The position numbers and the translations under genes are program-made. A DNA stretch of 64,000 nucleotides, from positions 62,001 to 126,000 of the forward strand of contig JAHRFE010000009.1 of the NCBI GenBank assembly GCA_019084245.1. The letters run 5' to 3'. The notes under the pieces were generated by a model. It had not been told where the DNA came from. It did no database searches and saw only the letters and a program-made list of their open reading frames with translations. Each line of letters begins with the position of its first letter. Position 1 is the stretch's first letter. Origin of the DNA: Hoeflea sp. GTDB taxonomy: Bacteria; Pseudomonadota; Alphaproteobacteria; Rhizobiales; Rhizobiaceae. This document shows positions 1-64,000 of this stretch, piece after piece.

Positions 1-218
1 AGCGTCTTGGCGATGTCATTGGCCATGTCGATGACAAAGCCCTGCCATTCGCCGGTGCGCTGGTCCTTGTTGAAGTAGGGCACCTCATTCAGGATCGCCG
101 GAATGCGCAACACGCCGCGCGAACGAATGTCTTCGATCGTGCCTGCGGTCGCGGCACTCACTCCAAGCACGCTTAGTGCCATCACTGCAGCACCGCAGAT
201 CTTGGTCAGATAATTCAT
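1..218 (-). CDS. Amino acid ABC transporter substrate-binding protein (N-terminal part)
   Basis: Only the first 72 codons lie in the window; the gene continues past the left edge. The reading starts at an ATG (216-218) and shows a typical signal peptide: a short basic start, a hydrophobic stretch and a small-residue cleavage region near residues 20-25. The mature start (residues about 26-60) has the pattern of solute-binding proteins of bacterial family 3, including an R-x-R-G-V-L-R-I block and a G-x-W-x-G-F-V-I-D block. Such proteins deliver polar amino acids to a membrane permease. The permease and ATPase encoded at 7511-8967 have no binding protein of their own and belong to the same class, so this is their likely partner (inference). 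Family call is firm; the ligand is not. Confidence 0.85.
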   Translation of the reverse strand, partial: MNYLTKICGAAVMALSVLGVSAATAGTIEDIRSRGVLRIPAILNEVPYFNKDQRTGEWQGFVIDMANDIAKT

Positions 219-378
219 GGTCTGGTTCTCCTAGTTCCCCGGAATCTCATTGATTTCCGTCTCCCCACAAAGGAACTTCGCCTTGTGGGCTTGCCGGTGA
301 AAATCAGCCTATCCCCGAATTGAGCAAGAACAATGCTAGAGAGCACGAGGCACTTATGGGCTTTTTTGTATGTCGATC

Positions 379-1308
379 TCACAGAGGTGTGTGCATTCCT
401 TCGTCACTGGCCGGCGGCTCAAACACCGGCCCAACGAGTTCGCGACGGCAATCTTCAAACAGTTGCTGCACCATCGGATGCTTCTGAAGAAAGCCGGCAT
501 TGCCGAAATACACGCGCACTTCGGGCAGGTTGGTGAGCTTCACCGTGCTGATCGAGGTGTCACCAGGATCGACACACCAGGAGGGAATGATGGAGAAGCC
601 CAATCCTTCCTCGACACAGCGCTTGACGCTCGAACTGCCGGAGGTGGAGATCGAGGGCTGAACGACGGCGCCGTCGCGACCAAGAAAATCGACGGAAATA
701 TTGCGAAGGGTCTGGCCAGGCTCGTAGGTGATGAACGGGCGCCCCGCGGCCCAGCGCGGGATGTCCTGCTGGTCTGGTGGCGGACCCCAGTCTTGGGGGT
801 AGACCAGACTCAGACGATAACTGCCGAGCAAGCGCTGCGGCACCACGGGGTCGCCGAAATAGCGCTCGGAAATGCAAACGTCCAAACTGCCGTTCTTGAC
901 CAGTTCGGCGAGGACGGTGTCGCGCTCGTAGACGGCAAACTCCATTTCCGGAAACGCCTCGCGAAAGCGCGAGAGCACGCTCGGAAAGACATAGAAGAAG
1001 ATCGCCTGGGGCATCCCGACGCGCAATGACGAGCGCTGGTTCTCGATCAGCTTGGTCAGGCGCTCGAGCATGATGTCGAGTTCCGGGTGGAGCAGGTTGT
1101 AGAGCGCGCGTCCCCGCGGCGTCAGCGCGATCCGTTTGGCGCCCTGTTCGGAGTCGAGGAGCTTGCCATTCAGGATCTGTTCCAGCCTGCGCACATGGTT
1201 TGCAGCCGATTGATAGCTGATGTTGAGATCCCGGGCCGCTCCGGAAAACGAGCCGTGTCGAGCCACCTGATAAAAGGTCTGGATAAGTGTGAGGCTGATC
1301 TTGGCCAT
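379..1308 (-). CDS. LysR-family transcriptional regulator
   Basis: A 309-residue protein with the standard LysR layout: an N-terminal winged helix-turn-helix (residues about 5-65, with the F-x-x-V-A-R-H-G-S-F-S-G-A-A pattern) and a C-terminal ligand-binding domain of the periplasmic-binding fold. The frame is open 66 codons further upstream, but the ATG at 1306-1308 is chosen because a good purine-rich ribosome site (aaggag) lies about 10 bases before it and because LysR homology begins there. It is divergent from the flavin dehydrogenase operon starting at 1460, with 151 bases between them. LysR proteins normally control a divergent neighbour, so it likely responds to the amino acid or imino acid handled by that operon (inference). 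Confidence 0.9.
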   Translation of the reverse strand: MAKISLTLIQTFYQVARHGSFSGAARDLNISYQSAANHVRRLEQILNGKLLDSEQGAKRIALTPRGRALYNLLHPELDIMLERLTKLIENQRSSLRVGMPQAIFFYVFPSVLSRFREAFPEMEFAVYERDTVLAELVKNGSLDVCISERYFGDPVVPQRLLGSYRLSLVYPQDWGPPPDQQDIPRWAAGRPFITYEPGQTLRNISVDFLGRDGAVVQPSISTSGSSSVKRCVEEGLGFSIIPSWCVDPGDTSISTVKLTNLPEVRVYFGNAGFLQKHPMVQQLFEDCRRELVGPVFEPPASDEGMHTPL

Positions 1309-1459
1309 GGAATGGTCCCCCTCCTTCTTTGTTAAAGGGGCTGAGTCTTTGTAGCGGATACAAATTTCGTGAACAAGGAAGGCGTTCATCTTGTATCGAC
1401 GCTGACACGCCCTGACCACCAATATCAGTCGCAGCAACCAACAGGGCCCGACTGATCGC

Positions 1460-2635
1460 ATGCAACCCCGTCTCCCATCCACCGCCATCGTTATCGGATC
1501 CGGCATCGTCGGGGCCTCCGTTGCCTATTTCCTGGCCAGGCGCGGGATTGCGGTTCGGTTGATAGAGGCCGTGTCACCAGCCGCGGAAGCGACCGGGGCC
1601 GCGGACGGGGCGGTTTCCGTAGCAAGCAAGAAGCCCGGACCGATGATGCAGGCAGCACTGAAGGGCGTCGCGCTTTTCGGCGAGCTCGCCGACGAGGGAC
1701 TGCTGGCCGGCGCCTTCAAGCGCCGCTCCACTTTCATCGTGGCAGCGTCGGAGGACGAATGCGCCGTCCTTGAGGCCCATGCCAGCGCCCTTGCCGGCGC
1801 AGGCGTCAGGGTCGACACGCTCGACGGCAAAACCCTGAGGGCACGATTTTGCGCCCTCTCTCCCGGTGCGCGCATGGCCATCGAGGTGCATGGAGAAGGT
1901 CATGCGATCGGCTATCAGGTGGTCCATCGGCTGCTGACGGCAGCGAATGTCAAGGTCAGCCGCAACACCAGCGTGCAGGAGCTTATGCTCGACACGAATG
2001 GTCAAAGGATCACGAAGGTTACGACCAGTCGCGGTGATGCACGCGCTGACATTGTGGTGCTGGCTGCCGGCAACGGCTCGGCCGGACTGCTCGGATTGCG
2101 AGACATCCTGAGACCGCGCAAGGGCCAGCTCCTGATCACGGAGCGTGCCCCGGCGTTGAACGCCGCCATGCCTGGCGCGATCATGTCCGGGCGCTATCTG
2201 CTGAGCAAGGGCAGCCAGACCTCCGCAAAGGCAGCACCCGGTCGCGGTCTTGGGCTTGTCATCGATCCCCTGGTCACCGGCCAGTTCCTCATCGGCGGCA
2301 CGCGAGAGGACTTCGGTGACCGATCCACCAATGACATTGATGCCGTTTCGCAAATCCTTCGTGACGCCGTAGCGCTTGTTCCCGGACTTGCATCGCTTCG
2401 GTTGCTGCGCAGTTTCGCCGGGGTGCGCACTGCCGTCGTGGATGGCTTACCGCTGGTCGGGCGCATACCCGGGACAGAAAACGGCTTCGTCGCAACCGGG
2501 TTCGAAGGCGACGGGATCTGCCTGGGGCCGGTCATGGGCAAGTCGATCGTTCAGATGATCTGCGGCGAACCCACCGATGTTGATCTTTCCGTCTTCGATC
2601 CTTCACGCTTCGTCCTGTCAGGAGCCCTGCAATGA
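1460..2635 (+). CDS. FAD-dependent oxidoreductase, D-hydroxyproline dehydrogenase beta-type subunit
   Basis: A 391-residue protein of the DAO family. The N-terminal FAD-binding Rossmann motif (G-S-G-I-V-G, residues 13-18) sits where expected, which supports this start although no good ribosome site is visible. The C-terminal part carries the usual R-x-x-A-G-x-R and G-F-E-G-D-G-I type blocks of glycine/D-amino acid oxidases. It is followed, with overlaps of a few bases, by a small [2Fe-2S] protein and a larger FAD/NAD protein. This trio matches the composition of the hetero-oligomeric D-hydroxyproline dehydrogenase (LhpB-LhpF-LhpE) and of HcnABC hydrogen cyanide synthase. It probably oxidises a D-amino acid or cyclic imino acid and passes electrons to the respiratory chain. 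Substrate is inferred only. Confidence 0.8.
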   Translation: MQPRLPSTAIVIGSGIVGASVAYFLARRGIAVRLIEAVSPAAEATGAADGAVSVASKKPGPMMQAALKGVALFGELADEGLLAGAFKRRSTFIVAASEDECAVLEAHASALAGAGVRVDTLDGKTLRARFCALSPGARMAIEVHGEGHAIGYQVVHRLLTAANVKVSRNTSVQELMLDTNGQRITKVTTSRGDARADIVVLAAGNGSAGLLGLRDILRPRKGQLLITERAPALNAAMPGAIMSGRYLLSKGSQTSAKAAPGRGLGLVIDPLVTGQFLIGGTREDFGDRSTNDIDAVSQILRDAVALVPGLASLRLLRSFAGVRTAVVDGLPLVGRIPGTENGFVATGFEGDGICLGPVMGKSIVQMICGEPTDVDLSVFDPSRFVLSGALQ

Positions 2636-2886
2636 GCGGTCAGACCTTCGTCTGGAAGGGAAAGGACGTCCCGTTCCGCAGCGGCGAGAGCATTGCCGCC
2701 GCCCTTGAGGCCGCAGGCGTCTTCAGCTTTGGTACTGACACATTCGGTCAGGACTTTCGCTATTTTTGCGGCATCGGCGCCTGCCAGGGCTGTCTGGTGC
2801 GGGTTGACGGTCTGCTTCGTGAAGCCTGCCTTACCGTAGCCCGGCCCGGTATGCGCGTAGGAAGCCCGGAGGACGGCCATGACTGA
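2632..2886 (+). CDS. Small (2Fe-2S)-binding subunit of the flavin dehydrogenase
   Basis: An 84-residue protein overlapping the end of the DAO subunit by four bases (ATGA) and the start of the next gene by eight. It has the short ferredoxin-like fold of HcnA/LhpF proteins: a cysteine cluster C-G-I-G-A-C-Q-G-C near residues 46-54 and one more cysteine about 12 residues later, enough to hold one plant-type [2Fe-2S] cluster. The tight overlaps indicate translational coupling and a fixed stoichiometry with its neighbours. Its job is electron transfer between the two flavoprotein subunits (known for the family). Confidence 0.85.
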   Translation: MSGQTFVWKGKDVPFRSGESIAAALEAAGVFSFGTDTFGQDFRYFCGIGACQGCLVRVDGLLREACLTVARPGMRVGSPEDGHD

Positions 2887-4249
2887 CGCCGAGATCACTG
2901 TTATCGGCGCGGGCCCGTCCGGGATGGTTGCTGCCACCACCCTTTCGAAAGTTGGCTATCACGTCGAGATCATCGAACAGCGCGAAACACTGGGTGGAGC
3001 CATTTATCGCCAACCCGTCGAGAGCGCCATGGCAGGCGGCCCGGCTGCCGGCTCAAACGCCCGCTGGAAGACGATCAGAAACGCCTTCGTCAAACAGGCG
3101 ATACCGGTGCGGTGCGGCACAGTGTTCCTTGGCATCGACGGCGATGGGCTGGTACTCATCGAGGATCGTCGAAAAGGTCGCGTGGAACGCTTGCGCCGAA
3201 AAGGCGTGGTGGTTGCAGTGGGCGCCGTGGAGAAGGTCTATCCGCGGACCGGATGGCACCTTCCCGGCGTTTCCACGGCGGGCGGCCTGCAGGTGATGAT
3301 GAAGGAAACCGGCCGCGCGCCGGAAGGGCGTGTGCTGCTCGCGGGCAACGGTCCGCTGCTGATAGCGGTCGCCGCGCAAATGGCCCGGCTGGGCAACCCT
3401 CCGGCAGCTCTCGTCGAGGCCGGTGATCCGTTCGGCCATATGGCGACGGGTGTCGCCCTGCTCAAGCACCCCGCACTGCTGCAGGAAGCCTTGCTCTACC
3501 TGATGGATGTCTATCGAAGCCGCATCCCCTGGCTTCGCGGCGCGCATGTCACATCAATCGAGAAGGAAGGCCCGGCGCTGCTTGTCCGGATCGAGCGCAA
3601 AGGTCTTGAAAAGCGCATGAGCGTGGACCGCATCGGATTGCATGACGGCATCCGCTGCAATGATTTCGGGCTGCCGCCCGAGACCCTGTCATCAAAAGAT
3701 GCCCCGGTCGTCGTCAGGGCAGGCGACTGCCGCGAGGCGCTCGGTGCAATTGCGGCCGAAGCTGACGGCGCACGGGCTGCCCAAAGATTGGCGAACATCC
3801 TGTCAGGATCCGCCGAGGCTTCGGGCCTCGACGCGGCAATCAATCGGACGCGACAGGCGCAGGACCTGCTGGCGCGACTGTTCGCGCCGATCGGCAACGT
3901 CTCGCCGCTGGCAATATGCTCCGATGAGACAATCCTGTGCCGCTGCGAGGCAAAGACCGTTGGCGATCTGCGAAGCCTGTGCCAGCACCTGCATCCGATG
4001 ACCGGCCGTGAGGTCAAGCTCAACGGACGCTTTGCCATGGGCGCATGTCAAGGCCGCTTCTGCGCCGACAATACGGCAAGCCTTATGGCGCTGATGAATG
4101 CGGACAGTGCCGATCTTCCACCCCGGGCAGAAGACCTGACCGGTCGCCGCTGGCCGGTCAGGCCTGTTTCCATCGCTGCGCTTACCGCTGCGGCAAACCC
4201 GAATACAGAAAAACCGAATAATGAGGTTGAGCAAGATGACGCAAGCTAG
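2879..4249 (+). CDS. FAD/NAD-binding oxidoreductase with C-terminal iron-sulfur domain (alpha-type subunit)
   Basis: A 456-residue protein. Residues about 7-35 form a Rossmann FAD motif (I-G-A-G-P-S-G-M); a second nucleotide-binding fold occupies the middle. The C-terminal quarter has four conserved cysteines in a C-R-C and a G-A-C-Q-G-R-F-C arrangement, the BFD-like [2Fe-2S] domain typical of HcnB/LhpE subunits. It overlaps the small iron-sulfur gene upstream and the aldehyde dehydrogenase downstream (14 bases). Together with the two preceding genes it should form one membrane-associated dehydrogenase complex. Confidence 0.85.
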   Translation: MTDAEITVIGAGPSGMVAATTLSKVGYHVEIIEQRETLGGAIYRQPVESAMAGGPAAGSNARWKTIRNAFVKQAIPVRCGTVFLGIDGDGLVLIEDRRKGRVERLRRKGVVVAVGAVEKVYPRTGWHLPGVSTAGGLQVMMKETGRAPEGRVLLAGNGPLLIAVAAQMARLGNPPAALVEAGDPFGHMATGVALLKHPALLQEALLYLMDVYRSRIPWLRGAHVTSIEKEGPALLVRIERKGLEKRMSVDRIGLHDGIRCNDFGLPPETLSSKDAPVVVRAGDCREALGAIAAEADGARAAQRLANILSGSAEASGLDAAINRTRQAQDLLARLFAPIGNVSPLAICSDETILCRCEAKTVGDLRSLCQHLHPMTGREVKLNGRFAMGACQGRFCADNTASLMALMNADSADLPPRAEDLTGRRWPVRPVSIAALTAAANPNTEKPNNEVEQDDAS

Positions 4250-5633
4250 ACGCCTGGCGCCCGAGACTGCAAATGCGATATTGGTTCGCAATCCTTTCAG
4301 TGGCGCAGAAGTGGGCGAAGTCGCGATTTCGACTGCCAGCGAAATTGCAGCGGCCGTCGCTCGCGCCAAGGTGGCCCAGCATGGATTCCGCCATTCGACG
4401 CCCGCTGTTCGCCGAGCTCTGCTGAACAATCTGGCCGCCGAGATTGCGGCTGATGCCGAGACAATGGCGCGTCTGATTTCGGATGAAATGGGCAAGACAA
4501 TCCGCGAGGCGCGCAACGAGGTGCGTCGGGCGCAGAATACGCTGAAGCTTTCGGGCGACGCTGCGACTTTTCTCGATGGCGAGGCGCTTCATTGCGGGAT
4601 TGTCGAGGGCGGGGCCGACCGCATGGCAACCATCACCTACGAACCTGTTGGTGTGATTGGCGCTGTAACGCCCTTCAACTATCCGCTCAACCTGCTGTGC
4701 CACAAGCTTGGCCCGGCCATCGCCGCCGGCAATGCGGTGGTCGCCAAGCCTTCGCCCAAGGCGCCACTGGCCGCACAGCGGCTGCGCGAACTCGCGCTCA
4801 AGGCCGGCTGGCCCGCGGATCTTTTCCAGATCGTGCAAGGCGGGGCCGACGCTGCCCTTTCACTGGTGCAATCGCCAATCAACCTCCTGTCCTTCACCGG
4901 AGGTCCCGATGCCGGACTGGCGCTGAAGCGGGCCTCTGGCCTGGTGCGTTGCCTGATGGAGCTTGGCGGCAATGATCCATTGTTCGTATTGCCCGATGCC
5001 GATCTCGACAAGGCCGTCGCCACCACCATCGGCCACCGTTTCGAAATTGCGGGTCAGAGCTGCGCCGCCGTCAAGAAACTCTACCTGCACCGGGACATAG
5101 AGAAGACCTTCACCGAGAAACTCCTCGCGGCTGTCGACGCGGTGGAGTTCGGAAATCCCGCCCTTGAAGAAACGGACATGGGCACTGTCATCGACCTTGC
5201 TGCCGCGCAGGCCGTCGCCGCGCGCGTAGAGGCGACAATTGCGCGTGGCGCCAAACTGTTGACTGGCGGAAACCACGACGGAACAGTCTTTGCTCCTACG
5301 GTGATTTCCGGCGTTGATCCTTCGTCGCCCGTCATCGCCGACGAGACCTTCGGACCGATTATCGCCATCCGCAGCTTCGAGGATCCAAGCGAGGCGATCG
5401 CCGAGGTCAACGCCGGTTCCTATGGCCTTCAGGCGGGTGTTTTCACCAATGACCACGCCCTGATCAAGATGTTCTCCCGCGATCTCGTGGTTGGCGGGGT
5501 GATGATCAACGAAGGACCCGATTTCCGCGTCGAGCACGTGCCATTTGGCGGCGTCAAGCGCTCAGGCCTCGGTCGCGAAGGGGTGCGCATAGCGCTTCGC
5601 GAAATGTCTGAAACAAAAGTGGTCATCGATTGA
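4236..5633 (+). CDS. NAD(P)-dependent aldehyde dehydrogenase
   Basis: A 465-residue aldehyde dehydrogenase with all key residues visible: the oxyanion asparagine in T-P-F-N-Y-P (N148), the general base in M-E-L-G-G-N (E242) and the catalytic cysteine in G-Q-S-C (C276). It is closest in feel to the lactaldehyde/succinate-semialdehyde/GAPN-like branch, with a length normal for that group. The ATG at 4236 is preferred over one at 4221 because a ribosome site (gaggttgag) precedes it. In this operon it probably oxidises a semialdehyde, for example the allysine that a lysine 6-dehydrogenase would produce (inference from the gene at 8972). Confidence 0.85.
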   Translation: MTQARRLAPETANAILVRNPFSGAEVGEVAISTASEIAAAVARAKVAQHGFRHSTPAVRRALLNNLAAEIAADAETMARLISDEMGKTIREARNEVRRAQNTLKLSGDAATFLDGEALHCGIVEGGADRMATITYEPVGVIGAVTPFNYPLNLLCHKLGPAIAAGNAVVAKPSPKAPLAAQRLRELALKAGWPADLFQIVQGGADAALSLVQSPINLLSFTGGPDAGLALKRASGLVRCLMELGGNDPLFVLPDADLDKAVATTIGHRFEIAGQSCAAVKKLYLHRDIEKTFTEKLLAAVDAVEFGNPALEETDMGTVIDLAAAQAVAARVEATIARGAKLLTGGNHDGTVFAPTVISGVDPSSPVIADETFGPIIAIRSFEDPSEAIAEVNAGSYGLQAGVFTNDHALIKMFSRDLVVGGVMINEGPDFRVEHVPFGGVKRSGLGREGVRIALREMSETKVVID

Positions 5634-5643
5634 GGAGGCAACC

Positions 5644-6393
5644 ATGCGCATCGGCATAATGGGGGCGTCAGGCCGTGTCGGCACCAAGCTCGTGGAGACC
5701 ATCATCGCCAGCCCGGGCCTCGAGTTGGCCGCGGCCCTGGTATCCGCTGCCTCGCGGCTCAATGGTTCGTCTGTTGCAGGTGGCGGAATCGAGTACCGGG
5801 CGGCCGACGCGGCAATCAACAGCCACTGCGATGTCATCATCGATTTCTCCAAGCCGGATGCAAGCCTCGCCCTGCAGGAGAGCATCGGCGGCAAGGCGAT
5901 CCCCATGGTAATCGGAACGACGGGTTTTTCTGCTGACGAGGAGGCGAGGCTACTTGGTTATTCCAAATATCGACCGATGCTTGTCAGCGCCAATTTCGCC
6001 CACGGTTTCGAAGCCTTCCGGCTCGCCGTCCTCGGATTTGCGCGGCAGATGCCGGCGGCAGAGCCGACGGTCATGGAAACCTATCATACACGGAAAAAAT
6101 CCGATCCGTCGGGCACCTCTCATTTGCTGGCTGATCAGCTTTGCGAAGCCCGAAGCACGGTGATGGGGTTTGCCGCCCAAAGACCGTCCATATCCGTGCA
6201 CCGCGAAGGCGAGACAGTTGGGATCAATGCAGTGCGCTTCGACATGGGCTCAGCCGAACTGGTGATGACCTATCAGGTGCACACGCTTGCGGCTTACGCC
6301 GAAGGAGCGATCGCGGCTGCCCAATGGCTCATCTCCGAACCGCGCGCACCTGGCCGCTACAGCCTGGCAGACAGCCTTAACGACAATGATTGA
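5644..6393 (+). CDS. dapB: Dihydrodipicolinate reductase-like protein (DapB family, divergent)
   Basis: A 249-residue protein of DapB length and layout. The nucleotide motif G-A-S-G-R-V-G (residues 7-13), the I-I-D-F-S block (65-69), G-T-T-G (91-94) and the S-G-T substrate motif (156-158) are present. The catalytic region normally reads E-x-H-H-x-x-K; here it is E-T-Y-H-T-R-K, so the first histidine is replaced by tyrosine (Y147). A good ribosome site (gaggagg) precedes the ATG. It sits in a catabolic operon beside a DapA-like gene, not in a housekeeping context, so it is likely a paralogue acting on a related cyclic imine. The gene symbol names the family, not a proven lysine-synthesis role. 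Confidence 0.75.
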   Translation: MRIGIMGASGRVGTKLVETIIASPGLELAAALVSAASRLNGSSVAGGGIEYRAADAAINSHCDVIIDFSKPDASLALQESIGGKAIPMVIGTTGFSADEEARLLGYSKYRPMLVSANFAHGFEAFRLAVLGFARQMPAAEPTVMETYHTRKKSDPSGTSHLLADQLCEARSTVMGFAAQRPSISVHREGETVGINAVRFDMGSAELVMTYQVHTLAAYAEGAIAAAQWLISEPRAPGRYSLADSLNDND

Positions 6394-6406
6394 GAGGAAT
6401 ACAGCC

Positions 6407-7324
6407 ATGAACGAACTCGCTCGCCAATTCAACGGCGTTTTCACCGCCCTGATCACGCCCTTCAAGGATGGCGCTGTCGACACCGTCGCCTTTGATGCGC
6501 TTGTGGAGCGACAATTGGCAGCCGGGATAACCGGGCTTGTGCCCGTTGGCACGACCGGCGAGGCGGCCACGCTTTCAGACGAGGAAGCCGATGCACTCAT
6601 TGCCCGGACCGTCAGGCTTGCAGCCGGGCGCGCTTTGGTAATGGCGGGCGCGGGCGCCAACGATACAAAAAAGACGATCGAGAAGGTGCGACGGGCAGAA
6701 GCCGCCGGCGCTGATGCCGTGTTGATCGTCACCCCGTACTACAACAAGCCGACGCAGGCAGGACTTGTCGCCCACTATAGCGCCGCCGCCGAGGCCACAT
6801 CGCTTCCCGTGATGCTTTACTCCGTCCCGGGACGGTGCGGGGTAGAAATCGCGCCTGAAACCTGCGCCCTGCTGATCCAGAAACATGCCAATATCGTTGG
6901 CATCAAGGAAGCTGGCGGTTCAGCCGGCAGGGTCACGCAACTGCGCGCGGCGTGCGGCGACCGACTGATCATTCACTCGGGCGATGACGGTTTGACGCTG
7001 CCCTTTCTCTCGCTGGGCGCCCTGGGCGTCACCAGCGTTGTCGCCAATGTCGCGCCAGGCGAAATGGTGAAGCTGGTGGAGGCCTGGAAGCGCGGTGACG
7101 CGGCTCAGGCGCTCATGCTCCATGAACTGATTGCTGAACTGACCGAAGGCATGTTCATCGAATCCAACCCGGGACCGGTGAAAGCGGCGCTGGCGATTGC
7201 AAATCTGGCAGGGCCAGAAATGCGCCTGCCCATGGTTCCCGTATCCGCAGCCAATCGCGAGCGCCTCTCGGACATCCTCGGACGCTTCACCTCCGCGTCT
7301 GCCACCTTCCAAGAAAGGTGCTAA
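6407..7324 (+). CDS. dapA: 4-hydroxy-tetrahydrodipicolinate synthase-like aldolase (DapA family)
   Basis: A 305-residue class I aldolase of the DapA/NAL family. The Schiff-base lysine lies in G-I-K-E-A (K167); the G-T-T-G-E motif (T49, T50), the tyrosine in T-P-Y-Y-N-K (Y112), the tyrosine in L-Y-S-V-P (Y138) and the arginine of P-G-R (R143) match the residues that in true DapA form the relay and bind the substrate carboxylate. The ATG at 6407 is used because the frame upstream runs into dapB and a gagaggaat site precedes it. It may condense or cleave a pyruvate-containing product in the operon's pathway. A role in ordinary lysine synthesis is possible but less likely given the neighbours. 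Confidence 0.8.
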   Translation: MNELARQFNGVFTALITPFKDGAVDTVAFDALVERQLAAGITGLVPVGTTGEAATLSDEEADALIARTVRLAAGRALVMAGAGANDTKKTIEKVRRAEAAGADAVLIVTPYYNKPTQAGLVAHYSAAAEATSLPVMLYSVPGRCGVEIAPETCALLIQKHANIVGIKEAGGSAGRVTQLRAACGDRLIIHSGDDGLTLPFLSLGALGVTSVVANVAPGEMVKLVEAWKRGDAAQALMLHELIAELTEGMFIESNPGPVKAALAIANLAGPEMRLPMVPVSAANRERLSDILGRFTSASATFQERC

Positions 7325-7424
7325 GCGACATCATCAGCTTTGCATTGCCTGTGGCGGATGGCCATAGGACTATCAGTTTTTGGCCTGCTGCATGACAGCT
7401 GCCAAAGAAGACAGGGGAACAAGA

Positions 7425-7514
7425 ATGACACAAAGGACTGACGCGAACCGGTGTCTCCGGTCTGATCATCATACTTTCGCGCAGGCGCGTCGGAAAACGG
7501 GGGGGCTGGAATGA
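7425..7514 (+). CDS. Possible 29-codon leader ORF coupled to the permease gene
   Basis: In the 186-base gap before the permease an ATG at 7425 follows a ribosome-site-like caggggaac and opens a frame of 29 codons. Its TGA overlaps the permease ATG as ATGA. The peptide is basic and polar and matches no family I know. The coupled stop suggests a translational leader, but the gap could equally be untranslated. Confidence 0.3.
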   Translation: MTQRTDANRCLRSDHHTFAQARRKTGGLE

Positions 7515-8176
7515 CCTACACCTGGGATTTCCATTCGGTCTGGCAGTACTGGGACCTGTTCCTCTGGGGGCTCTGGATCACAGTCGTCTACACCTTGGGC
7601 TCGATAGCGTTCGGCGTGGCGATTGGCTTTGCCACCTGTGCCGCGCGGCTATCCGGATCGATGATCCTGATCAGCATCGCGCGGGTCTATCAGGAAATCT
7701 TCCGCTGCACGCCGCTGCTCGTCCAGCTCCTGTGGTTCTACTACGCCTTCCCTCTTCTGGTCGGCGCTTCCATCGACAACCGTGTTGCAGCCATGCTGAC
7801 GCTTTCGCTCTACGTCGGCGCCTTCTATGCGGAGATCTTTCGCGGCGCGATCGTCTCGATTGACCGGGGACAGCGCGAAGCGGCCGCAGCAATCGGCATG
7901 AGTCCCTGGCAATCCATGACGCGGATCATTCTTCCGCAAGCGATGAAGCGCGCTCTGCCGGCCTTCATCAACCAGTCGGTCATCCAGTTCAAGAACACCT
8001 CGTTGGTATCCGTCATCTCGGTTGCCGATCTCGCCTATATGGCTGCTGTGGTAAACGGTCAGACCTATCGGCCACTGGAATCCTACACACTGATGGCTTT
8101 CCTTTACATTGCCATGCTCTTGCCGATCACACAGGCTGCAGACTGGGTGGAGCGCCGCCTGAGGGTGAGCGACTAA
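7511..8176 (+). CDS. Polar amino acid ABC transporter permease
   Basis: A 221-residue inner-membrane protein of the HisMQ/GlnP class with about five membrane segments. The coupling-helix EAA-type loop is visible ([10 protein letters not shown] near residues 119-128). Only one permease gene is present, so a homodimer is likely. The stop overlaps the ATPase start (TAATG at 8174-8178). With the ATPase and the binding protein at the left edge it would make a complete amino acid importer serving the catabolic enzymes of this operon. Confidence 0.9.
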
Positions 8177-8967
8177 TGGAACGGATGCAACACATGTCAA
8201 AGAACACAGACCCTGGTGAAGCCGTGATCGAAGCCATCGGCCTGCACAAGAGCTACGGCCCGATCGAAGTCCTCAAGGGGCTCGATCTGAAGCTGGAGCG
8301 CGGTGAGGTCGTTGCCCTTATTGGCCCGTCAGGTTCGGGGAAGTCGACCTTCATCCGCTGCCTCAACATGATGGAGATACCCACTGATGGCACCATCCGG
8401 TTTCGGCAGAAACCGATCGGCAAGTCCTTTCGCGACAAAGGCGCCCATTTGGGTATCGGGACGCTTCGGCGCCACGTCGGAATGGTGTTTCAACACTTCA
8501 ATCTGTTCCCGCACAAGACGGTCTTGGAGAACGTTACGGAAGGACCAATCGTGGTGTGTGGCCGTCCGAAACGGGAGGCCGAAGCCTTGGCTATGGAACT
8601 TCTGAATCAGGTTGGGCTGGCCGAGAAACACGCTGCCTACCCCAACCATCTGTCGGGAGGACAGAAGCAGCGGGTCGCCATTGCAAGGGCGCTGGCGATG
8701 GAGCCGGAAGTCTTGTTGTTGGATGAAGTGACCAGCGCACTCGATCCGGAACTGGTGGGTGAGGTGCTCGCCGTTATCCGGAACCTTGCAGAAAACGGAA
8801 TGACGATGGCCATCGTCACCCATGAAATGGCCTTCGCAGCCGATGTTGCCAGCCGGGTGATCTTCCTGGATCAGGGTGTAATTGCTGAAACTGGAACCCC
8901 GGAGGACGTGATCCTGAACCCGCAAAACCCCAGACTTCAGGGCTTCGTCGCTCGGTTCAAGGGCTAA
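8176..8967 (+). CDS. Amino acid ABC transporter ATP-binding protein
   Basis: A 263-residue ATPase with Walker A G-P-S-G-S-G-K-S, the signature L-S-G-G-Q-K-Q-R, Walker B L-L-L-D-E and the switch histidine in V-T-H-E-M. These and the short length match GlnQ/HisP proteins. Start codon overlaps the permease stop by one base, so the two are translationally coupled. A second possible start lies six codons in. Confidence 0.92.
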
Positions 8968-8971
8968 GCGC

Positions 8972-10048
8972 ATGGGCAAGAAACTCAAGGTCACCATAGT
9001 GGGCGCTGGAAACATCGGCACCGCACTTGCCGTAACGCTCGCTCAGAGCGAAGAGTTCTGCGTACAGGTTATCGACAGGTCAGAGGACGCACTCGACCGT
9101 CTGCGGTCGCTTAATCTAACAGCTGACCTGAGGAACATCAGCCACGCCGACGATCTGCAGAAATCCCTGAGCAATCAGGATGTGGTCGTTGCGGCTGTTC
9201 CGGCGCGGGCGCTTGACGAGATTGCCCAAGCTGCAGCTCGCGCCAATATTCACTATCTCGATTTCACTGGCATGACGCCACAAAGCATGGAGATGCTTGC
9301 TCCACTTGCCGCGCAGCGTGCGGTTTTCAAAGGTTGCGGTGTATCGCCTGGACTGATCACCAACGTGGCTTACGGACTGGCAATCAATTATGCGCCCGTT
9401 TCCGACCTGATCATCCGGGTTGGCGCAATTCCACGTTATCCTTCAAACCGGCTGGGCTATGGCCAGATCTGGAATGTCGACGGATTGATCGATGAATACA
9501 CCTTGCCGAGTACAGCCATCCGCAATGGCCAGCAAACCAGCCTGTCTCCGCTGGAAGAGTATGGTCAGCTAATGATCGACGGCGTGGCCTACGAAGAATT
9601 CATCACATCCGGTGGCATTGAAGATTTGTCGGTTTTTTCTGGCCTCGCCAGGAACACCGTGACGTTCAAAACCATTCGCTACCCGGGCCATCTCAACTAC
9701 ATACGGTTTCTGCTTGACGACCTCGGATTGCGCAACCGACGGGATATGCTGCGATCACTGCTCTACAACGCCTTGCCGGTCATAGAGGACGACGTCTTGA
9801 TTCTCGCGGTTACCGTGCGCGGCAATCGCGGCCATCAACCAACCGAACGCACTGTCTGCCATCGTTTTTCGCCAAACAAGACAGTTGGACCTTTCAACGC
9901 GTTAACCTCTGTTGCCACTGCCTACGCCGCTTCACTGCTCTCTATGCTCAACCGCGAAGAGATCGAAGCACGGGGCTTCGTGCCACATCACAAAGTCGAT
10001 GTTGAGACGCTGCTCGGTGGCGCTTTTCTGCGACCACTGATCGGATGA
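8972..10048 (+). CDS. Saccharopine dehydrogenase-family protein, lysine 6-dehydrogenase-like
   Basis: A 358-residue protein with an N-terminal NAD-binding motif (G-A-G-N-I-G, residues 11-16) and the two-domain layout of the saccharopine dehydrogenase family. Several blocks recall lysine 6-dehydrogenase of Geobacillus as I remember it: G-V-S-P-G-L-I-T-N, the W-N-V-D-G-L-I-D-E-Y block followed by I-R-N-G-Q, T-S-G-G and K-T-I-R-Y-x-G-H. That enzyme converts L-lysine to allysine, which cyclises to piperideine-6-carboxylate. It is four bases downstream of the ATPase and ends the operon. The substrate could also be another diamino acid. The lysine-dehydrogenase branch is likely, the substrate unproven. 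Confidence 0.75.
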   Translation: MGKKLKVTIVGAGNIGTALAVTLAQSEEFCVQVIDRSEDALDRLRSLNLTADLRNISHADDLQKSLSNQDVVVAAVPARALDEIAQAAARANIHYLDFTGMTPQSMEMLAPLAAQRAVFKGCGVSPGLITNVAYGLAINYAPVSDLIIRVGAIPRYPSNRLGYGQIWNVDGLIDEYTLPSTAIRNGQQTSLSPLEEYGQLMIDGVAYEEFITSGGIEDLSVFSGLARNTVTFKTIRYPGHLNYIRFLLDDLGLRNRRDMLRSLLYNALPVIEDDVLILAVTVRGNRGHQPTERTVCHRFSPNKTVGPFNALTSVATAYAASLLSMLNREEIEARGFVPHHKVDVETLLGGAFLRPLIG

Positions 10049-10080
10049 GGTGAGCCGCATATTCAAATTGGAAGTTGCTT

Positions 10081-10130
10081 GGGGAAAAATGGACAGCGGG
10101 GATGAGTGGGGTTTTTGCCCGGGTTTGGCT
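10081..10130. repeat. Degenerate dispersed repeat, copy 1
   Basis: This 50-base stretch matches 45361-45410 without gaps at 39 of 50 positions, most differences being transitions. Both copies lie a few tens of bases after the 3' end of a plus-strand gene. The second copy is next to an insertion-sequence remnant, so the repeat may be debris of a mobile element. No coding sense was found. Confidence 0.55.
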
Positions 10131-10196
10131 GACTGCATTATTCGTGCTCCAATCCCGGCGGCCCAGGGGTCAGTCTCAGAGCAGTTGCGGGAGGCC

Positions 10197-11450
10197 TTAT
10201 TTCCCAAGTTTGGCCTGTTCTAAGGACCAGTATTCCATCTTGAACAACTGGCTAGGCGTAAGCGGAGTGAAACGTCCATAGGATTCGGCGGCAAGCATCA
10301 CGCGCATCGACTGTGATGTCAGATCGGCAATGATCTGCGCCTCCCCTGCTGTTTTGCCGATTCCGACCATCCCGATATTTCGAATCTGGACGACCCGTGG
10401 CAGGCAATCGAGCATGACTTTGGCTTCCTTCGCCTCTGCCGCACCAGCGCGAAAATAGGCTTCGTAACGCCTCCCAAATTGTTTCAGGGCGCTGTCGATG
10501 GCATCCGCGCTCTCCATACCTTCCAGCAACAGCGGAAAGGGTTTGACACGAATGACGTGATCCGGCGTCACTGTGCCACGCGTAGCGAGGTCGGCCAGAC
10601 TCGGATGAGCCAGAAATGCGTCGATTGACGGGCCTGAGCGTGCGTCGATGACGATGCCATCGGTGAAAACAGAGCCGGCCGCCTGCAACCTCTCTTTCAG
10701 GAGGTCGAGGAAGGGATCTTCCCGCGGGCGCTCATCAGTGGGAAGGATTGATATGCCGCGACTGGCCAGATGGCGTTCCGCCATATTGACGAATTCAATC
10801 ATACGATCATAGGAGTCTCGGGCCGTGTCGCCGAAAGTGAACAGCCCGTGATTGACCAGCCACAGCCCTTCGCAACCGGGATTGGCCTCGGCGATCCGCG
10901 CAGCGGCAATAGACAGGTCATAGCCCGGCATAACATAGGGAACCACCGCCAGCCTCTTGCCATAGATCGCACGGCAGATAGAATCGGCGTCGGGTTGGTT
11001 GGCCAGAACCAGAACCGCCGTGGCATGGGAGTGATCGACGTATTTTGCCGGAAGAAATCCGTGCAGCAGGGTTTCGAGTGATGGATTGGGCGCCTCTGGA
11101 TCCAGCAGATTTGCCCGCAGCAGTGCGACCATCTGGGGATCGCTCAGTGCGCCGGCACGCCCTCCAGTGCGTGTTGCCTCAAGGTGCAAACCCGGAAGTC
11201 CCGGCGCCTCGATTGTCGCAAGATCCCAACCGCTGCCCTTGACGTGCATCACCGCACCGTTGGAGCCGCGCATTGTCTTGACCGAAGTATTGCCACCACC
11301 GTGCAGCACCAGGTCCGGGTCACCGCCAATCAGCCGCGATGTATAAATGCGTAGCGCCAGGTCGCGGTCAGCCGGATCATCACCGGCATCATTTGCCCAA
11401 CGGGCGGCATCATCATCGTTCCAGCGGTTTTCGGTCAGACTGACAGACAC
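10197..11450 (-). CDS. Class II aldolase/adducin-domain protein
   Basis: A 417-residue protein. The class II aldolase fold occupies about residues 25-270: a glycine-rich phosphate-binding stretch (H-G-G-G-N-T-S), zinc-ligand-type histidines in D-H-S-H-A-T and a third in V-N-H-G-L-F. It resembles the aldolase half of the long bifunctional aldolase/short-chain dehydrogenase proteins but lacks the dehydrogenase half. The GTG start is preceded by aagggag, which overlaps the end of lsrG. It is the last gene of the importer operon and takes the place that the thiolase LsrF has in E. coli, so it may perform the final carbon-carbon cleavage (inference). Confidence 0.8.
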   Translation of the reverse strand: MSVSLTENRWNDDDAARWANDAGDDPADRDLALRIYTSRLIGGDPDLVLHGGGNTSVKTMRGSNGAVMHVKGSGWDLATIEAPGLPGLHLEATRTGGRAGALSDPQMVALLRANLLDPEAPNPSLETLLHGFLPAKYVDHSHATAVLVLANQPDADSICRAIYGKRLAVVPYVMPGYDLSIAAARIAEANPGCEGLWLVNHGLFTFGDTARDSYDRMIEFVNMAERHLASRGISILPTDERPREDPFLDLLKERLQAAGSVFTDGIVIDARSGPSIDAFLAHPSLADLATRGTVTPDHVIRVKPFPLLLEGMESADAIDSALKQFGRRYEAYFRAGAAEAKEAKVMLDCLPRVVQIRNIGMVGIGKTAGEAQIIADLTSQSMRVMLAAESYGRFTPLTPSQLFKMEYWSLEQAKLGK

Positions 11451-11454
11451 GGGA

Positions 11455-11766
11455 CTACTCCCTTGCTTCGGTCAGATTGGACATCATCATCCGGTAGAAA
11501 TCCTTTGATCGCGGCCCGGTCATGATGTCGTCGAGCAGGGCCACAGTGGTTGCATAGTGAGGAGTATTGCGATGCGCATCGACCGCTGCCTCATCAACGA
11601 ACACCTCGTAGATGCTGAAACGCGTTTCATCATTGGGATCCTGAAGGACATCAAAACGCAAGTTTCCCGGTTCCTTTATGGTGCCTTCGTAGTTGATCCG
11701 GAAAGCATCGAGAAAATCCTCGATGCGATCCGGCTTCACTTGAATATGAACAAGTTGAACCAACAT
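11455..11766 (-). CDS. lsrG: LsrG-like isomerase, antibiotic-biosynthesis monooxygenase fold
   Basis: A 103-residue protein of the ABM fold. Its sequence follows E. coli LsrG closely over the full length, including the E-x-G-N-L-R-F-D-V-L-Q-D-P block (residues about 31-43), T-P-H-Y and M-T-G-P-R near the C-terminus. LsrG isomerises phosphorylated AI-2 (P-DPD) to 3-hydroxy-2,4-pentanedione 5-phosphate. The ATG at 11766 is chosen over the longer open frame because LsrG homology begins exactly there. Seven bases separate it from the mutarotase upstream. The assignment is strong because lsrK- and lsrR-like genes are in the same cluster. Confidence 0.88.
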   Translation of the reverse strand: MLVQLVHIQVKPDRIEDFLDAFRINYEGTIKEPGNLRFDVLQDPNDETRFSIYEVFVDEAAVDAHRNTPHYATTVALLDDIMTGPRSKDFYRMMMSNLTEARE

Positions 11767-11773
11767 TTCTGCG

Positions 11774-12265
11774 TCACTCCACTCCGGTCTGGCCGTGCTT
11801 GACGTTGAGCTCGTGACGTTCGGTCCAACTGTCGGGCACAGGTGCACCGGTGTTATCAAACCATTCGCGTACTGGAATACCCGACACCAGCGCAACGTTG
11901 CCCCAAGGCATCCAGGCGCCGGTGCGGACGATGAACTTGGCGTTGCGATAGCCGTCCTCATGGAACCACTCGTTGGGCTTCACACCGCCCTTGGCGTCAG
12001 GAAACACTTCGGCCACGCCGTTCCAGGCATTCGGGTTGTTGGCTTTGGCATCATCGATCATGTGATAGGCCTCGACCCACATATCCTGGCGGATCGCGCG
12101 CAACACGGTCAGCAGGTCCGGAATGCCTGGGCACAGCGCCAGGTCGATCACACGATCCTCATAGGCCATTGGATAACCGGCATCGACAACCAGCATGATG
12201 TCATCATGGCCCATCTCCGAGATCGCCTTGCTGAGCTTTACGTTTAGTATTCCCTTGCGTCGCAT
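11774..12265 (-). CDS. RbsD/FucU-type sugar mutarotase
   Basis: A 163-residue protein beginning with the family hallmark K-G-I-L-N and showing the conserved histidine in M-G-H-D-D (H20) and aspartate in V-D-A-G-Y-P. RbsD and FucU interconvert ring forms of sugars so that kinases or transporters receive the right anomer. An ATG with the ribosome site aaaggat starts it. It lies between the ABC ATPase and lsrG. AI-2 is a furanose-like molecule in equilibrium with open DPD, so a mutarotase would make sense here, but a conventional sugar substrate is equally possible. Confidence 0.85.
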   Translation of the reverse strand: MRRKGILNVKLSKAISEMGHDDIMLVVDAGYPMAYEDRVIDLALCPGIPDLLTVLRAIRQDMWVEAYHMIDDAKANNPNAWNGVAEVFPDAKGGVKPNEWFHEDGYRNAKFIVRTGAWMPWGNVALVSGIPVREWFDNTGAPVPDSWTERHELNVKHGQTGVE

Positions 12266-12298
12266 GTCATATCCTTTTTGCCAGTAAGTTCAGTTGAT

Positions 12299-13024
12299 TC
12301 AGGCGTGGCCCTGAACAATCAGTGAGATGATCTCGTCCTGCGTCGTCGTGGCCATGTCCCGGACCCCGGCCATGGTGCCCAGATGCAGGATCGCCACGCG
12401 GTCACATACCTTGCGGACATGCCCCAGATCGTGACTGACCATGATGATCCCGATTCCGCTATCGGCCAGTTCCCGCACGATGGTCAAAACCTCGTCGCGA
12501 GCACTGGGACTGAGGGCTGATGTGGGCTCGTCGAGGATGATATAGCGGCTGCCAAAGGCGGTGGTTCGGGCCAGCGCCGAGACTTGTCGCTGACCACCCG
12601 ACAGATGGCCCGATGGGGTGCGCACATCGAAGGGGCGCACCGAGAACCCGTTGACAATTTCCTGCGCCCGCTTGCGCATGGCGCCGTATTTGAGGAACCC
12701 GAGGGCGTTGGTCATTTCCCGTCCGAGAAAGATGTTGTGCACCACCGGCATGTCGTCGAACAGCGCCAGATCCTGATAAAGCATGGCGATGCCCGCATCG
12801 CTCGCATCCGAGGAATTGCGGAACTGATGCTCTTTGCCGTCCACCTCGATGGTGCCCGCGTCGGGCGTAACCGCTCCTGCGAGCACCTTCATCAGCGTCG
12901 ATTTTCCGGCACCATTGTCGCCAAGCAAACCGACAACCTCACCCGCCTCGACAGCCAAATCGATGCCCTCGATTGCCGTGACCGCACCGTAGTGTTTGGA
13001 AATTCCGCGAAGGACTACGCTCAT
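12299..13024 (-). CDS. Sugar-type ABC transporter ATP-binding protein (single domain)
   Basis: A 241-residue ATPase with Walker A G-D-N-G-A-G-K-S-T (residues 35-43), signature L-S-G-G-Q-R-Q and Walker B I-I-L-D-E-P. It has one nucleotide-binding domain, unlike the double-domain LsrA and RbsA. The ATG at 13024 is the start that aligns with the family. A strong intercistronic hairpin (13062-13088) separates it from the binding-protein gene. It powers the importer made with the genes at 13111 and 14280. Confidence 0.9.
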   Translation of the reverse strand: MSVVLRGISKHYGAVTAIEGIDLAVEAGEVVGLLGDNGAGKSTLMKVLAGAVTPDAGTIEVDGKEHQFRNSSDASDAGIAMLYQDLALFDDMPVVHNIFLGREMTNALGFLKYGAMRKRAQEIVNGFSVRPFDVRTPSGHLSGGQRQVSALARTTAFGSRYIILDEPTSALSPSARDEVLTIVRELADSGIGIIMVSHDLGHVRKVCDRVAILHLGTMAGVRDMATTTQDEIISLIVQGHA

Positions 13025-13061
13025 GTCATGTCTTCCAGATTGCAACTTGTATGTCTTTGAA

Positions 13062-13088
13062 CGCAGGGGCCGCTTGTGGGCCCCTGCG
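13062..13088 (-). other. Intercistronic hairpin after the binding-protein gene
   Basis: Perfect 10-base-pair inverted repeat (CGCAGGGGCC / GGCCCCTGCG) with a 7-base loop, between the binding-protein stop and the ATPase start. No run of T follows on the minus strand, so it is more likely an mRNA-stabilising or processing element than a full terminator. Confidence 0.7.
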
Positions 13089-13110
13089 CCGTGTCAGTCC
13101 GTGACGGACC

Positions 13111-14247
13111 CTAGCGGTCAAGCTGGCCGGAATAGCGGAAGGCGTAATCCGTCTCGGCGTCGATCTGCTCGGCCGTCATGGTGTAATCGAGCGGCTTGAT
13201 CGTCGCGGCCAACACCACGGGCACGTCATCGCCTTCGGCGTGCGCGCGAATGGCTTCGGCCACGGAAACACCCCAGTCGTCGTTGACGCGGAAAGCCGTC
13301 ACCTTCAAGCCGCCTTCCTTGATCGACTTCAGTTCGTCGGCGCCGCCGCCCCAGCCGTTGATGATGACATTGTCGAGCTTGCCACGTTCAGTCGCGGCGG
13401 ACAGAACGCCGAGCGCTACCGCGGTGTTGCCGGCGTGCAGCATGGTGATGTCAGGATGGCGGCTGAGCAGGGCCTGACCACCGCTGAACGCCAGCTCGCG
13501 GTCACCATTGGCCTCGAACTCATCAACCAGCTTCATGTTGGAGTTGGCTGTAATGCATTCGGCGAAGTGGTCGGAACGCTGGCTGTCGATCAGACCCGGG
13601 ATATAGCGAACCAGAGCGAATGTGCCTTCACCGCCGGTTTCGCCAATGACCCACCGGCACAAGGCTTCGGCGCCAATGGTATGATCAAATCCCACATGTG
13701 TGATCGGTTGCTTGTCCGTTCCCAGTGTGTCGACGAAGGGGTTCACAACATTCATCACCAGCGTCGGCAGGGCCTGGGCGAGGCGCGAGATATTGGATTT
13801 CTGTACCTGGTACTCCGACGGTCCGATCACGACGTAATCGAAATCGCCACCCAGAACCTGCTCGACCTGGACGCCTTGGCGGTCATGCTCGTCGGGGCGG
13901 ATCATGAATTCGGTCACTTCGAATGGAATCCCCATTTCCTCCAGCCGCGCTCTGGTCGAAATGTTCAGTCGCGCCCAGGCGTCAGAAGTCTCGAGGCTGG
14001 GAAACATCATTGCGATCTTCAGCGGCTTGTCATAGGTCTTCGTGCTCTTGACGGTATCCGCCTGCACCCGCTGCATGAACGCTTCCATTTTTGTGCGCTC
14101 TTCGGGCATCATCTGGTGCAGTTCGGGCAGCAGGAAATAACCACGCTCTTGTGCGCCTGCGGGCACCTCCTGAGCGGTCAGCGGCAGCGACATCGCAAAA
14201 AGCGCAGCACCCGTCATCAGTACGGTTCTCATGGATATGGATTTCAT
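13111..14247 (-). CDS. LuxP-like periplasmic AI-2/sugar-binding protein of an ABC importer
   Basis: A 378-residue secreted protein with a signal peptide (residues 1-26, ending A-M-S-L-P-L-T-A-Q). From about residue 35 it follows Vibrio LuxP more closely than LsrB or RbsB: R-P-D near 117, V-G-F-D-H (185-189), I-N-G-W-G-G-G (296-302), N-D-D (322-324), A-F-R-Y-S (369-373). Counterparts of remembered LuxP AI-2 contacts are S88, W91, N166, R224, T275, W299 and R320; two positions differ, E86 for Gln and A276 for Asp. The long open frame upstream is ignored because the ribosome site gggagg and the signal peptide point to the ATG at 14247. Ligand: AI-2 or an AI-2-like furanose (inference). Confidence 0.85.
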   Translation of the reverse strand: MKSISMRTVLMTGAALFAMSLPLTAQEVPAGAQERGYFLLPELHQMMPEERTKMEAFMQRVQADTVKSTKTYDKPLKIAMMFPSLETSDAWARLNISTRARLEEMGIPFEVTEFMIRPDEHDRQGVQVEQVLGGDFDYVVIGPSEYQVQKSNISRLAQALPTLVMNVVNPFVDTLGTDKQPITHVGFDHTIGAEALCRWVIGETGGEGTFALVRYIPGLIDSQRSDHFAECITANSNMKLVDEFEANGDRELAFSGGQALLSRHPDITMLHAGNTAVALGVLSAATERGKLDNVIINGWGGGADELKSIKEGGLKVTAFRVNDDWGVSVAEAIRAHAEGDDVPVVLAATIKPLDYTMTAEQIDAETDYAFRYSGQLDR

Positions 14248-14279
14248 CTTGGTCTTCCTCCCTTTGGTTATTCGTTGGA

Positions 14280-15326
14280 CTATTCTTCGGTCCGCGTATT
14301 GCGGCGCGAGTAGAGTCCGATGGTGATCAGAATGACTGCACCGGCGGCGACATGCTGCCAGAAGGCCTCGAATCCCAGGATCACGACAGCGTTGACGATA
14401 GTCGCCAGAAGCCATGCTCCGAGCAGGGTCCCGACGATCGAGCCACGACCGCCGAACAGGTTGGTGCCGCCGACGATCACGGCTGCAATGGTGTTGAGCA
14501 GGATGGTAACCGCGCCCGAGGCGACGACCGCATCGAGACGCCCCGTCAACATGATGCCACCCAGTGCCGCGATCAGACCCATGAAGACATACACGCCGAT
14601 GCGATAGTGCAAGACGCTGATCCCCAGCCGCTTGGCCGCTGTAGGATTTCCTCCGACGGCATGAAGCCGCGCGCCGACCTTGTGATAGGCAAATATGAAA
14701 TGGGCGATGATGATGACCGTCATCCCGATCACCAGCGGCACCGGAATACCCAGAAGACGCCCACGCCCGAGCCATGTGATCGCCTCAGGAAAGGCAAAGA
14801 ATACACCGCCTCCGGCATAGACCAGCGCGAGTCCGCGGAAGATCAACTCGGTCGACAGCGTGACGATGAAATCAGGCATCTTCAGCTTTGTGATCAGAAT
14901 GCCGTTGATCAGTCCACACAGCCCACCAGTGGCAAAAGCGATAACAATCGATAGCCACAATGGTAGACCGAAGTCCTTGAGCGCAGCAGCGAAGGCTACG
15001 CTGGACAGCGTCAGGATGGCCCCGATCGACAGATCGATGCCTCGCGCGGTGATCACAGCCGTCATCCCGACGGCGAGCAGCATGATGAGTGATGCATCGA
15101 TCGAGATGGCGCGCAAATTGCCGAGCGAAAAGAATGACGGCGCGGCGAACCCCATGACTACGGCGATGATGAGCAGCATGACGGCGGGTGCCGACAGCGG
15201 CACTTTTGTCGGCCCGAAGAGCGGCGGCAGGCTGTTTCGCCAATCCGCAACTTCAAGTTCAGCGCGCAACCTTTTGGCGGGATCTTCCCGATTTTCCTGT
15301 ACCAAGCTCAAGGCGTTCCCTCGCAA
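14280..15326 (-). CDS. Sugar-type ABC transporter permease
   Basis: A 348-residue inner-membrane protein of the RbsC/LsrC class with eight to ten hydrophobic segments and the conserved G-I-D-L-S-I-G-A block after the third segment. There is only one permease gene, where E. coli Lsr has two (LsrC and LsrD). The start is uncertain: no ATG is available, and TTG codons at 15326 or at 15311 (the latter with gcgaggg before it) are the candidates. The 13-base motif shared with the lsrR-side promoter lies 27 bases upstream, so this is the first gene of the importer operon. Confidence 0.85.
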   Translation of the reverse strand: MRGNALSLVQENREDPAKRLRAELEVADWRNSLPPLFGPTKVPLSAPAVMLLIIAVVMGFAAPSFFSLGNLRAISIDASLIMLLAVGMTAVITARGIDLSIGAILTLSSVAFAAALKDFGLPLWLSIVIAFATGGLCGLINGILITKLKMPDFIVTLSTELIFRGLALVYAGGGVFFAFPEAITWLGRGRLLGIPVPLVIGMTVIIIAHFIFAYHKVGARLHAVGGNPTAAKRLGISVLHYRIGVYVFMGLIAALGGIMLTGRLDAVVASGAVTILLNTIAAVIVGGTNLFGGRGSIVGTLLGAWLLATIVNAVVILGFEAFWQHVAAGAVILITIGLYSRRNTRTEE

Positions 15327-15352
15327 TCAATGAGATCATTTATTCTCTTGTC

Positions 15353-15373
15353 GAACATATGAACACATTGTTC
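15353..15373. promoter_or_regulatory. Candidate LsrR-type operator, importer promoter
   Basis: The 13 bases GAACATATGAACA (15353-15365) recur as the exact reverse complement at 16607-16619. Here two GAACA half-sites 8 bases apart are followed by an inverted TGTTC (15369-15373), giving a GAACA-N3-TGTTC dyad. The location before both transcription units of the cluster suggests binding by the SorC/LsrR-like regulator encoded between them. Confidence 0.6.
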
Positions 15374-15495
15374 GATTGATCTGTCAAGGAGTTCTTTCTC
15401 TGACAGCGCTCGTTTTTGCACTCACCTTTTCGCGCCACGACGCAATTGGACGCGGATCCAAAGACATTGGAATCGAGGGAAAAGGCTCTGGAGCC

Positions 15496-16428
15496 CTATT
15501 GCATCAATGCGTTGGCGGTGTCTTCATCGGTGACGAAGATGTCTATGAAGTCGCCCTGGAGAGCGGCCCGAATGGCGGGTATCTTGTCCGGGCCGCCTGC
15601 GACCGCGATCATTATCGGGCTTCCACGATAACTCTTCAGCGGCAAGCCGATCACCCGCTTATGCAGTGGAAAATCCAGCTCGCGGCCATCCTTATCGATG
15701 AAGCGGCACAGAATATCTCCCACCGCGCCACCGCGCCGCATGGCGCGTACTTCCGCTGGATGGACATAGCCATGACGAATGACGCTGGCGTTTTCGTCCA
15801 CCGCACCGATACCGACCAGTGCATAATCCGCCCGCAGCGCCATTTCCAATGTGCTGCGTACGCCAATGTCTCTCAACATAGCCTGCGCCACCTGTGGATC
15901 CTCGACGACAAGAGGGGCTGGCACGAGAAACATCTTCCGGTCGTTTCCGGCAAGCCTGAGACCGTCAACATAGGCCTGAACCCCGCCAGTCATGGCAACA
16001 AGGTCGATACTCCGGTCTTGAAACAAATGGCCCAGCCGGTTGATCGCTGCGCCGACGGTTTCACCCCAGCCGACTGCCAGAAGGCCGCCTTCGTGTAGCT
16101 TGTGCATCAAGACCTGCGCAGCCGCTTGACCCAATCTGTCACTGAGGGATTCGGCCTCCAAGTGGGGGATCACACGGACTTCTTTTAACTCGAACCTATC
16201 CTGAATGCGCCGCTCTATTTCCAGGCAGCCTTGCAGGGCAGAGTTGATCCGCACTTCGAGCATCCCCGTCCGTCGACCGTTTTCCAACAGCCGCGAGACC
16301 TTGATTCTTGGGAGCCCAAGTTTCTCGCCAATCACCTGCTGCGTAAGTCCATCATGGTAATAATACCAGGCCACCCTGGCCAATAGCGCATCCTCATCGG
16401 ACAAGGTGGCTACTTCACGCTCTTTCAT
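15496..16428 (-). CDS. lsrR: LsrR-like SorC-family transcriptional regulator
   Basis: A 310-residue regulator; E. coli LsrR is about 317. The N-terminal helix-turn-helix (residues about 15-55, W-Y-Y-Y-H-D-G-L-T-Q with L-G-L-P-R-I-K-V-S-R-L-L-E) and the C-terminal sugar-phosphate-binding domain (G-x-G-E-T near 120, A-M-T-G-G-V, V-G-I-G-A-V, G-A-V-G-D-I-L, V-A-G-G near the end) follow LsrR closely. LsrR represses the lsr operon until phospho-AI-2 binds. Here it lies between the importer operon (same strand) and the divergent LVIVD/lsrK genes. Probable own promoter in the 277-base gap upstream. Confidence 0.88.
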   Translation of the reverse strand: MKEREVATLSDEDALLARVAWYYYHDGLTQQVIGEKLGLPRIKVSRLLENGRRTGMLEVRINSALQGCLEIERRIQDRFELKEVRVIPHLEAESLSDRLGQAAAQVLMHKLHEGGLLAVGWGETVGAAINRLGHLFQDRSIDLVAMTGGVQAYVDGLRLAGNDRKMFLVPAPLVVEDPQVAQAMLRDIGVRSTLEMALRADYALVGIGAVDENASVIRHGYVHPAEVRAMRRGGAVGDILCRFIDKDGRELDFPLHKRVIGLPLKSYRGSPIMIAVAGGPDKIPAIRAALQGDFIDIFVTDEDTANALMQ

Positions 16429-16606
16429 CGGTGCCCCTCATGCGCGCCATACGGCAACGTTGGTGCCTGTGATTCCCGCTCATGAGTATCCCAACCGCTG
16501 CGGGAAGGGAAAATATCCCTGACGCATTCTGTTGAATGCGTATGAGAGTTCCGCCCTGCGCGTTTTGTTGCAGAGGCACGGAATGCTTGACGGGCAGATC
16601 GCAAGA

Positions 16607-16619
16607 TGTTCATATGTTC
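16607..16619. promoter_or_regulatory. Candidate LsrR-type operator, divergent promoter
   Basis: TGTTCATATGTTC, the exact reverse complement of the motif at 15353-15365. It lies about 90 bases before the LVIVD gene and about 180 bases before lsrR, in the shared divergent promoter region 16429-16705. Apart from this motif I see no other clear structure in that region. Confidence 0.6.
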
Positions 16620-16705
16620 TAAATCACATCAAATGATCTCTATGTAAAGTGGTCATCCTAGCCATCGAGATTCCGATGTTACCACAAACGACAGGAAGAA
16701 AAGCA

Positions 16706-17965
16706 ATGCCCAACAACGACCTGCGAGCGCCGGCCCACGCCTTGAACATGCGGCTTGTCGGACACTCCGATCAAGGCGGACGATCCGACGGAACCCAGAT
16801 CATGGTCCGTGATGGTTACGCCTATGTCGCGCATATCTTCTCTAAGGGATTCAGCGTTATCGACGTGCGCGACCCGGCAAATCCGGTCACCGTCAACTTC
16901 ATCGCTGCGCCGCCCAACACCTGGTCGCTGCATCTTCAGGTTCACGACAACTTATTGCTGGTGGTCCATGGGCAGGATCAGTTCTCCACACCCGAAAGCG
17001 ACGACGAAAGAAACTATTACAAGGCCGACACCCACGATACATCCAAGGCGATCGGCACTGACGAGCGCAACTACTCCGCAGGCATGGCAGTGTTCGACCT
17101 GAGCGATCCGGCAAGGCCGATCCAGATCGGTTTCATGCCGGTGAACGGTGTCGGTCTGCACCGGATCTGGTATGTCGGCGGCCGCTGGGCCTATGCCTCG
17201 GCCCAGATGCAGGGGTTTTCCGACTTCATCCTCATCACCATCGACATGTCGGACCCGAGCAAGCCCGAGATCGCCGGGAAATTCTGGTTGCCGGGCATGA
17301 ACATCGCCGCTGGCGAAACCCCGAACTGGCCCGTAAGCGAAGGCCGCTACAGCCTGCATCACCCAATTGTCCATGGCGACACCGCCTATTGCGGCTGGCG
17401 CGACGGCTGTCTTGTCGTGGTCGATGTGGCAGATCGTGCGGCGCCCAAATTGCTGGCGCACCGCAACTGGGCGCCGCCGTTCGGTGGGGGCACACACAAC
17501 TGCTTGCCGCTTCCCGACCGGGAGCTTCTGATCGTCGTCGATGAAGCCGTTCTCGACAATGAAGAGGATGGAGAAAAGCCGATCTGGGTTTTCGACATCC
17601 GGGAAAAAACAAATCCGATTTCGATTTCTACATTTCCCAAACCATCCGATCGCGACTACAAATCCGTGGGGGGACATTTCGGACCGCACAATATCCACGA
17701 AAACCGCCTCGGCAGTTTTGTCAGCTCCACCCTGATCTTCTCGACATGGCAGAACGGCGGCCTGAGGATACACGACATTTCAGATCCTTACAGCCCCAAG
17801 GAAGTCGGCGCGGTCGTTCCCCAGGCACCTTACAGGCATGTCGATCATCGTCCAGGCAGACCATTGGTCATCAACACAACGGATGTGTTCGTGGACAAGT
17901 CCGGACTGATCTATTTCACTGACTTCAGTGGCGGCGGATTGCATATTGCCGAATTCAAAGGCTGA
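16706..17965 (+). CDS. LVIVD-repeat beta-propeller-like protein
   Basis: A 419-residue protein without signal peptide, built from repeats of the LVIVD type: short units such as G-Y-A-Y-V-A, F-S-V-I-D-V-R-D-P-A-N-P, A-V-F-D-L-S-D-P and L-V-V-V-D-V-A-D recur along the whole chain and should fold as a propeller. It has several histidines in conserved-looking contexts (H-H-P near 225, G-P-H-N-I-H near 335, H-V-D-H near 395), which could bind metal. The ATG at 16706 has aggaag before it. It precedes lsrK by 28 bases, so the two are probably cotranscribed. The enzymatic function is unknown; lactonase or hydrolase activity on the signal would be one idea, without direct evidence. Confidence 0.75.
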   Translation: MPNNDLRAPAHALNMRLVGHSDQGGRSDGTQIMVRDGYAYVAHIFSKGFSVIDVRDPANPVTVNFIAAPPNTWSLHLQVHDNLLLVVHGQDQFSTPESDDERNYYKADTHDTSKAIGTDERNYSAGMAVFDLSDPARPIQIGFMPVNGVGLHRIWYVGGRWAYASAQMQGFSDFILITIDMSDPSKPEIAGKFWLPGMNIAAGETPNWPVSEGRYSLHHPIVHGDTAYCGWRDGCLVVVDVADRAAPKLLAHRNWAPPFGGGTHNCLPLPDRELLIVVDEAVLDNEEDGEKPIWVFDIREKTNPISISTFPKPSDRDYKSVGGHFGPHNIHENRLGSFVSSTLIFSTWQNGGLRIHDISDPYSPKEVGAVVPQAPYRHVDHRPGRPLVINTTDVFVDKSGLIYFTDFSGGGLHIAEFKG

Positions 17966-17993
17966 ATCATCCGCACAGCTCAGGGAGAACCAG

Positions 17994-19559
17994 ATGCCTC
18001 AGTATTACCTCGCCATCGATGCGGGCACAGGAAGCGGGCGTGCCGTGGTGTTCGACCAATCCGGACGGCAATGTGGATTGGGCCAGCAGGAATGGACGCA
18101 TGTCGACGAAGCCAACGTAACGGGATCGATGGCTTTCGATACCGGCGCAAACTGGCCTCTGTTGTGCCGTTCCGTGAGGCAGGCGCTGGCCGACGCAGAT
18201 GTCCGCGCCGACCAGATCAGCGCAATCAGCACCACTTCGATGCGCGAGGGAATCGTTCTGTACGACGAATCGGGCGCCGAGATCTGGGCCTGTGCGAATG
18301 TAGACGGCAGGGCGACGGCCGAAGTCGCTGCGCTCAAGGCACGCGACGCAGGGCTGGAGCGGGAGTTTTATCGCGTCAGCGGTCAAACCTTCGCGCTAGG
18401 GGCTTGGCCGCGGCTTGAATGGCTGCGTCACAACCGGCCAGATATCTTTGCGCGGACCGCAAAACTCTCGATGATCAATGACTGGATAGCGGCCCGGCTA
18501 AGCGGTGAAATTGTTGTCGAGCCCTCCAATGCCGGCACCACGGGGCTTCTGGATCCCACCACCCGGCAATGGTCGGACACCTTGATCGAAAAGGCCGGCC
18601 TTCCCCGCCGGCTGTTTCCCGATGTGCTGGAACCTGGTTCAATGATCGGTCGTGTGACCGCGAAGGCGGCAGGTGAAAGCGGACTGGCACAAGGGACCCC
18701 CGTGATCTGCGGCGGCGGCGATGTGCAGATGGGTTCCCTCGGGTTGGGCGTGACCAGCGATGGTGATGCAGCGATATTGGGAGGCACATTCTGGCAGCAG
18801 ATCATCAATATTCCAGCGGGACGCACCGACGAGACAATGCGCGTACGCATCAATCCCCATGTAATCGGCGGGCTAAATCAGGCCGAGTGCATTTCGTTCT
18901 TCGTCGGACTGACAATGCGCTGGTTCCGCGACACCTTTTGCCATGCTGAGCAAGCCTTGGCAAAGGCGCGGGGCATCGACGTCTATTCCTATATGGAAGA
19001 GTTGGCCGCCAAGGTGCCGCCCGGCAGCAATGGCATTATCCCGGTTTTTTCCGACGCCATGGACTTCGGGCATTGGTATCACGCCGCACCGTCTTTTCTC
19101 AACATGTCCATCGAACCGGGCCATACGACACGAGCCAGCCTGTTTCGTGCGCTGGAAGAAAACGCAGCTATTGTGTCGAGCATCAATCTGGAACGGGTTA
19201 TCGAATTTTCCGGCGTCAGCATCGACAAACCTGTTGTATTCGCCGGAGGCGCCTCAAAGGGCGCTTTGTGGGGGCAGATCCTAGCCGATGTTTTAGGCCG
19301 TGAAGTCGCTTTGCCCAAGGTACGGGAAGCAACAGCTCTCGGCTGTGCCGCCGTCGCGGCCTACGGCGTCGGTGCATTTTCCACCCTCGTCGAGGCAGGC
19401 GCTTCCATGTCCGGGATCGACAAGATCCTGACTCCCAATCCAGCCCTTGCCGGAGTTTACCGCGAAACGCGCGCCCGCTGGGAAGCGGCATATCCAGCGC
19501 AAAAACAATTGGCTGACCGCAACGTCACCACATCGATGTGGCGCGCCCCCGGTGTCTAA
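17994..19559 (+). CDS. lsrK: Autoinducer-2 kinase (LsrK-like FGGY kinase)
   Basis: A 521-residue FGGY-family carbohydrate kinase that follows E. coli LsrK (530 residues) over its whole length: A-I-D-A-G-T-G-S near the N-terminus, S-M-R-E-G-I-V-L-Y, W-A-C-A-N-V-D, P-S-N-A-G-T-T-G-L-L-D, L-G-G-T-F-W-Q-Q, F-F-x-G-L-T-M-R-W-F-R-D, W-Y-H-A-A-P-S-F and F-R-A-L-E-E-N-A-A-I-V-S. LsrK phosphorylates AI-2 in the cytoplasm, trapping it and creating the inducer of LsrR. The ATG at 17994 has cagggag before it. This is one of the most secure functional calls in the window. Whether the host makes AI-2 (luxS) cannot be seen here. Confidence 0.92.
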   Translation: MPQYYLAIDAGTGSGRAVVFDQSGRQCGLGQQEWTHVDEANVTGSMAFDTGANWPLLCRSVRQALADADVRADQISAISTTSMREGIVLYDESGAEIWACANVDGRATAEVAALKARDAGLEREFYRVSGQTFALGAWPRLEWLRHNRPDIFARTAKLSMINDWIAARLSGEIVVEPSNAGTTGLLDPTTRQWSDTLIEKAGLPRRLFPDVLEPGSMIGRVTAKAAGESGLAQGTPVICGGGDVQMGSLGLGVTSDGDAAILGGTFWQQIINIPAGRTDETMRVRINPHVIGGLNQAECISFFVGLTMRWFRDTFCHAEQALAKARGIDVYSYMEELAAKVPPGSNGIIPVFSDAMDFGHWYHAAPSFLNMSIEPGHTTRASLFRALEENAAIVSSINLERVIEFSGVSIDKPVVFAGGASKGALWGQILADVLGREVALPKVREATALGCAAVAAYGVGAFSTLVEAGASMSGIDKILTPNPALAGVYRETRARWEAAYPAQKQLADRNVTTSMWRAPGV

Positions 19560-19986
19560 CGTTTGCCTACCACGGCTATGTAAAATGTGGTTGGCGAGTC
19601 ACATGGGGGCAAGGTCAAGATAAGAAGCCCCTAAGGGCCCTAAACGCAGAAGCCCCCAGGCTTATGGACCGTGGTGATTCTATAGGTTACTGATATGATG
19701 AAGTATATTTGGCTCCACGGACCTGATTGCATAGAGGTTTTTAGGAAGCTCAGGTCTTTCGTCCTTCTCTCAATGCTCGGCTCCTCTTTCTTTAATGGCC
19801 AGACATCATACTCCATGTCCTCGGAAGGGCGCGCCATGCCAGAATCAAAAGCGACATGATGTCTGCTTCAGTTCCTCTGATTTCCATTCTGAACAACAGG
19901 CATCGAGGATAGGGTAATCGGCGCGGCACACAGCTTTCTTCAGGGAATGGGCGAGCCGGTTCCGCCGCCAATGCCCGCAGACACAC
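19560..19986. other. 427-base gap without a recognisable gene
   Basis: Between lsrK and the BtuC-like permease. Base composition is lower in GC than the surroundings in 19640-19900 and short open frames of about 65 codons exist, but none has a ribosome site or resembles a known family. An imperfect inverted repeat lies at 19564-19594 without a T run. It may be decayed sequence at a junction between two clusters. Confidence 0.5.
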
Positions 19987-21045
19987 TCAGGTCCTGCGCA
20001 ACAGCCAGACGAAGAACACCCCGCCGACAAGTCCGGTGACAATGCCGATCGGCATGTCCTCGGGCGCCATGACAGTGCGTGCGGCGATATCGGCCCAAAG
20101 CAGGAAGATCGCGCCCAGCACCATCGACGCCGGCAGGACCCTTCGGTAATCGCCACCGCTCAACAGGCGGACAATGTGCGGAACCATCAGGCCCACAAAG
20201 CCGATAATCCCGGAAAAGGCGACCATCACCCCCGTGATCAGCGCGCCAACGACAAAGACCTGTAGGCGGAAACGCCGCACGTCGATGCCCAGTGTCGTGG
20301 CGGTCTCATCGCCCACGGTCATGGCGTTGAGATCCCCCGCCCGCCAGCGCAGCCAGCCCGCACAGATCAGGAGGATCGCGAGCGGCCAGCCCAGCTGCGA
20401 CCATTGGGCAAGGCCCAGCCCTCCCAGCATCCAGAACACCACCGTGTGGGTTGCCTTGGGGTCGCCCAGAAAAATCAGCATGTTGGCAAGCGCCATGATG
20501 ATGAAGGACACCGCCACCCCCGCCAGCACAAGACGGTCCGCGCTTGTGGAATGCGTCATGCGCGCCACGCCGAGTACCACAATCGTGGCCACAAGCGCAC
20601 CCGCGAAGGCAAGCAGCGGCACGGTGAGCGGGCCGAGGAAAAGCCCGGTGTGAAGCAGGGCGAGAATGGCGCCAAAGGCGCCGCCCGAGGAAATGCCAAG
20701 CAGGTGCGGATCGGCGAGCGGATTGCGGGTGACCGACTGCAGGCTGGCGCCGACCAGCGCCAGACCCGCCCCAACCATCATCGCCAGAAGCGCCCGGGGA
20801 AACCGGAGCTCCCACACGATCGCCTCGCGACCGGCAGACCAGGTCACTTCAATCGAACCTGGCCAAATCCTGTTCGCAAGCACGCCCCAGACAGTGGACC
20901 ACTCCACCGCGATCGCGCCGACTGAAACCGCAACGGTCAGGGACAGCAGCAGGGCGAACAGGCTGGCCAACAGGAACAGCGCTCGCCCGCCGCCAGGCGG
21001 CGTCAGACGAGCCGTTCCGCTGCTTTCGTTGGCGGCATGCTTCAC
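19987..21045 (-). CDS. FecCD-family ABC permease, BtuC-like
   Basis: A 352-residue permease of the iron-siderophore/cobalamin class with nine to ten membrane segments, the R-L-P-R-type motif seen as R-F-P-R-A-L-L-A near residue 80, and G-x-x-x-Q-x-x-x-R-N-P-L-A-D-P-x-x-L-G-I-S-S-G-A, a family hallmark. The GTG at 21045 is chosen because it lies one base after the binding-protein stop; the frame is open further up inside that gene. Last gene of the operon behind the cobalamin riboswitch, so cobalamin or a precursor (cobinamide) is the expected substrate. Confidence 0.88.
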   Translation of the reverse strand: MKHAANESSGTARLTPPGGGRALFLLASLFALLLSLTVAVSVGAIAVEWSTVWGVLANRIWPGSIEVTWSAGREAIVWELRFPRALLAMMVGAGLALVGASLQSVTRNPLADPHLLGISSGGAFGAILALLHTGLFLGPLTVPLLAFAGALVATIVVLGVARMTHSTSADRLVLAGVAVSFIIMALANMLIFLGDPKATHTVVFWMLGGLGLAQWSQLGWPLAILLICAGWLRWRAGDLNAMTVGDETATTLGIDVRRFRLQVFVVGALITGVMVAFSGIIGFVGLMVPHIVRLLSGGDYRRVLPASMVLGAIFLLWADIAARTVMAPEDMPIGIVTGLVGGVFFVWLLRRT

Positions 21046-21046
21046 G

Positions 21047-21985
21047 TCAGTTCGGCCAGAAGGCGGCGGCGAGTTTCCTGATCGCCTTGATATTGCGCGG
21101 CCCGGGCGTCGCCTCCACATATTCGAGCACGACGAAGCGGTCGTTTTTGACAGCGTCGACATCGGCAAAGGCCGGGTTGGTCTTCATGAAGTCGATCTTC
21201 TGTTCGGCGGTGACATCGCCATAATTGACAATGAAGATCACCTCGGGGTCGCGCTCGACGACGGCCTCCCAGTTGACGGTCGCCCAACTCTTGTCGAAAT
21301 CACCCATGATGTTGACGCCGCCCGCGGCCTCGATCATGGCCGTCGGCATGGCATAGCGGCCCGCCGTGAAGGGTGCGTCCTCGCCCGAATCATAGACGAA
21401 CACCCTGAGCGGCGTCTCTTTCTTGCTCAGCGTCGCGTCAAATGCGGCAAGCTCCGCCTTGTAGCCCTCGACCAGCGCCTGCGCCTTGTCCTCGACACCG
21501 AAGATGCGCCCGAGATTGAGCAGGTCATTGTACATGTCATCCATCGAGACCTTGGCCTTCGGTCCGATGTGAATGCAGCTTTCGGTGAGCTCATAGACCT
21601 TGACGCCGAACGGTTCGAGGGTTTCGGGCGTCACCTCGCCGCCGACCTTCATGCCGTAATTCCAGCCTGCAAAGAAAAAGTCGGCATCGGCGCCGATGAT
21701 GACTTCCTTGGAAGGGTATTTTTCTGACAGCTCCGGCAGGGCCTGAACGCCCGCGCGCATCTCCTCGTCCAGCGTCTTCCAGCCGGAGATGCCGGTATAG
21801 CCCACCATGCGGTCGGCGAGGCCCAGGACCAGCATCATTTCGGTCAGGTTGACGTCATTGGAAATGGCGGCTTTTGGCGGGGCGTCGAAGGTGACGCTGC
21901 GGTTGCAGCTTTCGACAGTCGTGCCGGCGAAGGCGGGCGCGGCCAGAAAGGCCAGTGCGAGAAGCGCGGGAAAGAATGTTTTCAT
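21047..21985 (-). CDS. BtuF-like periplasmic binding protein
   Basis: A 312-residue secreted protein with a clear signal peptide (residues 1-20, A-A-P-A-F-A). Two-lobed helical-backbone binding protein of the BtuF/FepB class: E-M-M-L-V-L-G-L-A-D-R-M-V-G block near 48-62 and a C-terminal R-N-I-K-A-I-R. Eleven bases follow the ATPase gene and one base precedes the permease, unusual in that no hairpin separates it from the permease as in the other operons of this window. The riboswitch upstream points to corrinoid uptake. Confidence 0.87.
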   Translation of the reverse strand: MKTFFPALLALAFLAAPAFAGTTVESCNRSVTFDAPPKAAISNDVNLTEMMLVLGLADRMVGYTGISGWKTLDEEMRAGVQALPELSEKYPSKEVIIGADADFFFAGWNYGMKVGGEVTPETLEPFGVKVYELTESCIHIGPKAKVSMDDMYNDLLNLGRIFGVEDKAQALVEGYKAELAAFDATLSKKETPLRVFVYDSGEDAPFTAGRYAMPTAMIEAAGGVNIMGDFDKSWATVNWEAVVERDPEVIFIVNYGDVTAEQKIDFMKTNPAFADVDAVKNDRFVVLEYVEATPGPRNIKAIRKLAAAFWPN

Positions 21986-21996
21986 GGCAAAAGTCC

Positions 21997-22776
21997 TCAG
22001 GCGTGAAGTTGATAGGTAAAATGGGTAGCCTCGCTCGGTGTCAGCCGTTCGCGCCGGGCGAGCACCCCGAAGGCGCGCGAGACGGTTTCGTCGGCAAGCA
22101 CATCATCCGGCGTGCCAAACCCCATGGCCTGGCCCTGTTGCAGCAGCAGGATGTCGTCACAGACTGCAGCAGCGATGTTGAGATCGTGCAGGCTGGTGAC
22201 AATCGTCATGTCAAGGTCACGGATCAGACGGATCACCTCAAGCTGGTGACGGATATCGAGATGGTTGGTCGGCTCGTCGAGCACGAGCAGCGAGGGCTCC
22301 TGCGCCAGCGCCCGCGCCACCATCACCCGCTGCCGTTCACCCCCCGAGAGCGAACCGAAACGACGATCCGCGAATCCGCCAAGATCGAGCTTGCCCAGAA
22401 CAGCCGAAACAACCTCCGCGTCACGACCGTCGCCGCGCACCAGACCGCCACGATGGGGAATGCGTCCGAGGTCGACGATCTCGCGCACCGTCAGCGCGAA
22501 GTCGGTCGGCTGTTCCTGCAGCACGGCGGCGACCTTGAGCGCCACATCGCGGGCCCGCATTTTCCAGATGTCGTCGCCATCGATCAGCACCGCACCCGAT
22601 GCCGGCTTCAGGTAGCGGTAGACGAGGCGCAGGAAAGTGGATTTTCCCGCGCCGTTCGGCCCCACAACGCCAAGCACCCTGCCTGCGGGGAGCTCGATCG
22701 ACACCGGATTGAGGATCACCAGGCCCCGCGGCGCGTGCCAGGAAGCGCCCGCCAGGGTCAGGTTGACCGCGCTCAT
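21997..22776 (-). CDS. Corrinoid/iron-type ABC transporter ATP-binding protein
   Basis: A 259-residue ATPase of the FecE/BtuD class: Walker A G-P-N-G-A-G-K-S-T, signature L-S-G-G-E-R-Q-R, Walker B L-L-V-L-D-E-P-T-N-H-L-D and the switch histidine in S-L-H-D-L-N. The ATG overlaps the stop of the DUF1636 gene (ATGA, 22773-22776), so the two are translationally coupled. Longer readings into that gene are rejected. Confidence 0.9.
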   Translation of the reverse strand: MSAVNLTLAGASWHAPRGLVILNPVSIELPAGRVLGVVGPNGAGKSTFLRLVYRYLKPASGAVLIDGDDIWKMRARDVALKVAAVLQEQPTDFALTVREIVDLGRIPHRGGLVRGDGRDAEVVSAVLGKLDLGGFADRRFGSLSGGERQRVMVARALAQEPSLLVLDEPTNHLDIRHQLEVIRLIRDLDMTIVTSLHDLNIAAAVCDDILLLQQGQAMGFGTPDDVLADETVSRAFGVLARRERLTPSEATHFTYQLHA

Positions 22777-23198
22777 TGGATCGATCCCTCGACCTGCTCG
22801 ACCACGAACATCGCCGCCGGTACGCGCGCAAGCGTCACATGCCTTAGCTTTCCGGGACGCTGGCTTGACGAGCACCAGCCGTCCTGAAGACCGGCATATT
22901 GACGGGCAAAGCTGACAAGGTCGTCAGTATCATCCGCCGGATCGATGTCGCCAAACAGATATGTCGCCTTGTTGGTGGCCAGATAGGCGACCGTGCAGGG
23001 CCGGTCGCAGCCCGCCATGCAGGCCACGCCTGAGATCTCGAACAGCGCCGCCGTCGCCTCGCCTGCCTTGTCCATCGCATCCCGCAATCGCGCGATCAAT
23101 TCCAGGCCGGGGCGGCAATCGCTGCCGCTGTGACGGCAGGCGGTACAAACCGTTATCTTATGGGAAGACAGTCTAGTGGTTGTCTGTCTGGTCGGCAT
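22773..23198 (-). CDS. DUF1636 family cysteine-rich protein
   Basis: A 141-residue protein with an N-terminal thioredoxin-like ferredoxin pattern: C-T-A-C near residue 18, a second cysteine about nine residues later (S-D-C-R) and a G-C-D-R-P-C motif near 63-68. The family is known mainly from proteobacterial corrinoid clusters and its role is not established. It is the first gene after the cobalamin riboswitch and overlaps the ATPase gene. The start ATG has cggaggg before it. A metal- or iron-sulfur-binding role in corrinoid or cobalt handling is inferred. Confidence 0.85.
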   Translation of the reverse strand: MPTRQTTTRLSSHKITVCTACRHSGSDCRPGLELIARLRDAMDKAGEATAALFEISGVACMAGCDRPCTVAYLATNKATYLFGDIDPADDTDDLVSFARQYAGLQDGWCSSSQRPGKLRHVTLARVPAAMFVVEQVEGSIQ

Positions 23199-23272
23199 TG
23201 CGCCCTCCGCACATGAGTGCGGGGGTCAAAGCGATGATTGACCTGGCTATGCCCGGAAGTCCGGTTGCTCAT
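23153..23272 (-). CDS. Possible 39-codon ORF between riboswitch and DUF1636
   Basis: An ATG at 23270-23272 preceded by ggaagggag opens 39 codons that overlap the first codons of the DUF1636 gene in another frame. The start lies inside a potential 7-base-pair hairpin (CCGGAAG with CTTCCGG). The peptide is polar and histidine-containing and resembles nothing I know. It may be a coupling leader or a chance frame. Confidence 0.25.
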   Translation of the reverse strand: MSNRTSGHSQVNHRFDPRTHVRRAQCRPDRQPLDCLPIR

Positions 23273-23312
23273 GACAATTCTCCCTTCCGGACACCCCGCC
23301 CGGGTTGAGTTA

Positions 23313-23512
23313 CGATGGTCATGGCAGGTCTCCTGACTTGCGGGTCACAGCTTGCTCAAACCTTCCCAGCGCATTCTTGCGCCAGTGGTCACTCTTGAGG
23401 AAGCTCGCCGCTCACAGTTGCGGGGGCAGTCACGGATTCAGCGCCTCTTGGCTACACCTCACCGTGTTCCCTTTTAATCCGCCTTTCCTTCGAGTCGGGC
23501 GGAACCATGCCA
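23313..23512 (-). ncRNA. Cobalamin (adenosylcobalamin) riboswitch
   Basis: On the minus strand the B12 box AGTCAGGAGACCTGCC is read from 23338 to 23323. Upstream of it are other conserved blocks of the class: a GGGAA...GGTG stretch (about 23473-23455), GACTGCCCCCGCAACTGTGA (about 23428-23409) and the CCACTGG...CTGGGAAGG hairpin. The element ends about 115 bases before the DUF1636 start and should repress the whole DUF1636-importer operon when cobalamin is bound, probably by hiding a ribosome site. Confidence 0.93.
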
Positions 23513-23589
23513 TGAGACTAGATGTGCGCCCGTGCCGCGTCAATCGCACCGCAAACAGGTTTCACCACTGCGGGCGCGAATTGCGGCCG

Positions 23590-24798
23590 CTATGCCGCCT
23601 GCTTGTCCCACGTTGGAAACGGGTCAGGCATGGATGTCCACAGATCGGGAAGCAGGGCCGGCGCGTCCACCAGGCAGGCATCGAGATCGGCCCGGATTTT
23701 CGCCTCATCCATCGGATCGCAGCCGATGAACACCAGTTCCTGGCGGCGATCGCCCCAGACGGGATCGAAATAGGTCGCCATGGCGCGGTGCCAGGCCGGA
23801 TCGTCAGGCCAGTATTCCTTTGGAGCCGCCGACCACCAGAGCCCGCGTTTTTCCGTGCGCACCAGCGCGCCGGCCATGGAGAGTTCGCCCACGAAACGCG
23901 GCCGGGTGGCCAGCCAGAAGAAGCCCTTGGCGCGCACCACGCCGGGCCACGGCCGGTTGATGAAAGCCTGGAGTTTCAGGGGTTCGAAGGGCTGCCGCGC
24001 CCGGTAGACGAAGGAGCGGATGCCATATTCCTCGGTCTCCGGAACATGATCGGCGAAGCCATTGAGTTCCTTGTACCAGAGCGGATGTTCATGTGCCTTG
24101 TCGAAATCGAACCGGCCGGTGCCGAGCACTTCGCGCGGAGCGACCTGCGCAAAATCGGTCTCGATCAGAACCGCGTCCGGATTGAGCGAACGGATGATCT
24201 TGCGTGCTGCGTCGAGATTGCCCGGAGATGTCACCGACACCTTGTTGAGAATGATGGTGTCGGCGAATTCGATCTGGTCGACGAGCAGATCGACGAGGGT
24301 GCGGCTGTCCTCATCGCCAAGTGTCTCGCCCCGGTTGCGCAGAAAGTCACTTGAAGCATAGTCTTTCAACAGGCTTGCGGCATCGACAACCGTGACCATG
24401 GAGTCGAGCCTGGCGACATCGGACAGACTGTCGCCGTTCTCGTCGCGGAATTCGAACGTGGACGCGACCGGCAGCGGCTCGGAAATCCCGGTCGATTCGA
24501 TCAGCAGATGATCGAAACGTCCCTGATCCGCAAGCGCCCGGACTTCCTTGAGCAGATCGTCGCGCAGCGTGCAGCAGATGCAGCCATTGGTCATCTCGAT
24601 CAGTTGCTCGTCGGTGCGCGACAGATTGGCCCCGCCATCGCGAATGAGGCTCGCGTCGATGTTGACCTCGCTCATGTCGTTGACGATGACCGCGACCCTC
24701 AGGCCGTCACGATTGGTGAGAATGTGATTGAGCAATGTCGTCTTGCCGGCGCCGAGGAAGCCGGAGAGGACGGTGACGGGAAGATGGCGGTCGGTCAT
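23590..24798 (-). CDS. CobW/COG0523-family GTPase (zinc chaperone type)
   Basis: A 402-residue GTPase: P-loop G-F-L-G-A-G-K-T (13-20), the metal-binding G-C-I-C-C motif (72-76), a switch E-S-T-G-I-S-E-P and N-K-x base-recognition block, then the CobW C-terminal domain. COG0523 proteins insert or chaperone zinc (ZNG1/ZigA) or cobalt (CobW). Although it lies directly upstream of the cobalamin riboswitch, it is coupled by a four-base overlap to the flavoprotein gene at 24795, whose promoter carries the same putative Zur motif as znuA and znuC, so a role in zinc starvation is more likely. Confidence in the family is high, in the metal moderate. Confidence 0.85.
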
Positions 24799-25718
24799 GG
24801 TGCGGAGACCTCAACGAGTGGCTGAATGAGACCGGGGAACAGCAGCGAGGCATGGCAGCCGCTGCCGGCCTGGAATCCGTCGGCAAGGGCGAAATTGATG
24901 TTGGGCATCGGCCGGGCGATGTCGCCGGCGGCGAAGACGCCGGCAATGCTGGTCTGGGCCATCGGGCCGACCCTGACAAAGGGGCCCATCGGCCCCTCGC
25001 CCAGCATGCAGCCCAAGTGTTCGGCGGGACTGCCGGCAAGCGAGGTCTTCGGGCCGAGGAACAGCGCGGCGTGGCGCTCGATCGATCCATCGGTCAGCGT
25101 GATGTCAATGCCGTCCGAGACCTCCGTCACCGCCTGAAGTCCCCGGTGATCGACCCGCACACCGGCCTGCTCAAGCGCCTCGTGGTCAACTCCTTCCATG
25201 CCTGCGGTCAGCAGTGTGACCTGCCGGCTCCAGTCGGCCCGCAGCATCAGCGCCTGATGCGCGCTCATCGGATGGACGGCAAGAACCACCAGCGAGCCGC
25301 CTTTCACCTCGTATCCGTGGCAATAGGGACAGTGCAGCACCCGCTTCCCCCACGCATCGGTAAGGCCGGGAATATCAGGCAGGATGTCGCGTACGCCGTG
25401 CGCCAGAACAATGCGGCGCGCAAAGACCCGCTCGTTATCCGCAAGCGTCAGCGTGAAAGCATCCTCGTTGCCGCTGGCACCGGTCACCACGGCCTTGTGA
25501 AGGCTCACGCTCTTGTAGGGCGCAAGATCGGCGCGGAATCGCGCAAGGATTTCGGCGGGCGGAACGCCATCCCATCCTGCCACGCCATGGGCGCCCGGCG
25601 AAGTGCGATTGCGCGGAGCCCCGGCATCGAGCACCAGGACCGACCGGCTCGCGCGCCCGAGCTGGAGTGCTGCGGTGAGACCGGCAAAGCTACCGCCAAT
25701 GATCGCCACATCCATCAT
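24795..25718 (-). CDS. Thioredoxin reductase-like FAD/NAD(P) oxidoreductase
   Basis: A 307-residue flavoprotein with the FAD motif I-G-G-S-F-A-G near the N-terminus, an NAD(P) fold in the middle and the redox-active C-P-Y-C pair (130-133), the size and layout of low-molecular-weight thioredoxin reductases. The second half ends with the usual G-D-I-A-R block. Start at 25718 is preferred to an upstream in-frame codon because ggaggag lies nine bases before it. It overlaps the GTPase gene (ATGA) and lies under a candidate Zur site, so it may be a zinc-independent or stress paralogue. Confidence 0.85.
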
Positions 25719-25830
25719 CGCAGGGCTCTCCTCCACCGACCGATCAACGGCAGAAAGTTGCGGAGGCTTTGTTCAGCCTGAACACGCGTGCAGAGCTCTG
25801 CACGATGAGAAGTGCTGGAAATTTGCATAT

Positions 25831-25843
25831 GTTATACCATCAC
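25831..25843 (+). promoter_or_regulatory. Candidate Zur site upstream of the flavoprotein-GTPase operon
   Basis: GTTATACCATCAC, one of three copies of a shared GTTAT-A/C-C/T-N-A/G-T-C/T-AC motif; the other two are in the znuA-znuC promoter region. It lies about 110 bases before the flavoprotein start. Confidence 0.5.
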
Positions 25844-25856
25844 AGCTTTAAGCCGG

Positions 25857-25881
25857 AAAAAACGGGCGGTGCAAGCCGCCC
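25857..25881 (-). terminator. Rho-independent terminator of znuA
   Basis: On the minus strand GGGCGG-CTTGCA-CCGCCC is followed by GTTTTTT, about 20 bases after the znuA stop. It is the clearest intrinsic terminator in the window. Confidence 0.85.
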
Positions 25882-25903
25882 GCACTGAAGATAAGTCAAT
25901 GGG

Positions 25904-26944
25904 TCAGCTGGCTTGCGACAGGCAGGTCTTGATCGAGGTTGCCATATTGCGGATGACCTCGAAATAGAGATCCGATCCGCCTTCGAGTTCAGCCCCAAGC
26001 GGATCTATGATTCCTGCCTTGGCCTGCGTACCCTCGATCACTGTAGACACCAGCTTCGGTTCGAATTGCGGCTCCGCAAACACGCAAGCGGCGCCCAGTT
26101 CCTGCACCCGCGCGCGGATCTCCGTGATGCGGGCAGCGCCTGGCATGACTTCCGGTGAGACCGTGATCGAGCCCGAGGCGGTGACGCCGAAGCGGTTCTC
26201 GAAATACTGGTAGGCGTCGTGGAAGACGATGAAGCCCTTGCCCTTGACCGGCTCGAGTTCGGCCGAGACTTCGGCGATCAGCGCGTCGAGCCTGGCCGTC
26301 ACCGCTTCCGCATTGGCCTCGTATTTGGCGGCATTGCCGGGATCGGCCTCGACCAGCGCCTCCTCGATCTCATGCACCATGGCCTTGGCGTTCACCGGAT
26401 CGAGCCAGACATGGGCGTCGAACGCGCCGTGGTCATGGCCTTCATGACCAGCCTCGGCTGTTTTTTCATGCGCGTGGTCATGCTCGGCTTCGGCTGTTTT
26501 TTCGTGCGCGTGGTCGTGCTTGGCTTCGGCTTCATGGGCGTGATCGTCATGACCTGCCTCATCGCCGTGATCATGCTTGTCGAAGGCACCGCCTTCGCGG
26601 AAGCCGAGCTTGACCAGATCATCGGCATCGATCAGCTCGATCGACTTGGCGTTGGCGCCGACGGTTTCGAGCGGCTTCTCCAGGAAGGCTTCCAGCTCGT
26701 GACCGACCCAGAACACGAGATTGGCCTGCTCCAGCATCTGCGCCTGCGATGGCTTGAGCGCGTAGGTGTGGGGCGAGCCCGCCCCTTCGACGATTAGTCC
26801 GGGTTCACCGACGCCCTCCATCACCGCCGCAACCAGCGAATGAATCGGCTTGATGGAAGCCACGACATTGACCTCGGCGCTGGCCGAAACGGCAGAGGAG
26901 GCAATAAGGGTGGAAGCGAGGAGTAAGCCCTTGAGGCGGTTCAT
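25904..26944 (-). CDS. znuA: Zinc ABC transporter substrate-binding protein ZnuA
   Basis: A 346-residue periplasmic zinc-binding protein. Signal peptide at residues 1-23 (A-S-S-A-V-S-A-S-A). Zinc ligands expected of the family are seen: H59 in S-P-H-T-Y and H178 in D-A-H-V-W-L-D-P. Between them is a histidine/aspartate-rich loop (124-172) containing a tandem unit H-D-H-A-H-E-K-T-A-E-A, which is characteristic of zinc rather than manganese binders. The ATG at 26944 has ggag eight bases before it. Divergent from znuC; own terminator downstream. Expected to be Zur-repressed. Confidence 0.95.
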   Translation of the reverse strand: MNRLKGLLLASTLIASSAVSASAEVNVVASIKPIHSLVAAVMEGVGEPGLIVEGAGSPHTYALKPSQAQMLEQANLVFWVGHELEAFLEKPLETVGANAKSIELIDADDLVKLGFREGGAFDKHDHGDEAGHDDHAHEAEAKHDHAHEKTAEAEHDHAHEKTAEAGHEGHDHGAFDAHVWLDPVNAKAMVHEIEEALVEADPGNAAKYEANAEAVTARLDALIAEVSAELEPVKGKGFIVFHDAYQYFENRFGVTASGSITVSPEVMPGAARITEIRARVQELGAACVFAEPQFEPKLVSTVIEGTQAKAGIIDPLGAELEGGSDLYFEVIRNMATSIKTCLSQAS

Positions 26945-26974
26945 GACGGTCTCCATATATAAAGAGTATGTGAC

Positions 26975-26987
26975 GTTATCTCATTAC
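26975..26987 (+). promoter_or_regulatory. Candidate Zur site, znuA side
   Basis: GTTATCTCATTAC in the 125-base divergent region between znuA and znuC; matches the motif at 25831. Confidence 0.5.
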
Positions 26988-26995
26988 AAGATTGC

Positions 26996-27008
26996 GTAAC
27001 TGTATAAC
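26996..27008 (-). promoter_or_regulatory. Candidate Zur site, znuC side
   Basis: On the minus strand reads GTTATACAGTTAC, the third copy of the motif, nine bases from the previous one and about 60 bases before znuC. Confidence 0.5.
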
Positions 27009-27069
27009 GTGTGCGATAAGGCGGCGCAACCCCCTTGTCACGATCCGCCGAAAGCCGTTCAGATCAGCC

Positions 27070-27897
27070 ATGCTGCACAAACCTGATTCTCTCGTCACGC
27101 TCGACACTGCCGGCATCCATCGCGCCGGCCGGTGGCTGGTGCGCGGCGTGAACCTTGCGATTGAGCCGGGCGAGATCGTCACCCTGATCGGCCCGAACGG
27201 GTCAGGAAAGTCGACGACCGCGAAGATGGCGCTGGGCATCCTCAAGCCGGATGAAGGCGCGGTTCAGCGCCGTGCCGACCTGAAGGTTTCCTATGTGCCG
27301 CAGAAGCTCGCGGTCGACTGGACGCTGCCGCTGACCGTCCGCCGCTTCATGCGGCTGACCGGCCATGTCAGTGTTCACGAGGCGGAGAGCGCCATGGCGT
27401 CCACCGGTGTCGCCCATCTGGCGGGCGCCGAGGTGCGGACGCTGTCGGGCGGCGAGTTCCAGCGGGTGATGCTGGCGCGCGCCGTCGCCCGCAAACCCGA
27501 TCTTCTGGTTCTCGACGAACCTGTCCAGGGCGTCGACTTTTCCGGCGAGATCGCGCTTTACGATCTGATCAAGCGGATCCGCGACGAGATGCATTGCGGC
27601 ATCCTGCTGATTTCCCATGATCTGCATGTGGTGATGGCGGCGACCGACCGGGTGATCTGTCTCAACGGCCATGTCTGCTGCTCGGGCACGCCGACCGTGG
27701 TCGCCTCGAGCGCCGAGTACAAAGCGCTGTTCGGCGCCCGCGCCGCGTCCACGCTCGCGGTCTACGAACATCACCACGACCACACGCATCTGCCCGACGG
27801 GCGCGTCGAGCATGGTGACGGGACCATAACCGATCATTGCCATCCCGAGGACGGTCATCACCATCACCACGGCAGCGAGGGCAAGTCCGATGCTTGA
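27070..27897 (+). CDS. znuC: Zinc ABC transporter ATP-binding protein ZnuC
   Basis: A 275-residue ATPase with Walker A G-P-N-G-S-G-K-S-T, signature L-S-G-G-E-F-Q-R, Walker B L-L-V-L-D-E-P and the switch histidine I-S-H-D-L-H. The C-terminal tail (about the last 45 residues) is rich in histidine (E-H-H-H-D-H-T-H and H-H-H-H-H-G), a feature of zinc-handling ZnuC proteins. The ATG at 27070 lacks a strong ribosome site but fits family length. It overlaps znuB by eight bases. Confidence 0.94.
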   Translation: MLHKPDSLVTLDTAGIHRAGRWLVRGVNLAIEPGEIVTLIGPNGSGKSTTAKMALGILKPDEGAVQRRADLKVSYVPQKLAVDWTLPLTVRRFMRLTGHVSVHEAESAMASTGVAHLAGAEVRTLSGGEFQRVMLARAVARKPDLLVLDEPVQGVDFSGEIALYDLIKRIRDEMHCGILLISHDLHVVMAATDRVICLNGHVCCSGTPTVVASSAEYKALFGARAASTLAVYEHHHDHTHLPDGRVEHGDGTITDHCHPEDGHHHHHGSEGKSDA

Positions 27898-28741
27898 CGA
27901 CTTCTTCACCCGCGCCATCCTGGCAGGCATCGGCGTGGCGCTGGTGGCAGGACCGCTGGGTTGCTTCATCGTCTGGCGCAGGCTCGCCTATTTCGGCGAT
28001 ACTCTGTCGCACGCCGCCCTACTCGGCGTGGCGCTGGCCTTCCTGTTCGAGATCAACATCACACTGGCCGTCTTCGGCGTCTCGGCCTGCGTCTCCATCG
28101 CGCTGCTGCTGCTTCAGAAGCAGGGCACGCTGTCATCCGACGCCCTGCTGGGCCTGCTCGCGCATTCCGCCCTCGCCCTGGGCCTCGTTGCGCTCGCCTT
28201 CATGACCTGGATCCGCATGGACTTGATGGGTTTCCTGTTCGGCGACATCCTTGCGGTGTCGAGAATGGACATCGCCATCATCTGGATGGGCGGCATCGTG
28301 GTGCTCGCTGTCCTCGCCATCATCTGGCGGCCGCTGTTTGCCGCCACCATCAACCGCGAACTCGCCGAAGCCGAAGGCATGAATCCGGAACGGGTCAACA
28401 TCATCTTCATGCTGCTGATGGCCGCAGTGATCGCGATTTCCATGAAGATCGTCGGCGTACTGCTGATCACCGCGATGCTGATCATCCCCGCGGCGACCGC
28501 GCGCCGGTTCTCCTCGGGCCCCGAGCAGATGGCGCTGATGGCAGCGATCATCGGCGCGGCAGCGGTGGTGGGCGGCCTGTTCGGCTCGCTGGAATGGGAC
28601 ACCCCGGCCGGCCCCAGCATCGTGGTGGCGGCCCTCATCCTCTTCATCCTGTCCCTGATGCCCGTCTTCTCCCGCCCTTCGCCGAAGCCTGGCGAGATGG
28701 CACCGCAGGCGAGCGAACCCCAGAAAGGAACCCGGCCATGA
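27890..28741 (+). CDS. znuB: Zinc ABC transporter permease ZnuB
   Basis: A 283-residue inner-membrane protein of the ABC-3 family with about eight hydrophobic segments and the family motifs F-I-V-W-R-R-L-A-Y-F-G-D-T-L-S-H-A near residue 25 and E-A-E-G-M in the middle. Overlaps znuC by eight bases and zur by four. Imports zinc with ZnuA and ZnuC. Confidence 0.95.
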   Translation: MLDDFFTRAILAGIGVALVAGPLGCFIVWRRLAYFGDTLSHAALLGVALAFLFEINITLAVFGVSACVSIALLLLQKQGTLSSDALLGLLAHSALALGLVALAFMTWIRMDLMGFLFGDILAVSRMDIAIIWMGGIVVLAVLAIIWRPLFAATINRELAEAEGMNPERVNIIFMLLMAAVIAISMKIVGVLLITAMLIIPAATARRFSSGPEQMALMAAIIGAAAVVGGLFGSLEWDTPAGPSIVVAALILFILSLMPVFSRPSPKPGEMAPQASEPQKGTRP

Positions 28742-29148
28742 ACGAGCATGTTCACGAAACAGCGGACCTGACCAAAAACCAGACCCTGGTGATGGGCGCT
28801 CTGACACGCTCGAAAGGGCCACTGAGCGCCTACACCATTCTCGACCAGCTGCGCGACAACGGGTTCCGCGCGCCGCTCCAGGTCTACCGCGCGCTCGACA
28901 AGCTGGTGGAATTCGGCCTGGTGCACCGGCTCGAAAGCCTCAATGCCTTCGTCGCCTGCCGCCATCCGGGCTGCGACGGGGACGACACCATCGCCTTCAT
29001 GATCTGCGAGCGGTGCGGACAGGTCAACGAGATCACCGACACCGCGCTTGCGATGCGGCTGAAGCAACTGGCGGGCGAGGCCAGCTTTGCGCTCAAGAAA
29101 ACGACCATCGAGCTGCGCGGCATCTGCCGCACGTGCCAGGTGGCGTGA
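28738..29148 (+). CDS. zur: Zinc uptake regulator Zur (Fur family)
   Basis: A 136-residue Fur-family repressor: winged helix in residues about 10-70 (Y-R-A-L-D-K-L as recognition helix), and four structural-zinc cysteines as C90-x-x-C93 and C130-x-x-C133. Start ATG overlaps the znuB stop (ATGA), so Zur is produced from the operon it should repress. Lack of Fur-type iron ligands and the znu context make Zur the right subgroup. Long readings from inside znuB are shadows. Confidence 0.93.
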   Translation: MNEHVHETADLTKNQTLVMGALTRSKGPLSAYTILDQLRDNGFRAPLQVYRALDKLVEFGLVHRLESLNAFVACRHPGCDGDDTIAFMICERCGQVNEITDTALAMRLKQLAGEASFALKKTTIELRGICRTCQVA

Positions 29149-29152
29149 CGCC

Positions 29153-29284
29153 ATGGCCTTGCCCGAGCGGATCCCGATTTTCTCCCTGAGCGGTTTCCTC
29201 GGCTCGGGCAAGTCGACGCTGCCCAAAAAACTTCTGGCGGTTCCCCTCTCCAGCGCTGCTTTTTCTCACAAGAAACAGGAATAG
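29153..29284 (+). pseudogene. Truncated CobW/COG0523 GTPase gene
   Basis: Four bases after zur an ATG opens 43 codons. The first about 28 residues are the N-terminus of a CobW-type GTPase, with the P-loop G-F-L-G-S-G-K-S-T, but after about position 29240 the sequence no longer resembles the family and stops. In many relatives a full zinc-type GTPase gene follows zur, so this is a deletion remnant. The P-loop differs from that of the intact protein at 23590 (G-S-G-K-S against G-A-G-K-T), so it is not a recent partial copy of that gene. Confidence 0.8.
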
Positions 29285-29293
29285 TCATAAAAC

Positions 29294-29342
29294 ATGCATG
29301 TCGCGCTCAAATGGATTCATTTGGGCGATAACGAACATGCAT
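29294..29342. repeat. Imperfect inverted repeat at the broken GTPase junction
   Basis: Outer arms ATGCATGT (29294-29301) and ACATGCAT (29335-29342) are perfect, and inner arms CAAATG (29308-29313) and CATTTG (29318-29323) pair around a four-base loop. It lies between the truncated GTPase and the 3' end of the aminotransferase gene. It could be a small mobile-element scar or a bidirectional terminator; no T run is seen. Confidence 0.55.
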
Positions 29343-29358
29343 TAATTCAAAGCTCAAA

Positions 29359-30534
29359 TCAGCGAGAGCAAGACGTGAACCGACTACAGAGCTGGTGAAT
29401 GGTAGCTACATCGGCATTGGCGAAGGCGATGCGCAGGTAGCGGTCCAGGCCTTTGCCGAAGAACGAGCCGGGAATGGTGATGACGCCCGCCTGGCGCGCC
29501 AGAATGTGGGCGGCGTCATGGGCGCTGAGTTCGACAAAGGGATGGCGGACAAAGGCGAAATAGGCGCCGAGCGCCGAAATCTCCCATTCCGGGAGATCAC
29601 GCATCGCTTCGGTCAGCGCCTTGGCGCGGGCGGATATTTCCAGCGTATTGGCGCGGCGCCAGTCACCGAGCGCCGGAATGGCTTTGGCAAGGGCTGCCTG
29701 CGGCGGTCGCGGCGCGCAGATCTGCAGATTGTCCATCACCTTGGCGATCTGGGTGACGACCATTTCGCCAGCGGTGACCGCGCCGACGCGATGGCCGGGA
29801 ATGCAGAAGGATTTGGAGAAGCTGTAAAGCCCGATGAGATTGTCCTGCCAGCCCGGAACGGAAAACAGGCCGTGCGGCGAACCTGTATCGAGCGGCAGGA
29901 AGTCGCGATAAGTCTCGTCGACGATCAGCCAGACGCCATGCTTGCGGCAGAGGTCGAACAGCGCGCCCAACAGTCCCTTGGGATAGGTGGCGCCGGTGGG
30001 ATTGTTGGGGGTGACAATCGCCAGCGCGCGGACGCCGTCACCGATCATCGCCTCGACAGCCTCGGGCGTCGGCAGGAAGCCGTCCTTCGCATGGCATTCG
30101 ACATAGCCGACTTTGACACCCGAAATGGCCAGCGTGGTCTCATGGTTGAAATAGCACGGGTTGGTGAGAAGCACCGTGTCGCCGGGGCCGGCGACCGTCA
30201 TCATCGTCGCCATGAAGGCCTGGTTGCAGCCCGAGGTGATGTGGATATTGGCCGGCTTGACCTCCGCGGCATAGAGGGCGCTGGCCCACCCGGCATAGGC
30301 GGCGCGCAGTACCGGCTCGCCCTCGATATCGCCATAGCCGGCCATCCCGGGCGAGCTCGCCGCCTGACCGAGCCAGGCGAGCATGTCGGGGTGCGGCGGA
30401 TAGCCGGGGACTGCCTGCGACAGATCGATCAGCGGGCCGAGATGGCCGTCATAATCGCGTTTCCAGGCCTGCACCTCGGGAATCGGCGGTGCGGCAAGGG
30501 TCTGGACAAGCGGATTGAATCGGGCGGTCGGCAT
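29359..30534 (-). CDS. PLP-dependent aminotransferase (class I/II)
   Basis: A 391-residue fold-type I aminotransferase. The PLP lysine is in Y-S-F-S-K-S-F (near residue 238), with T-P-N-N-P-T-G and D-E-T-Y-R-D blocks and a C-terminal arginine in L-R-I-A-F-A. The class covers aspartate, aromatic and branched substrates, and the specificity cannot be read from the sequence. A LysR gene lies 32 bases upstream on the same strand, so the two may be cotranscribed. The divergent agmatinase operon suggests a role with amino acids released from guanidino compounds (weak inference). Confidence 0.85.
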   Translation of the reverse strand: MPTARFNPLVQTLAAPPIPEVQAWKRDYDGHLGPLIDLSQAVPGYPPHPDMLAWLGQAASSPGMAGYGDIEGEPVLRAAYAGWASALYAAEVKPANIHITSGCNQAFMATMMTVAGPGDTVLLTNPCYFNHETTLAISGVKVGYVECHAKDGFLPTPEAVEAMIGDGVRALAIVTPNNPTGATYPKGLLGALFDLCRKHGVWLIVDETYRDFLPLDTGSPHGLFSVPGWQDNLIGLYSFSKSFCIPGHRVGAVTAGEMVVTQIAKVMDNLQICAPRPPQAALAKAIPALGDWRRANTLEISARAKALTEAMRDLPEWEISALGAYFAFVRHPFVELSAHDAAHILARQAGVITIPGSFFGKGLDRYLRIAFANADVATIHQLCSRFTSCSR

Positions 30535-30566
30535 GAGGCGCTCTCTCGGTCTATGGTCAAAATCAG

Positions 30567-31559
30567 TCAGGCGGCGGTCACAGGGCGTCTTCCGCCCCCG
30601 CCGGATCGGGGCGGCTGGGCCTGTTGCGCCCGGCGGATGGTCCGGCGTGCGGCAATCAGCGGCTCGGCCCTGGCGTCCTCTTCCTCGATACTCGAAAACA
30701 GCCAGTCCATGAAGGCGTCAACAACCGGCGTCGAGCGCAGATCGTTGCTGCAGGCGACATAGAAGGCGTCGACGGCGGGAACGGCAAGCTTGAACGGCAC
30801 GATCACCTGTCCCCGGGTCAGGAGGCTCGCTGCCGTCAGGGTGTCGCCGAGCGCGATGCCGTGACCGAGCAGGGCCGCCTCGATCGCCAGCCGGGCATCG
30901 GAGAAATGATGCTGCCGCACACCCGATATGCCGTGCACATCGGCCGCCGTGAGCCATATATGCCATTCATGGCCGTCGTCGCCGTGCAGGATGGTGTGTT
31001 CGGCCAGATCGCGGGCGGTTCGGATCGGCCGGTTGTTGATCAGCGACGGGCTGGCGATCGGGAACAGGTCGAGATGCGACCACAGCTTGAGCCAGCAGTC
31101 GGTCCAGCTGCCGTCGCCATAAAGAATGGCGATATCGACATCGGGCGAATGGATCAGCGCCGGATCATTGGCGGCGGCGAGCGTCAGCCGGATTTCCGGA
31201 TAACGCGCAGTGAAGCTCGCAAGTCGCGGCATCAGCCACAGCGACAGCAGCGCCGACACGCAGGTGATCGACAGCGATCCGGATTTCGCCGGCCGGGTCA
31301 TACGGGCGGTGGCGGCGGCGATTTCCTCGAAGGCCGATGTCACCGAAGGTAACAGGTCTGCGCCATGCTCGGTCAATGTCAGGCGCTGGCCCGTGCGGTT
31401 GAAAAGCCTGACTTTCAGTGAGGCTTCCAGCGCCTTGATCTGATGGCTGATGGCGCCGTGGGTCACGCAAAGTTCCTGTGCAGCCTTGGTCAAGGAACGG
31501 TTTCGCGCGGTCGCCTCGAAGGCGCGCAAAGGGTTGAGCGGTGGCAGACGCTGGGTCAC
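30567..31559 (-). CDS. LysR-family regulator (GcvA-like)
   Basis: A 330-residue LysR protein. N-terminal motif P-P-L-N-P-L-R-A-F-E-A-T-A-R and H-G-A-I-S-H-Q-I-K-A-L-E identify the GcvA/AmpR-like branch. The C-terminal about 30 residues are a proline- and glycine-rich tail beyond the normal LysR length. Start is GTG (31557-31559) with agga nine bases before. It is divergent from the agmatinase gene at 31700, with 140 bases between them, and likely controls that operon and/or the aminotransferase. Confidence 0.9.
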   Translation of the reverse strand: MTQRLPPLNPLRAFEATARNRSLTKAAQELCVTHGAISHQIKALEASLKVRLFNRTGQRLTLTEHGADLLPSVTSAFEEIAAATARMTRPAKSGSLSITCVSALLSLWLMPRLASFTARYPEIRLTLAAANDPALIHSPDVDIAILYGDGSWTDCWLKLWSHLDLFPIASPSLINNRPIRTARDLAEHTILHGDDGHEWHIWLTAADVHGISGVRQHHFSDARLAIEAALLGHGIALGDTLTAASLLTRGQVIVPFKLAVPAVDAFYVACSNDLRSTPVVDAFMDWLFSSIEEEDARAEPLIAARRTIRRAQQAQPPRSGGGGRRPVTAA

Positions 31560-31699
31560 AAGGCGGAATCCTGATGTGAGTTTTTCTCACATAAATGACA
31601 CTAACAATATCAATTGCTTTCCTTTCTCCGCTTTGCAACATTTTATTGACCAGCCGCGGCAAAAAAGCGGAATCGCGACTTTCGAGGGATGGCAGTCAG

Positions 31700-32761
31700 A
31701 TGGAATGGAACAAGACAAAGCTCGACGAGCTCAAGGACAAATATGGCGAAAGCCATGGCGGCGAATTGTTCAACCCGAAGTTCCGCCGCGTCGCCGACAA
31801 GATCTTCACCGAGAGCGGCACACGGCTGGCGCCCTATTCCGGCATCCCGACCTTCCTGACGGCACCCTATGTCGAGATCGACAATGATAAGCCGGATTTC
31901 GGCGATCTGCAGGTGGCTATCATCGGCATGCCGATGGATCTGGGCGTCACCAACCGCAACGGCTCCCGTTTCGGCCCCCGCGCGCTTCGCACCATCGAGC
32001 GGATCGGTCCCTACAACCATGTGCTCGATTGCGCGCCCGTACACGAACTGCGCGTCGCCGATATTGGCGATGTCAGCTTCCGCAGCCGCTATCGGCTTGA
32101 ACTCTGCCACGAGGACATCGAACGCCGCCTCCATCAGATTGTCGATGCCGGAGTGCTTCCGCTTTCTGTCGGCGGAGACCATTCGATCAGTCACCCGGTC
32201 CTGAAAGCCGTTGGCAAGAAGCACCCGGTCGGCATGATCCACATCGACGCTCACTGCGACACCGGTGGCGCCTTCGACATGACCAAGTTCCACCATGGCG
32301 GCCCGTTCCGAAATGCGGTGCTTGACGGCGTTCTCGATCCAACGCGGACAATCCAGATCGGCATCCGTGGACCGGCCGAGTATCTGTGGGAGTTCTCCTA
32401 TGAGTCGGGCATGGCTGTCATTCATGCCGAGGAGGTCACCGGTATGGGCATGCCAGCCATTATTGCGCGGGCCAAGGAGATCATCGGAGACGGGCCGACC
32501 TATCTCTCGTTCGACATCGACAGTCTCGATCCTGCCTTCGCTCCGGGCACAGGCACGCCGGAGGTCGGCGGGCTGACCACACGCGAAGTGCTGGAACTGA
32601 TCCGCGGACTCAAGGGCATGAACATTGTTGGTGGCGACGTGGTCGAAGTGGCGCCGCAATATGATTCCACCACAAACACGGCGCACGCCGGTGCGCAGGT
32701 GCTGTTCGAGATCCTCAGCCTGATGGTTTTCAGCCCGGCCATCACCGGCAGACTAGCCTGA
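31700..32761 (+). CDS. speB: Agmatinase-family ureohydrolase
   Basis: A 353-residue ureohydrolase with the binuclear manganese ligands in G-G-D-H-S (H161), D-A-H-C-D (183-187) and S-F-D-I-D-S-L-D-P near residue 275. Compared with ordinary agmatinase it has an N-terminal extension of about 60 residues. The family includes agmatinase, guanidinobutyrase and guanidinopropionase, all releasing urea. An amidase of the DavA kind and a polyamine-type importer follow in the same orientation, so 4-guanidinobutyrate or a similar guanidino acid is a good candidate substrate (inference). The ATG at 31700 is used because family homology begins just after it. Confidence 0.85.
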   Translation: MEWNKTKLDELKDKYGESHGGELFNPKFRRVADKIFTESGTRLAPYSGIPTFLTAPYVEIDNDKPDFGDLQVAIIGMPMDLGVTNRNGSRFGPRALRTIERIGPYNHVLDCAPVHELRVADIGDVSFRSRYRLELCHEDIERRLHQIVDAGVLPLSVGGDHSISHPVLKAVGKKHPVGMIHIDAHCDTGGAFDMTKFHHGGPFRNAVLDGVLDPTRTIQIGIRGPAEYLWEFSYESGMAVIHAEEVTGMGMPAIIARAKEIIGDGPTYLSFDIDSLDPAFAPGTGTPEVGGLTTREVLELIRGLKGMNIVGGDVVEVAPQYDSTTNTAHAGAQVLFEILSLMVFSPAITGRLA

Positions 32762-32982
32762 GACCATGCCGGGACCCCGTGAACGGGCTGGGATGGAAAC
32801 CATGGCACACGCCCTATTTCAAGGGCGGTGTGCCGACGCCAAATGAGACGGCGTCCGCCGCTTCCCGCCGGTGCGTCTTGCCGGGAGAAGGAGGCGGCGC
32901 CGGACCATTCATTGAGGCAGAGAACCTCAATCAGGACAGCAAGGGAACACCGGTCAATGACCGGCCAACAAAGGAGACGACA
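32762..32982 (+). other. Hairpin-rich leader before the polyamine-type binding-protein gene
   Basis: This 221-base gap has at least four strong inverted repeats: GGCACACGCCC (32804-32814) with GGGCGGTGTGCC (32823-32834), GACGCC (32835-32840) with GGCGTC (32850-32855), ATTGAGG with CCTCAAT around 32910-32930, and CCGGTCA-A-TGACCGG (32950-32964), 18 bases before the ATG. It does not match a riboswitch class I can name. It could be a structured 5' leader or an intercistronic processing region. Confidence 0.45.
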
Positions 32983-34071
32983 ATGCGAAAGATTCTCAAC
33001 TCATCCATCAGCCGTCGGGCAGTCCTCGGCGGCGCGGTTGCCACCATCGGGGCGCTCTCGATGCCGTCGATACTCAGGGCCCAGGACCGCTCGATCAAGG
33101 TCGGCGTTTATGGCGGCTACTTCAAGGATTCGTTCGACAAGAACATCTTTCCGGACTTTACCGCCGCCAGCGGCATTGCGGTGGAATCGGTGGCCGAGCC
33201 GACGGGCGAGGCCTGGCTGGTGCAGCTCGAACAGGCTGCCAAGGCCGGTGTCGCGCCCGCCGATGTCTCGATGATGTCGCAAGTTGCCATGCTCAAGGGT
33301 CAGTCGACCGATCTGTGGGCGCCTATCGATACCTCGAAGATCAAGAACTATGACGGTCTGCTCGAGCAGTTCGTCAACGAGTACCCCGATGGCCGCGTTG
33401 CCGGCATCGGCGCGGTCGCCTGGTATATCACGCTGGTCACCAACACCGATTCTTATCCGGAAGCGCCCGACAGCTGGGCAGCACTCTGGGATCCGGCCAA
33501 TGCCGACAAGCTCGGTTTGCTGGCACTGGTGTCCAACTCCTTCCTGCTGGAAGTGACCGCCAAAACCTTCATGGGCGGCACGAATGCACTCGACACGGAG
33601 GAGGGCATCAACAAGGCCTTCGAAAAACTGGCCGAGGTCAAGCCCAATGTCCGTCTCTGGTACCGCGATGAGGCGCAGTTCGAACAGGCGCTGAAATCCG
33701 GCGAAATCCCGATGGGCCAGTATTACCACGACGTCACCGGGCTCGCCGCCGCCGATGGCCATCCGGTCCGCTCCACGTTCCCCAAGGAAGGCGGCATTCA
33801 GGATTCGGGCTGCTGGGCGCTGTCACGCGCTTCCGACAAGGTCGAGGAGGCGCATGTGTTCATCGACTACATGAGCCAACCGGAAATCCAGGCGACACTG
33901 TCGCGCAAGGTCGGCACCGCGCCGACACTGAAGCGTGATCTTCTCGATCTGACACCGGAAGAGTTCGCCAGCGTGTCGTCGGACATAGAGCCGATCATCC
34001 CGCGCTACGACCTCTACCAGACCAAGTCGGACTGGCTGAACCAGAAATGGACGGAACTGATCGTCGGCTGA
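32983..34071 (+). CDS. Spermidine/putrescine-type ABC substrate-binding protein
   Basis: A 362-residue secreted protein with a twin-arginine signal (S-R-R-A-V-L-G-G, residues 10-17, hydrophobic core to about 33). The mature part is a two-lobed PotD-like family 1 binding protein. Family members bind polyamines, 4-aminobutyrate or similar cations. The ATG at 32983 is preceded by aaggag. A group of hairpins follows the gene (34074-34156) before the ATPase. In this operon the ligand could be a guanidino compound. Confidence 0.88.
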   Translation: MRKILNSSISRRAVLGGAVATIGALSMPSILRAQDRSIKVGVYGGYFKDSFDKNIFPDFTAASGIAVESVAEPTGEAWLVQLEQAAKAGVAPADVSMMSQVAMLKGQSTDLWAPIDTSKIKNYDGLLEQFVNEYPDGRVAGIGAVAWYITLVTNTDSYPEAPDSWAALWDPANADKLGLLALVSNSFLLEVTAKTFMGGTNALDTEEGINKAFEKLAEVKPNVRLWYRDEAQFEQALKSGEIPMGQYYHDVTGLAAADGHPVRSTFPKEGGIQDSGCWALSRASDKVEEAHVFIDYMSQPEIQATLSRKVGTAPTLKRDLLDLTPEEFASVSSDIEPIIPRYDLYQTKSDWLNQKWTELIVG

Positions 34072-34112
34072 GGCCCGGTTGCGTCCCGAACCGGGACGTG
34101 ATTGCCTGAATG

Positions 34113-34139
34113 GGGAGGGGCAGGTTCGCCGCCCCTCCC
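34113..34139 (+). other. Intercistronic hairpin after the binding-protein gene
   Basis: Perfect 9-base-pair repeat GGGAGGGGC / GCCCCTCCC. Two smaller ones flank it: CCCGGTT (34074-34080) with AACCGGG (34089-34095), and CCCCGG-CCAA-CCGGGG near 34143-34158. No T run, so probably an mRNA stability or partial-termination element between the binding protein and the membrane complex. Confidence 0.65.
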
Positions 34140-34175
34140 GGACCCCGGCCAACCGGGGCAGAGAGTGGGAACACG

Positions 34176-35213
34176 ATGTCTGGATTGACGCTCGATGCCG
34201 TTCGCAAGGACTTTGGCAGCTTCACCGCGGTCAATGACGTGCAACTGAGCGTGCCGCACGGCACCTTCGTCTGCATGCTCGGACCGTCCGGCTGCGGCAA
34301 GACCACGCTGCTCAGGATGATCGCCGGCCTGGATCTGCCGACCAGCGGAAGGGTCCTGCTCGACGGCGAGGACATTACCGCCGTGCCGACCCACAAGCGC
34401 AATCTCGGCATGGTGTTCCAGTCGCTGGCGCTGTTTCCGCACCTGACTGTCGGCGAGAACATCGCCTATCCGTTGCGAATCCGTGGCGCGCCGCGCGAGG
34501 AACAGGTCAAACGGGTGGACGAATTGCTCTCGATGATCCATCTCACCGGCTATGCCGACCGCCCGGTGGCAAAATTGTCGGGCGGCCAGCGCCAGAGAGT
34601 GGCAATCGCCCGGGCGCTGACGCGCTCACCCAAACTGTTCCTGCTAGACGAACCCTTGTCGGCGCTCGACGCCAAATTGCGCGAGGCCATGCAGGTGGAA
34701 CTGAGACAGCTGCAGCAGCAGCTCGGCATCACCACCATCGTCGTCACCCACGATCAGCGCGAAGCCATGACCATGGCCGACACCGTGGTGGTGATGAACA
34801 AGGGCGAGATCCGGCAGGCGGCAAGCCCGATGGAAATCTATCGCCGGCCGGCTGACACCTTTGTCGCCGATTTCATCGGCTCGACCAATCTCATCGATAT
34901 GGAAACCGACAGCGCCGGCCGCGCTGTTGCGCTGGGCCAGGTCATCCCGGGCCTGTCCGCACCTGGCGGCGGCAAGGCGATCATTTCGATCCGGCCGGAG
35001 GATGTGGATCTGACTGCGCCGGGCAGCGGCGGCGCCATTTTGGGCACCGTGACCTTCGTGCGCGATCTCGGCGGCACCATCGAGACCTTCATCGATTGCG
35101 CCGGCAAGCAGATCATCGCCGTGTCGACGCCGCGGGCCCGGCCCGATGTTTCGGTCGGCCAGCCGGTCGGCGTGGTGCTTGACCCCGGCGTCTGCGTGGT
35201 GCTCTCCACATGA
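34176..35213 (+). CDS. Spermidine/putrescine-type ABC transporter ATP-binding protein
   Basis: A 345-residue PotA-type ATPase: Walker A G-P-S-G-C-G-K-T-T, signature L-S-G-G-Q-R-Q-R, Walker B L-F-L-L-D-E-P-L-S-A-L-D, switch histidine V-T-H-D-Q-R, and a C-terminal TOBE domain (about 240-345) with I-R-P-E-D. Its stop overlaps the permease start by four bases. Confidence 0.92.
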   Translation: MSGLTLDAVRKDFGSFTAVNDVQLSVPHGTFVCMLGPSGCGKTTLLRMIAGLDLPTSGRVLLDGEDITAVPTHKRNLGMVFQSLALFPHLTVGENIAYPLRIRGAPREEQVKRVDELLSMIHLTGYADRPVAKLSGGQRQRVAIARALTRSPKLFLLDEPLSALDAKLREAMQVELRQLQQQLGITTIVVTHDQREAMTMADTVVVMNKGEIRQAASPMEIYRRPADTFVADFIGSTNLIDMETDSAGRAVALGQVIPGLSAPGGGKAIISIRPEDVDLTAPGSGGAILGTVTFVRDLGGTIETFIDCAGKQIIAVSTPRARPDVSVGQPVGVVLDPGVCVVLST

Positions 35214-36067
35214 GACGCGAGGCGCCCCAGAGGCTGAGCGATTACGGGCCGCTGGCATTTCCGGCGATCATGCTCACGGTGTTTTTCGTGATCCCGTTCG
35301 GCACGATGATTGCGGTCAGCTTCTTCCAGCGCCAGCAGGGCGGCTTCTACACCCCAGCCTTCGTCTTTTCCAATTACGAGCGGTTCTTGAGTCTGTTCTT
35401 CGCTCATGTGCTGGGCTTCTCGCTGATGCTGGCGGTGCTTGTCGCCGTCTGCTGCGTCGCAATCGGGGTGCCGTTCACCTATCTCATGACCAAGATGTCG
35501 CGGCGGGCGCAGATCGTCTGGATGGTGGCGCTGCTGTCGGTGTTGTCGCTGTCCGAAGTGATCATCGGCTTTGCCTGGTCGACGCTTCTGTCGCGCACTG
35601 CCGGCATCACCAATCTCATGGTCACGCTCGGGCTGATGGACACGGCGGTGGCGCTGTCGCCCGGATTTCCGGCGGTGCTGACGGCCATGGTCTATCAGGC
35701 TCTGCCCTACACAATCCTGGTGCTCTATCCGGCGCTGGTGCGGCTCGACCCGACATTGACCGAAGCGGCGCGCACGCTTGGCGCCTCGCCGCTGAAAGCC
35801 TTCTTCACGGTCGTGGTGCCGGCGCTCCGGACCACCATCCTCGCCACGCTGATCATGGTGTTCATCTTTGCGCTCGGCTCCTACCTGCTGCCGCAGATCC
35901 TCGGTCGGCCGCAGCACTGGACGCTGTCGGTGCTGATCACCGACCAGGCGATTTACCAGTCCAACATGCCCTTTGCCGCCGCGATGGCCGTGTTCCTGGT
36001 GCTGGTCACGCTCGGCATGGTGGCGCTCACCCTGTTTGCCGGACGTAAGAGGGAAGAAACCACATGA
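35210..36067 (+). CDS. PotB-type ABC permease
   Basis: A 285-residue inner-membrane protein with six hydrophobic segments and the coupling motif E-A-A-R-T-L-G-A-S near residue 185. It overlaps both neighbours by four bases, as expected for a PotABCD-type operon. Pairs with the next gene to form the membrane channel. Confidence 0.92.
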   Translation: MRREAPQRLSDYGPLAFPAIMLTVFFVIPFGTMIAVSFFQRQQGGFYTPAFVFSNYERFLSLFFAHVLGFSLMLAVLVAVCCVAIGVPFTYLMTKMSRRAQIVWMVALLSVLSLSEVIIGFAWSTLLSRTAGITNLMVTLGLMDTAVALSPGFPAVLTAMVYQALPYTILVLYPALVRLDPTLTEAARTLGASPLKAFFTVVVPALRTTILATLIMVFIFALGSYLLPQILGRPQHWTLSVLITDQAIYQSNMPFAAAMAVFLVLVTLGMVALTLFAGRKREETT

Positions 36068-36864
36068 GCAGTCTCCTGCACCGCTTCTATTTTGCGCTGG
36101 TCGGCCTGTTTCTGGCATCGCCGCTGATTGTCGTCGCCGGGGTGTCGGTCAATGCCAAACAGACGCTGGCCTTCCCTCCGCAGGGCTTCTCGCTGTCCTG
36201 GTATGCCGACATCTTCATCGATACCGGCTGGCGCAATGCCCTTTTCGCCTCGCTGATTCTGGCGATCCTTTCTGCCGCGCTGGCTGTGGCCATCGCGCTT
36301 CCGCTAAGCTGGTTTCTGTGGCGCCGGATCGCGCCCTGGGCCAATGTGTTTCAACTCCTGGGCATCGCGCCGTTCACGCTGCCTCCTGTGATCACCGCGC
36401 TGGGACTCTTGACCTTCTGGGCCACCACCGGCTTCTACGGTCAGCCATGGACCGCAGTGATCAGCCACGCAATCTTCTTCGTCACCCTGCCGCTGGTCAC
36501 TCTGACATTGGGCTTTACCGCCATCGACCGTTCGCTGGTGGAGGCGGCGGCGACCATGGGGGCCGACGACCGCACCATCTTCCGCACCGTGGTGCTGCCG
36601 CTGATCACGCCCTATCTGGTTTCGGGCTACGCCTTTGCCTTCGTGCTGTCGCTCAACGAATACATCGTCGCCTATATGACAGTGGGCTTCACCATGGAAA
36701 CCCTGCCGATCAAGATCTTCAACGCGCTGCGCTACGGCTACACCCCGACCATGGCCTCCGTCACGGTCCTCTTCGTGGTTCTGGCAGCCGTCATCTATTC
36801 CCTGATCGCCCGCTTTGGCGATCTTCTGAAACTGCTCGGCGCCAATTCCGAGGAGCAATCATGA
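36064..36864 (+). CDS. PotC-type ABC permease
   Basis: A 266-residue inner-membrane protein with six hydrophobic segments and the coupling loop V-E-A-A-A-T-M-G-A-D near residue 160. Partner of the previous permease. Its stop overlaps the start of the amidase gene (ATGA), tying the enzyme to the importer. Confidence 0.92.
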   Translation: MSSLLHRFYFALVGLFLASPLIVVAGVSVNAKQTLAFPPQGFSLSWYADIFIDTGWRNALFASLILAILSAALAVAIALPLSWFLWRRIAPWANVFQLLGIAPFTLPPVITALGLLTFWATTGFYGQPWTAVISHAIFFVTLPLVTLTLGFTAIDRSLVEAAATMGADDRTIFRTVVLPLITPYLVSGYAFAFVLSLNEYIVAYMTVGFTMETLPIKIFNALRYGYTPTMASVTVLFVVLAAVIYSLIARFGDLLKLLGANSEEQS

Positions 36865-37637
36865 TCCGGATGTCCGCCTTGCAGATGCAGACCGCGGGTA
36901 CTGATACGGCAGCCAATCTCAAGGGCATCGAGAAGGCCGCGCACCAGGCCGCAGAAGCGGGCGCGAGTCTTCTGGTGACGCCTGAACTCGGCGTGACCAG
37001 CTATGGCGGTGGCCGGGACATTCTTAATCTGGCTGAACCCGCCAATGGGCCGATCGTCGACCGGCTAGGGGAGATCGCCCGTCAGACCGGCATCGCCATC
37101 ATCGCCGGATTTGCCGAGAAGGCAGGCATGGTGGTCTACAATTCTGCGGTCTACACGGATGGTGCGAATACACCGTCAATTTACCGCAAGTCGCATCTCT
37201 ATGGCGATTATGAGCGCGCGCTGTTTTCGCCGGAGACGCCGACGACCTGCCTGTTCAGCCATCGCGGTATGACACTCGGAATGCTGATCTGCTATGATGT
37301 CGAATTTCCGGAGAATGTGCGGCGACTGGCGCTGGCCGGGGCTGACATGATCCTGGTGCCGACGGCGACACCGAAGGGGGCATCGGGCACATTCATTGCC
37401 GAAAAAATGATCCCGGTGCGCGCCTTTGAGAACCAGATCTTCATTGCCTATGTCAACAATATCGGCCGTGACGGCGCGTTCGACTATGCCGGCCGATCAG
37501 TGATTGCAGCTCCGGACGGCTCTGCGCTGGCGTCGGCGGGACTATCTGAGGAGTTACTGACAGTGGACATTGCGCCAGCGCTTTATGCCCGTTCCCGGGG
37601 CGAAAATACTTACCTGAAGGATCTCTTCCCGGCTTGA
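36861..37637 (+). CDS. Carbon-nitrogen hydrolase, DavA/guanidinobutyramidase-like amidase
   Basis: A 258-residue nitrilase-superfamily amidase with the catalytic triad E42 (T-P-E-L-G), K110 (Y-R-K-S-H-L) and C144 (L-I-C-Y-D-V-E-F-P-E). From residue about 107 to 165 it follows 5-aminopentanamidase DavA of Pseudomonas as I recall it. Related amidases hydrolyse 4-guanidinobutyramide in the arginine-oxygenase route; the product would be the substrate of a guanidinobutyrase such as the ureohydrolase at 31700. The ATG at 36861 is used because it overlaps the permease stop; the frame is open far upstream only by chance. Confidence 0.83.
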   Translation: MIRMSALQMQTAGTDTAANLKGIEKAAHQAAEAGASLLVTPELGVTSYGGGRDILNLAEPANGPIVDRLGEIARQTGIAIIAGFAEKAGMVVYNSAVYTDGANTPSIYRKSHLYGDYERALFSPETPTTCLFSHRGMTLGMLICYDVEFPENVRRLALAGADMILVPTATPKGASGTFIAEKMIPVRAFENQIFIAYVNNIGRDGAFDYAGRSVIAAPDGSALASAGLSEELLTVDIAPALYARSRGENTYLKDLFPA

Positions 37638-37657
37638 AAGCAGGGCCGAAACACCGC

Positions 37658-38638
37658 TCAGGTATAAAGCCCCGCCAATTTCGCGCGCAGCTTGGTCAGA
37701 GCCAGCACGGTATCGATTGTGGGTGTCGGTGTGCCGGTTACACGGCCGAGTTCCTGTACAGATCCGACAAGTGCATCGATTTCCATGGGCCGCCCGGCAT
37801 CAAGATCCTGAAGCATGGACGTGCGATGCGCTCCAACCGCGGCGCCGGCGTCAATCCGGCGTTCGACACTGATTGGAAATCTTACGCCCAGTTTCTCGGC
37901 GATCTCCTGAGCTTCGACCATCATCCGACGCGCCACTTCGCGCGTGCCCGTATCTGTGCACAGCACATCAAGAGTGGCAAGTGTAAGGGCGGAAATGGGA
38001 TTGAAGGACAGGTTTCCCCACAGCTTGACCCAGATCTCGTCGCGCAACTGCGGACGAACCGGCGCCTTGAGACCAGCCGCGCCCAGGACACTTGAAAGTG
38101 CAAGCGCGCGTTCGGACTTCGAACCATCCGGCTCGCCAAGCGAAAAGCGGTTGCCTTCGACATGCTTGATGATGCCGGGTGCGCTCACCTCGGCGGCCGG
38201 GTAGACCACGCAGCCAAGTACCCGGTCGGGGCCAAAACCATCCCACTGCGCATTGCCCGGATCGACACTTTCGAGCCTGGTGCCCTCGAGAGGCCCACCG
38301 ATCTTGTGGAAATACCACCATGGAATGCCGTTTACGCCGCTGACTATGGTGGTCTGTTCACCGATCAGGGGCTGCATCCGGCTCACAACCGGCGGGACCG
38401 AGTGGGCCTTGAGCGTGACAATGACATAGTCCTGCGTTCCGAATTCCGCCGGATCATCGCTTGCGCGGACCGGCGCCGTGACCGGATCGCGATCGTGTTC
38501 GATGAGGGTCAGGCCCTTTTCCCGCATGGCCGCGAGATGTGGGCCGCGTGCCACCAGACTGACATCGGCGCCGGCCTGGGCCAGCTTGGCGGCCATGTAG
38601 CCGCCGATTGCGCCAGCGCCGAAAATGCAGATCTTCAT
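37658..38638 (-). CDS. Ketopantoate reductase-family protein
   Basis: A 326-residue protein with the N-terminal NADP motif G-A-G-A-I-G (7-12) and the ApbA/PanE two-domain architecture, including the catalytic-type lysine in E-I-W-V-K-L-W near residue 210 and a following N-x-x-S-A-L. Genuine PanE makes pantoate; several paralogues in catabolic clusters reduce other 2-oxo acids. It is the last gene of an importer-ligase operon, which favours such a paralogue. Confidence 0.8.
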   Translation of the reverse strand: MKICIFGAGAIGGYMAAKLAQAGADVSLVARGPHLAAMREKGLTLIEHDRDPVTAPVRASDDPAEFGTQDYVIVTLKAHSVPPVVSRMQPLIGEQTTIVSGVNGIPWWYFHKIGGPLEGTRLESVDPGNAQWDGFGPDRVLGCVVYPAAEVSAPGIIKHVEGNRFSLGEPDGSKSERALALSSVLGAAGLKAPVRPQLRDEIWVKLWGNLSFNPISALTLATLDVLCTDTGTREVARRMMVEAQEIAEKLGVRFPISVERRIDAGAAVGAHRTSMLQDLDAGRPMEIDALVGSVQELGRVTGTPTPTIDTVLALTKLRAKLAGLYT

Positions 38639-38681
38639 GCACGGTTCCTTTCAAACCTGCCCTACCCGGGGTCCCCGGGAG

Positions 38682-40211
38682 TCAGGCCGGATTGGTCAGC
38701 CCGAGTTTTTCGGCAAGACCGATGCGCTGCAGCTTGCCGGTCGCGCCCTTGGGGATTTCATCCAGTATGACAATTTTGCGCGGCACCTTGAAATCGGCCA
38801 GCCGGGTTGCCGCAAACTCGCGGATTTCCCTTTCCGTTGCCGACCGCCCTTCCCTGAGCACGACAGCGGCGGCGACCTCTTCACCAAGTTTGGAGTGCGG
38901 CAACGCGAATGTCACCACCTGGGCAACAGCCGGATGATCCATCAGAATGCCGTCAACTTCGAGCGGACTGATCTTTTCGCCGCCCCGGTTGATGATCTCC
39001 TTGAGCCGACCGGTCAGTTGCAGATAGCCGCCCTCATCAAGCCCCCCCTTGTCGCCGGTGCGGAACCAGCGGCTGCCCTCGGCCATGAAGAAGCTTTTCG
39101 CATTGGCTTCCGGATTGCCTTCATAGCCGGGGGTGACATTCGCACCGGAGATGACCACCTCGCCGATGCCATCGATCAGTCTGTCTTCCGTTTCATCTGC
39201 AATCCGCACGAGCGGACCGGCTGCCACGCCGACAAAGCCGGGCTTTTGTGCTCGCGGAGGCAGCGGATTGCTGGTCATCTGGTGGGCGGCCTCTGTCATT
39301 CCATAGGCTTCGATGACGGGCGCGCTGAAGGTGTCTGCAAGGGCCAGCATGACTTGTGCGGGCAGCGACGCCGACGACGAGCGCAGGAAGCGCAACCGCG
39401 TCGCCTCGATTGTGTCCCGGTTGCGCTCGGCACGGGTCAGAATGGCCTGATGCATGGTGGGAACGGCCGTATACCAGGTTGGCTCCGCTTCCCGCATCCA
39501 GCCGAAGAACTTGAGCGCGTCAAATCCCGGCGCGCAGCAAATGGAAGCTCCAGCCGCCAGCGATGCACTCACCGCTGCTATCAAGCCATGAATGTGAAAC
39601 AACGGCATCACGTTCAAGCACCGGTCTTCCGGCATAAGCGCAAGGGTTGCTTTGATGTTTTGGGCAGATGCTGCGACATTTGATTGAAGCAGCGGTACGA
39701 TTTTGGGTCGTGATGTGGTCCCGGATGTGTGCAGGATGAGCGCAATGTCATCGGGACCAGGGTCCGAGGCCGGCGCCGGCGCGCCGCTGCCACCGGCAAG
39801 GCTGAACTGCCCGGCCGGCGCATCCGACGGGCTTGAAAGCCGCATGATGGTCATGCCGAATTTTTCCGCGGCCGCGAGTGCGGGTCCGTCATAGTCCTTA
39901 GGAACAACAAGCGCCTTGGCCTTGAGGTCATCAAGATAGAATTCAAACTCTTCCTGACGATAGGCCGGATTGAGCGGCGCCGTGATGGCAGCCTGCGCGA
40001 TGGTAACGAAGGCTGTGGCCATTTCCGGTCCGTTTGGCAAAACGATGGCCACGCGGTCGCCTCTGCCGATCCCTGCTGCGCGCAGTTGCGCCGCCACCTC
40101 GATCGCAAGCGCGCGCAGCCCGCCATAGGTCAGCCAGGTCCGGCCCGGAGCGCCTATTGCGAGCGCGTTTTCATCGTGAGGCGCAAACAGCGATTTCAAT
40201 GTTGTGGTCAT
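38682..40211 (-). CDS. AMP-forming acyl-CoA synthetase, oxalate-CoA ligase-like
   Basis: A 509-residue adenylate-forming enzyme with the phosphate loop L-H-T-S-G-T-T-S-R-P-K (about 165), Y-G-M-T-E-A near 300, R-T-G-D-K near 400 and the C-terminal catalytic lysine in G-A-T-G-K-L-Q-R. Its overall pattern (F-H-I-H-G-L, S-S-S-A-S-L, G-Y-E-G-N-P-E-A-N) recalls the oxalyl-CoA synthetases AAE3 and Pcs60. It lies 44 bases upstream of the ketopantoate-reductase-like gene, in the same operon as a taurine-type importer. An organic acid imported by that system is the likely substrate. Confidence 0.8.
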   Translation of the reverse strand: MTTTLKSLFAPHDENALAIGAPGRTWLTYGGLRALAIEVAAQLRAAGIGRGDRVAIVLPNGPEMATAFVTIAQAAITAPLNPAYRQEEFEFYLDDLKAKALVVPKDYDGPALAAAEKFGMTIMRLSSPSDAPAGQFSLAGGSGAPAPASDPGPDDIALILHTSGTTSRPKIVPLLQSNVAASAQNIKATLALMPEDRCLNVMPLFHIHGLIAAVSASLAAGASICCAPGFDALKFFGWMREAEPTWYTAVPTMHQAILTRAERNRDTIEATRLRFLRSSSASLPAQVMLALADTFSAPVIEAYGMTEAAHQMTSNPLPPRAQKPGFVGVAAGPLVRIADETEDRLIDGIGEVVISGANVTPGYEGNPEANAKSFFMAEGSRWFRTGDKGGLDEGGYLQLTGRLKEIINRGGEKISPLEVDGILMDHPAVAQVVTFALPHSKLGEEVAAAVVLREGRSATEREIREFAATRLADFKVPRKIVILDEIPKGATGKLQRIGLAEKLGLTNPA

Positions 40212-40327
40212 GGCTTGCTACCCTTTGAAATACGATGGGCGATGAAACGTCACCGGAAATCAGGAATGATGTGGACGATCGCCGGACGGCGAGTACGGAG
40301 CCCGCAATCGGCTTCGGTTGGGGCTTT

Positions 40328-41080
40328 TCACCTCTTGGCTGCGTAATAGGCGACCCGGCGTTCGAGATAGGCGAGGAACTCCGATATCGAGAACGCCATG
40401 GCAAACAGGACAATCAGAACCGCCCAGAAATGCCCCATCAGGAAGTTCGATGAGTAGAGTTCGAAGAGCGCCCCGAAACCGACAATTGAAATCAGCAATT
40501 GGCCGATGATCACGCCCTTGACAGCCCGGATAACGCCGATCCTTACGCCGCCGAGGATTTCTGGAAGCGCGGCCCAGAAATAGATCCTGAAGAAGGCATC
40601 GAGCGGGGAGGCTCCGAAGCTGCGGGCCATTTCCACCAGCGATCGGTTGATTTGCATCACGCCGGCACGCGAATTCAGGATGATGATCCAGATTCCAAAC
40701 AGCGTTGTTGTGATGATGATCGAAGTCATTCCGAAGCCGAAAAGAACCATAAGCACTGGCACCAGCGCGGTCAGGGGCGCGCTGAGGAAAATATTCACCC
40801 ATGGCAGGAGCAGTTCATCAAGCAAACGGCTCTTTCCCATCATGATACCCACCGGTATGCCGATCGCGATGGCAAAGAAGACCCCGCTGCCAAAGGCGTA
40901 GGCAGTCTCCGTCATCGCCTTGACGAAGGCCGGTGTTCCGATCACCGAAAACAGTGTTGCAATCACCGTTGTCAGCGGCGGGACGAAAAACGTCAGGTTC
41001 ATCTGGCCGATGACTTCCCACAGCAATCCCCAGATCAGCAGCGAAGACATGGCGGGCAGCTTGTATCCAAATGCGGTCAT
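40328..41080 (-). CDS. Taurine/sulfonate/nitrate-type ABC permease (second)
   Basis: A 250-residue inner-membrane protein with six segments and the BPD-type loop E-M-A-R-S-F-G-A-S-P near residue 160. The ATG at 41080 is used; longer readings run into the ATPase gene. Seven bases follow the ATPase stop. It forms a permease pair with the gene at 41878, an arrangement less common than the usual single homodimeric permease of this class. Confidence 0.88.
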   Translation of the reverse strand: MTAFGYKLPAMSSLLIWGLLWEVIGQMNLTFFVPPLTTVIATLFSVIGTPAFVKAMTETAYAFGSGVFFAIAIGIPVGIMMGKSRLLDELLLPWVNIFLSAPLTALVPVLMVLFGFGMTSIIITTTLFGIWIIILNSRAGVMQINRSLVEMARSFGASPLDAFFRIYFWAALPEILGGVRIGVIRAVKGVIIGQLLISIVGFGALFELYSSNFLMGHFWAVLIVLFAMAFSISEFLAYLERRVAYYAAKR

Positions 41081-41087
41081 GACATCC

Positions 41088-41891
41088 CTATTCGGTATAG
41101 GTTCGAAGCGAAGCCCAGATCTCGTCGACAATGTCGAGATACTCGGGATCGCGGCGGATGTTCTCGACATCCTTGTTGCGGAAGCTTGTCGGACGGATGA
41201 TCTCCGATACCCGGCTCGGACGCGGCAAAAGGATCGCGATCTGGTCCGAGACATAGACGGCTTCTTCGATCGAATGGGTGACGAAGATGAATGTCTTGTT
41301 CTCGTGCCGGACCAGTTCCAGAAGATCCTCCTGGAATTTGCGGCGGTTCTGCTCGTCGACTGCGGAGAAAGGCTCGTCGAGCAGCAATACCTGGGAATCG
41401 ACAGCCAAGGCGCGGGCAAGTCCGACGCGCTGGCGCATGCCGCCGGAAAGTTCATGCGGATAGGCCTTTTCAAATCCCGAGAGCCCCACATTGCCGATAT
41501 ATTTTTCGGCGATTGCCTCGCGCTCGGATTTGGCGACACCGCGCAGTTCGAGCCCGAAGGCAACATTGCGGATCACGCTTGCCCACGGAAGCAGGGCAAA
41601 ATCCTGAAAGACGAATGCGCGGTCCGATCCCGGACCTGTGACCCTTTTGCCATTGACTTCGATGTCGCCCGCGTCGGCCGGCAGCAGCCCGGCAATGATC
41701 TTGAGCAGCGTGGTCTTTCCGCAACCCGATGGTCCGAGCAGGGATGTCAGTTCGCCGCGCGGGAACTCCAGCGAAAGGTTTTTGAGCGCTTCCACGGGAC
41801 CGTAACTCTTGGAAACATTGCGGACCGACACGGCACTCTCCGGAGAGGAAACCGGGACGGCGGCGTCATGCGGAGGCTTAATCTGAGACAT
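41088..41891 (-). CDS. Taurine/sulfonate/nitrate-type ABC ATP-binding protein
   Basis: A 267-residue SsuB/TauB-like ATPase: Walker A G-P-S-G-C-G-K-T-T, Q-loop F-V-F-Q-D-F-A-L-L-P-W typical of this class, signature L-S-G-G-M-R-Q-R, Walker B L-L-L-D-E-P-F-S-A-V-D, switch V-T-H-S-I. ATG at 41891, overlapping the permease gene by 14 bases, with aaggga before it; an upstream in-frame ATG at 41912 is less likely. Confidence 0.9.
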   Translation of the reverse strand: MSQIKPPHDAAVPVSSPESAVSVRNVSKSYGPVEALKNLSLEFPRGELTSLLGPSGCGKTTLLKIIAGLLPADAGDIEVNGKRVTGPGSDRAFVFQDFALLPWASVIRNVAFGLELRGVAKSEREAIAEKYIGNVGLSGFEKAYPHELSGGMRQRVGLARALAVDSQVLLLDEPFSAVDEQNRRKFQEDLLELVRHENKTFIFVTHSIEEAVYVSDQIAILLPRPSRVSEIIRPTSFRNKDVENIRRDPEYLDIVDEIWASLRTYTE

Positions 41892-42639
41892 AACCACGAT
41901 TGTTCCCTTCAAACAGGTAGTTTTCGAATTTCTCCAAGAGGTTCAGGAAAAGAACCGCAAGAAGGATGATCGAGAAGATGGCCGCATACATGCTTGGATA
42001 ATCGGCGATCGAGCGGCTGTAGCTGATGATGTCGCCAACACCGGTCGGGGTGATCTTCAGCTCCGCAAGGATTGCGCCGATGAACCCCGCGGAAATGCCC
42101 AGCCGCAAGCCCGAGAAGATCACCGGCGAGGCTGCCGGAATGACGATCTTGAGCAGGGTATCGCGGTCGGTGGCGAGAAATGACCGGCCCATCTCCTTGA
42201 GGGAAACTGGTGTGTTGCGCACGGCGCTGCTGGTGTTGAGCACTATCACCGGCATCGCCATGATGCAGACGACAAAGACCTTCGATGTCAGTCCGATGCC
42301 ATAGGCCATGACCAGCAGTGGAATGAGCGCAGCAAGCGGAGCCGCCTGCATGACGATGAAAATCGGCGAAAACAACCAGTCAAAGCGCGCGCTCAAGCCG
42401 ATCCAGAGACCGAGGCCGATGCCGAGCACCGCCGAGATGGCAACGCCGGTGACCAGCGGCTTGAGGGTCTCGGCATAGGCCTTGAACATGGTGCCATCGA
42501 GAGTGAGTCTGAGAAGCGCATCCATGGATTCGAAAAAGGTCGGAAACGCATAGCTCACGGGCACGCGTCCGGCGATTTCCCACGCCCCGAAAACGAGGAA
42601 TGCCGACAGCAGCTTGAGAATGAGCGGACGATGTTGCAT
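41878..42639 (-). CDS. Taurine/sulfonate/nitrate-type ABC permease (first)
   Basis: A 253-residue inner-membrane protein with six hydrophobic segments and the loop K-E-M-G-R-S-F-L-A-T near residue 150. The ATG at 42639 is chosen over a TTG at 42681 because the latter lies inside the hairpin that follows the binding-protein gene. Works with the second permease and the ATPase. Confidence 0.87.
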   Translation of the reverse strand: MQHRPLILKLLSAFLVFGAWEIAGRVPVSYAFPTFFESMDALLRLTLDGTMFKAYAETLKPLVTGVAISAVLGIGLGLWIGLSARFDWLFSPIFIVMQAAPLAALIPLLVMAYGIGLTSKVFVVCIMAMPVIVLNTSSAVRNTPVSLKEMGRSFLATDRDTLLKIVIPAASPVIFSGLRLGISAGFIGAILAELKITPTGVGDIISYSRSIADYPSMYAAIFSIILLAVLFLNLLEKFENYLFEGNNRGYVSD

Positions 42640-42670
42640 CGAAATGAGCCAGGAGTTTGGGAAAACAGAT

Positions 42671-42702
42671 GCGCCCGCCAAATCCGATGGACTGGCGGGC
42701 GC
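42671..42702 (-). other. Intercistronic hairpin after the binding-protein gene
   Basis: Perfect 9-base-pair repeat GCGCCCGCC / GGCGGGCGC around a 14-base loop, between the binding-protein stop (42713) and the permease start (42639). Confidence 0.65.
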
Positions 42703-42712
42703 TGATCCGGTC

Positions 42713-43687
42713 TTATTTCATCGCCGCGTCGAGCGGCGCGAAGTACCAGAAGTCTTCGATGTTGAGCGTTGCCGGATCACCGTCCAGCTGACCTGCCGCA
42801 GCATACCACGCCATGTCGGCCGTGGCAGCCTTGCGACCGCCGCCGTTCGGGTCATAGAGCCCGCCCTCGACTGCGTCCTTGTAGAAGCCGTCAAGCTCCG
42901 CCAGGATCTCCTTGGGCAATTGGCCGATCGGACCATCGGGATTGGTTTCGCGGCCGATGATTGTCGGATCCTTGGACATGTCCTGCCAGACGCTGACCAG
43001 CGCCTTGACCAGGATATCGACCTGTTCGGAGTTCGCCTGGATCCAGTCGAGATTGGCAAACAGCGCCTCGTCGCTGGCGTCCACATCGAACATCGGAAGC
43101 ACGTTGAAGCGATCGCCCGCTTCAGCCATGATCTTGTTCTTGTTGGACAGGTCCAGAATGGTCGCATTGGCCTGGCCCGCCATCATGGCCACAACGCGGT
43201 TGGCCGAGCCTGGAACATAAGACCGGTCGCCGAGCTTGATGCCTTCGCGCTCCTCGATGACATTGGCAATGGAATCCGTTCCACCCCCACGCGAATGCAG
43301 CATGATAGGCTTGCCGTCAAGATCCTTGAGCGTCGTGAAATCCTTGGTGGTAATCGGGAAAAATTTCAGCTTGGAGAGCTGAAAAATGATCCGGAGCGGA
43401 GCTTTTGAACGCTGCATGGCAGCATAGGGCGTACCGAAGCCAATGTTCATCTGACCGCCGAGAACCGACTGGATGGCAAGCTCTTCGTCGGCGAAAGCTG
43501 TCCACTCAAAATCGAGCCCATTTGCCTTGGCGCGATCAAGCGCCAGAAAAAACGCCGCCATTTCGTCTGACGGCGTTTCAGCAAGTGCAATCTTCAGCGT
43601 CGCGGCATGCGCAGCCGAGAATGCCAGTCCGAAAACGACCGGAATGACAGCGGCGAAACCCGCAATTTTCTTTAAAATCTGTAACAT
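42713..43687 (-). CDS. NMT1/SsuA-type ABC substrate-binding protein
   Basis: A 324-residue secreted protein with a signal peptide (residues 1-28, F-S-A-A-H-A). The mature protein has the family 9 binding fold used for sulfonates, nitrate, thiamine precursors and aromatic acids: an early I-G-F-G-T-P-Y-A-A-M block and L-H-S-R-G-G-G-T-D-S before the hinge. An excellent ribosome site (gggaggag) precedes the ATG at 43687. Ligand unknown; the acyl-CoA ligase downstream suggests a carboxylic acid. Confidence 0.87.
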   Translation of the reverse strand: MLQILKKIAGFAAVIPVVFGLAFSAAHAATLKIALAETPSDEMAAFFLALDRAKANGLDFEWTAFADEELAIQSVLGGQMNIGFGTPYAAMQRSKAPLRIIFQLSKLKFFPITTKDFTTLKDLDGKPIMLHSRGGGTDSIANVIEEREGIKLGDRSYVPGSANRVVAMMAGQANATILDLSNKNKIMAEAGDRFNVLPMFDVDASDEALFANLDWIQANSEQVDILVKALVSVWQDMSKDPTIIGRETNPDGPIGQLPKEILAELDGFYKDAVEGGLYDPNGGGRKAATADMAWYAAAGQLDGDPATLNIEDFWYFAPLDAAMK

Positions 43688-43792
43688 GGTTCTCCTCCCA
43701 GAGTGCTTGTTGTTGCGTTTCGATCCGAGGGACTTGTTGTCGCGAGGGTCCCTCAATCCTGCTCCCGGTCCTGTGTGGCTGACCGCTTCCCC

Positions 43793-44488
43793 CTACCCTT
43801 CTCCGAACAGACGTGCGGAGACCGAACGAAGATGATTGCGCATCGCCTCATAAGATCCATGCGGATCGCGCTGTGAAATGGCGGTCGCGATAACTTCGTG
43901 TTCACCAAAGCTGGGATGGTCAGGGCCCGGTCGTGCAGAACGGCGCACGACATTGCCCAATGCCACGGCGCGACGAACCTGATTGAGCTGGTCGAACTGC
44001 GCGACGAGCAAAGGGTTGTCTGTGGCTTCGGCTATGGCCCGGTGAAAATTGTCGTCCTGTGTTTCATAATCCTGCCAATTGCTGACCGCATGGGCGCGTT
44101 CCATGGCGAGGTTCATCTGTGTCAGGGCCGCGTTTGACGCATTAATGGCGGCCTCGCGGCAGATTGCCGGCTCAATCGTAAGACGTGCGCGCATCATCTT
44201 GACCGGCGTGAGTTGGCGCCCGAGTTCAGCCAGCGAACCGCGCGGTTGCGTCAGGCCCGCCTCTGTGGCGGAGACAAACGTCCCCTTGCCGACATGACGC
44301 CAGATTGCGCCTTCCCGCTCCAGCGCATCAAGCGCCTTGCGCAAGATACTGCGAGTGACACCCAGTTCATCGGTCAATTCGCGCTCCGGCGGCAACCTGG
44401 ATCCGGGCCTGTAGTCGCCGTGGGCAATGAAGCCGCGAAGGCGCGACACCGGATCATCGTCGTTCAGTGCGTCAGGATGCGCAAGCAC
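43793..44488 (-). CDS. GntR/FadR-family regulator (FCD domain)
   Basis: A 231-residue regulator: an N-terminal winged helix (residues about 8-75, P-P-E-R-E-L-T-D-E-L-G-V-T-R-S) and a C-terminal all-helical FCD ligand domain with the metal-type D-x-x-x-H positions. GTG start at 44488 with ggag before it. It lies 105 bases upstream of the binding-protein gene and is divergent from the hydrolase gene at 44655, so it probably controls both. Confidence 0.88.
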   Translation of the reverse strand: MLAHPDALNDDDPVSRLRGFIAHGDYRPGSRLPPERELTDELGVTRSILRKALDALEREGAIWRHVGKGTFVSATEAGLTQPRGSLAELGRQLTPVKMMRARLTIEPAICREAAINASNAALTQMNLAMERAHAVSNWQDYETQDDNFHRAIAEATDNPLLVAQFDQLNQVRRAVALGNVVRRSARPGPDHPSFGEHEVIATAISQRDPHGSYEAMRNHLRSVSARLFGEG

Positions 44489-44654
44489 AACTCACTCCAA
44501 TTGGTTGACCAATTTTTCGGATAAACCGGCTTACACCCGGCATTTCATTCGATATTCATGCAAATATTTCGAACATTTCATATTGGTCGTGATTGATCTT
44601 AACACGGAAAGCACTTATGACAACCCCCTAAGAGAGCAAGCAGAAAGGCGCCCA

Positions 44655-45338
44655 ATGTCCAATTATGTGATTCCGACCCCACCCGTTGTTTCAATACCGG
44701 TCGACGGAGGCGGCGATTTTCCTGTTCGCCGGGTCTATTGCATCGGGCGAAACTATGCCGCTCACGCCATCGAGATGGGACATGATCCGAACCGCGAATC
44801 GCCCTTCTTTTTCCAGAAGAATCCGGACAATCTCGACCCGTCAGGCGAGTTTCCGTACCCGCCGCATTCCACTGACGTGCATCACGAGGTTGAACTCGTT
44901 GTGGCCTTGAAGACGGGTGGCACGAACATCCCGGTTGAAGGGGCGCTGGACCACGTGTTCGGCTATGCTGTTTCGCTTGACATGACGCGTCGCGATTTGC
45001 AGGGCGAGGCCAAGAAGGCCGGACGTCCGTGGGAAATCGGCAAGGCATTCGAACGCTCCGGCCCGGTCGGCCCGCTCAAGCCGGTTTCCGCGGTGGGTCA
45101 TCCCGATCACGGGCGCATAGAACTCAAGGTCAATGGCAAAGTCGCCCAGGAAGGCGACATGAACCAGATGATCTGGAAAGTGCCTGAAATGATTTCCTAC
45201 CTTTCGGAATATTTCGAACTGGCTCCCGGCGACATCATCATGTCGGGCACGCCGTCGGGTGTGGGCCCGGTCAACCGTGGCGACAGGATGGAAGCCTCGA
45301 TCGAAGGTCTCGGCAGCCTGTCGGTCACCGTGATCTGA
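44655..45338 (+). CDS. Fumarylacetoacetate hydrolase-family protein
   Basis: A 227-residue FAH-family hydrolase. Begins with the V-Y-C-I-G-R-N-Y-A-A-H block typical of fumarylpyruvate hydrolases; divalent-metal ligands are in H-H-E-V-E-L (E near 77-79) and in S-L-D-M-T-R-R-D (D near 110). Members cleave fumarylpyruvate or decarboxylate oxaloacetate-like diacids. The ATG at 44655 fits the family start. The divergent GntR gene and importer suggest it works on a product of the acid taken up by that system. Confidence 0.85.
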   Translation: MSNYVIPTPPVVSIPVDGGGDFPVRRVYCIGRNYAAHAIEMGHDPNRESPFFFQKNPDNLDPSGEFPYPPHSTDVHHEVELVVALKTGGTNIPVEGALDHVFGYAVSLDMTRRDLQGEAKKAGRPWEIGKAFERSGPVGPLKPVSAVGHPDHGRIELKVNGKVAQEGDMNQMIWKVPEMISYLSEYFELAPGDIIMSGTPSGVGPVNRGDRMEASIEGLGSLSVTVI

Positions 45339-45360
45339 ATATGAGCAGGTAGAGGTGGTT

Positions 45361-45410
45361 CGGGAAAACTACACAGCAGGGATAAGTGGAATTTCTGCCT
45401 GAGTTTGGCT
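45361..45410. repeat. Degenerate dispersed repeat, copy 2
   Basis: Ungapped match at 39 of 50 positions to 10081-10130, again just after a plus-strand gene. It lies 64 bases before the IS6-type remnant. Confidence 0.55.
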
Positions 45411-45473
45411 TAAAGCACCTCATCACTGATTAAACGTTGGGGCTTCCCACCCAAAGGGATCATTGCGGATTAA

Positions 45474-45720
45474 TTGCGATCGTACAGTGCCGCCAAGCGC
45501 GAGGTCGCATTTGGCCTTGATCATTGGTCACACAAGGGGCTCAATAACCGCGCCGAGAACACAACCACCCACCATTCCCTTGAGGAAACGAGAGCGGGTA
45601 ATGCAAGGCTTCAGATCAACGGGTGGACTACAACGCTTCGTATCTATGCAGTCAGCAACCCGCAATTCCTGCTCCGCACCATCCCGCTGTCGTTCCGCTC
45701 TCACCATTCGCTACCATAGG
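45474..45720 (+). pseudogene. Remnant of an IS6-family transposase (C-terminal part)
   Basis: One frame from 45474 reads L-R-S-Y-S-A-A-K-R-E-V, then H-K-G-L-N-N-R-A-E-N, the highly conserved end of the DDE domain of IS6-family transposases. After about 45578 the match continues in another frame as R-K-R-E-R-V-M-Q-G-F-R-S with L-Q-R-F. So a frameshift breaks the gene, and the first three quarters of the transposase are missing. No terminal repeats were found. The rest of the 500-base gap 45339-45837 holds only the degenerate repeat at 45361. Confidence 0.8.
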
Positions 45721-45837
45721 TTCGAAGCATTCGAGGCGTGGAAATCCGCGACAAACATCATACTGACCAAACCGCCGGAGGGTCCCCGCCGGCGCGGTTG
45801 AGAGCGAAGGCCAAAACTTTGAATAACGGCGTCGCGC

Positions 45838-46860
45838 CTAATCAATCGACACCAGAGCCTTGATGAGGCCCGTCTTTTCCCTCGACCACCGCGGCAAGTC
45901 CTCGGCGACACGGGCCAAATCGCTCCGGTGCGTGATGATGCGGTCAAGCGGGATGTGCCCGGCGTTGTACGCAGCGATCACCGTGGCGAAATCGGCGCTG
46001 GTGGCATTGCGGCTGCCGATCAAAGCCATTTCGCGCTTGTGGAACTCCGGATCGGAAAACGTGACCATTTCATTGACGACACTGACCAGAACATACCGCC
46101 CGCCATGAGCGACCCTGGCAAACCCGGCCTGGATCGAGGCGAGATTGCCAGTGGCGTCAAACACCGCTTCAAACCCATCGCCGTCCGTCACATCCCTGAT
46201 AGCGGCGTCGGCCGCGGCGTCCGCGGCAATCGGCTGGCAGCCCTCGGCAATCGCGCAGGCTTCAGTGAGACGAGCCGCATCGAGGTCCAGGATGAAGACT
46301 GTTGCGCCGGCAAGCCGGGCGAAGATGGCGACGCCGAGACCGATGGGCCCGGCGCCGGCGATCAGCACCAAGTCGCCGGCGCCGACTTCGCCGCGGCGAA
46401 CCGCATGGGCGCCGATGGCCAGGAACTCGACCGTGGCGCAGGCGTCGAGCGACAGTCCGCTTGAGGGCACGAGATTGCCTTCGGGGACGCAGATTTCCTC
46501 GCACATGCCGCCGTCGCGGTGCACGCCGAGCACTGCGATGGACGTGCAGCAATTGGGTTTGCCGGCGCGGCAGGCCCGGCAGGCACCACAGGAGAGATAG
46601 GGATTGATGATCACATGCTCCCCGGGCGAATAGGCGCTGCCCGTTGGCGCCTCGATCACCTCGGCCGCCAACTCATGGCCAATGATGCGCGGATAGGAGA
46701 GATAGGGATGTTTGCCCTCGAAAATGTGGAAGTCGGTGCCGCAGATGCCGACCCGCCGAATTCTGACGCGGACCTCCGTGTCGGCGCGGACCGGCCGTGC
46801 AATCCGGCGAAGCTCGAGTTCGCCGGGCCGTGGGCACACAACGCTGTTCATCAAAGGCAT
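45838..46860 (-). CDS. Zinc-dependent alcohol/polyol dehydrogenase (MDR family)
   Basis: A 340-residue medium-chain dehydrogenase. Catalytic zinc ligands in G-I-C-G-T-D (C40) and G-H-E near residue 61; four structural-zinc cysteines in C-G-A-C-R-A-C-x7-C near 90-104; NAD motif G-A-G-P-I-G near 170. It resembles sugar-acid 5-dehydrogenases such as those for L-galactonate or L-gulonate. It closes the ribose-type importer operon, after a 13-base-pair hairpin, so a sugar acid or polyol is the expected substrate. Confidence 0.87.
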   Translation of the reverse strand: MPLMNSVVCPRPGELELRRIARPVRADTEVRVRIRRVGICGTDFHIFEGKHPYLSYPRIIGHELAAEVIEAPTGSAYSPGEHVIINPYLSCGACRACRAGKPNCCTSIAVLGVHRDGGMCEEICVPEGNLVPSSGLSLDACATVEFLAIGAHAVRRGEVGAGDLVLIAGAGPIGLGVAIFARLAGATVFILDLDAARLTEACAIAEGCQPIAADAAADAAIRDVTDGDGFEAVFDATGNLASIQAGFARVAHGGRYVLVSVVNEMVTFSDPEFHKREMALIGSRNATSADFATVIAAYNAGHIPLDRIITHRSDLARVAEDLPRWSREKTGLIKALVSID

Positions 46861-46940
46861 CGAGGGTCGGTTCCTGCTGAAGGGGTGAAACTGTCAGATA
46901 AAGCATAGCGGGATAAAGTGCGTTGCACGCCCGCGTCAAG

Positions 46941-46969
46941 ACGGTCCGGCGGACCATCCGCCGGACCGT
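46941..46969 (-). other. Intercistronic hairpin after the binding-protein gene
   Basis: Perfect 13-base-pair repeat ACGGTCCGGCGGA / TCCGCCGGACCGT with a 3-base loop, 12 bases after the binding-protein stop and before the dehydrogenase gene. It is the strongest hairpin of the series and lacks a T run. Confidence 0.7.
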
Positions 46970-46980
46970 GCTTGTGATGA

Positions 46981-47901
46981 TCACATGAAGTCCTTGACAT
47001 TGTCCGCCGTCACCAGGCCCGCGCCGGTGTCGACCAGCACTTCGACGCTCTCGCCACGGATCGCCTTGACCAGCGCATCCACCCCGAGTTCTCCCATCTT
47101 GGCCGGGAACTGCGCCACCGTGGCGTCCTCCTGACCGGAGACGATCTTGTCGAGTTCGCCGCAGCAGGCGTCGAAGCCGACCATGACGATATCGTCATTG
47201 GCGATACCCGCATTCTGGATCGCCTGGGTTGCGCCGACCGCGGGAGGGCCGCAAGCGGCATAGATCGCCTTGATGTCCGGATTGGCCGTCAAGATGTCTT
47301 CGGCCACCGTGACGCCGAGTTCCTGGGTGCAATTGGTGCCGCCTCGGCCGACCACCTCGACGGCAACGCCTTCAAGCCCCTTGAGCATGCCATTGACCCG
47401 GTCATCAAGTGCCGGAACGCCTGGAACACCTTCGAGAATGCCAAGCTTGTCGCCATCCTTGAGCACGCTCTTGAGATAGGTCCCGGCAATCACTCCAGCA
47501 TTGAAGTTGTCGGTCGTGGCCAGCGACGTCTTGCCGGCCCAGCCAGGAATGTCATTGTCCATCAACACGATCTTGACGCCCGCCGCGATTGCCTTGTCGA
47601 GCGCAGGCGCGACGGAGGGATCGACCGGGGTCAGGGCGATGCCCTGGACGCCCTGGGTCACCATGGACTCGATGAGAGCGATCTGGCCCTCGATGTCCGT
47701 GCCCGACTGTCCCTGGCCGTAGACGATCTCCACTTCAGGGTTTGCCTCGGCATAGGCCTTGGCCGCGTTCTCCATGGTGGAAAAGAATTCGACTGGGAAC
47801 TTGGTGATGAACCCGATCTTCACGGGATCGGCGGCGACGGCGGGGAAACTCAACGCCCCCGCTATCGCCAACCCACCCAGCAGCTTGATGTATCTCTGCA
47901 T
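46981..47901 (-). CDS. Sugar ABC transporter substrate-binding protein (RbsB-like)
   Basis: A 306-residue secreted protein with signal peptide (cleavage after A-V-A-A near residue 24) and the family 4 periplasmic-binding fold: I-G-F-I-T-K-F-P early, G-x-D-I-E-G-Q, and V-G-F-D-A-C-C near residue 235. The ATG at 47901 is preferred over an adjacent GTG because ggagga lies at the right distance. Its importer partners are the ATPase at 47987 and the permease at 48757. Confidence 0.88.
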   Translation of the reverse strand: MQRYIKLLGGLAIAGALSFPAVAADPVKIGFITKFPVEFFSTMENAAKAYAEANPEVEIVYGQGQSGTDIEGQIALIESMVTQGVQGIALTPVDPSVAPALDKAIAAGVKIVLMDNDIPGWAGKTSLATTDNFNAGVIAGTYLKSVLKDGDKLGILEGVPGVPALDDRVNGMLKGLEGVAVEVVGRGGTNCTQELGVTVAEDILTANPDIKAIYAACGPPAVGATQAIQNAGIANDDIVMVGFDACCGELDKIVSGQEDATVAQFPAKMGELGVDALVKAIRGESVEVLVDTGAGLVTADNVKDFM

Positions 47902-47986
47902 TTTCACTCCTCCAGATTTTACGGCCGGGTTTGTCCGGCTCCGATTGTGCGCCCCGGACCAGTCCGGACCGCGACCTCCTCCCGCC

Positions 47987-48760
47987 TCAGCCGCCGACGA
48001 TCATCGAAATCAGATCGTGCTGGTTGGCCTTTGTCGGTACCAGTTCACCAACCTTGCGCCCCTGCCGCAAAACCACGGCCAGGCTCGCAAGTTCGGTGAC
48101 ATGTTCCATGTTGTGGGTGATCAGGATGACGGCATTCCCCTCGTCGCGCAGTTGCGCGATCAGATCGAGCACCTTGCGGGATTCGCGCAAACCAAGCGCT
48201 GCAGTGGGCTCGTCGAGGATCACCAGCTTGCGCGCAAAAACAGAGGCGCGCGCCACCGCCACTGCCTGCCGCTGTCCGCCCGACATCAGCGCCACCGTGG
48301 CGCCTGCCCCCGGCAACGTCACCTTCAGCCGCTCCAGCACGCCATTGGTGACAGCTTCCATCTCGCGCCGCCGCATGAAGCGCATGCCGAGCGGCAGCCA
48401 GGACGGGAAGGAGATCTCGCGGCCGGCGTAGAAATTCTGCGCCGGGGTCAGATTGTCGAACAGAGCCAGGTCCTGGTAGACGGTCTCGATACCGGCTTCC
48501 CGGGCGCTGCCCGGCGATCTGATCACGGTCGGGACCCCGTCGATCTGGATCATGCCGCTGTCAATCTGGTGCACGCCGCTGATGCACTTGATCAGCGTCG
48601 ACTTGCCGGCGCCATTGTCGCCGAGCAGCGCCAGCACCTGCCCGCGGTGAGCCTGGATGGAGACATTGTCGAGCGCCAGAACCGGGCCGAAGCGCTTGGT
48701 AGCGTTGCGGACGTCGAGCACTGTGCTGGTGGAGGGGGAAACGGCAAAGGATTTGCTCAT
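47987..48760 (-). CDS. Sugar ABC transporter ATP-binding protein (single domain)
   Basis: A 257-residue ATPase: Walker A G-D-N-G-A-G-K-S-T, signature M-S-G-G-Q-R-Q-A, Walker B L-V-I-L-D-E-P-T-A-A, switch histidine I-T-H-N-M. Single-domain FrcA type. ATG overlaps the permease stop (48757-48760). Confidence 0.9.
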   Translation of the reverse strand: MSKSFAVSPSTSTVLDVRNATKRFGPVLALDNVSIQAHRGQVLALLGDNGAGKSTLIKCISGVHQIDSGMIQIDGVPTVIRSPGSAREAGIETVYQDLALFDNLTPAQNFYAGREISFPSWLPLGMRFMRRREMEAVTNGVLERLKVTLPGAGATVALMSGGQRQAVAVARASVFARKLVILDEPTAALGLRESRKVLDLIAQLRDEGNAVILITHNMEHVTELASLAVVLRQGRKVGELVPTKANQHDLISMIVGG

Positions 48761-49806
48761 GCCTGCCCCGCCGCCTGCAGCACACGCATGCGGCCCTCGA
48801 GATGGTTGCGCAGCACGTCGGCTTCCACGGCCATCACGATGACCACGCCGATGACGATGAGCTGGAAGAAGATGTCGACATTGAGCAGGTTGAGTGCATT
48901 GCGGATGACGCCGATCATGATGGCGCCGACCAGCGCATGGCCGATATGACCGCGGCCGCCAAGAAAGCTGGCTCCGCCGATGATGACGGCCGCGATGGTA
49001 TCGAGTTCGAGCAGGTTGCCGAACAGGGGCGAGCCCGCATCGGTGCGTCCTGCGAGCAAGATAGCGCCCAGCCCGGCGCAAAGTCCTGAAATCACATAGG
49101 CGGAGATCAGCACGCGCTTGACAGGAATGCCCATCTGCACCGCCGCCTCGGGCTTGCCGCCGACAGCATAGATCCATCGGCCCCAGACCATGGTCTTGGC
49201 CATGACGGCGAACAGCAGCGCTACGCCTGCAACCACGAACAGTGATCCGGGAATTCCGTAGATGGAGCCGCCGCCGATGGCGCGGACGAAGTCGGGCATG
49301 CCCTGGATGGCGCGGCCGTCGGAGAGTTCGAGCGCCGTCCCCTTGGCGATGCTCAGCGTCGCCAGCGTGATGATGAAGGGGTGCGGCAGGCGGCCATAGA
49401 CATAGACCAGGCCGTTGATGGCGCCGACCAGCCCGCCGCTGGCAATCATCGCCACCACCACCAGAAAGGTGGAATCAGTGCTCTTGAACACCAGCGCTCC
49501 CACCACCGAGGCGAGCGCCAGATTGGAGCCGACCGACAGATCAATGCCGCGGGTCAGGATGACGATGTGCTGGCCCATGGCGACCAGCGCGATCACCGCC
49601 GTTTGCGACAGGATGTTGCTGAGATTTCTTCCGGTCAGAAAATAGGGCGACAGGAAGCTGAGCAGGACAATGAGCGCGAGCAGGATCACCACCGGACCCG
49701 CGCCGAGCAACCTCAGGCTTGTCCGGACCACGGCGGAGGACGCTCCCCGTTCCTGGCTGGCGGCTTTCCCGGTCCCCGGTGTGGTGGGTGTCTTGGCGTG
49801 CATCAT
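48757..49806 (-). CDS. Sugar ABC transporter permease (RbsC-like)
   Basis: A 349-residue permease with eight to ten hydrophobic segments and the G-I-D-L-S-V-G-S-N block. Two adjacent ATG codons (49804-49806 and 49801-49803) compete as start; the ggggga lying directly before the first gives better spacing for the second. The frame is open further but runs into the operator. First gene of the operon, divergent from the GntR gene, with a large palindrome between. Confidence 0.88.
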   Translation of the reverse strand: MMHAKTPTTPGTGKAASQERGASSAVVRTSLRLLGAGPVVILLALIVLLSFLSPYFLTGRNLSNILSQTAVIALVAMGQHIVILTRGIDLSVGSNLALASVVGALVFKSTDSTFLVVVAMIASGGLVGAINGLVYVYGRLPHPFIITLATLSIAKGTALELSDGRAIQGMPDFVRAIGGGSIYGIPGSLFVVAGVALLFAVMAKTMVWGRWIYAVGGKPEAAVQMGIPVKRVLISAYVISGLCAGLGAILLAGRTDAGSPLFGNLLELDTIAAVIIGGASFLGGRGHIGHALVGAIMIGVIRNALNLLNVDIFFQLIVIGVVIVMAVEADVLRNHLEGRMRVLQAAGQA

Positions 49807-49847
49807 TCCCCCGGACGTCTCGGATTGTGGTCTGGCGCAAATGTCTA

Positions 49848-49902
49848 TTATCCATAAAAAACAAGTATTGACGTTCAGCGTCAAATTGTTTTTTATGGAT
49901 AA
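49848..49902. promoter_or_regulatory. Nested palindromic operator in a divergent promoter
   Basis: Perfect outer inverted repeat of 17 bases, TTATCCATAAAAAACAA (49848-49864) and its complement (49886-49902). Inside it is a second one, TTGACG (49868-49873) with CGTCAA (49879-49884). It is AT-rich and fills the gap between the permease start and the GntR start. A dimeric regulator is clearly expected to bind here, most simply the double-HTH GntR protein. Confidence 0.8.
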
Positions 49903-49942
49903 ATAACAGAATAAAGAACCAGACTCACAACTGGGACAACCG

Positions 49943-50884
49943 ATGAAAAGCGACACCGTCTACAAGCGCACCTACAACCAGATGCTGGACCTGATCCAGG
50001 ACCACGCGGTCGGCGCGCCATTGCCATCAGAAACCGTGCTGGCTTCGGAAATGGGCGCCAGCCGCACGACAATCCGCAAGGTTCTCAATGAGCTATGCGG
50101 GGCGGCACTGCTGCGCTTTGAGGATCGCAGCCGCATCGTGCTCAGCCATGATTGCCGCGATCTCTACCACCCCACGGTGGAGACCGTGTCGGCGTCGGAC
50201 CGGCTGGAAAAACTGTTCATGGAGTGGATGCTGCGCGGCGACGCCAAGCCCGGTACGGCGATAAACGAAGCCGAGATGGCGCGCCGCTTCGACATCTCCA
50301 CCACCGGCATCCGCGAATTCCTCAACCGCTTCAGCCGCTTTGGCCTGGTCGAGAGGCGGCCCGGATCCGGCTGGGTGTTCAAGGGGTTTTCGGAGAATTT
50401 TGCCTCCGAACTGTTCGAGATCCGCGAGATGTTCGAGTTGCGCTCAGCGATCGCCTTCTGCCGCCAGCCCCGCGACGCGCCGTGCTGGAACAAGCTCCGT
50501 CAGATCGAGCAGGAGCACCACGCGCTGCTGGCTGATATCGAGACCCGGTTTCATGATTTCTCCGACCTCGACGACCGTTTCCATCGCCTGGTCATCCACG
50601 GTGCGCCCAATCGGTTCATCGAGGATTTCTACGACATCATCACCTTTGTCTTTCACTACCACTACCAGTGGAACAAGAAGAGCGAGAAACAGCGCAACCG
50701 CACGGCCATTGTCGAGCATTTGCGCTACATAGAGGCCTTGCTGTCAGGGGACGAGGCGGCAGTGGATGCGGCATGCCGGGCGCATCTCAAATCGGCGCGG
50801 CTGACGCTGTTCCAGTCGATGATCAACGAGACGCCCGCCGGCGGAATGCAGGGGAATGGCGCGTCGGTCGCAACGCCAAATTGA
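49943..50884 (+). CDS. GntR-family regulator with two winged helices and an FCD domain
   Basis: A 313-residue regulator, longer than the usual 220-240 of FCD proteins. Residues about 3-70 form a first GntR-type winged helix (P-S-E-T-V-L-A-S-E-M-G-A-S-R-T-T). Residues about 83-150 look like a second one (I-N-E-A-E-M-A-R-R-F-D-I-S-T-T with a wing G-S-G-W-V-F). Residues about 155-290 are the FCD effector domain with D-x-x-F-H positions. Divergent from the sugar importer at 48757. The nested palindrome in its promoter fits a protein with two DNA-binding modules per subunit. Confidence 0.87.
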   Translation: MKSDTVYKRTYNQMLDLIQDHAVGAPLPSETVLASEMGASRTTIRKVLNELCGAALLRFEDRSRIVLSHDCRDLYHPTVETVSASDRLEKLFMEWMLRGDAKPGTAINEAEMARRFDISTTGIREFLNRFSRFGLVERRPGSGWVFKGFSENFASELFEIREMFELRSAIAFCRQPRDAPCWNKLRQIEQEHHALLADIETRFHDFSDLDDRFHRLVIHGAPNRFIEDFYDIITFVFHYHYQWNKKSEKQRNRTAIVEHLRYIEALLSGDEAAVDAACRAHLKSARLTLFQSMINETPAGGMQGNGASVATPN

Positions 50885-50970
50885 CCAACAGACCCGGAAG
50901 GCCAGGCGTCGCGTGAAATTCAGTAGAGCCTGTTGTTCGGCGCCGATTCACAATTTTGCGTGAAATCCGT

Positions 50971-51963
50971 TCAGCGTTGTTCGCTGTCTTGAAGCGCCGC
51001 CATCGCCATCTGCTGGCGGCGGACCTCGCGGTAGCGGGAAAACTGCGTGTCGGCGATGACGCCCGCCAGGATGACGCTGCCCATCACCGCGAAATTCAGC
51101 GATGACGGAATGCCCAGGAGGTTGACCAGGTTCTGCAGGATCTGCAGCAGGATCACGCCCAGCACCACGCCGACGATCGAGCCTTCGCCGCCGCGGAGCG
51201 AAAAGCCGCCCAGCACCGCGGCCGCAATGCCGTAGAGTTCATAGAAATTGCCGTGGGAGGATGGCTGGACCGAGCGGGTGTACATGGCGAAGAACACCGC
51301 CGAGATACCGGTGAGAAAGGCGCACAGCACATAGGCCTGGATGATGACACGATCGGTGTCGATGCCGGAATAGCGCGCGGCTTCGACATTCTTGCCGACC
51401 GCGAACAGATGCCGGCCGAAGACGGTGCGGTGCAGCAGGAACCAGGCCACGATCGCCACAAGGCCAAAGGCCACCACGGAATGTGGCACACCTGCGGTGC
51501 GGCCCGACACCAGGAACTCCAGCATCGGGAAGTCCGATCCGAAGGTGAACCCGGCTGTGCCGTCCTTGGTGTAAAACCGCGCCACGCCGCGATAGATCAG
51601 CAGCCCGCACAGCGTGACGACGAAAGGCTGCAGCTTGAGGCGGGTGATCAGCCAGCCGTGCAGCAGGCCGATGAAGATCGAAAGCACCATGACGACCGCC
51701 AGCGCCATCGGCCAGGGCACATTGAAACTGGCGATGAGATCCACGAAGATGACGCCAAGCAGCGCGATCACCGAGCCGATCGACAACTCGATGCCGGCGG
51801 TGACGATGACGAAGGCCTCGGCGATCGAAAACAGGCCGAACAGCCCGATAAGATTGGCGGTGTTGGCAAGATTGATCGGCGACAGGAAGCGCGGATTGAC
51901 CATCGCGACAATCGCGCCAACCGAGACCACCAGCGTGGCAAGGCCAATGTCTTTCTTTTGCAT
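50971..51963 (-). CDS. Sugar ABC transporter permease (RbsC-like)
   Basis: A 330-residue permease with eight to ten hydrophobic segments and the G-I-E-L-S-I-G-S block. Twelve bases separate it from the ATPase. It ends the operon that begins at the binding-protein gene 53574-54521 (or farther upstream). Confidence 0.9.
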   Translation of the reverse strand: MQKKDIGLATLVVSVGAIVAMVNPRFLSPINLANTANLIGLFGLFSIAEAFVIVTAGIELSIGSVIALLGVIFVDLIASFNVPWPMALAVVMVLSIFIGLLHGWLITRLKLQPFVVTLCGLLIYRGVARFYTKDGTAGFTFGSDFPMLEFLVSGRTAGVPHSVVAFGLVAIVAWFLLHRTVFGRHLFAVGKNVEAARYSGIDTDRVIIQAYVLCAFLTGISAVFFAMYTRSVQPSSHGNFYELYGIAAAVLGGFSLRGGEGSIVGVVLGVILLQILQNLVNLLGIPSSLNFAVMGSVILAGVIADTQFSRYREVRRQQMAMAALQDSEQR

Positions 51964-51975
51964 CGTTTTCTCTTT

Positions 51976-53481
51976 CTATTCGACGGCAAGCCGGAGAATG
52001 CTTTCCTCAGTGAGTTCGGCTCGGTTCAGGATTCCGCTGATCCGGCCACGGCACATGACAGCAACCCGGTCCGAAATGCCGATGACTTCTTCCATGTCCG
52101 ACGAGATCACCAGCAGGGCGACGCCTTGACCGGCCAGTTGCTGCATCAGATGGTAGACTTCCGCCTTGGCGCCGACATCGATGCCACGCGTCGGCTCGTC
52201 CAGAATGATCAGCTTCGGGTTCATCGCCAGCCATTTGGCAAGAACCACCTTCTGCTGGTTGCCGCCCGAAAGTTCGGCGACGGCGCGATCCAGGCTGGAG
52301 GCCTTGATCCGCAGTTTCGTCCTGGAGTCGTCGGCCAGCCGGGTCTCCGCCCCCACATCGACAAACCCGCGGCGCGACAGCGCCGCATGGCTTGGCATCG
52401 CGATGTTTTCCAGGATCGCGAAATCGAGAAACAGGCCCTCGGCCTTCCGATCCTCCGGAACCAGGCAGATGCCCGCCGCGATCGCTTCCGGAACGGAGTT
52501 GCCCCGCAGGACCTTGTCGTCCATTTCGATCTCACCTCCCTCGACCGGATCGATGCCGAAGATGGCTCGTGCGAGTTCGGTCCGGCCGGCCCCGACGAGC
52601 CCGGCGAGGCAGCTGATCTCGCCCGAGTGCAGGCAAAGCTCCACGGCCTGATGCGGATAGGCCCGGGTGCGCAGCCCCTTGACCCGCAGCACCGGCCTGC
52701 CCGGCACATGATCGGCCTTCTCGTAGAACTTGCCGACGTCGCGCCCGATCATCATCCGCACCATCCTGTCCTTGCAGATTTGCCCGCGGTCGAGTTCACC
52801 CGCGTTGCGGCCGTCACGCAGCGCCACCACCCGGTCCGCCACCTCGACGATTTCCGTCAGCCGGTGGGTGATGAAAAGCACCGCCACTCCATCGGTGCGC
52901 AGCTTGGCTATGACCTCGAGCAGCCTCCTGGTTTCCGAGATGGTCAGGCTGGAGGTGGGTTCATCGAGGATCAGCAGCCGGACATTGATCGACAGGGCGC
53001 GCGCTATCTCGAGCAATTGCTGATCGGCGAGCGAGAGATCCGAAACGGGATCCTTCGGGCCGAAGCGCGTCCCCAGAAGGTCGAGGATTGGCTGCACCTT
53101 CCGCTCCATGGCAACCCGGTCGACAAACCCCAGAATACCCTTGCGGATTTCCCGCCCGAGCAGGACATTGGCTGTTACATCCAGGTTCGAGAACGGATTG
53201 AGCTCCTGGTGGACAAAGGCTATTCCAAGCCCGGCCGCACGGGAGGGCGTCAGTGCGCTCACGACTTCGCCATCGATGAGAATGCGTCCCTCGTCGGGCT
53301 GGATGGCGCCGCCCAGGATTTTCATCAGCGTCGATTTGCCTGCGCCGTTCTCCCCGATCAGGCCCACGACCTCGCCGCCGCTTATATCGAGTGAGACCTT
53401 GTTGAGGGCAATTGCGCCGGGGTAGACTTTCGTGATGCCGGACAGTTCCAGCGATATCTGTTTGCCTCTGGCTTCAGGCAT
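51976..53481 (-). CDS. Sugar ABC transporter ATP-binding protein (RbsA-like, two domains)
   Basis: A 501-residue protein with two nucleotide-binding domains. The first is canonical: G-E-N-G-A-G-K-S-T and L-L-I-L-D-E-P-T-S-S-L. The second has the degenerate Walker A usual for RbsA (G-L-V-G-A-G-R-T-E), a good signature L-S-G-G-N-Q-Q-K and L-I-I-L-D-E-P-T-R-G-I-D. ATG at 53481 fits the family start, with cagggaa before it; the extra 13 codons upstream enter the hairpin region. Confidence 0.92.
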   Translation of the reverse strand: MPEARGKQISLELSGITKVYPGAIALNKVSLDISGGEVVGLIGENGAGKSTLMKILGGAIQPDEGRILIDGEVVSALTPSRAAGLGIAFVHQELNPFSNLDVTANVLLGREIRKGILGFVDRVAMERKVQPILDLLGTRFGPKDPVSDLSLADQQLLEIARALSINVRLLILDEPTSSLTISETRRLLEVIAKLRTDGVAVLFITHRLTEIVEVADRVVALRDGRNAGELDRGQICKDRMVRMMIGRDVGKFYEKADHVPGRPVLRVKGLRTRAYPHQAVELCLHSGEISCLAGLVGAGRTELARAIFGIDPVEGGEIEMDDKVLRGNSVPEAIAAGICLVPEDRKAEGLFLDFAILENIAMPSHAALSRRGFVDVGAETRLADDSRTKLRIKASSLDRAVAELSGGNQQKVVLAKWLAMNPKLIILDEPTRGIDVGAKAEVYHLMQQLAGQGVALLVISSDMEEVIGISDRVAVMCRGRISGILNRAELTEESILRLAVE

Positions 53482-53511
53482 GGGATTCCCTGCATGAGAC
53501 GATCCAAGCGA

Positions 53512-53544
53512 AGGCTGCACGACCCAGGAGGGAGCGTGCAGCCT
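53512..53544 (-). other. Intercistronic hairpin after the binding-protein gene
   Basis: Perfect 10-base-pair repeat AGGCTGCACG / CGTGCAGCCT with a 13-base loop, between the binding-protein stop (53574) and the RbsA-like gene. No T run. Confidence 0.7.
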
Positions 53545-53573
53545 CGGACAAAGCGGTAGGATGACCCGCCGCT

Positions 53574-54521
53574 CTATCCGCCGACGCGGGCTTTCAGCTC
53601 CGCCTCGAATGCATCGACATTGTCCTTGCTGATCTTCTTCGTCGGAACGATGATCAGCCCGTCGGCCGGGATCTGCGACGTGTCGCCCTCAAGGTATGCG
53701 GCCATCAGCTTCATGCCCTGATAGCCCCACTGATAGGGATCCTGCACCACGGTGCCGGCGAAGCTGCCTTCGCGCACGGCGCCGAGCGTGATCGGGTCCT
53801 CGTCAAATCCGATCACGGTGATCTCGCCCAGCTTGCCGGCGGCCTGCAGAGCCTCGTAGATCTTGGGCGGATTGTAGGAATAGAACCCGACCATGCAGGT
53901 GATGTCGGGACTGGCTGCCAGCACGTCATCGACATTGGAACGCGCCCGGGCGAAGTCGACATCGTCGCCGCGCACATCGACCAGTTCTATGCCCTTGCCC
54001 TCCACGGCCTGGCGGAAGCCGGCGATGCGTTCGACCGCGTTGTCGGCGCCGAGGAAGCCGACAAAGCCCATGCATTTGCCGCCATCGGGCATGGCCTCCA
54101 CCGCAATTTCACCGGCCTGCACGCCGGCCGCGGTGTTGGACGATCCGAGATAGGCGATGCGGTTGCTGTCAGGCGCATCGCTGTCAGTGGTAAACAGCGG
54201 CACCTGGCCCGCAATGCGGTTGAACGCGTCGATCGAGTTTTTCGGATCGGCCGACGAGATCATGATCGCGTCGGTGCCTGCCGCCACCAAATCGTCCATC
54301 AGCGCATTCTGAAGCGCAGCTGTGCCCTGGGCCGGGTAGCGGAACTGCAATTCGTAGCCCGGAAGTTCGGCCTGGGCCGCCTTCACGCCGGCTTCGGACA
54401 GCTTCCAGAAATCGGAGGCCGCATTGACGACAAAGGCAAGCGCCGGCTTTTCCTGTGCCACGGCGCCGCCTGCCGTCAACACGACACAGGCAGCAAGAGA
54501 TATCGACTTGAGATTGAACAT
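53574..54521 (-). CDS. Sugar ABC transporter substrate-binding protein
   Basis: A 315-residue RbsB-type protein with signal peptide (A-G-G-A-V-A-Q, cleavage near residue 22), early N-A-A-S-D-F-W-K and T-D-S-D-A-P blocks and I-G-F-D-E-D-P near residue 240. Very good ribosome site (ggaggaaa). Partner of the permease at 50971 and the RbsA-like ATPase. An AT-rich candidate LacI operator lies about 65 bases upstream, inside the hairpin loop that follows the next binding-protein gene. Confidence 0.88.
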   Translation of the reverse strand: MFNLKSISLAACVVLTAGGAVAQEKPALAFVVNAASDFWKLSEAGVKAAQAELPGYELQFRYPAQGTAALQNALMDDLVAAGTDAIMISSADPKNSIDAFNRIAGQVPLFTTDSDAPDSNRIAYLGSSNTAAGVQAGEIAVEAMPDGGKCMGFVGFLGADNAVERIAGFRQAVEGKGIELVDVRGDDVDFARARSNVDDVLAASPDITCMVGFYSYNPPKIYEALQAAGKLGEITVIGFDEDPITLGAVREGSFAGTVVQDPYQWGYQGMKLMAAYLEGDTSQIPADGLIIVPTKKISKDNVDAFEAELKARVGG

Positions 54522-54574
54522 GTTTTCCTCCGTGCGGCCCTTTTTCCTCCAAGGCCGGAATTGATGCGTGGGGC

Positions 54575-54617
54575 GCACGGCGCGATTACTAATATTATTA
54601 ATGATACCGCGCCGTGC
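54575..54617. promoter_or_regulatory. AT-rich operator enclosed by a GC stem
   Basis: The 18-base near-palindrome ATTACTAATATTATTAAT (54585-54602) sits between perfect 10-base arms GCACGGCGCG (54575-54584) and CGCGCCGTGC (54608-54617). The core TTACTAATATTATTAA differs at one central base from TTACTAATAATATTAA at 56732-56747. As DNA it is a likely LacI-type operator for the operon starting at 54521; as RNA it would be the hairpin after the binding-protein gene at 54677. Confidence 0.7.
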
Positions 54618-54676
54618 ACTTTTGAAGAAACGACGGGGCGGCCTTTTAAAGCCAGCCCCATCGCCCTCGGGAAGCT

Positions 54677-55669
54677 CTAGTTGTCTGCGCAGAAGCCAGG
54701 ATCTCCCTGGTTGCAGATATCAAGCCCGGTGTACAACGGATCCTCGACCGTTTCGCCGTTGATGAGCTGGATCATGACATCGGGCGCCTTGTAGCCCATC
54801 TCGAAGGGACGCTGGCCGACCTGGGCATGGCTGCGACCGTCACGGAACGCCTGTGTCTGCGGCGGCAACGTGTCGCCCGCGATGATGATCAGATCCTTGC
54901 TCTTGAGCTTGTCCATGACCTGGTCGGTCACCTGGGCATAGGCCTGCGGCGCAAACTGCGCCCAGCCGCCGATCAGGATGAAGGCATCGAGATCCGGATT
55001 GGCGGTGAACACATCCGACATCTGCTGGTTGGCAAGATCGGCCTGGTCATTGGTGAAGACCGGGCATCCCTCGATCTCCGTCCAGCCGCCCTGGCCGGTG
55101 AGCCGGTCGATGCCCTTCTCGCCGCCCGCGGTGTCCCGGAAACCCTGGGCGCGGGCATTGATGTTGTCGGCGGCGACATTACCGAGCTGGAGGCACACCG
55201 TGCCGCCATCGGACTTGAGCATGGCGGCCTCTTCCGCCATTTTCACGCCCATCAGGTAGTTGTCGGTCCCCAGATAGGTCGTGCGCAGATCGCGGTCGGC
55301 CTCGAGGAGATCGGCATCCACCGTCATCACCGGAACAGTCGGCGCGATTGCCCGGAGCCGGTTCGCCATGGCCGGCGCATTGGACGGCGAGATGGCGATA
55401 GCGGCGACGCCCCGGGTCAGGAGGTCATCGACGATCTGCACTGCGCCGGCCTCGTCGGCCGAGGATGCGGGGCCGGTATAGAGACATTCATACTCGCTGT
55501 CGGCATTCTCGGACATCCACTTCTGGCAGCCGAGATTGATCTGCTCGAAGAACGGGTTGTCCAGTCCCTTGACGACGATCGCCAGGGTCTTCTTTTCCTG
55601 TGCGGCGACGGATCCCGCCGCCAACACCGTGAGTGACAGGGCCGTCATGGCCAATAGTTTCATTTTCAT
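54677..55669 (-). CDS. Sugar ABC transporter substrate-binding protein (second)
   Basis: A 330-residue RbsB/TorT-like protein with signal peptide (L-A-A-G-S-V-A-A-Q, cleavage near residue 23). It has more cysteines than its neighbours (C48, C60 and several later, two of them close to the C-terminus), suggesting disulfides. ATG at 55669 has ggaggag before it. Its gene is not followed by its own ATPase or permease; the divergent pair at 56851-58594 lacks a binding protein, so it is their natural partner. Confidence 0.87.
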   Translation of the reverse strand: MKMKLLAMTALSLTVLAAGSVAAQEKKTLAIVVKGLDNPFFEQINLGCQKWMSENADSEYECLYTGPASSADEAGAVQIVDDLLTRGVAAIAISPSNAPAMANRLRAIAPTVPVMTVDADLLEADRDLRTTYLGTDNYLMGVKMAEEAAMLKSDGGTVCLQLGNVAADNINARAQGFRDTAGGEKGIDRLTGQGGWTEIEGCPVFTNDQADLANQQMSDVFTANPDLDAFILIGGWAQFAPQAYAQVTDQVMDKLKSKDLIIIAGDTLPPQTQAFRDGRSHAQVGQRPFEMGYKAPDVMIQLINGETVEDPLYTGLDICNQGDPGFCADN

Positions 55670-55709
55670 AATGTTCTCTCCTCCACTTGAACCGGCCAGA
55701 CCTCCTGCC

Positions 55710-56690
55710 TTAGCCGGGATACCAAACGACGCGCGGGTCATTCTCCTCGCGTTCGTATCGCCATGCGCGATCCACCAACTGCTCAAGCCCGACCTCAGGG
55801 GCCCACCCGAGCACCATCCGCGCCTTTGAATTGTCGAACCAGTTGCTGTGAAACGGGGTGTCGATCTCGATCGGCTCCAGAGCCTCGCTGGCCTTGAGCA
55901 TCTCACCGACAGCGCCGTAATCGATCGGCTGATCCATCGCTATGTTGAAAAGCTGACCTTCCGCGCGCGGATTGCCGATGGTCGCCAGGATGGCCGCGAC
56001 CAGATCGTCGACATGGACGAAATTGCGCTTCAGGTAATTGCCTCGGGCATCCCGCAGCACCGGCACATGGCGCCCCTTGCGGTAGCTTTCGAGCACGTCT
56101 TCATCGACAATTTCCGTCCAGGGCGGTCCGCCGAACTGGTCCTTGCCAAGATCAAGCGCGAAGCGGAAATCATCCTTCTCCATGATCCACGGCGCGCGCA
56201 ACGTCGACCAGTTGACCCCGTACTGGTCGCCGTACTGCTCCAGCATCGTCTCTTCCAGAACCTTGGTGAGCGCATAGCAGCCCGGATAGGCCTTGCGCGC
56301 GGATGCCTCGGTGATCGGCGCGTCATAGGGCTGGAAGATATGGCCCACCACGCAATCGCCGCTGAGCAGGACGAACTGCCGGGCCTCCGCCGATCCGCGG
56401 AACTCCTCGAGCAGCAGATAAAGCCCCTTCAAGGCCACATCGAAGACCAGATCGGGAGATTCCTTGACCGCGGCCAGATGCAGCACATGCGTCACGCCCT
56501 CCATGGCCTCGGCGACAACAGCCTCGTCGGAAATAGATCCGGACACGATGGAGACGCGATCACCCGCCTCGACAAACCTGTTGTGGCACAGCGCGACAAC
56601 ATCCCAGTCGGCAAAACGGGATTCGGCGAGAAACGCGGGAATGAAAGCCCGTCCCACCTTTCCTGCCGCGCCGGTCACCAGCAGTCTCAT
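55710..56690 (-). CDS. NAD(P)-dependent epimerase/dehydratase family protein
   Basis: A 326-residue extended short-chain dehydrogenase: N-terminal G-A-A-G-K-V-G (residues 7-13 region), V-L-H-L-A-A, and the catalytic Y-A-L-T-K with upstream L-S-G-D. ATG at 56690 has ggaggat before it. It resembles uronate dehydrogenases and nucleotide-sugar epimerases but cannot be assigned further. It is first in the minus-strand operon with the binding protein 54677, divergent from the ATPase, suggesting action on the imported sugar. Confidence 0.83.
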   Translation of the reverse strand: MRLLVTGAAGKVGRAFIPAFLAESRFADWDVVALCHNRFVEAGDRVSIVSGSISDEAVVAEAMEGVTHVLHLAAVKESPDLVFDVALKGLYLLLEEFRGSAEARQFVLLSGDCVVGHIFQPYDAPITEASARKAYPGCYALTKVLEETMLEQYGDQYGVNWSTLRAPWIMEKDDFRFALDLGKDQFGGPPWTEIVDEDVLESYRKGRHVPVLRDARGNYLKRNFVHVDDLVAAILATIGNPRAEGQLFNIAMDQPIDYGAVGEMLKASEALEPIEIDTPFHSNWFDNSKARMVLGWAPEVGLEQLVDRAWRYEREENDPRVVWYPG

Positions 56691-56731
56691 CCAATCCTCC
56701 GCATCCATGAATTAATTTCCCCCAGCATTGT

Positions 56732-56747
56732 TTACTAATAATATTAA
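56732..56747. promoter_or_regulatory. Candidate LacI operator in the divergent promoter
   Basis: TTACTAATAATATTAA, one base different from the operator at 54586-54601, in the 160-base region between the epimerase and ATPase genes. A related TTATTAG follows at 56754. Both operators probably belong to the LacI regulator encoded at 58618. Confidence 0.65.
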
Positions 56748-56850
56748 GTCAAGTTATTAGTTATGAGGCGTGCTAGACTGCATGGAGGAGGAATGGGGAA
56801 AGCGGCTCGGAGGCCGTGCACCCATGGCGCGAACCGGGCGAGGAGGAACA

Positions 56851-57591
56851 ATGTCACGGCTTGTAATTTCAGGGCTTTCAAAGAACTTCGGGGCGATCCA
56901 GGCGCTCTCTGATGTATCGCTGTCGATCGAGCCCGGAGAGGTTCTTGGCCTGATGGGCGACAACGGGGCCGGCAAGTCCACCCTGGTCAAGATCATCGCC
57001 GGCAATTTCCAGCCTTCAGGTGGCGAGATCAGGATCGACGGAAAGGCGGTGGACTTCCACAAGCCGATCGACGCCCAGCGTGAAGGCGTCGAGATGGTCT
57101 ATCAGGACCTGGCGCTCGCCGACAATCTGACGGCGGCGTCCAACGTGTTTCTGGGGCGCGAGCCGATGCGCAGCCTCGGCCCGTTCAAATATATCGACTA
57201 CAAGCGCATGAACACGGTGTCCGCCGAACTGTTCAAGGTGCTCAAATCGGAAACCAGGCCCCGCGACCAGGTACGCAAGATGTCCGGCGGCCAGCGCCAG
57301 GCGGTCGCCATCGCGCGCACGCTGCTGTCCGAACCCAAGATCGTCATCATGGACGAGCCGACAGCAGCTATTTCTGTGCGCCAGGTCGCCGAAGTCCTTG
57401 ATCTGATCCGGCGGCTTCGCGACCGCGGCATCAGCGTCATCCTCATCAGCCACCGGATGCCCGACATTTTCAGCGTGTCGGACAGGATTGCGGTCCTGCG
57501 CCGCGGCGAGCTTGTCAGCTGCAAGGCGGCCGCAGACTCATCCCCTGAAGAAGTGACCGGCCTCATCACCGGCGCCATCGAGACAGCCTAG
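56851..57591 (+). CDS. Sugar ABC transporter ATP-binding protein (single domain)
   Basis: A 246-residue ATPase: Walker A G-D-N-G-A-G-K-S-T, signature M-S-G-G-Q-R-Q-A, Walker B I-V-I-M-D-E-P-T-A-A, switch I-S-H-R-M-P. ATG at 56851 has aggagga before it. Followed by the permease and the LacI regulator in one operon. Confidence 0.9.
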   Translation: MSRLVISGLSKNFGAIQALSDVSLSIEPGEVLGLMGDNGAGKSTLVKIIAGNFQPSGGEIRIDGKAVDFHKPIDAQREGVEMVYQDLALADNLTAASNVFLGREPMRSLGPFKYIDYKRMNTVSAELFKVLKSETRPRDQVRKMSGGQRQAVAIARTLLSEPKIVIMDEPTAAISVRQVAEVLDLIRRLRDRGISVILISHRMPDIFSVSDRIAVLRRGELVSCKAAADSSPEEVTGLITGAIETA

Positions 57592-57604
57592 AAGGGAGCT
57601 CACC

Positions 57605-58594
57605 ATGACCACACTCGATGAAATCATCGGCAAGAGCCAACACCAGAGCTGGTTTTCCCGCATCAGGAACCTCCAGGTCTTCTGGGTCCTGACCGCGGCG
57701 GTGCTCGCCTGCCTGGCACTGACCATCCTGACCGACACATTCGCCAGCGAGCGCAACCTGTTCAACGTCGCCCGCAACTTCGCCTTTGTCGCCATCATCG
57801 CCATCGGCATGACGGCGGTGATTGCCTCGGGAGGCATAGATCTCTCGGTCGGCTCGTCGGTGGTGCTGAGCGCCATGGTGATCAGCGTCGCCATGGCCAG
57901 CGGGCTGCCGTTCTGGTTCTCCGTGCTCCTTGCGCTGGGCGCGGCCCTCCTGGTTGGCCTGCTCAACGGGGTCCTCATCGCCTATGCCGGAATGCCCGCC
58001 TTTGTCGTGACCCTGGGCACGCTGTCGGCAACCCGGTCGCTCGCCATGGTGCTGTCGGACAACAAGATGATCTGGCAGTTCGGACCCGACCACGACATCC
58101 TGCTCTGGGTCGGCGGCGGCTCGACCTTCGGGCTTCCGCATCCACTCTTCGTTCTCACCGTCCTGACCATTGTCATGTCGCTGGCGTTCAAGTGGTCTCG
58201 GTGGGGGCAACATCTCTTCGCCATCGGCGGCAACGAGAACGCGGCCGTGCTGACCGGCATCCCGGTCAAGCGGCTGAAGGTCAGCATCTACATGTTCTCC
58301 GCCTTCACGGCTGGCCTGGCCGGCATATTGATGGCCGGCTGGCTCGGCAGCGTCACCACCAATCTCGGCCAGGCGATGGAGCTCACCGTCATCGCCGCAG
58401 CCGTGATCGGCGGCGCCAATCTGGCCGGGGGCGAAGGCACGGCGCTGGGCGCCGTGGTCGGCGCACTGTTGATAGAGGTCATTCGCAACTCCCTCATCCT
58501 GCTCGGCATCTCGACTTTCTGGCAGGGAATGTTCATAGGTACCTTCATCATCGTTGCTGTGGCATTCGACCGATTCCGGAATTTCCGATCCTAG
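57605..58594 (+). CDS. Sugar ABC transporter permease (RbsC-like)
   Basis: A 329-residue permease with eight to ten hydrophobic segments, G-I-D-L-S-V-G-S block, and N-L-A-G-G-E-G-T-A-L-G near the C-terminus as in RbsC. Thirteen bases follow the ATPase gene. Ribosome site aagggag. Confidence 0.9.
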   Translation: MTTLDEIIGKSQHQSWFSRIRNLQVFWVLTAAVLACLALTILTDTFASERNLFNVARNFAFVAIIAIGMTAVIASGGIDLSVGSSVVLSAMVISVAMASGLPFWFSVLLALGAALLVGLLNGVLIAYAGMPAFVVTLGTLSATRSLAMVLSDNKMIWQFGPDHDILLWVGGGSTFGLPHPLFVLTVLTIVMSLAFKWSRWGQHLFAIGGNENAAVLTGIPVKRLKVSIYMFSAFTAGLAGILMAGWLGSVTTNLGQAMELTVIAAAVIGGANLAGGEGTALGAVVGALLIEVIRNSLILLGISTFWQGMFIGTFIIVAVAFDRFRNFRS

Positions 58595-58617
58595 GTTGAC
58601 GTGAAGTTGGGGGCGCC

Positions 58618-59640
58618 ATGGCACGCATCATGGAGAATGCCTTGAAACCAACAATGATGGATGTCGCCGCGCGGGCAGGCGTGTCGCAAGCGACCGTGTC
58701 CCTGATCCTCAATGGGAGTTCCGGAGCCCGGTTCAGCGAGGCCACACGCAAGAAGGTGATGGATGCGGTCAACGAGCTTGGCTACAGGCTCCCCAACCGG
58801 TCGTTCACCGTCGATCCCTCCGACAGCAGGGTCATCGCCTTCCTCACCGACGAGTTGACGACGGATCCCTGGATGGCGCTCGCCTTCGAAGGAGCCCGCG
58901 AAAAGGCCCTGGAACTGGGCGTGATCGTCACCCTCGGCATTTTTCGGGCCGGTGAAGATCCAAACGAGGACGTGTTTTCGCTGTGCCAGCGGCAACCGCT
59001 GCTCGGCTACATTTTCGGCACCATCCTGACCCGCAAGATCGACCCGCCGTCGGCCCTGTTCAAAATGCCCTCCGTGCTGGTCAATTGCTACGACCAGAAC
59101 CGGCGCCTGCCATCCATTCTGCCGGGTGATGTGGCCGGTGGCCGCGCCGCCACCGAACGGCTGATCCAGGCTGGCCGCCGCCGCATCGGCCTGATCAATG
59201 GCCAGGATGGGCTGGACAATCCGCGCGACCGGCTGCGCGGCTACAAGCAGGCGCTGGCGAGCAACGACTTCACCTTCGATCCTGAACTGGTGCGCTACGG
59301 AAACTGGGAGCCGTCGTCGGGCTATTCCGAAACCCATGTCCTGATGGACCTTCCCAATCCGCCGGACGCCATCTTCTGCGCCAACGACCTGATGGCGCTG
59401 GGATGCATCGAGGCGCTGAAGGAGCGGGGAAAGTCCATACCCAAGGATGTGTCGGTCATTGGATTTGACAATCGCGACATCGCCCAGTTCATCCGGCCGC
59501 CGCTCACCACCCTGCATCTTCCGCTGTTCCAGATGGGCGCGATGGCCGTGGAAATGATCCACGACATCGCCGGCGGACTGAAGAGCAGCCACGATCAGCT
59601 GAAGGTTGAATGCGCAATTGTCGAACGAGATTCGGTCTAA
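58618..59640 (+). CDS. LacI-family transcriptional regulator
   Basis: A 340-residue LacI protein: N-terminal helix-turn-helix M-D-V-A-A-R-A-G-V-S-Q-A-T-V-S-L (residues about 14-29), hinge, and a sugar-binding core ending with D-V-S-V-I-G-F-D-N. Start could be ATG 58618 or 58630. It is in the operon with the ATPase and permease and likely represses it through the TTACTAATA operators at 54585 and 56732, which would place both flanking importers in one regulon (inference). Confidence 0.9.
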   Translation: MARIMENALKPTMMDVAARAGVSQATVSLILNGSSGARFSEATRKKVMDAVNELGYRLPNRSFTVDPSDSRVIAFLTDELTTDPWMALAFEGAREKALELGVIVTLGIFRAGEDPNEDVFSLCQRQPLLGYIFGTILTRKIDPPSALFKMPSVLVNCYDQNRRLPSILPGDVAGGRAATERLIQAGRRRIGLINGQDGLDNPRDRLRGYKQALASNDFTFDPELVRYGNWEPSSGYSETHVLMDLPNPPDAIFCANDLMALGCIEALKERGKSIPKDVSVIGFDNRDIAQFIRPPLTTLHLPLFQMGAMAVEMIHDIAGGLKSSHDQLKVECAIVERDSV

Positions 59641-59956
59641 GGTCAATGGCGGGCGACCCGCCGTCACCTCATGCGGTACGGCTGGGCAGCGCGCGGCCGA
59701 TCGCTCACTCCTGATCGGCCTCAGCCAGCGCCGCCGACACGTACGCCTGTGTGCGAGCCAGACGCTCGAACCTATTTGGATCGCAGCCGGCCAAGAACAT
59801 CAGCATCAACAGATGTCGGGATTGAGTGCCTTGAAGCCGAAAGTGCGCTCTTCCCCCGGTACGGCAGTGGTCGCATCCGCTCCACTGGCTAGTCTGCGTG
59901 GCTTGGTCAGAATCCGTTTTCCCACGAGGATTTCACCGAATGCAACGGACGAAGCG
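59641..59956. other. 316-base gap between LacI and the redox cluster
   Basis: It starts with a short hairpin GGCGGG-CGA-CCCGCC (about 59648-59662) that may end LacI transcription, though no T run follows. The rest has no frame with a ribosome site and no family match. Confidence 0.5.
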
Positions 59957-60238
59957 TTATACGGATCTCCTTCCGACCTTGCCACGAACGGTGGAGACGG
60001 TTTCGCTTAACACCACATCATCAGCGTCGAGCAGGGCACGCCAGACGCGGTTCCCAATGCGCAGGCTGATCCGGTGCGATCCGGTATCTTCGCCCTCACC
60101 GCGTTCAATCGTACTGGAAACAAGCTTACGCTTTTGAAGGTCCCGAAGTCTCTCAAGCGAAAGACCGAACCGAGAGGCGATCTCGCTTGAATCGAGGATA
60201 ATGTCCCCGCTTTCGTCGCGCTTGATGTTCATTGTCAT
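59957..60238 (-). CDS. DUF6522-like small protein
   Basis: A 93-residue soluble protein. Residues about 12-45 (S-S-E-I-A-S-R-F-G-L-S-L-E-R-L-R-D-L) read like a small helix-turn-helix-like unit, and the C-terminal half ends with R-I-G-N-R-V-W-R-A. I associate it with the DUF6522 group seen near nitrosative-stress and denitrification genes in alphaproteobacteria. ATG at 60238 follows gggaaaa. Last gene of the cluster operon; function unknown. Confidence 0.65.
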   Translation of the reverse strand: MTMNIKRDESGDIILDSSEIASRFGLSLERLRDLQKRKLVSSTIERGEGEDTGSHRISLRIGNRVWRALLDADDVVLSETVSTVRGKVGRRSV

Positions 60239-60377
60239 TTTTCCCATTTGGCTGGCCCGCGACCAACTACTGCGATTTAAAGGTGCGGCCCGGGTTCTCC
60301 GCCGTCTTGCGTTTCTGCTGCCGTGAGGACATTCCGGCCATGATCGAGGTAAACCGACGTGGAGAAGCCTCAAGAGC

Positions 60378-60734
60378 TCACCACGGCCGCCAGAACCTCG
60401 GCTTCGCCGACGGCCTCCGATTTTCCGCCGGACTGGTCATCATGTCAGGGGTCCAGGGCGGATCATAGGTGACCGCCACTTCGGCTCCCTTTACGCCCGT
60501 CACTGCCAAGGCGGCGTGCTGCACTCCCTCTTTCAGGTAGCCCACGGCCGGACAGCCCTGCGTCGTGGTGGTCATGACCACATGAGCCGTCGAGCGATCG
60601 TCGACGGCCACGAAATAGATCAGCCCGAGATCAATGAGGTTCTCGCCCAGTTCCGGATCGATGACGCCGCGCAGAGAGGCCCTGACAGCGTCCGCAAGGC
60701 ATTGCCTGTCATCCTGTCCCGGGGCGACGGTCAT
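60378..60734 (-). CDS. MIP18/DUF59-family metal-sulfur cluster assembly factor
   Basis: A 118-residue protein of the PaaD/SufT-like MIP18 family: D-P-E-L-G-E-N-L-I-D-L-G-L-I near residues 26-39 and a T-T-T-T-Q-G-C-P block with the conserved cysteine near residue 61, then Y-D-P-P-W-T-P. Such proteins help iron-sulfur cluster assembly or repair. ATG overlaps the preceding DUF2249 gene by four bases. Fits a cluster that repairs or uses iron-sulfur enzymes under nitrosative or low-oxygen conditions. Confidence 0.85.
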   Translation of the reverse strand: MTVAPGQDDRQCLADAVRASLRGVIDPELGENLIDLGLIYFVAVDDRSTAHVVMTTTTQGCPAVGYLKEGVQHAALAVTGVKGAEVAVTYDPPWTPDMMTSPAENRRPSAKPRFWRPW

Positions 60735-61234
60735 GACGCAGGCCCGATTCGGACAAGCAGACGGTAGCTGACGCCGTCCGGATCGAAGCCGCCCTGCCAC
60801 TCGTGGCCCCTTTCGGCAAGCTGCGGGAACAGGAAGGACGGCTCGCGGTCAAGCAGGACCTCCATCACCTCTCCCTGCTGCATCGCCTCGGCGGCGCCGA
60901 GCACTTTCACCATCGGTTCGGGTGGAGCCAGGCCGCGACAATCGAGATGCATCAGCGGGCCCGGCCAGCGTGCGGCGGACATCTCTCCCGCCGTGCCTGC
61001 GGGTGCGAATGCCGGGGTGAACAGCACTTCCCAGTCCCCGCCGCCGATCTCCCGGTCCTGGTGCGTGAACCCTTTCGATCCGAGCGCAGCAAACAGCGGT
61101 ACGGGCCGGAACGGCGCCAGCAGACGAAGGCCTTCGTCGGGGCCGAGCGACGTCACCGTCTCCATGATCCGGCCGAACGGCTCGCCTCCCGCCGCCAGGA
61201 TCGGCCGGACGTCCAGCTCCACATAATGCGTCAT
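60731..61234 (-). CDS. Tandem DUF2249 domain protein
   Basis: A 167-residue protein with two DUF2249 domains: the first begins E-L-D-V-R-P-I-L and contains F-R-P-V-P-L-F near residue 45, the second begins with H-L-D-C-R-G-L-A-P-P-E-P near residue 97 and ends R-G-H-E-W-Q. DUF2249 is related to the TusA/SirA sulfur-carrier fold (D-x-R-G-L-x-P-P-E-P resembles its C-P-x-P loop; here the cysteine precedes R-G). The long open frame upstream is a shadow of the membrane protein. Confidence 0.82.
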   Translation of the reverse strand: MTHYVELDVRPILAAGGEPFGRIMETVTSLGPDEGLRLLAPFRPVPLFAALGSKGFTHQDREIGGGDWEVLFTPAFAPAGTAGEMSAARWPGPLMHLDCRGLAPPEPMVKVLGAAEAMQQGEVMEVLLDREPSFLFPQLAERGHEWQGGFDPDGVSYRLLVRIGPAS

Positions 61235-61248
61235 GATCGTGCTCCTTT

Positions 61249-62607
61249 TCAGCGCCCGTCCGGGGCAAGAGAGTATAACAGGGAGGGCCGCAGACTTCCC
61301 GCGGGAAACCGTCGGCTGCCATCCACGTCTGAGAGCATCCGCGCACGGACCAAATAAACAGCGATGGCAGCGGTCGCTGCGAATGTGCCGGCGGCGGCAA
61401 TGCGGAACCCGGTGGCGCTTCCGAGCGCCATGGCGACTGTACCCGCCCAGACCGAGACAAAATACAGCAGGAACCACGGACCTGCCCTCGCCTCCCGGAC
61501 AAGATCCTGAACCCGTGGCGTGGGAGCCCGGCCGAGAACAGGTCCGTAACATTCCAGCCAGGTCATGAAGGGCACGATCTTGTAAAGCTTGGCCAGTCCG
61601 AGGCCTGACAGCCATCCGAAGGCCGCCATATAGATACAAGCAGCGACCGCCGTTTCGGATCTGCCCAGAGCGACCAGAGCGCCCGGCAGCAGGACCGCGA
61701 ACGCAAGCGAGACGAACGCGATAGCCGCCACCTTCATGTTCAGCTCCAGGTCCCGGCGCCGCCGCGCACGATAGAAATTTATCACATCCCGGCCATAGAA
61801 AACAGTTGCACCCACGGCGGCGACTGCGGCCAGGCGCATGACGTCCGGCACGGGCCAGCCCGAGAAGAGAGCGGCCAATCCACCGACGATTGCGGTCGCC
61901 ACCGCGGCGGCTGCGAACAGGAAGGCCAGCCGGGTGCCGGTCCCTTGCGGATCGGGTGCGAGAAGGAACATCGGGAAGAGACGATAGGACACGCCGACCG
62001 CGCACATCGCCAGCCAGCCGCCGAGGCCCGCGGCCGCATGGATCGGGACGCCCCAGGCGGCGATGGGGGCGAACACCGGCGCCGAGAGCGTTCCGCCAAG
62101 CACCTGGGTGAACACCAAGCCGAGCGCGACTGCGACAATCAGGCCGGCGAGACCCGTGGCCACGAAAGCCGACGGGATCGGCAGCGGCCGGGACCGCACG
62201 AGCGTCAGGCCTATGGATGCCACCGCCATGGCGAAGCCCGCGCTGAGCAGGAGGCCACCCATCGGCAGCAATGGCGCGGCGGTCTCCAGCAGACCATCCA
62301 TTGCCATGAACCCCGACACCAGCGAAACCAGGCCCAGGACAATGAATACGAGCGCGGGCAGCATCAGGCCCGCCCATGCCAGCGGCCGGTTCACGAGGAC
62401 CGGAACGAACTGGAACAAGGCCCCGCACATCAGCAGGCTGAGCCAGCCGACCGCGCTCAGATGGACCACCGCCAGTGTCGAAGGAGCCCGAAGCCCGTCG
62501 GCCGGATATCCATAGCCCGCAGCCATCAGGGCTTCCGCTACCAGCAGTGACAAAAGGGCTGCGGCGAAGTAGGACAAGGTCCATTTCGAAAGCGAGGCGC
62601 CGGTCAT
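61249..62607 (-). CDS. Multi-pass membrane protein, COX1/NnrS-like
   Basis: A 452-residue, mostly hydrophobic protein with about twelve membrane segments. Only two histidines are present, H49 (V-V-H-L-S-A-V-G-W-L) and H190 (P-I-H-A-A-A-G-L-G-G-W-L-A). Each starts a similar helix that runs H-x(4-6)-G-W-L and ends F-V-P or F-P-M. This internal repeat recalls the haem-binding helices of the oxidase subunit I/NnrS superfamily and suggests one haem held by both. Start ATG at 62607 rests on homology-like length; the upstream open frame belongs to another gene. Role in NO or low-oxygen metabolism is inferred from neighbours. Confidence 0.7.
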   Translation of the reverse strand: MTGASLSKWTLSYFAAALLSLLVAEALMAAGYGYPADGLRAPSTLAVVHLSAVGWLSLLMCGALFQFVPVLVNRPLAWAGLMLPALVFIVLGLVSLVSGFMAMDGLLETAAPLLPMGGLLLSAGFAMAVASIGLTLVRSRPLPIPSAFVATGLAGLIVAVALGLVFTQVLGGTLSAPVFAPIAAWGVPIHAAAGLGGWLAMCAVGVSYRLFPMFLLAPDPQGTGTRLAFLFAAAAVATAIVGGLAALFSGWPVPDVMRLAAVAAVGATVFYGRDVINFYRARRRRDLELNMKVAAIAFVSLAFAVLLPGALVALGRSETAVAACIYMAAFGWLSGLGLAKLYKIVPFMTWLECYGPVLGRAPTPRVQDLVREARAGPWFLLYFVSVWAGTVAMALGSATGFRIAAAGTFAATAAIAVYLVRARMLSDVDGSRRFPAGSLRPSLLYSLAPDGR

Positions 62608-62680
62608 CTTCTTTGCCTTTGCAGCGGGTGCGGATCTCGATGGGCCGGAATCCGTCGTACGCCCAGTCTGAATTTGCGCA

Positions 62681-62959
62681 TCAGGAGCCGCTGCAGCATC
62701 CGCAGCAGCTGGCCGCCTCCCTCGAGATGACCGCGCGCCAGACCTCCGGCCCCTCTTCGACATAGGCCCAGCCGAAGACATCCGGGAAATTTGCGTCAAT
62801 CTGGTACTGCAGCGGCCGCGGCTCGTGATCGCTGATGACCGCGAAGGCGTGACCCGGTTCCAGCGCCTCAAGCATGGAGAAGATCTTCGTGTGGCGCTCC
62901 TGGTGAGGGATGGTGCGGATGTCGATGGCGGGGATTTCGGCCAGTTCTTCAACAGTCAT
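62681..62959 (-). CDS. DUF2249 domain protein with cysteine-rich tail
   Basis: A 92-residue single DUF2249 protein: D-I-R-T-I-P-H-Q-E-R-H near residue 13, S-D-H-E-P-R-P-L-Q-Y-Q near 44 and E-E-G-P-E-V-W near 68, ending in the unusual cluster S-C-C-G-C-C-S. The tail has four cysteines in five residues, suitable for metal or persulfide binding. ATG at 62959 follows ggag. First gene of the minus-strand cluster, divergent from the DUF1858 gene. Confidence 0.85.
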   Translation of the reverse strand: MTVEELAEIPAIDIRTIPHQERHTKIFSMLEALEPGHAFAVISDHEPRPLQYQIDANFPDVFGWAYVEEGPEVWRAVISREAASCCGCCSGS

Positions 62960-63141
62960 GATCAAGGCTCCGGGTTGATGGGCGCGGGCCGCGCTCATGC
63001 CGCGTCGCCCGCTCCGGCGAAGGCTAGCAATTCCGGCCGGGTCCTTGTTTGTCGAAGCGCAAACTTCAGGCACGCCCAGAAGCAACCCCGGAACCCGCCT
63101 TTCGACAAACAGCCGGCATCTCAGCCCCGCAGTCACGCTGT

Positions 63142-63155
63142 TTGCGCCGGAACAA
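63142..63155. promoter_or_regulatory. Possible Crp/Fnr-type site
   Basis: TTGCGCCGGAACAA has the TTG-N8-CAA spacing of Fnr/Dnr boxes, about 50 bases before the DUF1858 start and about 180 bases before the DUF2249 start. Only the outer triplets match the dyad, so this is weak; the Crp/Fnr gene next door is what makes it worth noting. Confidence 0.3.
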
Positions 63156-63207
63156 CGATCCACCGATGGAAAATGTCTATATCTGTGGCTTGAGGAGAAG
63201 CCGGATA

Positions 63208-63486
63208 GTGCCTTTTACCGTGAACACGGACCTGTCGGTCGACGAAATCATGCGCCGGTGGCCTGCCACAATCCGGCTTATGATCCGCCATCGGATGCTG
63301 TGCATCGGCTGCCCGTTCGGCATCTTCCACACCGTTGCGGAAGCTGCGGCCGCCCACGAGGTGGACGAAGCGATCTTCTCGGGCGAGATGTTGACTGCGA
63401 TGAGGTCGGAACCACCCGCCGACATTCAGTCCGCGTCGGGGGACCTGGAACCGGGAAGCCCGAACGCGAAGGTTTCATCGAGGTGA
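63208..63486 (+). CDS. DUF1858 domain protein
   Basis: A 92-residue protein with the DUF1858 pattern: F-T-V-N-T-D-L-S-V-D-E-I-M-R-R-W-P near the N-terminus and the paired cysteines M-L-C-I-G-C-P-F (C32 and C35). These small proteins are seen beside hybrid-cluster, NO-related and iron-sulfur genes and may bind a metal or cluster. GTG at 63208 is chosen because aggagaa lies eight bases before it; an ATG at 63166 would add 14 unlikely residues. Confidence 0.8.
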   Translation: MPFTVNTDLSVDEIMRRWPATIRLMIRHRMLCIGCPFGIFHTVAEAAAAHEVDEAIFSGEMLTAMRSEPPADIQSASGDLEPGSPNAKVSSR

Positions 63487-63580
63487 TCGGCGTTGTGGCG
63501 ACCCTTGGCATCCGCTGGCCGCGCGAAGTCCATCCCTCTCAGTCACCGCAGCTCCGCGCCGGGGAAAACTGCACGTCGAT

Positions 63581-64000
63581 CTATTTGCCGTGACGGTTCT
63601 CCGCAACCAGCATAAGGGCATGGGGGTCGGTGACCGTTACCTTCTGACGGCCGCTGCGCACGATGCCTTCTTCCTCCCAGGCGCTCATCAGCCTGCTGAC
63701 GGTGTGAAGCGTGCTTCCCGTCATCTCGGCGATGTCCTGCCGCGAAATCGGAAAATCGATCTCGACACCGTGCTCGGTCTTGCGGCCCGATTGCTGGGCC
63801 AGCCGCATTACCGCACCGGCGACCCGCTGCTCGACCTGGCGCGTCGACATTTCCATCACCCGGGATTGGGTATCCTGAAGCCGCGCGCCGATGGTCCGGT
63901 AGGCGTTCGCGCCGAAACCGGGGACCCGGGACTGAAAATCCTGCCAGGCGGCGTTCGGCCAGGACAGCGCGACACAGTCGACTGCCGCGACCGCGCTGGC
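63581..64000 (-). CDS. Crp/Fnr-family transcriptional regulator (C-terminal part)
   Basis: The last about 139 codons of a regulator that continues past the right edge. Visible are the end of the effector domain, the dimerisation helix and the Crp-type helix-turn-helix (S-R-Q-D-I-A-E-M-T-G-S-T-L-H-T-V-S-R), followed by the wing. The S-T-L-H-T-V-S-R recognition helix is like those of NnrR/Dnr-type regulators. The cysteines that would show an Fnr cluster lie outside the window. It likely controls the DUF2249/DUF1858 cluster next to it. Confidence 0.87.
   Translation of the reverse strand, partial: ASAVAAVDCVALSWPNAAWQDFQSRVPGFGANAYRTIGARLQDTQSRVMEMSTRQVEQRVAGAVMRLAQQSGRKTEHGVEIDFPISRQDIAEMTGSTLHTVSRLMSAWEEEGIVRSGRQKVTVTDPHALMLVAENRHGK

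Follow-up and report, generated by a model that had tools for sequence, protein, structure and literature searches.

A probable AI-2 uptake and catabolism cassette with a LuxP-family importer in Alphaproteobacteria

Can a LuxP-family protein serve an lsr-type pathway as the binding protein of an importer? A 2025 survey of gut genomes still describes LuxP as exclusive to Vibrio and AI-2 as internalised through LsrB (PMC12503165). The question is raised by a locus in the window, as we call the whole 64,000-nucleotide stretch of Hoeflea sp. DNA that we analysed, where genes resembling lsrK, lsrR and lsrG accompany a LuxP-like binding protein and an ABC transporter. We argue that the locus is probably an alphaproteobacterial lsr-type cassette for AI-2 uptake and catabolism, with AI-2 as the putative ligand and with a LuxP-family importer replacing LsrACDB.

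Gene content and distribution of the cluster

An earlier note on this DNA had recognised LsrK-, LsrR- and LsrG-like genes in one 9.4-kb locus, and their matches to the respective Lsr models (795.5, 305.5 and 125.1 bits) bear this out. Positions 10197-19559 hold nine genes. Those named in that note are open frames at the coordinates it gives; the class II aldolase, the RbsD/FucU protein and the LVIVD propeller were missing from its gene list and belong to the same cluster. The genes and two predicted operators are as follows.

10197..11450, minus strand: class II aldolase/adducin-family protein, 417 aa (PF00596), matching the aldolase half of PRK08324-type models
11455..11766, minus strand: LsrG-like P-DPD isomerase, 103 aa (NF007791, 125.1 bits, cut-off 135)
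11774..12265, minus strand: RbsD/FucU-type sugar mutarotase, 163 aa (PF05025)
12299..13024, minus strand: ABC ATPase with one nucleotide-binding domain, 241 aa (PF00005)
13111..14247, minus strand: LuxP-like periplasmic binding protein, 378 aa, with an N-terminal signal sequence judged by eye
14280..15308, minus strand: ABC permease of the BPD_transp_2 family (PF02653), start codon uncertain
15353..15365, plus strand: predicted LsrR-type operator copy 1, RAACATATGAACA, upstream of the importer genes
15496..16428, minus strand: LsrR-like regulator, 310 aa (LsrR model, 305.5 bits, cut-off 486)
16607..16619, minus strand: predicted LsrR-type operator copy 2, between the divergently oriented lsrR and LVIVD-lsrK genes
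16706..17965, plus strand: LVIVD-repeat beta-propeller protein, 419 aa (PF08309)
17994..19559, plus strand: LsrK, autoinducer-2 kinase, 521 aa (NF008187, 795.5 bits, cut-off 528)

The sequences establish that this set and its order are conserved. Because the nine-gene order recurs, unchanged, in 8 other alphaproteobacterial genomes, the cluster is not a chance assembly. All nine genomes found with a window-type LuxP carry the full order, namely that of the window, G793, Hoeflea sp. YIM 152468, G526, two Stappia, Roseicitreum plasmid pRA01 and two Pseudotabrizicola; G793 (locus L107) was found after the trees were built and is absent from all trees and from the operator count. We then compared the DNA of distinct loci with the first 40 kb of the window, counting L102 and L108 (G790) once, as they lie on the same contig as L058. 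Similarity of L054, L058, L059 and L107 covered the whole cluster and nothing else (from 10196-10207 to 19552-19559), and that of L061 was confined to the inside of the cluster. Since similarity stops at the cluster edges where it was compared, the nine-gene cluster is, judged by its DNA, a transferable cassette. None of three pattern hits on viral contigs encoded a relative, and a search for LsrK at E ≤ 1e-110 in a draw of 385 alphaproteobacterial genomes returned the window's own copy and no other. The 4.82-Mb genome of the window encodes no LuxS.

The LuxP-like protein and its transporter

The four best PDB sequences for the protein encoded at 13111-14247 were all Vibrio LuxP, matched over nearly the full length at 160-161 bits; the first match after LuxP, a sugar binder, reached 49.5 bits, and LsrB was absent among the 42 PDB matches. 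Binding proteins of the same genome, taken from PF13407 places, included no LsrB orthologue, as none scored above 64.3 bits with the E. coli LsrB; true alphaproteobacterial LsrB proteins are 73-80% identical to the E. coli protein. A phylogeny against LuxP, LsrB and RbsB sets, suggested as a check in the earlier note, placed the window's protein in a LuxP-like branch supported at 100/99, apart from RbsB and LsrB. For these trees, upstream in-frame extensions were trimmed from 13 rows and 10 of the genome's own binding proteins served as outgroup.

Inside the LuxP-like branch, the window clade formed a lineage of its own beside the clade holding Vibrio LuxP, with a support of 94/84. This support dropped to 79/52 without the far outgroups, the tree program flagged long branches meeting at the join of the two clades, and an AU test did not reject the grouping of the window clade with 13 LuxP-like rows from ABC cassettes (p = 0.197). 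As the AU test leaves this alternative standing and the support falls without far outgroups, we do not claim that the window type is the true sister of Vibrio LuxP. The view that the binding protein follows LuxP and not LsrB thus agrees with the result of searching by sequence; the tree, however, shows the protein as a separate lineage. An AlphaFold model built from six close sequences had a pLDDT of 53; Foldseek placed eight LuxP chains on top (E 1e-19 to 1e-17), with TM scores of 0.32-0.42 and an rmsd of about 18, and at these values we dropped the ranking as structural proof.

As had been noted before, the importer consists of a single permease and a single-domain ATPase; the ATPase is 241 aa long and has one Walker A motif, one signature (LSGGQ) and one Walker B motif. 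In each of the nine genomes, the genes for permease and ATPase flank that of the binding protein. The permease open frame of the window starts with TTG at 15326. It had also been stated that LuxP is known as a sensor partner and not as an ABC subunit. LuxP-like proteins with such a role are not confined to this locus, since class and order searches found others beside permease and ATPase genes, without lsrK nearby. Such cassettes, from Ruegeria pomeroyi (SPO_RS21100), Phaeobacter inhibens, Tateyamaria omphalii and others, share with the window a LuxP-like protein, one permease and one single-domain ATPase; in the R. pomeroyi and Phaeobacter cassettes the permease is 46-47% and the ATPase 40% identical to those of the window, whereas LsrC and LsrD are 28-31% identical to the permease. 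They differ in that the stretches read carry no annotated LsrK, LsrR or LsrG and have L-rhamnonate or other sugar genes nearby. Relative to Vibrio LuxPQ, the window's protein is 28-29% identical over nearly the full length and has the N-terminal extension, but it lacks an adjoining LuxQ, is accompanied by an ABC importer and an AI-2 kinase, and falls in a separate clade.

We then examined the seven residues through which LuxP hydrogen-bonds AI-2 (Q77, S79, W82, N159, R215, T266 and R310), as listed in an excerpt of PMC9687752. Six are identical in the window's protein (S79, W82, N159, R215, T266 and R310), and Q77, which corresponds to E86 of that protein, is replaced by E in all eight window-type rows. 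In addition, D136 of LuxP is S in the window clade (T in Pseudotabrizicola) and D267 is A. Of 37 LuxP-like rows, 36 have the same residues as LuxP at five of the contacts (S79, W82, R215, T266 and R310), and these include rows from ABC cassettes beside L-rhamnonate genes. Position 159 is A in 11, N in 6 and D in 1 of the 18 ABC rows, so the 6 rows that retain N159 likewise have six of the seven contacts. The pocket is therefore no proof of AI-2, because most contacts are family-wide and six of seven also occur in one-third of the ABC rows.

These observations bear on an alternative in which the core does process AI-2 and the LuxP-like importer feeds a different small sugar, such as a deoxypentulose or its borate diester, into the LsrK-LsrG-aldolase route, AI-2 being incidental. 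The family-wide contacts would fit such a role, as would the crystallisation of LuxP with 1-deoxy-L-xylulofuranose-borate (title of PDB entry 4yr7) and the L-rhamnonate dehydratase, PdxA and dihydrodipicolinate-synthase-family genes that adjoin the R. pomeroyi and P. inhibens cassettes. However, N159 is kept in the window clade and lost in 12 of the 18 ABC rows, though kept in the other 6; each of the nine genomes found has the importer together with the core genes; and both the tight LsrK match and an operator that is that of LsrB-type lsr loci (see below) speak against it. We consider this alternative unlikely.

The catabolic core and its operator

LsrK exceeds the cut-off of the NCBIfam autoinducer-2 kinase model by 267 bits, an equivalog-level match, and scores 625 bits against LsrK in the PDB, about six times the 102 bits of the next kinase. 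The LsrG model is the sole NCBIfam match of the 11455-11766 protein, under its curated cut-off, and two LsrG structures are the best PDB matches. Likewise, LsrR is the better of two NCBIfam matches of the regulator, under the curated cut-off, and gives its best PDB matches. The 11774-12265 protein reaches 91.7 bits with the D-ribose pyranase model (cut-off 93) and matches RbsD in the PDB. LsrF is absent from the cluster; a single 31% relative lies about 40 kb from it. The modelled LVIVD propeller (pLDDT 67.5) has a Sphingobium phosphotriesterase as its first-ranked fold and resembles a haloalkylphosphorus hydrolase by fold; the corresponding sequence profile was not significant (E = 0.015), and the context of LVIVD genes in four plasmids revealed no common partner pointing to function.

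As a reference we used seven LsrB-type alphaproteobacterial lsr loci, all from a plasmid collection and read for about 9 kb on each side of lsrK (Sinorhizobium meliloti pSymB, Rhizobium sp. WL3, Paracoccus aminophilus, Tritonibacter mobilis and others). All seven, S. meliloti included, contain LsrK, LsrR, LsrG and the class II aldolase, with identities to the window of 51-56%, 50-55%, 51-63% and 50-56%, respectively, and none contains LsrF. In contrast to the window, their importer is LsrACDB (a two-domain ATPase, two permeases and LsrB), and the seven stretches gave no separate LuxP-like, RbsD or LVIVD match. By gene content, then, the window's cluster differs from LsrB-type loci in its importer, RbsD and LVIVD. 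The lsr system of E. coli K-12 resembles the window's cluster in LsrK (54% identity), LsrG (52%) and LsrR (42%) but has LsrF in place of the aldolase and LsrACDB in place of the LuxP importer. A Lacticaseibacillus paracasei plasmid lsr locus also contains rbsD, two genes away from lsrK, but is of the LsrACDB/LsrF type.

In the LsrK tree, the window type and the LsrB-type alphaproteobacterial group formed separate clades, neither nested in the other, and the LsrR tree showed no nesting either; the trees therefore do not support a derivation of one core from the other. From the shared core we infer that the importer of an lsr-type locus was exchanged, which, given the separate LsrK clades, is a reading and not a demonstrated event.

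Across the 4.82-Mb genome, the 13-base operator occurs without mismatch at exactly two places, both inside the cluster, and the reversed 13-mer at none. The operator AACATATGAACA is present, exactly or with one mismatch, in both intergenic regions of all eight window-type clusters examined (G793 left out); 6 of the 7 LsrB-type lsrR-lsrA regions also have it, with no more than one mismatch. When two mismatches were allowed to a 12-mer, the 4 occurrences in the window were within chance (7/100 shuffles), so the exact copies alone stand out. Sharing of the operator by the E. coli lsr intergenic region or by Alloyangia was rejected: the best matches had 3 mismatches, and 118/300 and 45/300 single-letter shuffles, respectively, did equally well. 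A sigma-70 scan of 15300-16720 gave no promoter.

Sugar operons typically encode proteins such as RbsD, an aldolase and an FGGY-type kinase. As all three are present and LsrR and LsrG score under their curated cut-offs, the locus could be a sugar-catabolic operon unrelated to AI-2 whose kinase, regulator and isomerase merely resemble LsrK, LsrR and LsrG. The kinase scores argue against this, as does the sharing of aldolase, LsrK, LsrR and LsrG with seven LsrB-type loci, among them the S. meliloti locus; according to an excerpt of PMC2728841, the AI-2 receptor of S. meliloti has been crystallised in complex with the ligand. We regard such an operon as very unlikely. It is hardly credible that the LuxP-like protein is a dual-use receptor that, besides the importer, also serves a sensor kinase encoded elsewhere in the genome: four LuxP-like genes of other Alphaproteobacteria directly adjoin LuxQ-like kinases (L016, L018, L019 and L021), but a scan of the whole window, as distinct from the rest of the genome, gave no LuxQ-like match, and permease and ATPase genes flank the binding protein throughout the nine genomes.

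A putative route for AI-2 and its implications

AI-2 is the best-supported substrate of the locus. In the periplasm, the LuxP-like protein would capture a form of AI-2, a cyclic DPD hydrate with or without borate, and pass it to the one-permease, single-domain-ATPase ABC transporter, presumably for inward transport. Cytoplasmic steps would follow: the RbsD-like mutarotase may assist in opening or interconverting ring forms, LsrK would phosphorylate DPD, LsrG would isomerise P-DPD, and the class II aldolase, taking the place of LsrF, would presumably cleave the product. LsrR is predicted to bind the operator and repress both transcription units; P-AI-2 would release LsrR, so that the cluster would be on once imported AI-2 is phosphorylated. 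Since the host has no LuxS, AI-2 would come from other species, in scavenging, signal interference or eavesdropping. The proposal in the earlier note of a different way to import and process AI-2 thus survives for import, through a LuxP-family binding protein and a dedicated ABC importer within an Lsr-type cluster, but not for processing, as the core is usual for Alphaproteobacteria (7/7 LsrB-type loci).

More tentatively, the window's protein may represent a further class of AI-2 receptor, in which a LuxP-family protein feeding an ABC importer takes up borated AI-2 (S-THMF-borate) for catabolism by Alphaproteobacteria unable to make AI-2; the LVIVD propeller or the RbsD-like protein would then help to free the sugar from borate. 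We see this as possible, with the balance somewhat against it. S-THMF-borate is the AI-2 form so far tied to Vibrio LuxP.

If the locus works as read, it provides a second type of binding protein and transporter for AI-2 import, and organisms deemed AI-2-blind for want of LsrB may take AI-2 up. The presence of the class II aldolase with both importer types suggests that alphaproteobacterial lsr loci may manage without LsrF. Finally, because sea water is rich in borate, a LuxP-type importer would also allow a direct test of which organisms consume borated AI-2, for example with strains of Stappia, Hoeflea or Pseudotabrizicola.

The nine-gene cluster and its LuxP-like binding protein

The earlier note had described a putative AI-2 import and processing locus in which a LuxP-like binding protein stands within an Lsr-type cluster. 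This locus is real and comprises nine genes, including LsrK-, LsrR- and LsrG-like genes:

Genes of the cluster (window coordinates)
within 10197-19559, minus strand: lsrR, permease, LuxP-like binding protein, ATPase, RbsD/FucU, LsrG and class II aldolase genes
within 10197-19559, plus strand: LVIVD beta-propeller gene (16706-17965)
within 10197-19559, plus strand: lsrK

LsrK scored 267 bits over the NCBI autoinducer-2 kinase cut-off. For LsrG and LsrR, the corresponding Lsr model was the sole or best match, yet below the curated cut-offs. The binding protein proved LuxP-like by sequence, matching Vibrio LuxP over nearly its full length at 160-161 bits, against 49.5 bits for the next solved structure, a sugar binder. 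The phylogeny that the note had proposed as a check (49 rows, including RbsB, LsrB and sugar binders of the same genome) placed it in a LuxP-like family separated from all of these at 100/99, and not among ordinary sugar binders. Within this family, our protein and its close orthologues (the window type) formed a clade at 100/100, which joined at 94/84 a clade (100/100) that unites Vibrio LuxP with nine rows from Alphaproteobacteria. The alternative grouping, with 13 LuxP-like rows of the ABC-cassette type, gave a p-AU of 0.197.

The permease shared 46-47% identity with its counterparts in two further LuxP-like ABC cassettes and 28-31% with LsrC/LsrD of E. coli and Rhizobium sp. WL3. The ATPase shared 40% identity with the single-domain ATPases encoded in these two cassettes and 37% with the first half of RbsA. 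At least three gene neighborhoods of LuxP-like proteins can be told apart: next to LuxQ-like kinases, within ABC cassettes that have no Lsr genes close by, and within this cassette. Two of the other ABC cassettes, in Ruegeria pomeroyi (L055, 7914-9068) and Phaeobacter inhibens (L066, 5989-7128), neighbor genes for L-rhamnonate dehydratase, PdxA and a dihydrodipicolinate-synthase-family protein, which suggests that part of the LuxP family binds sugars or sugar acids. A LuxP-like gene of Vibrio sp. THAF190c (L056, 7893-8987) also groups with the ABC-type rows; no permease or ATPase match adjoins it, and the same record has a second LuxP-matching place.

In four alphaproteobacterial loci (L016, 9540-10661; L018, 9499-10620; L019, 9550-10665; L021, 4630-5817), LuxP-like genes lie directly beside LuxQ-like sensor kinase genes, and their products keep the seven AI-2 contact residues and fall in the Vibrio LuxP clade. 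LuxPQ may therefore extend past Vibrio and not be a speciality of that genus. Two further loci, L017 and L020, showed weak kinase matches nearby. Genome G526, which also holds the cassette, has a second LuxP-like gene (L049, 9511-10734) with residues as in LuxP, followed by a gene that, judged by eye, seems to encode a membrane PAS-GGDEF-EAL protein (6743-9514); this pair would suggest that AI-2 controls cyclic di-GMP.

Recurrence of the cluster and a shared intergenic motif

When GTDB contigs were scanned with our protein and one of its orthologues as queries, 56 stretches fitted a pattern and 5 of them coded for a relative: one in Hoeflea sp. YIM 152468 and two each in Stappia and Pseudotabrizicola. 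Among plasmids, 10 records matched, nine at 28-38% and one at 86%, and Roseicitreum antarcticum pRA01 joined the set. Among genomes of the order, 14 of 397 had a LuxP-like match (E <= 1e-20), with identity above 41% only in G526 and the window, and the 20 further genomes listed there from the same family had no match. Six of 18 genomes of the genus matched, three with the window type; these added G793, G790 being the Hoeflea contig already counted. A draw from the class gave 11 matches in 385 genomes, none above 38% except the window.

The order and orientation of all nine genes were identical in the 9 genomes found, and the other binding proteins of this type were 77-96% identical to ours. 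In G793 (L107), eight genes match over their length; the LVIVD gene (6144-7399) is spread over two frames that overlap, which may reflect a broken propeller or a misreading. When the first 40 kb of the window were compared at the DNA level with six loci, two of them on the same contig, every match fell within the cluster. Matches to four loci (L054, L058, L059 and L107) started at 10196-10207 and stopped at 19552-19559, also between members of one genus. The G+C content was 58.1% in the cluster and 61.5% in the rest of the window. The constant gene order, the confinement of DNA likeness to the cluster, the G+C content and the patchy presence together give the cluster the pattern of a putative transferable cassette.

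The 12-mer AACATATGAACA, with at most one mismatch, was present in both intergenic regions of all 8 window-type clusters examined (G793 lies outside this count), and no further copy within one mismatch occurred in these loci. RAACATATGAACA has two copies in the 4,822,139-base genome, at window positions 15353 and 16607, and its reversed sequence has none; allowing two mismatches gave 4 in the window, within chance (7/100 shuffles). The 12-mer was also found within one mismatch in the lsrR-lsrA region of 6 of 7 alphaproteobacterial loci with the classical importer and LsrB (LsrB-type loci), and in these six at most 1 in 300 shuffles was as good. In the lsr regions of E. coli and Alloyangia, the match did not stand out against shuffles. 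A TTGAC box can be read near these putative operators in the printed intergenic regions, but a strict scan found no promoter there.

An enzyme core common to LsrB-type loci

Seven LsrB-type loci were read, all from the plasmid collection (7 of 79 LsrK-matching records, 53 of which are Sinorhizobium): those of Rhizobium sp. WL3, S. meliloti 2011, strain XES5 (deposited as Roseateles, organism unverified), Shinella zoogloeoides, Alloyangia pacifica, Paracoccus aminophilus and Tritonibacter mobilis. LsrACDB, LsrR, LsrK and LsrG were present in all seven, together with a class II aldolase like that of the window (50-56% identical), and LsrF was found in none (L092-L098), making the aldolase a possible LsrF replacement in these loci. 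The S. meliloti AI-2 receptor is reported to have been crystallized with its ligand (PMC2728841), and added AI-2 to elicit a response in a strain of Ruegeria mobilis that has genes of the LsrB type (PMC6333666). By gene context, the aldolase is thus tied to AI-2 processing. The proposal of a different way to import and process AI-2 therefore fits the importer and, given the common core, the enzymes less so. The LsrK tree kept the window type (100/100) and the LsrB-type alphaproteobacterial group (96/99) as separate clades, so no order of origin follows for the two arrangements.

In Lacticaseibacillus paracasei, too, rbsD lies close to lsrK, in keeping with RbsD as a helper; in that plasmid lsr cluster (L100, 8989-11342), cupin and rbsD genes lie downstream of lsrK. 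On a Deinococcus psychrotolerans plasmid (L099, 8992-10961), lsrK precedes a cupin gene and is the sole lsr gene of the stretch that was read. Plasmids from Erwinia, Rahnella, Klebsiella and rhizobia also encode LVIVD proteins, ~58-61% identical to ours (among the 40 of 66 matching records listed), and four stretches (L088 to L091) carry LVIVD genes in contexts other than the cassette. The first-ranked fold for our LVIVD protein was a Sphingobium phosphotriesterase.

Candidate ligand and source of AI-2

In structure 1JX6, AI-2 is described as hydrogen-bonded by LuxP S79, R310, R215, T266, N159, W82 and Q77 (PMC9687752). All seven contacts are kept throughout the Vibrio LuxP clade (11 rows), and six in all 8 rows of the window clade, where E replaces Q77. 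Among 18 ABC rows, 11 carry D instead of Q77 and A instead of N159 and so keep five contacts, 6 carry the D alone and keep six, and L022 keeps two. Shared contact residues cannot prove AI-2 as the ligand; gene context favors it as the candidate. By analogy with LuxP, the E would place an acid in the pocket that there holds the borate anion, and the bound form could therefore be unborated. The structure prediction also proposed in the earlier note was run, and the AlphaFold model was too poor for judging the pocket.

In a 2008 paper, the LuxP homologues reported from beyond the Vibrionales came from a few Oceanospirillales and two delta-Proteobacteria, and LsrB was reported for S. meliloti and Rhodobacter (PMC2561040). 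A putative low-similarity Lsr-like set reported in Rhizobiales in 2012 has a different gene content, without LuxP in the set as reported (PMC3420918). Two alphaproteobacterial LuxP candidates were mentioned in 2024, with data not shown there (PMC11069264), and LuxP was called exclusive to Vibrio in 2025 (PMC12503165). In titles and opening lines of abstracts of the open-licence papers searched, we found no description of a LuxP-type importer in an lsr cluster.

LuxS had no match in the genome (the control search was positive in 5 of 14 named genomes), and AI-2 would therefore be supplied by other organisms. An LsrF relative (31%) is encoded ~40 kb away and does not qualify as an evident orthologue. 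Although the cassette differs from the Lsr system in having neither LsrACDB nor LsrF, two defining Lsr features, and from the LuxP of LuxPQ in having no LuxQ, one LuxP feature, its gene content looks like that of a working Lsr system.
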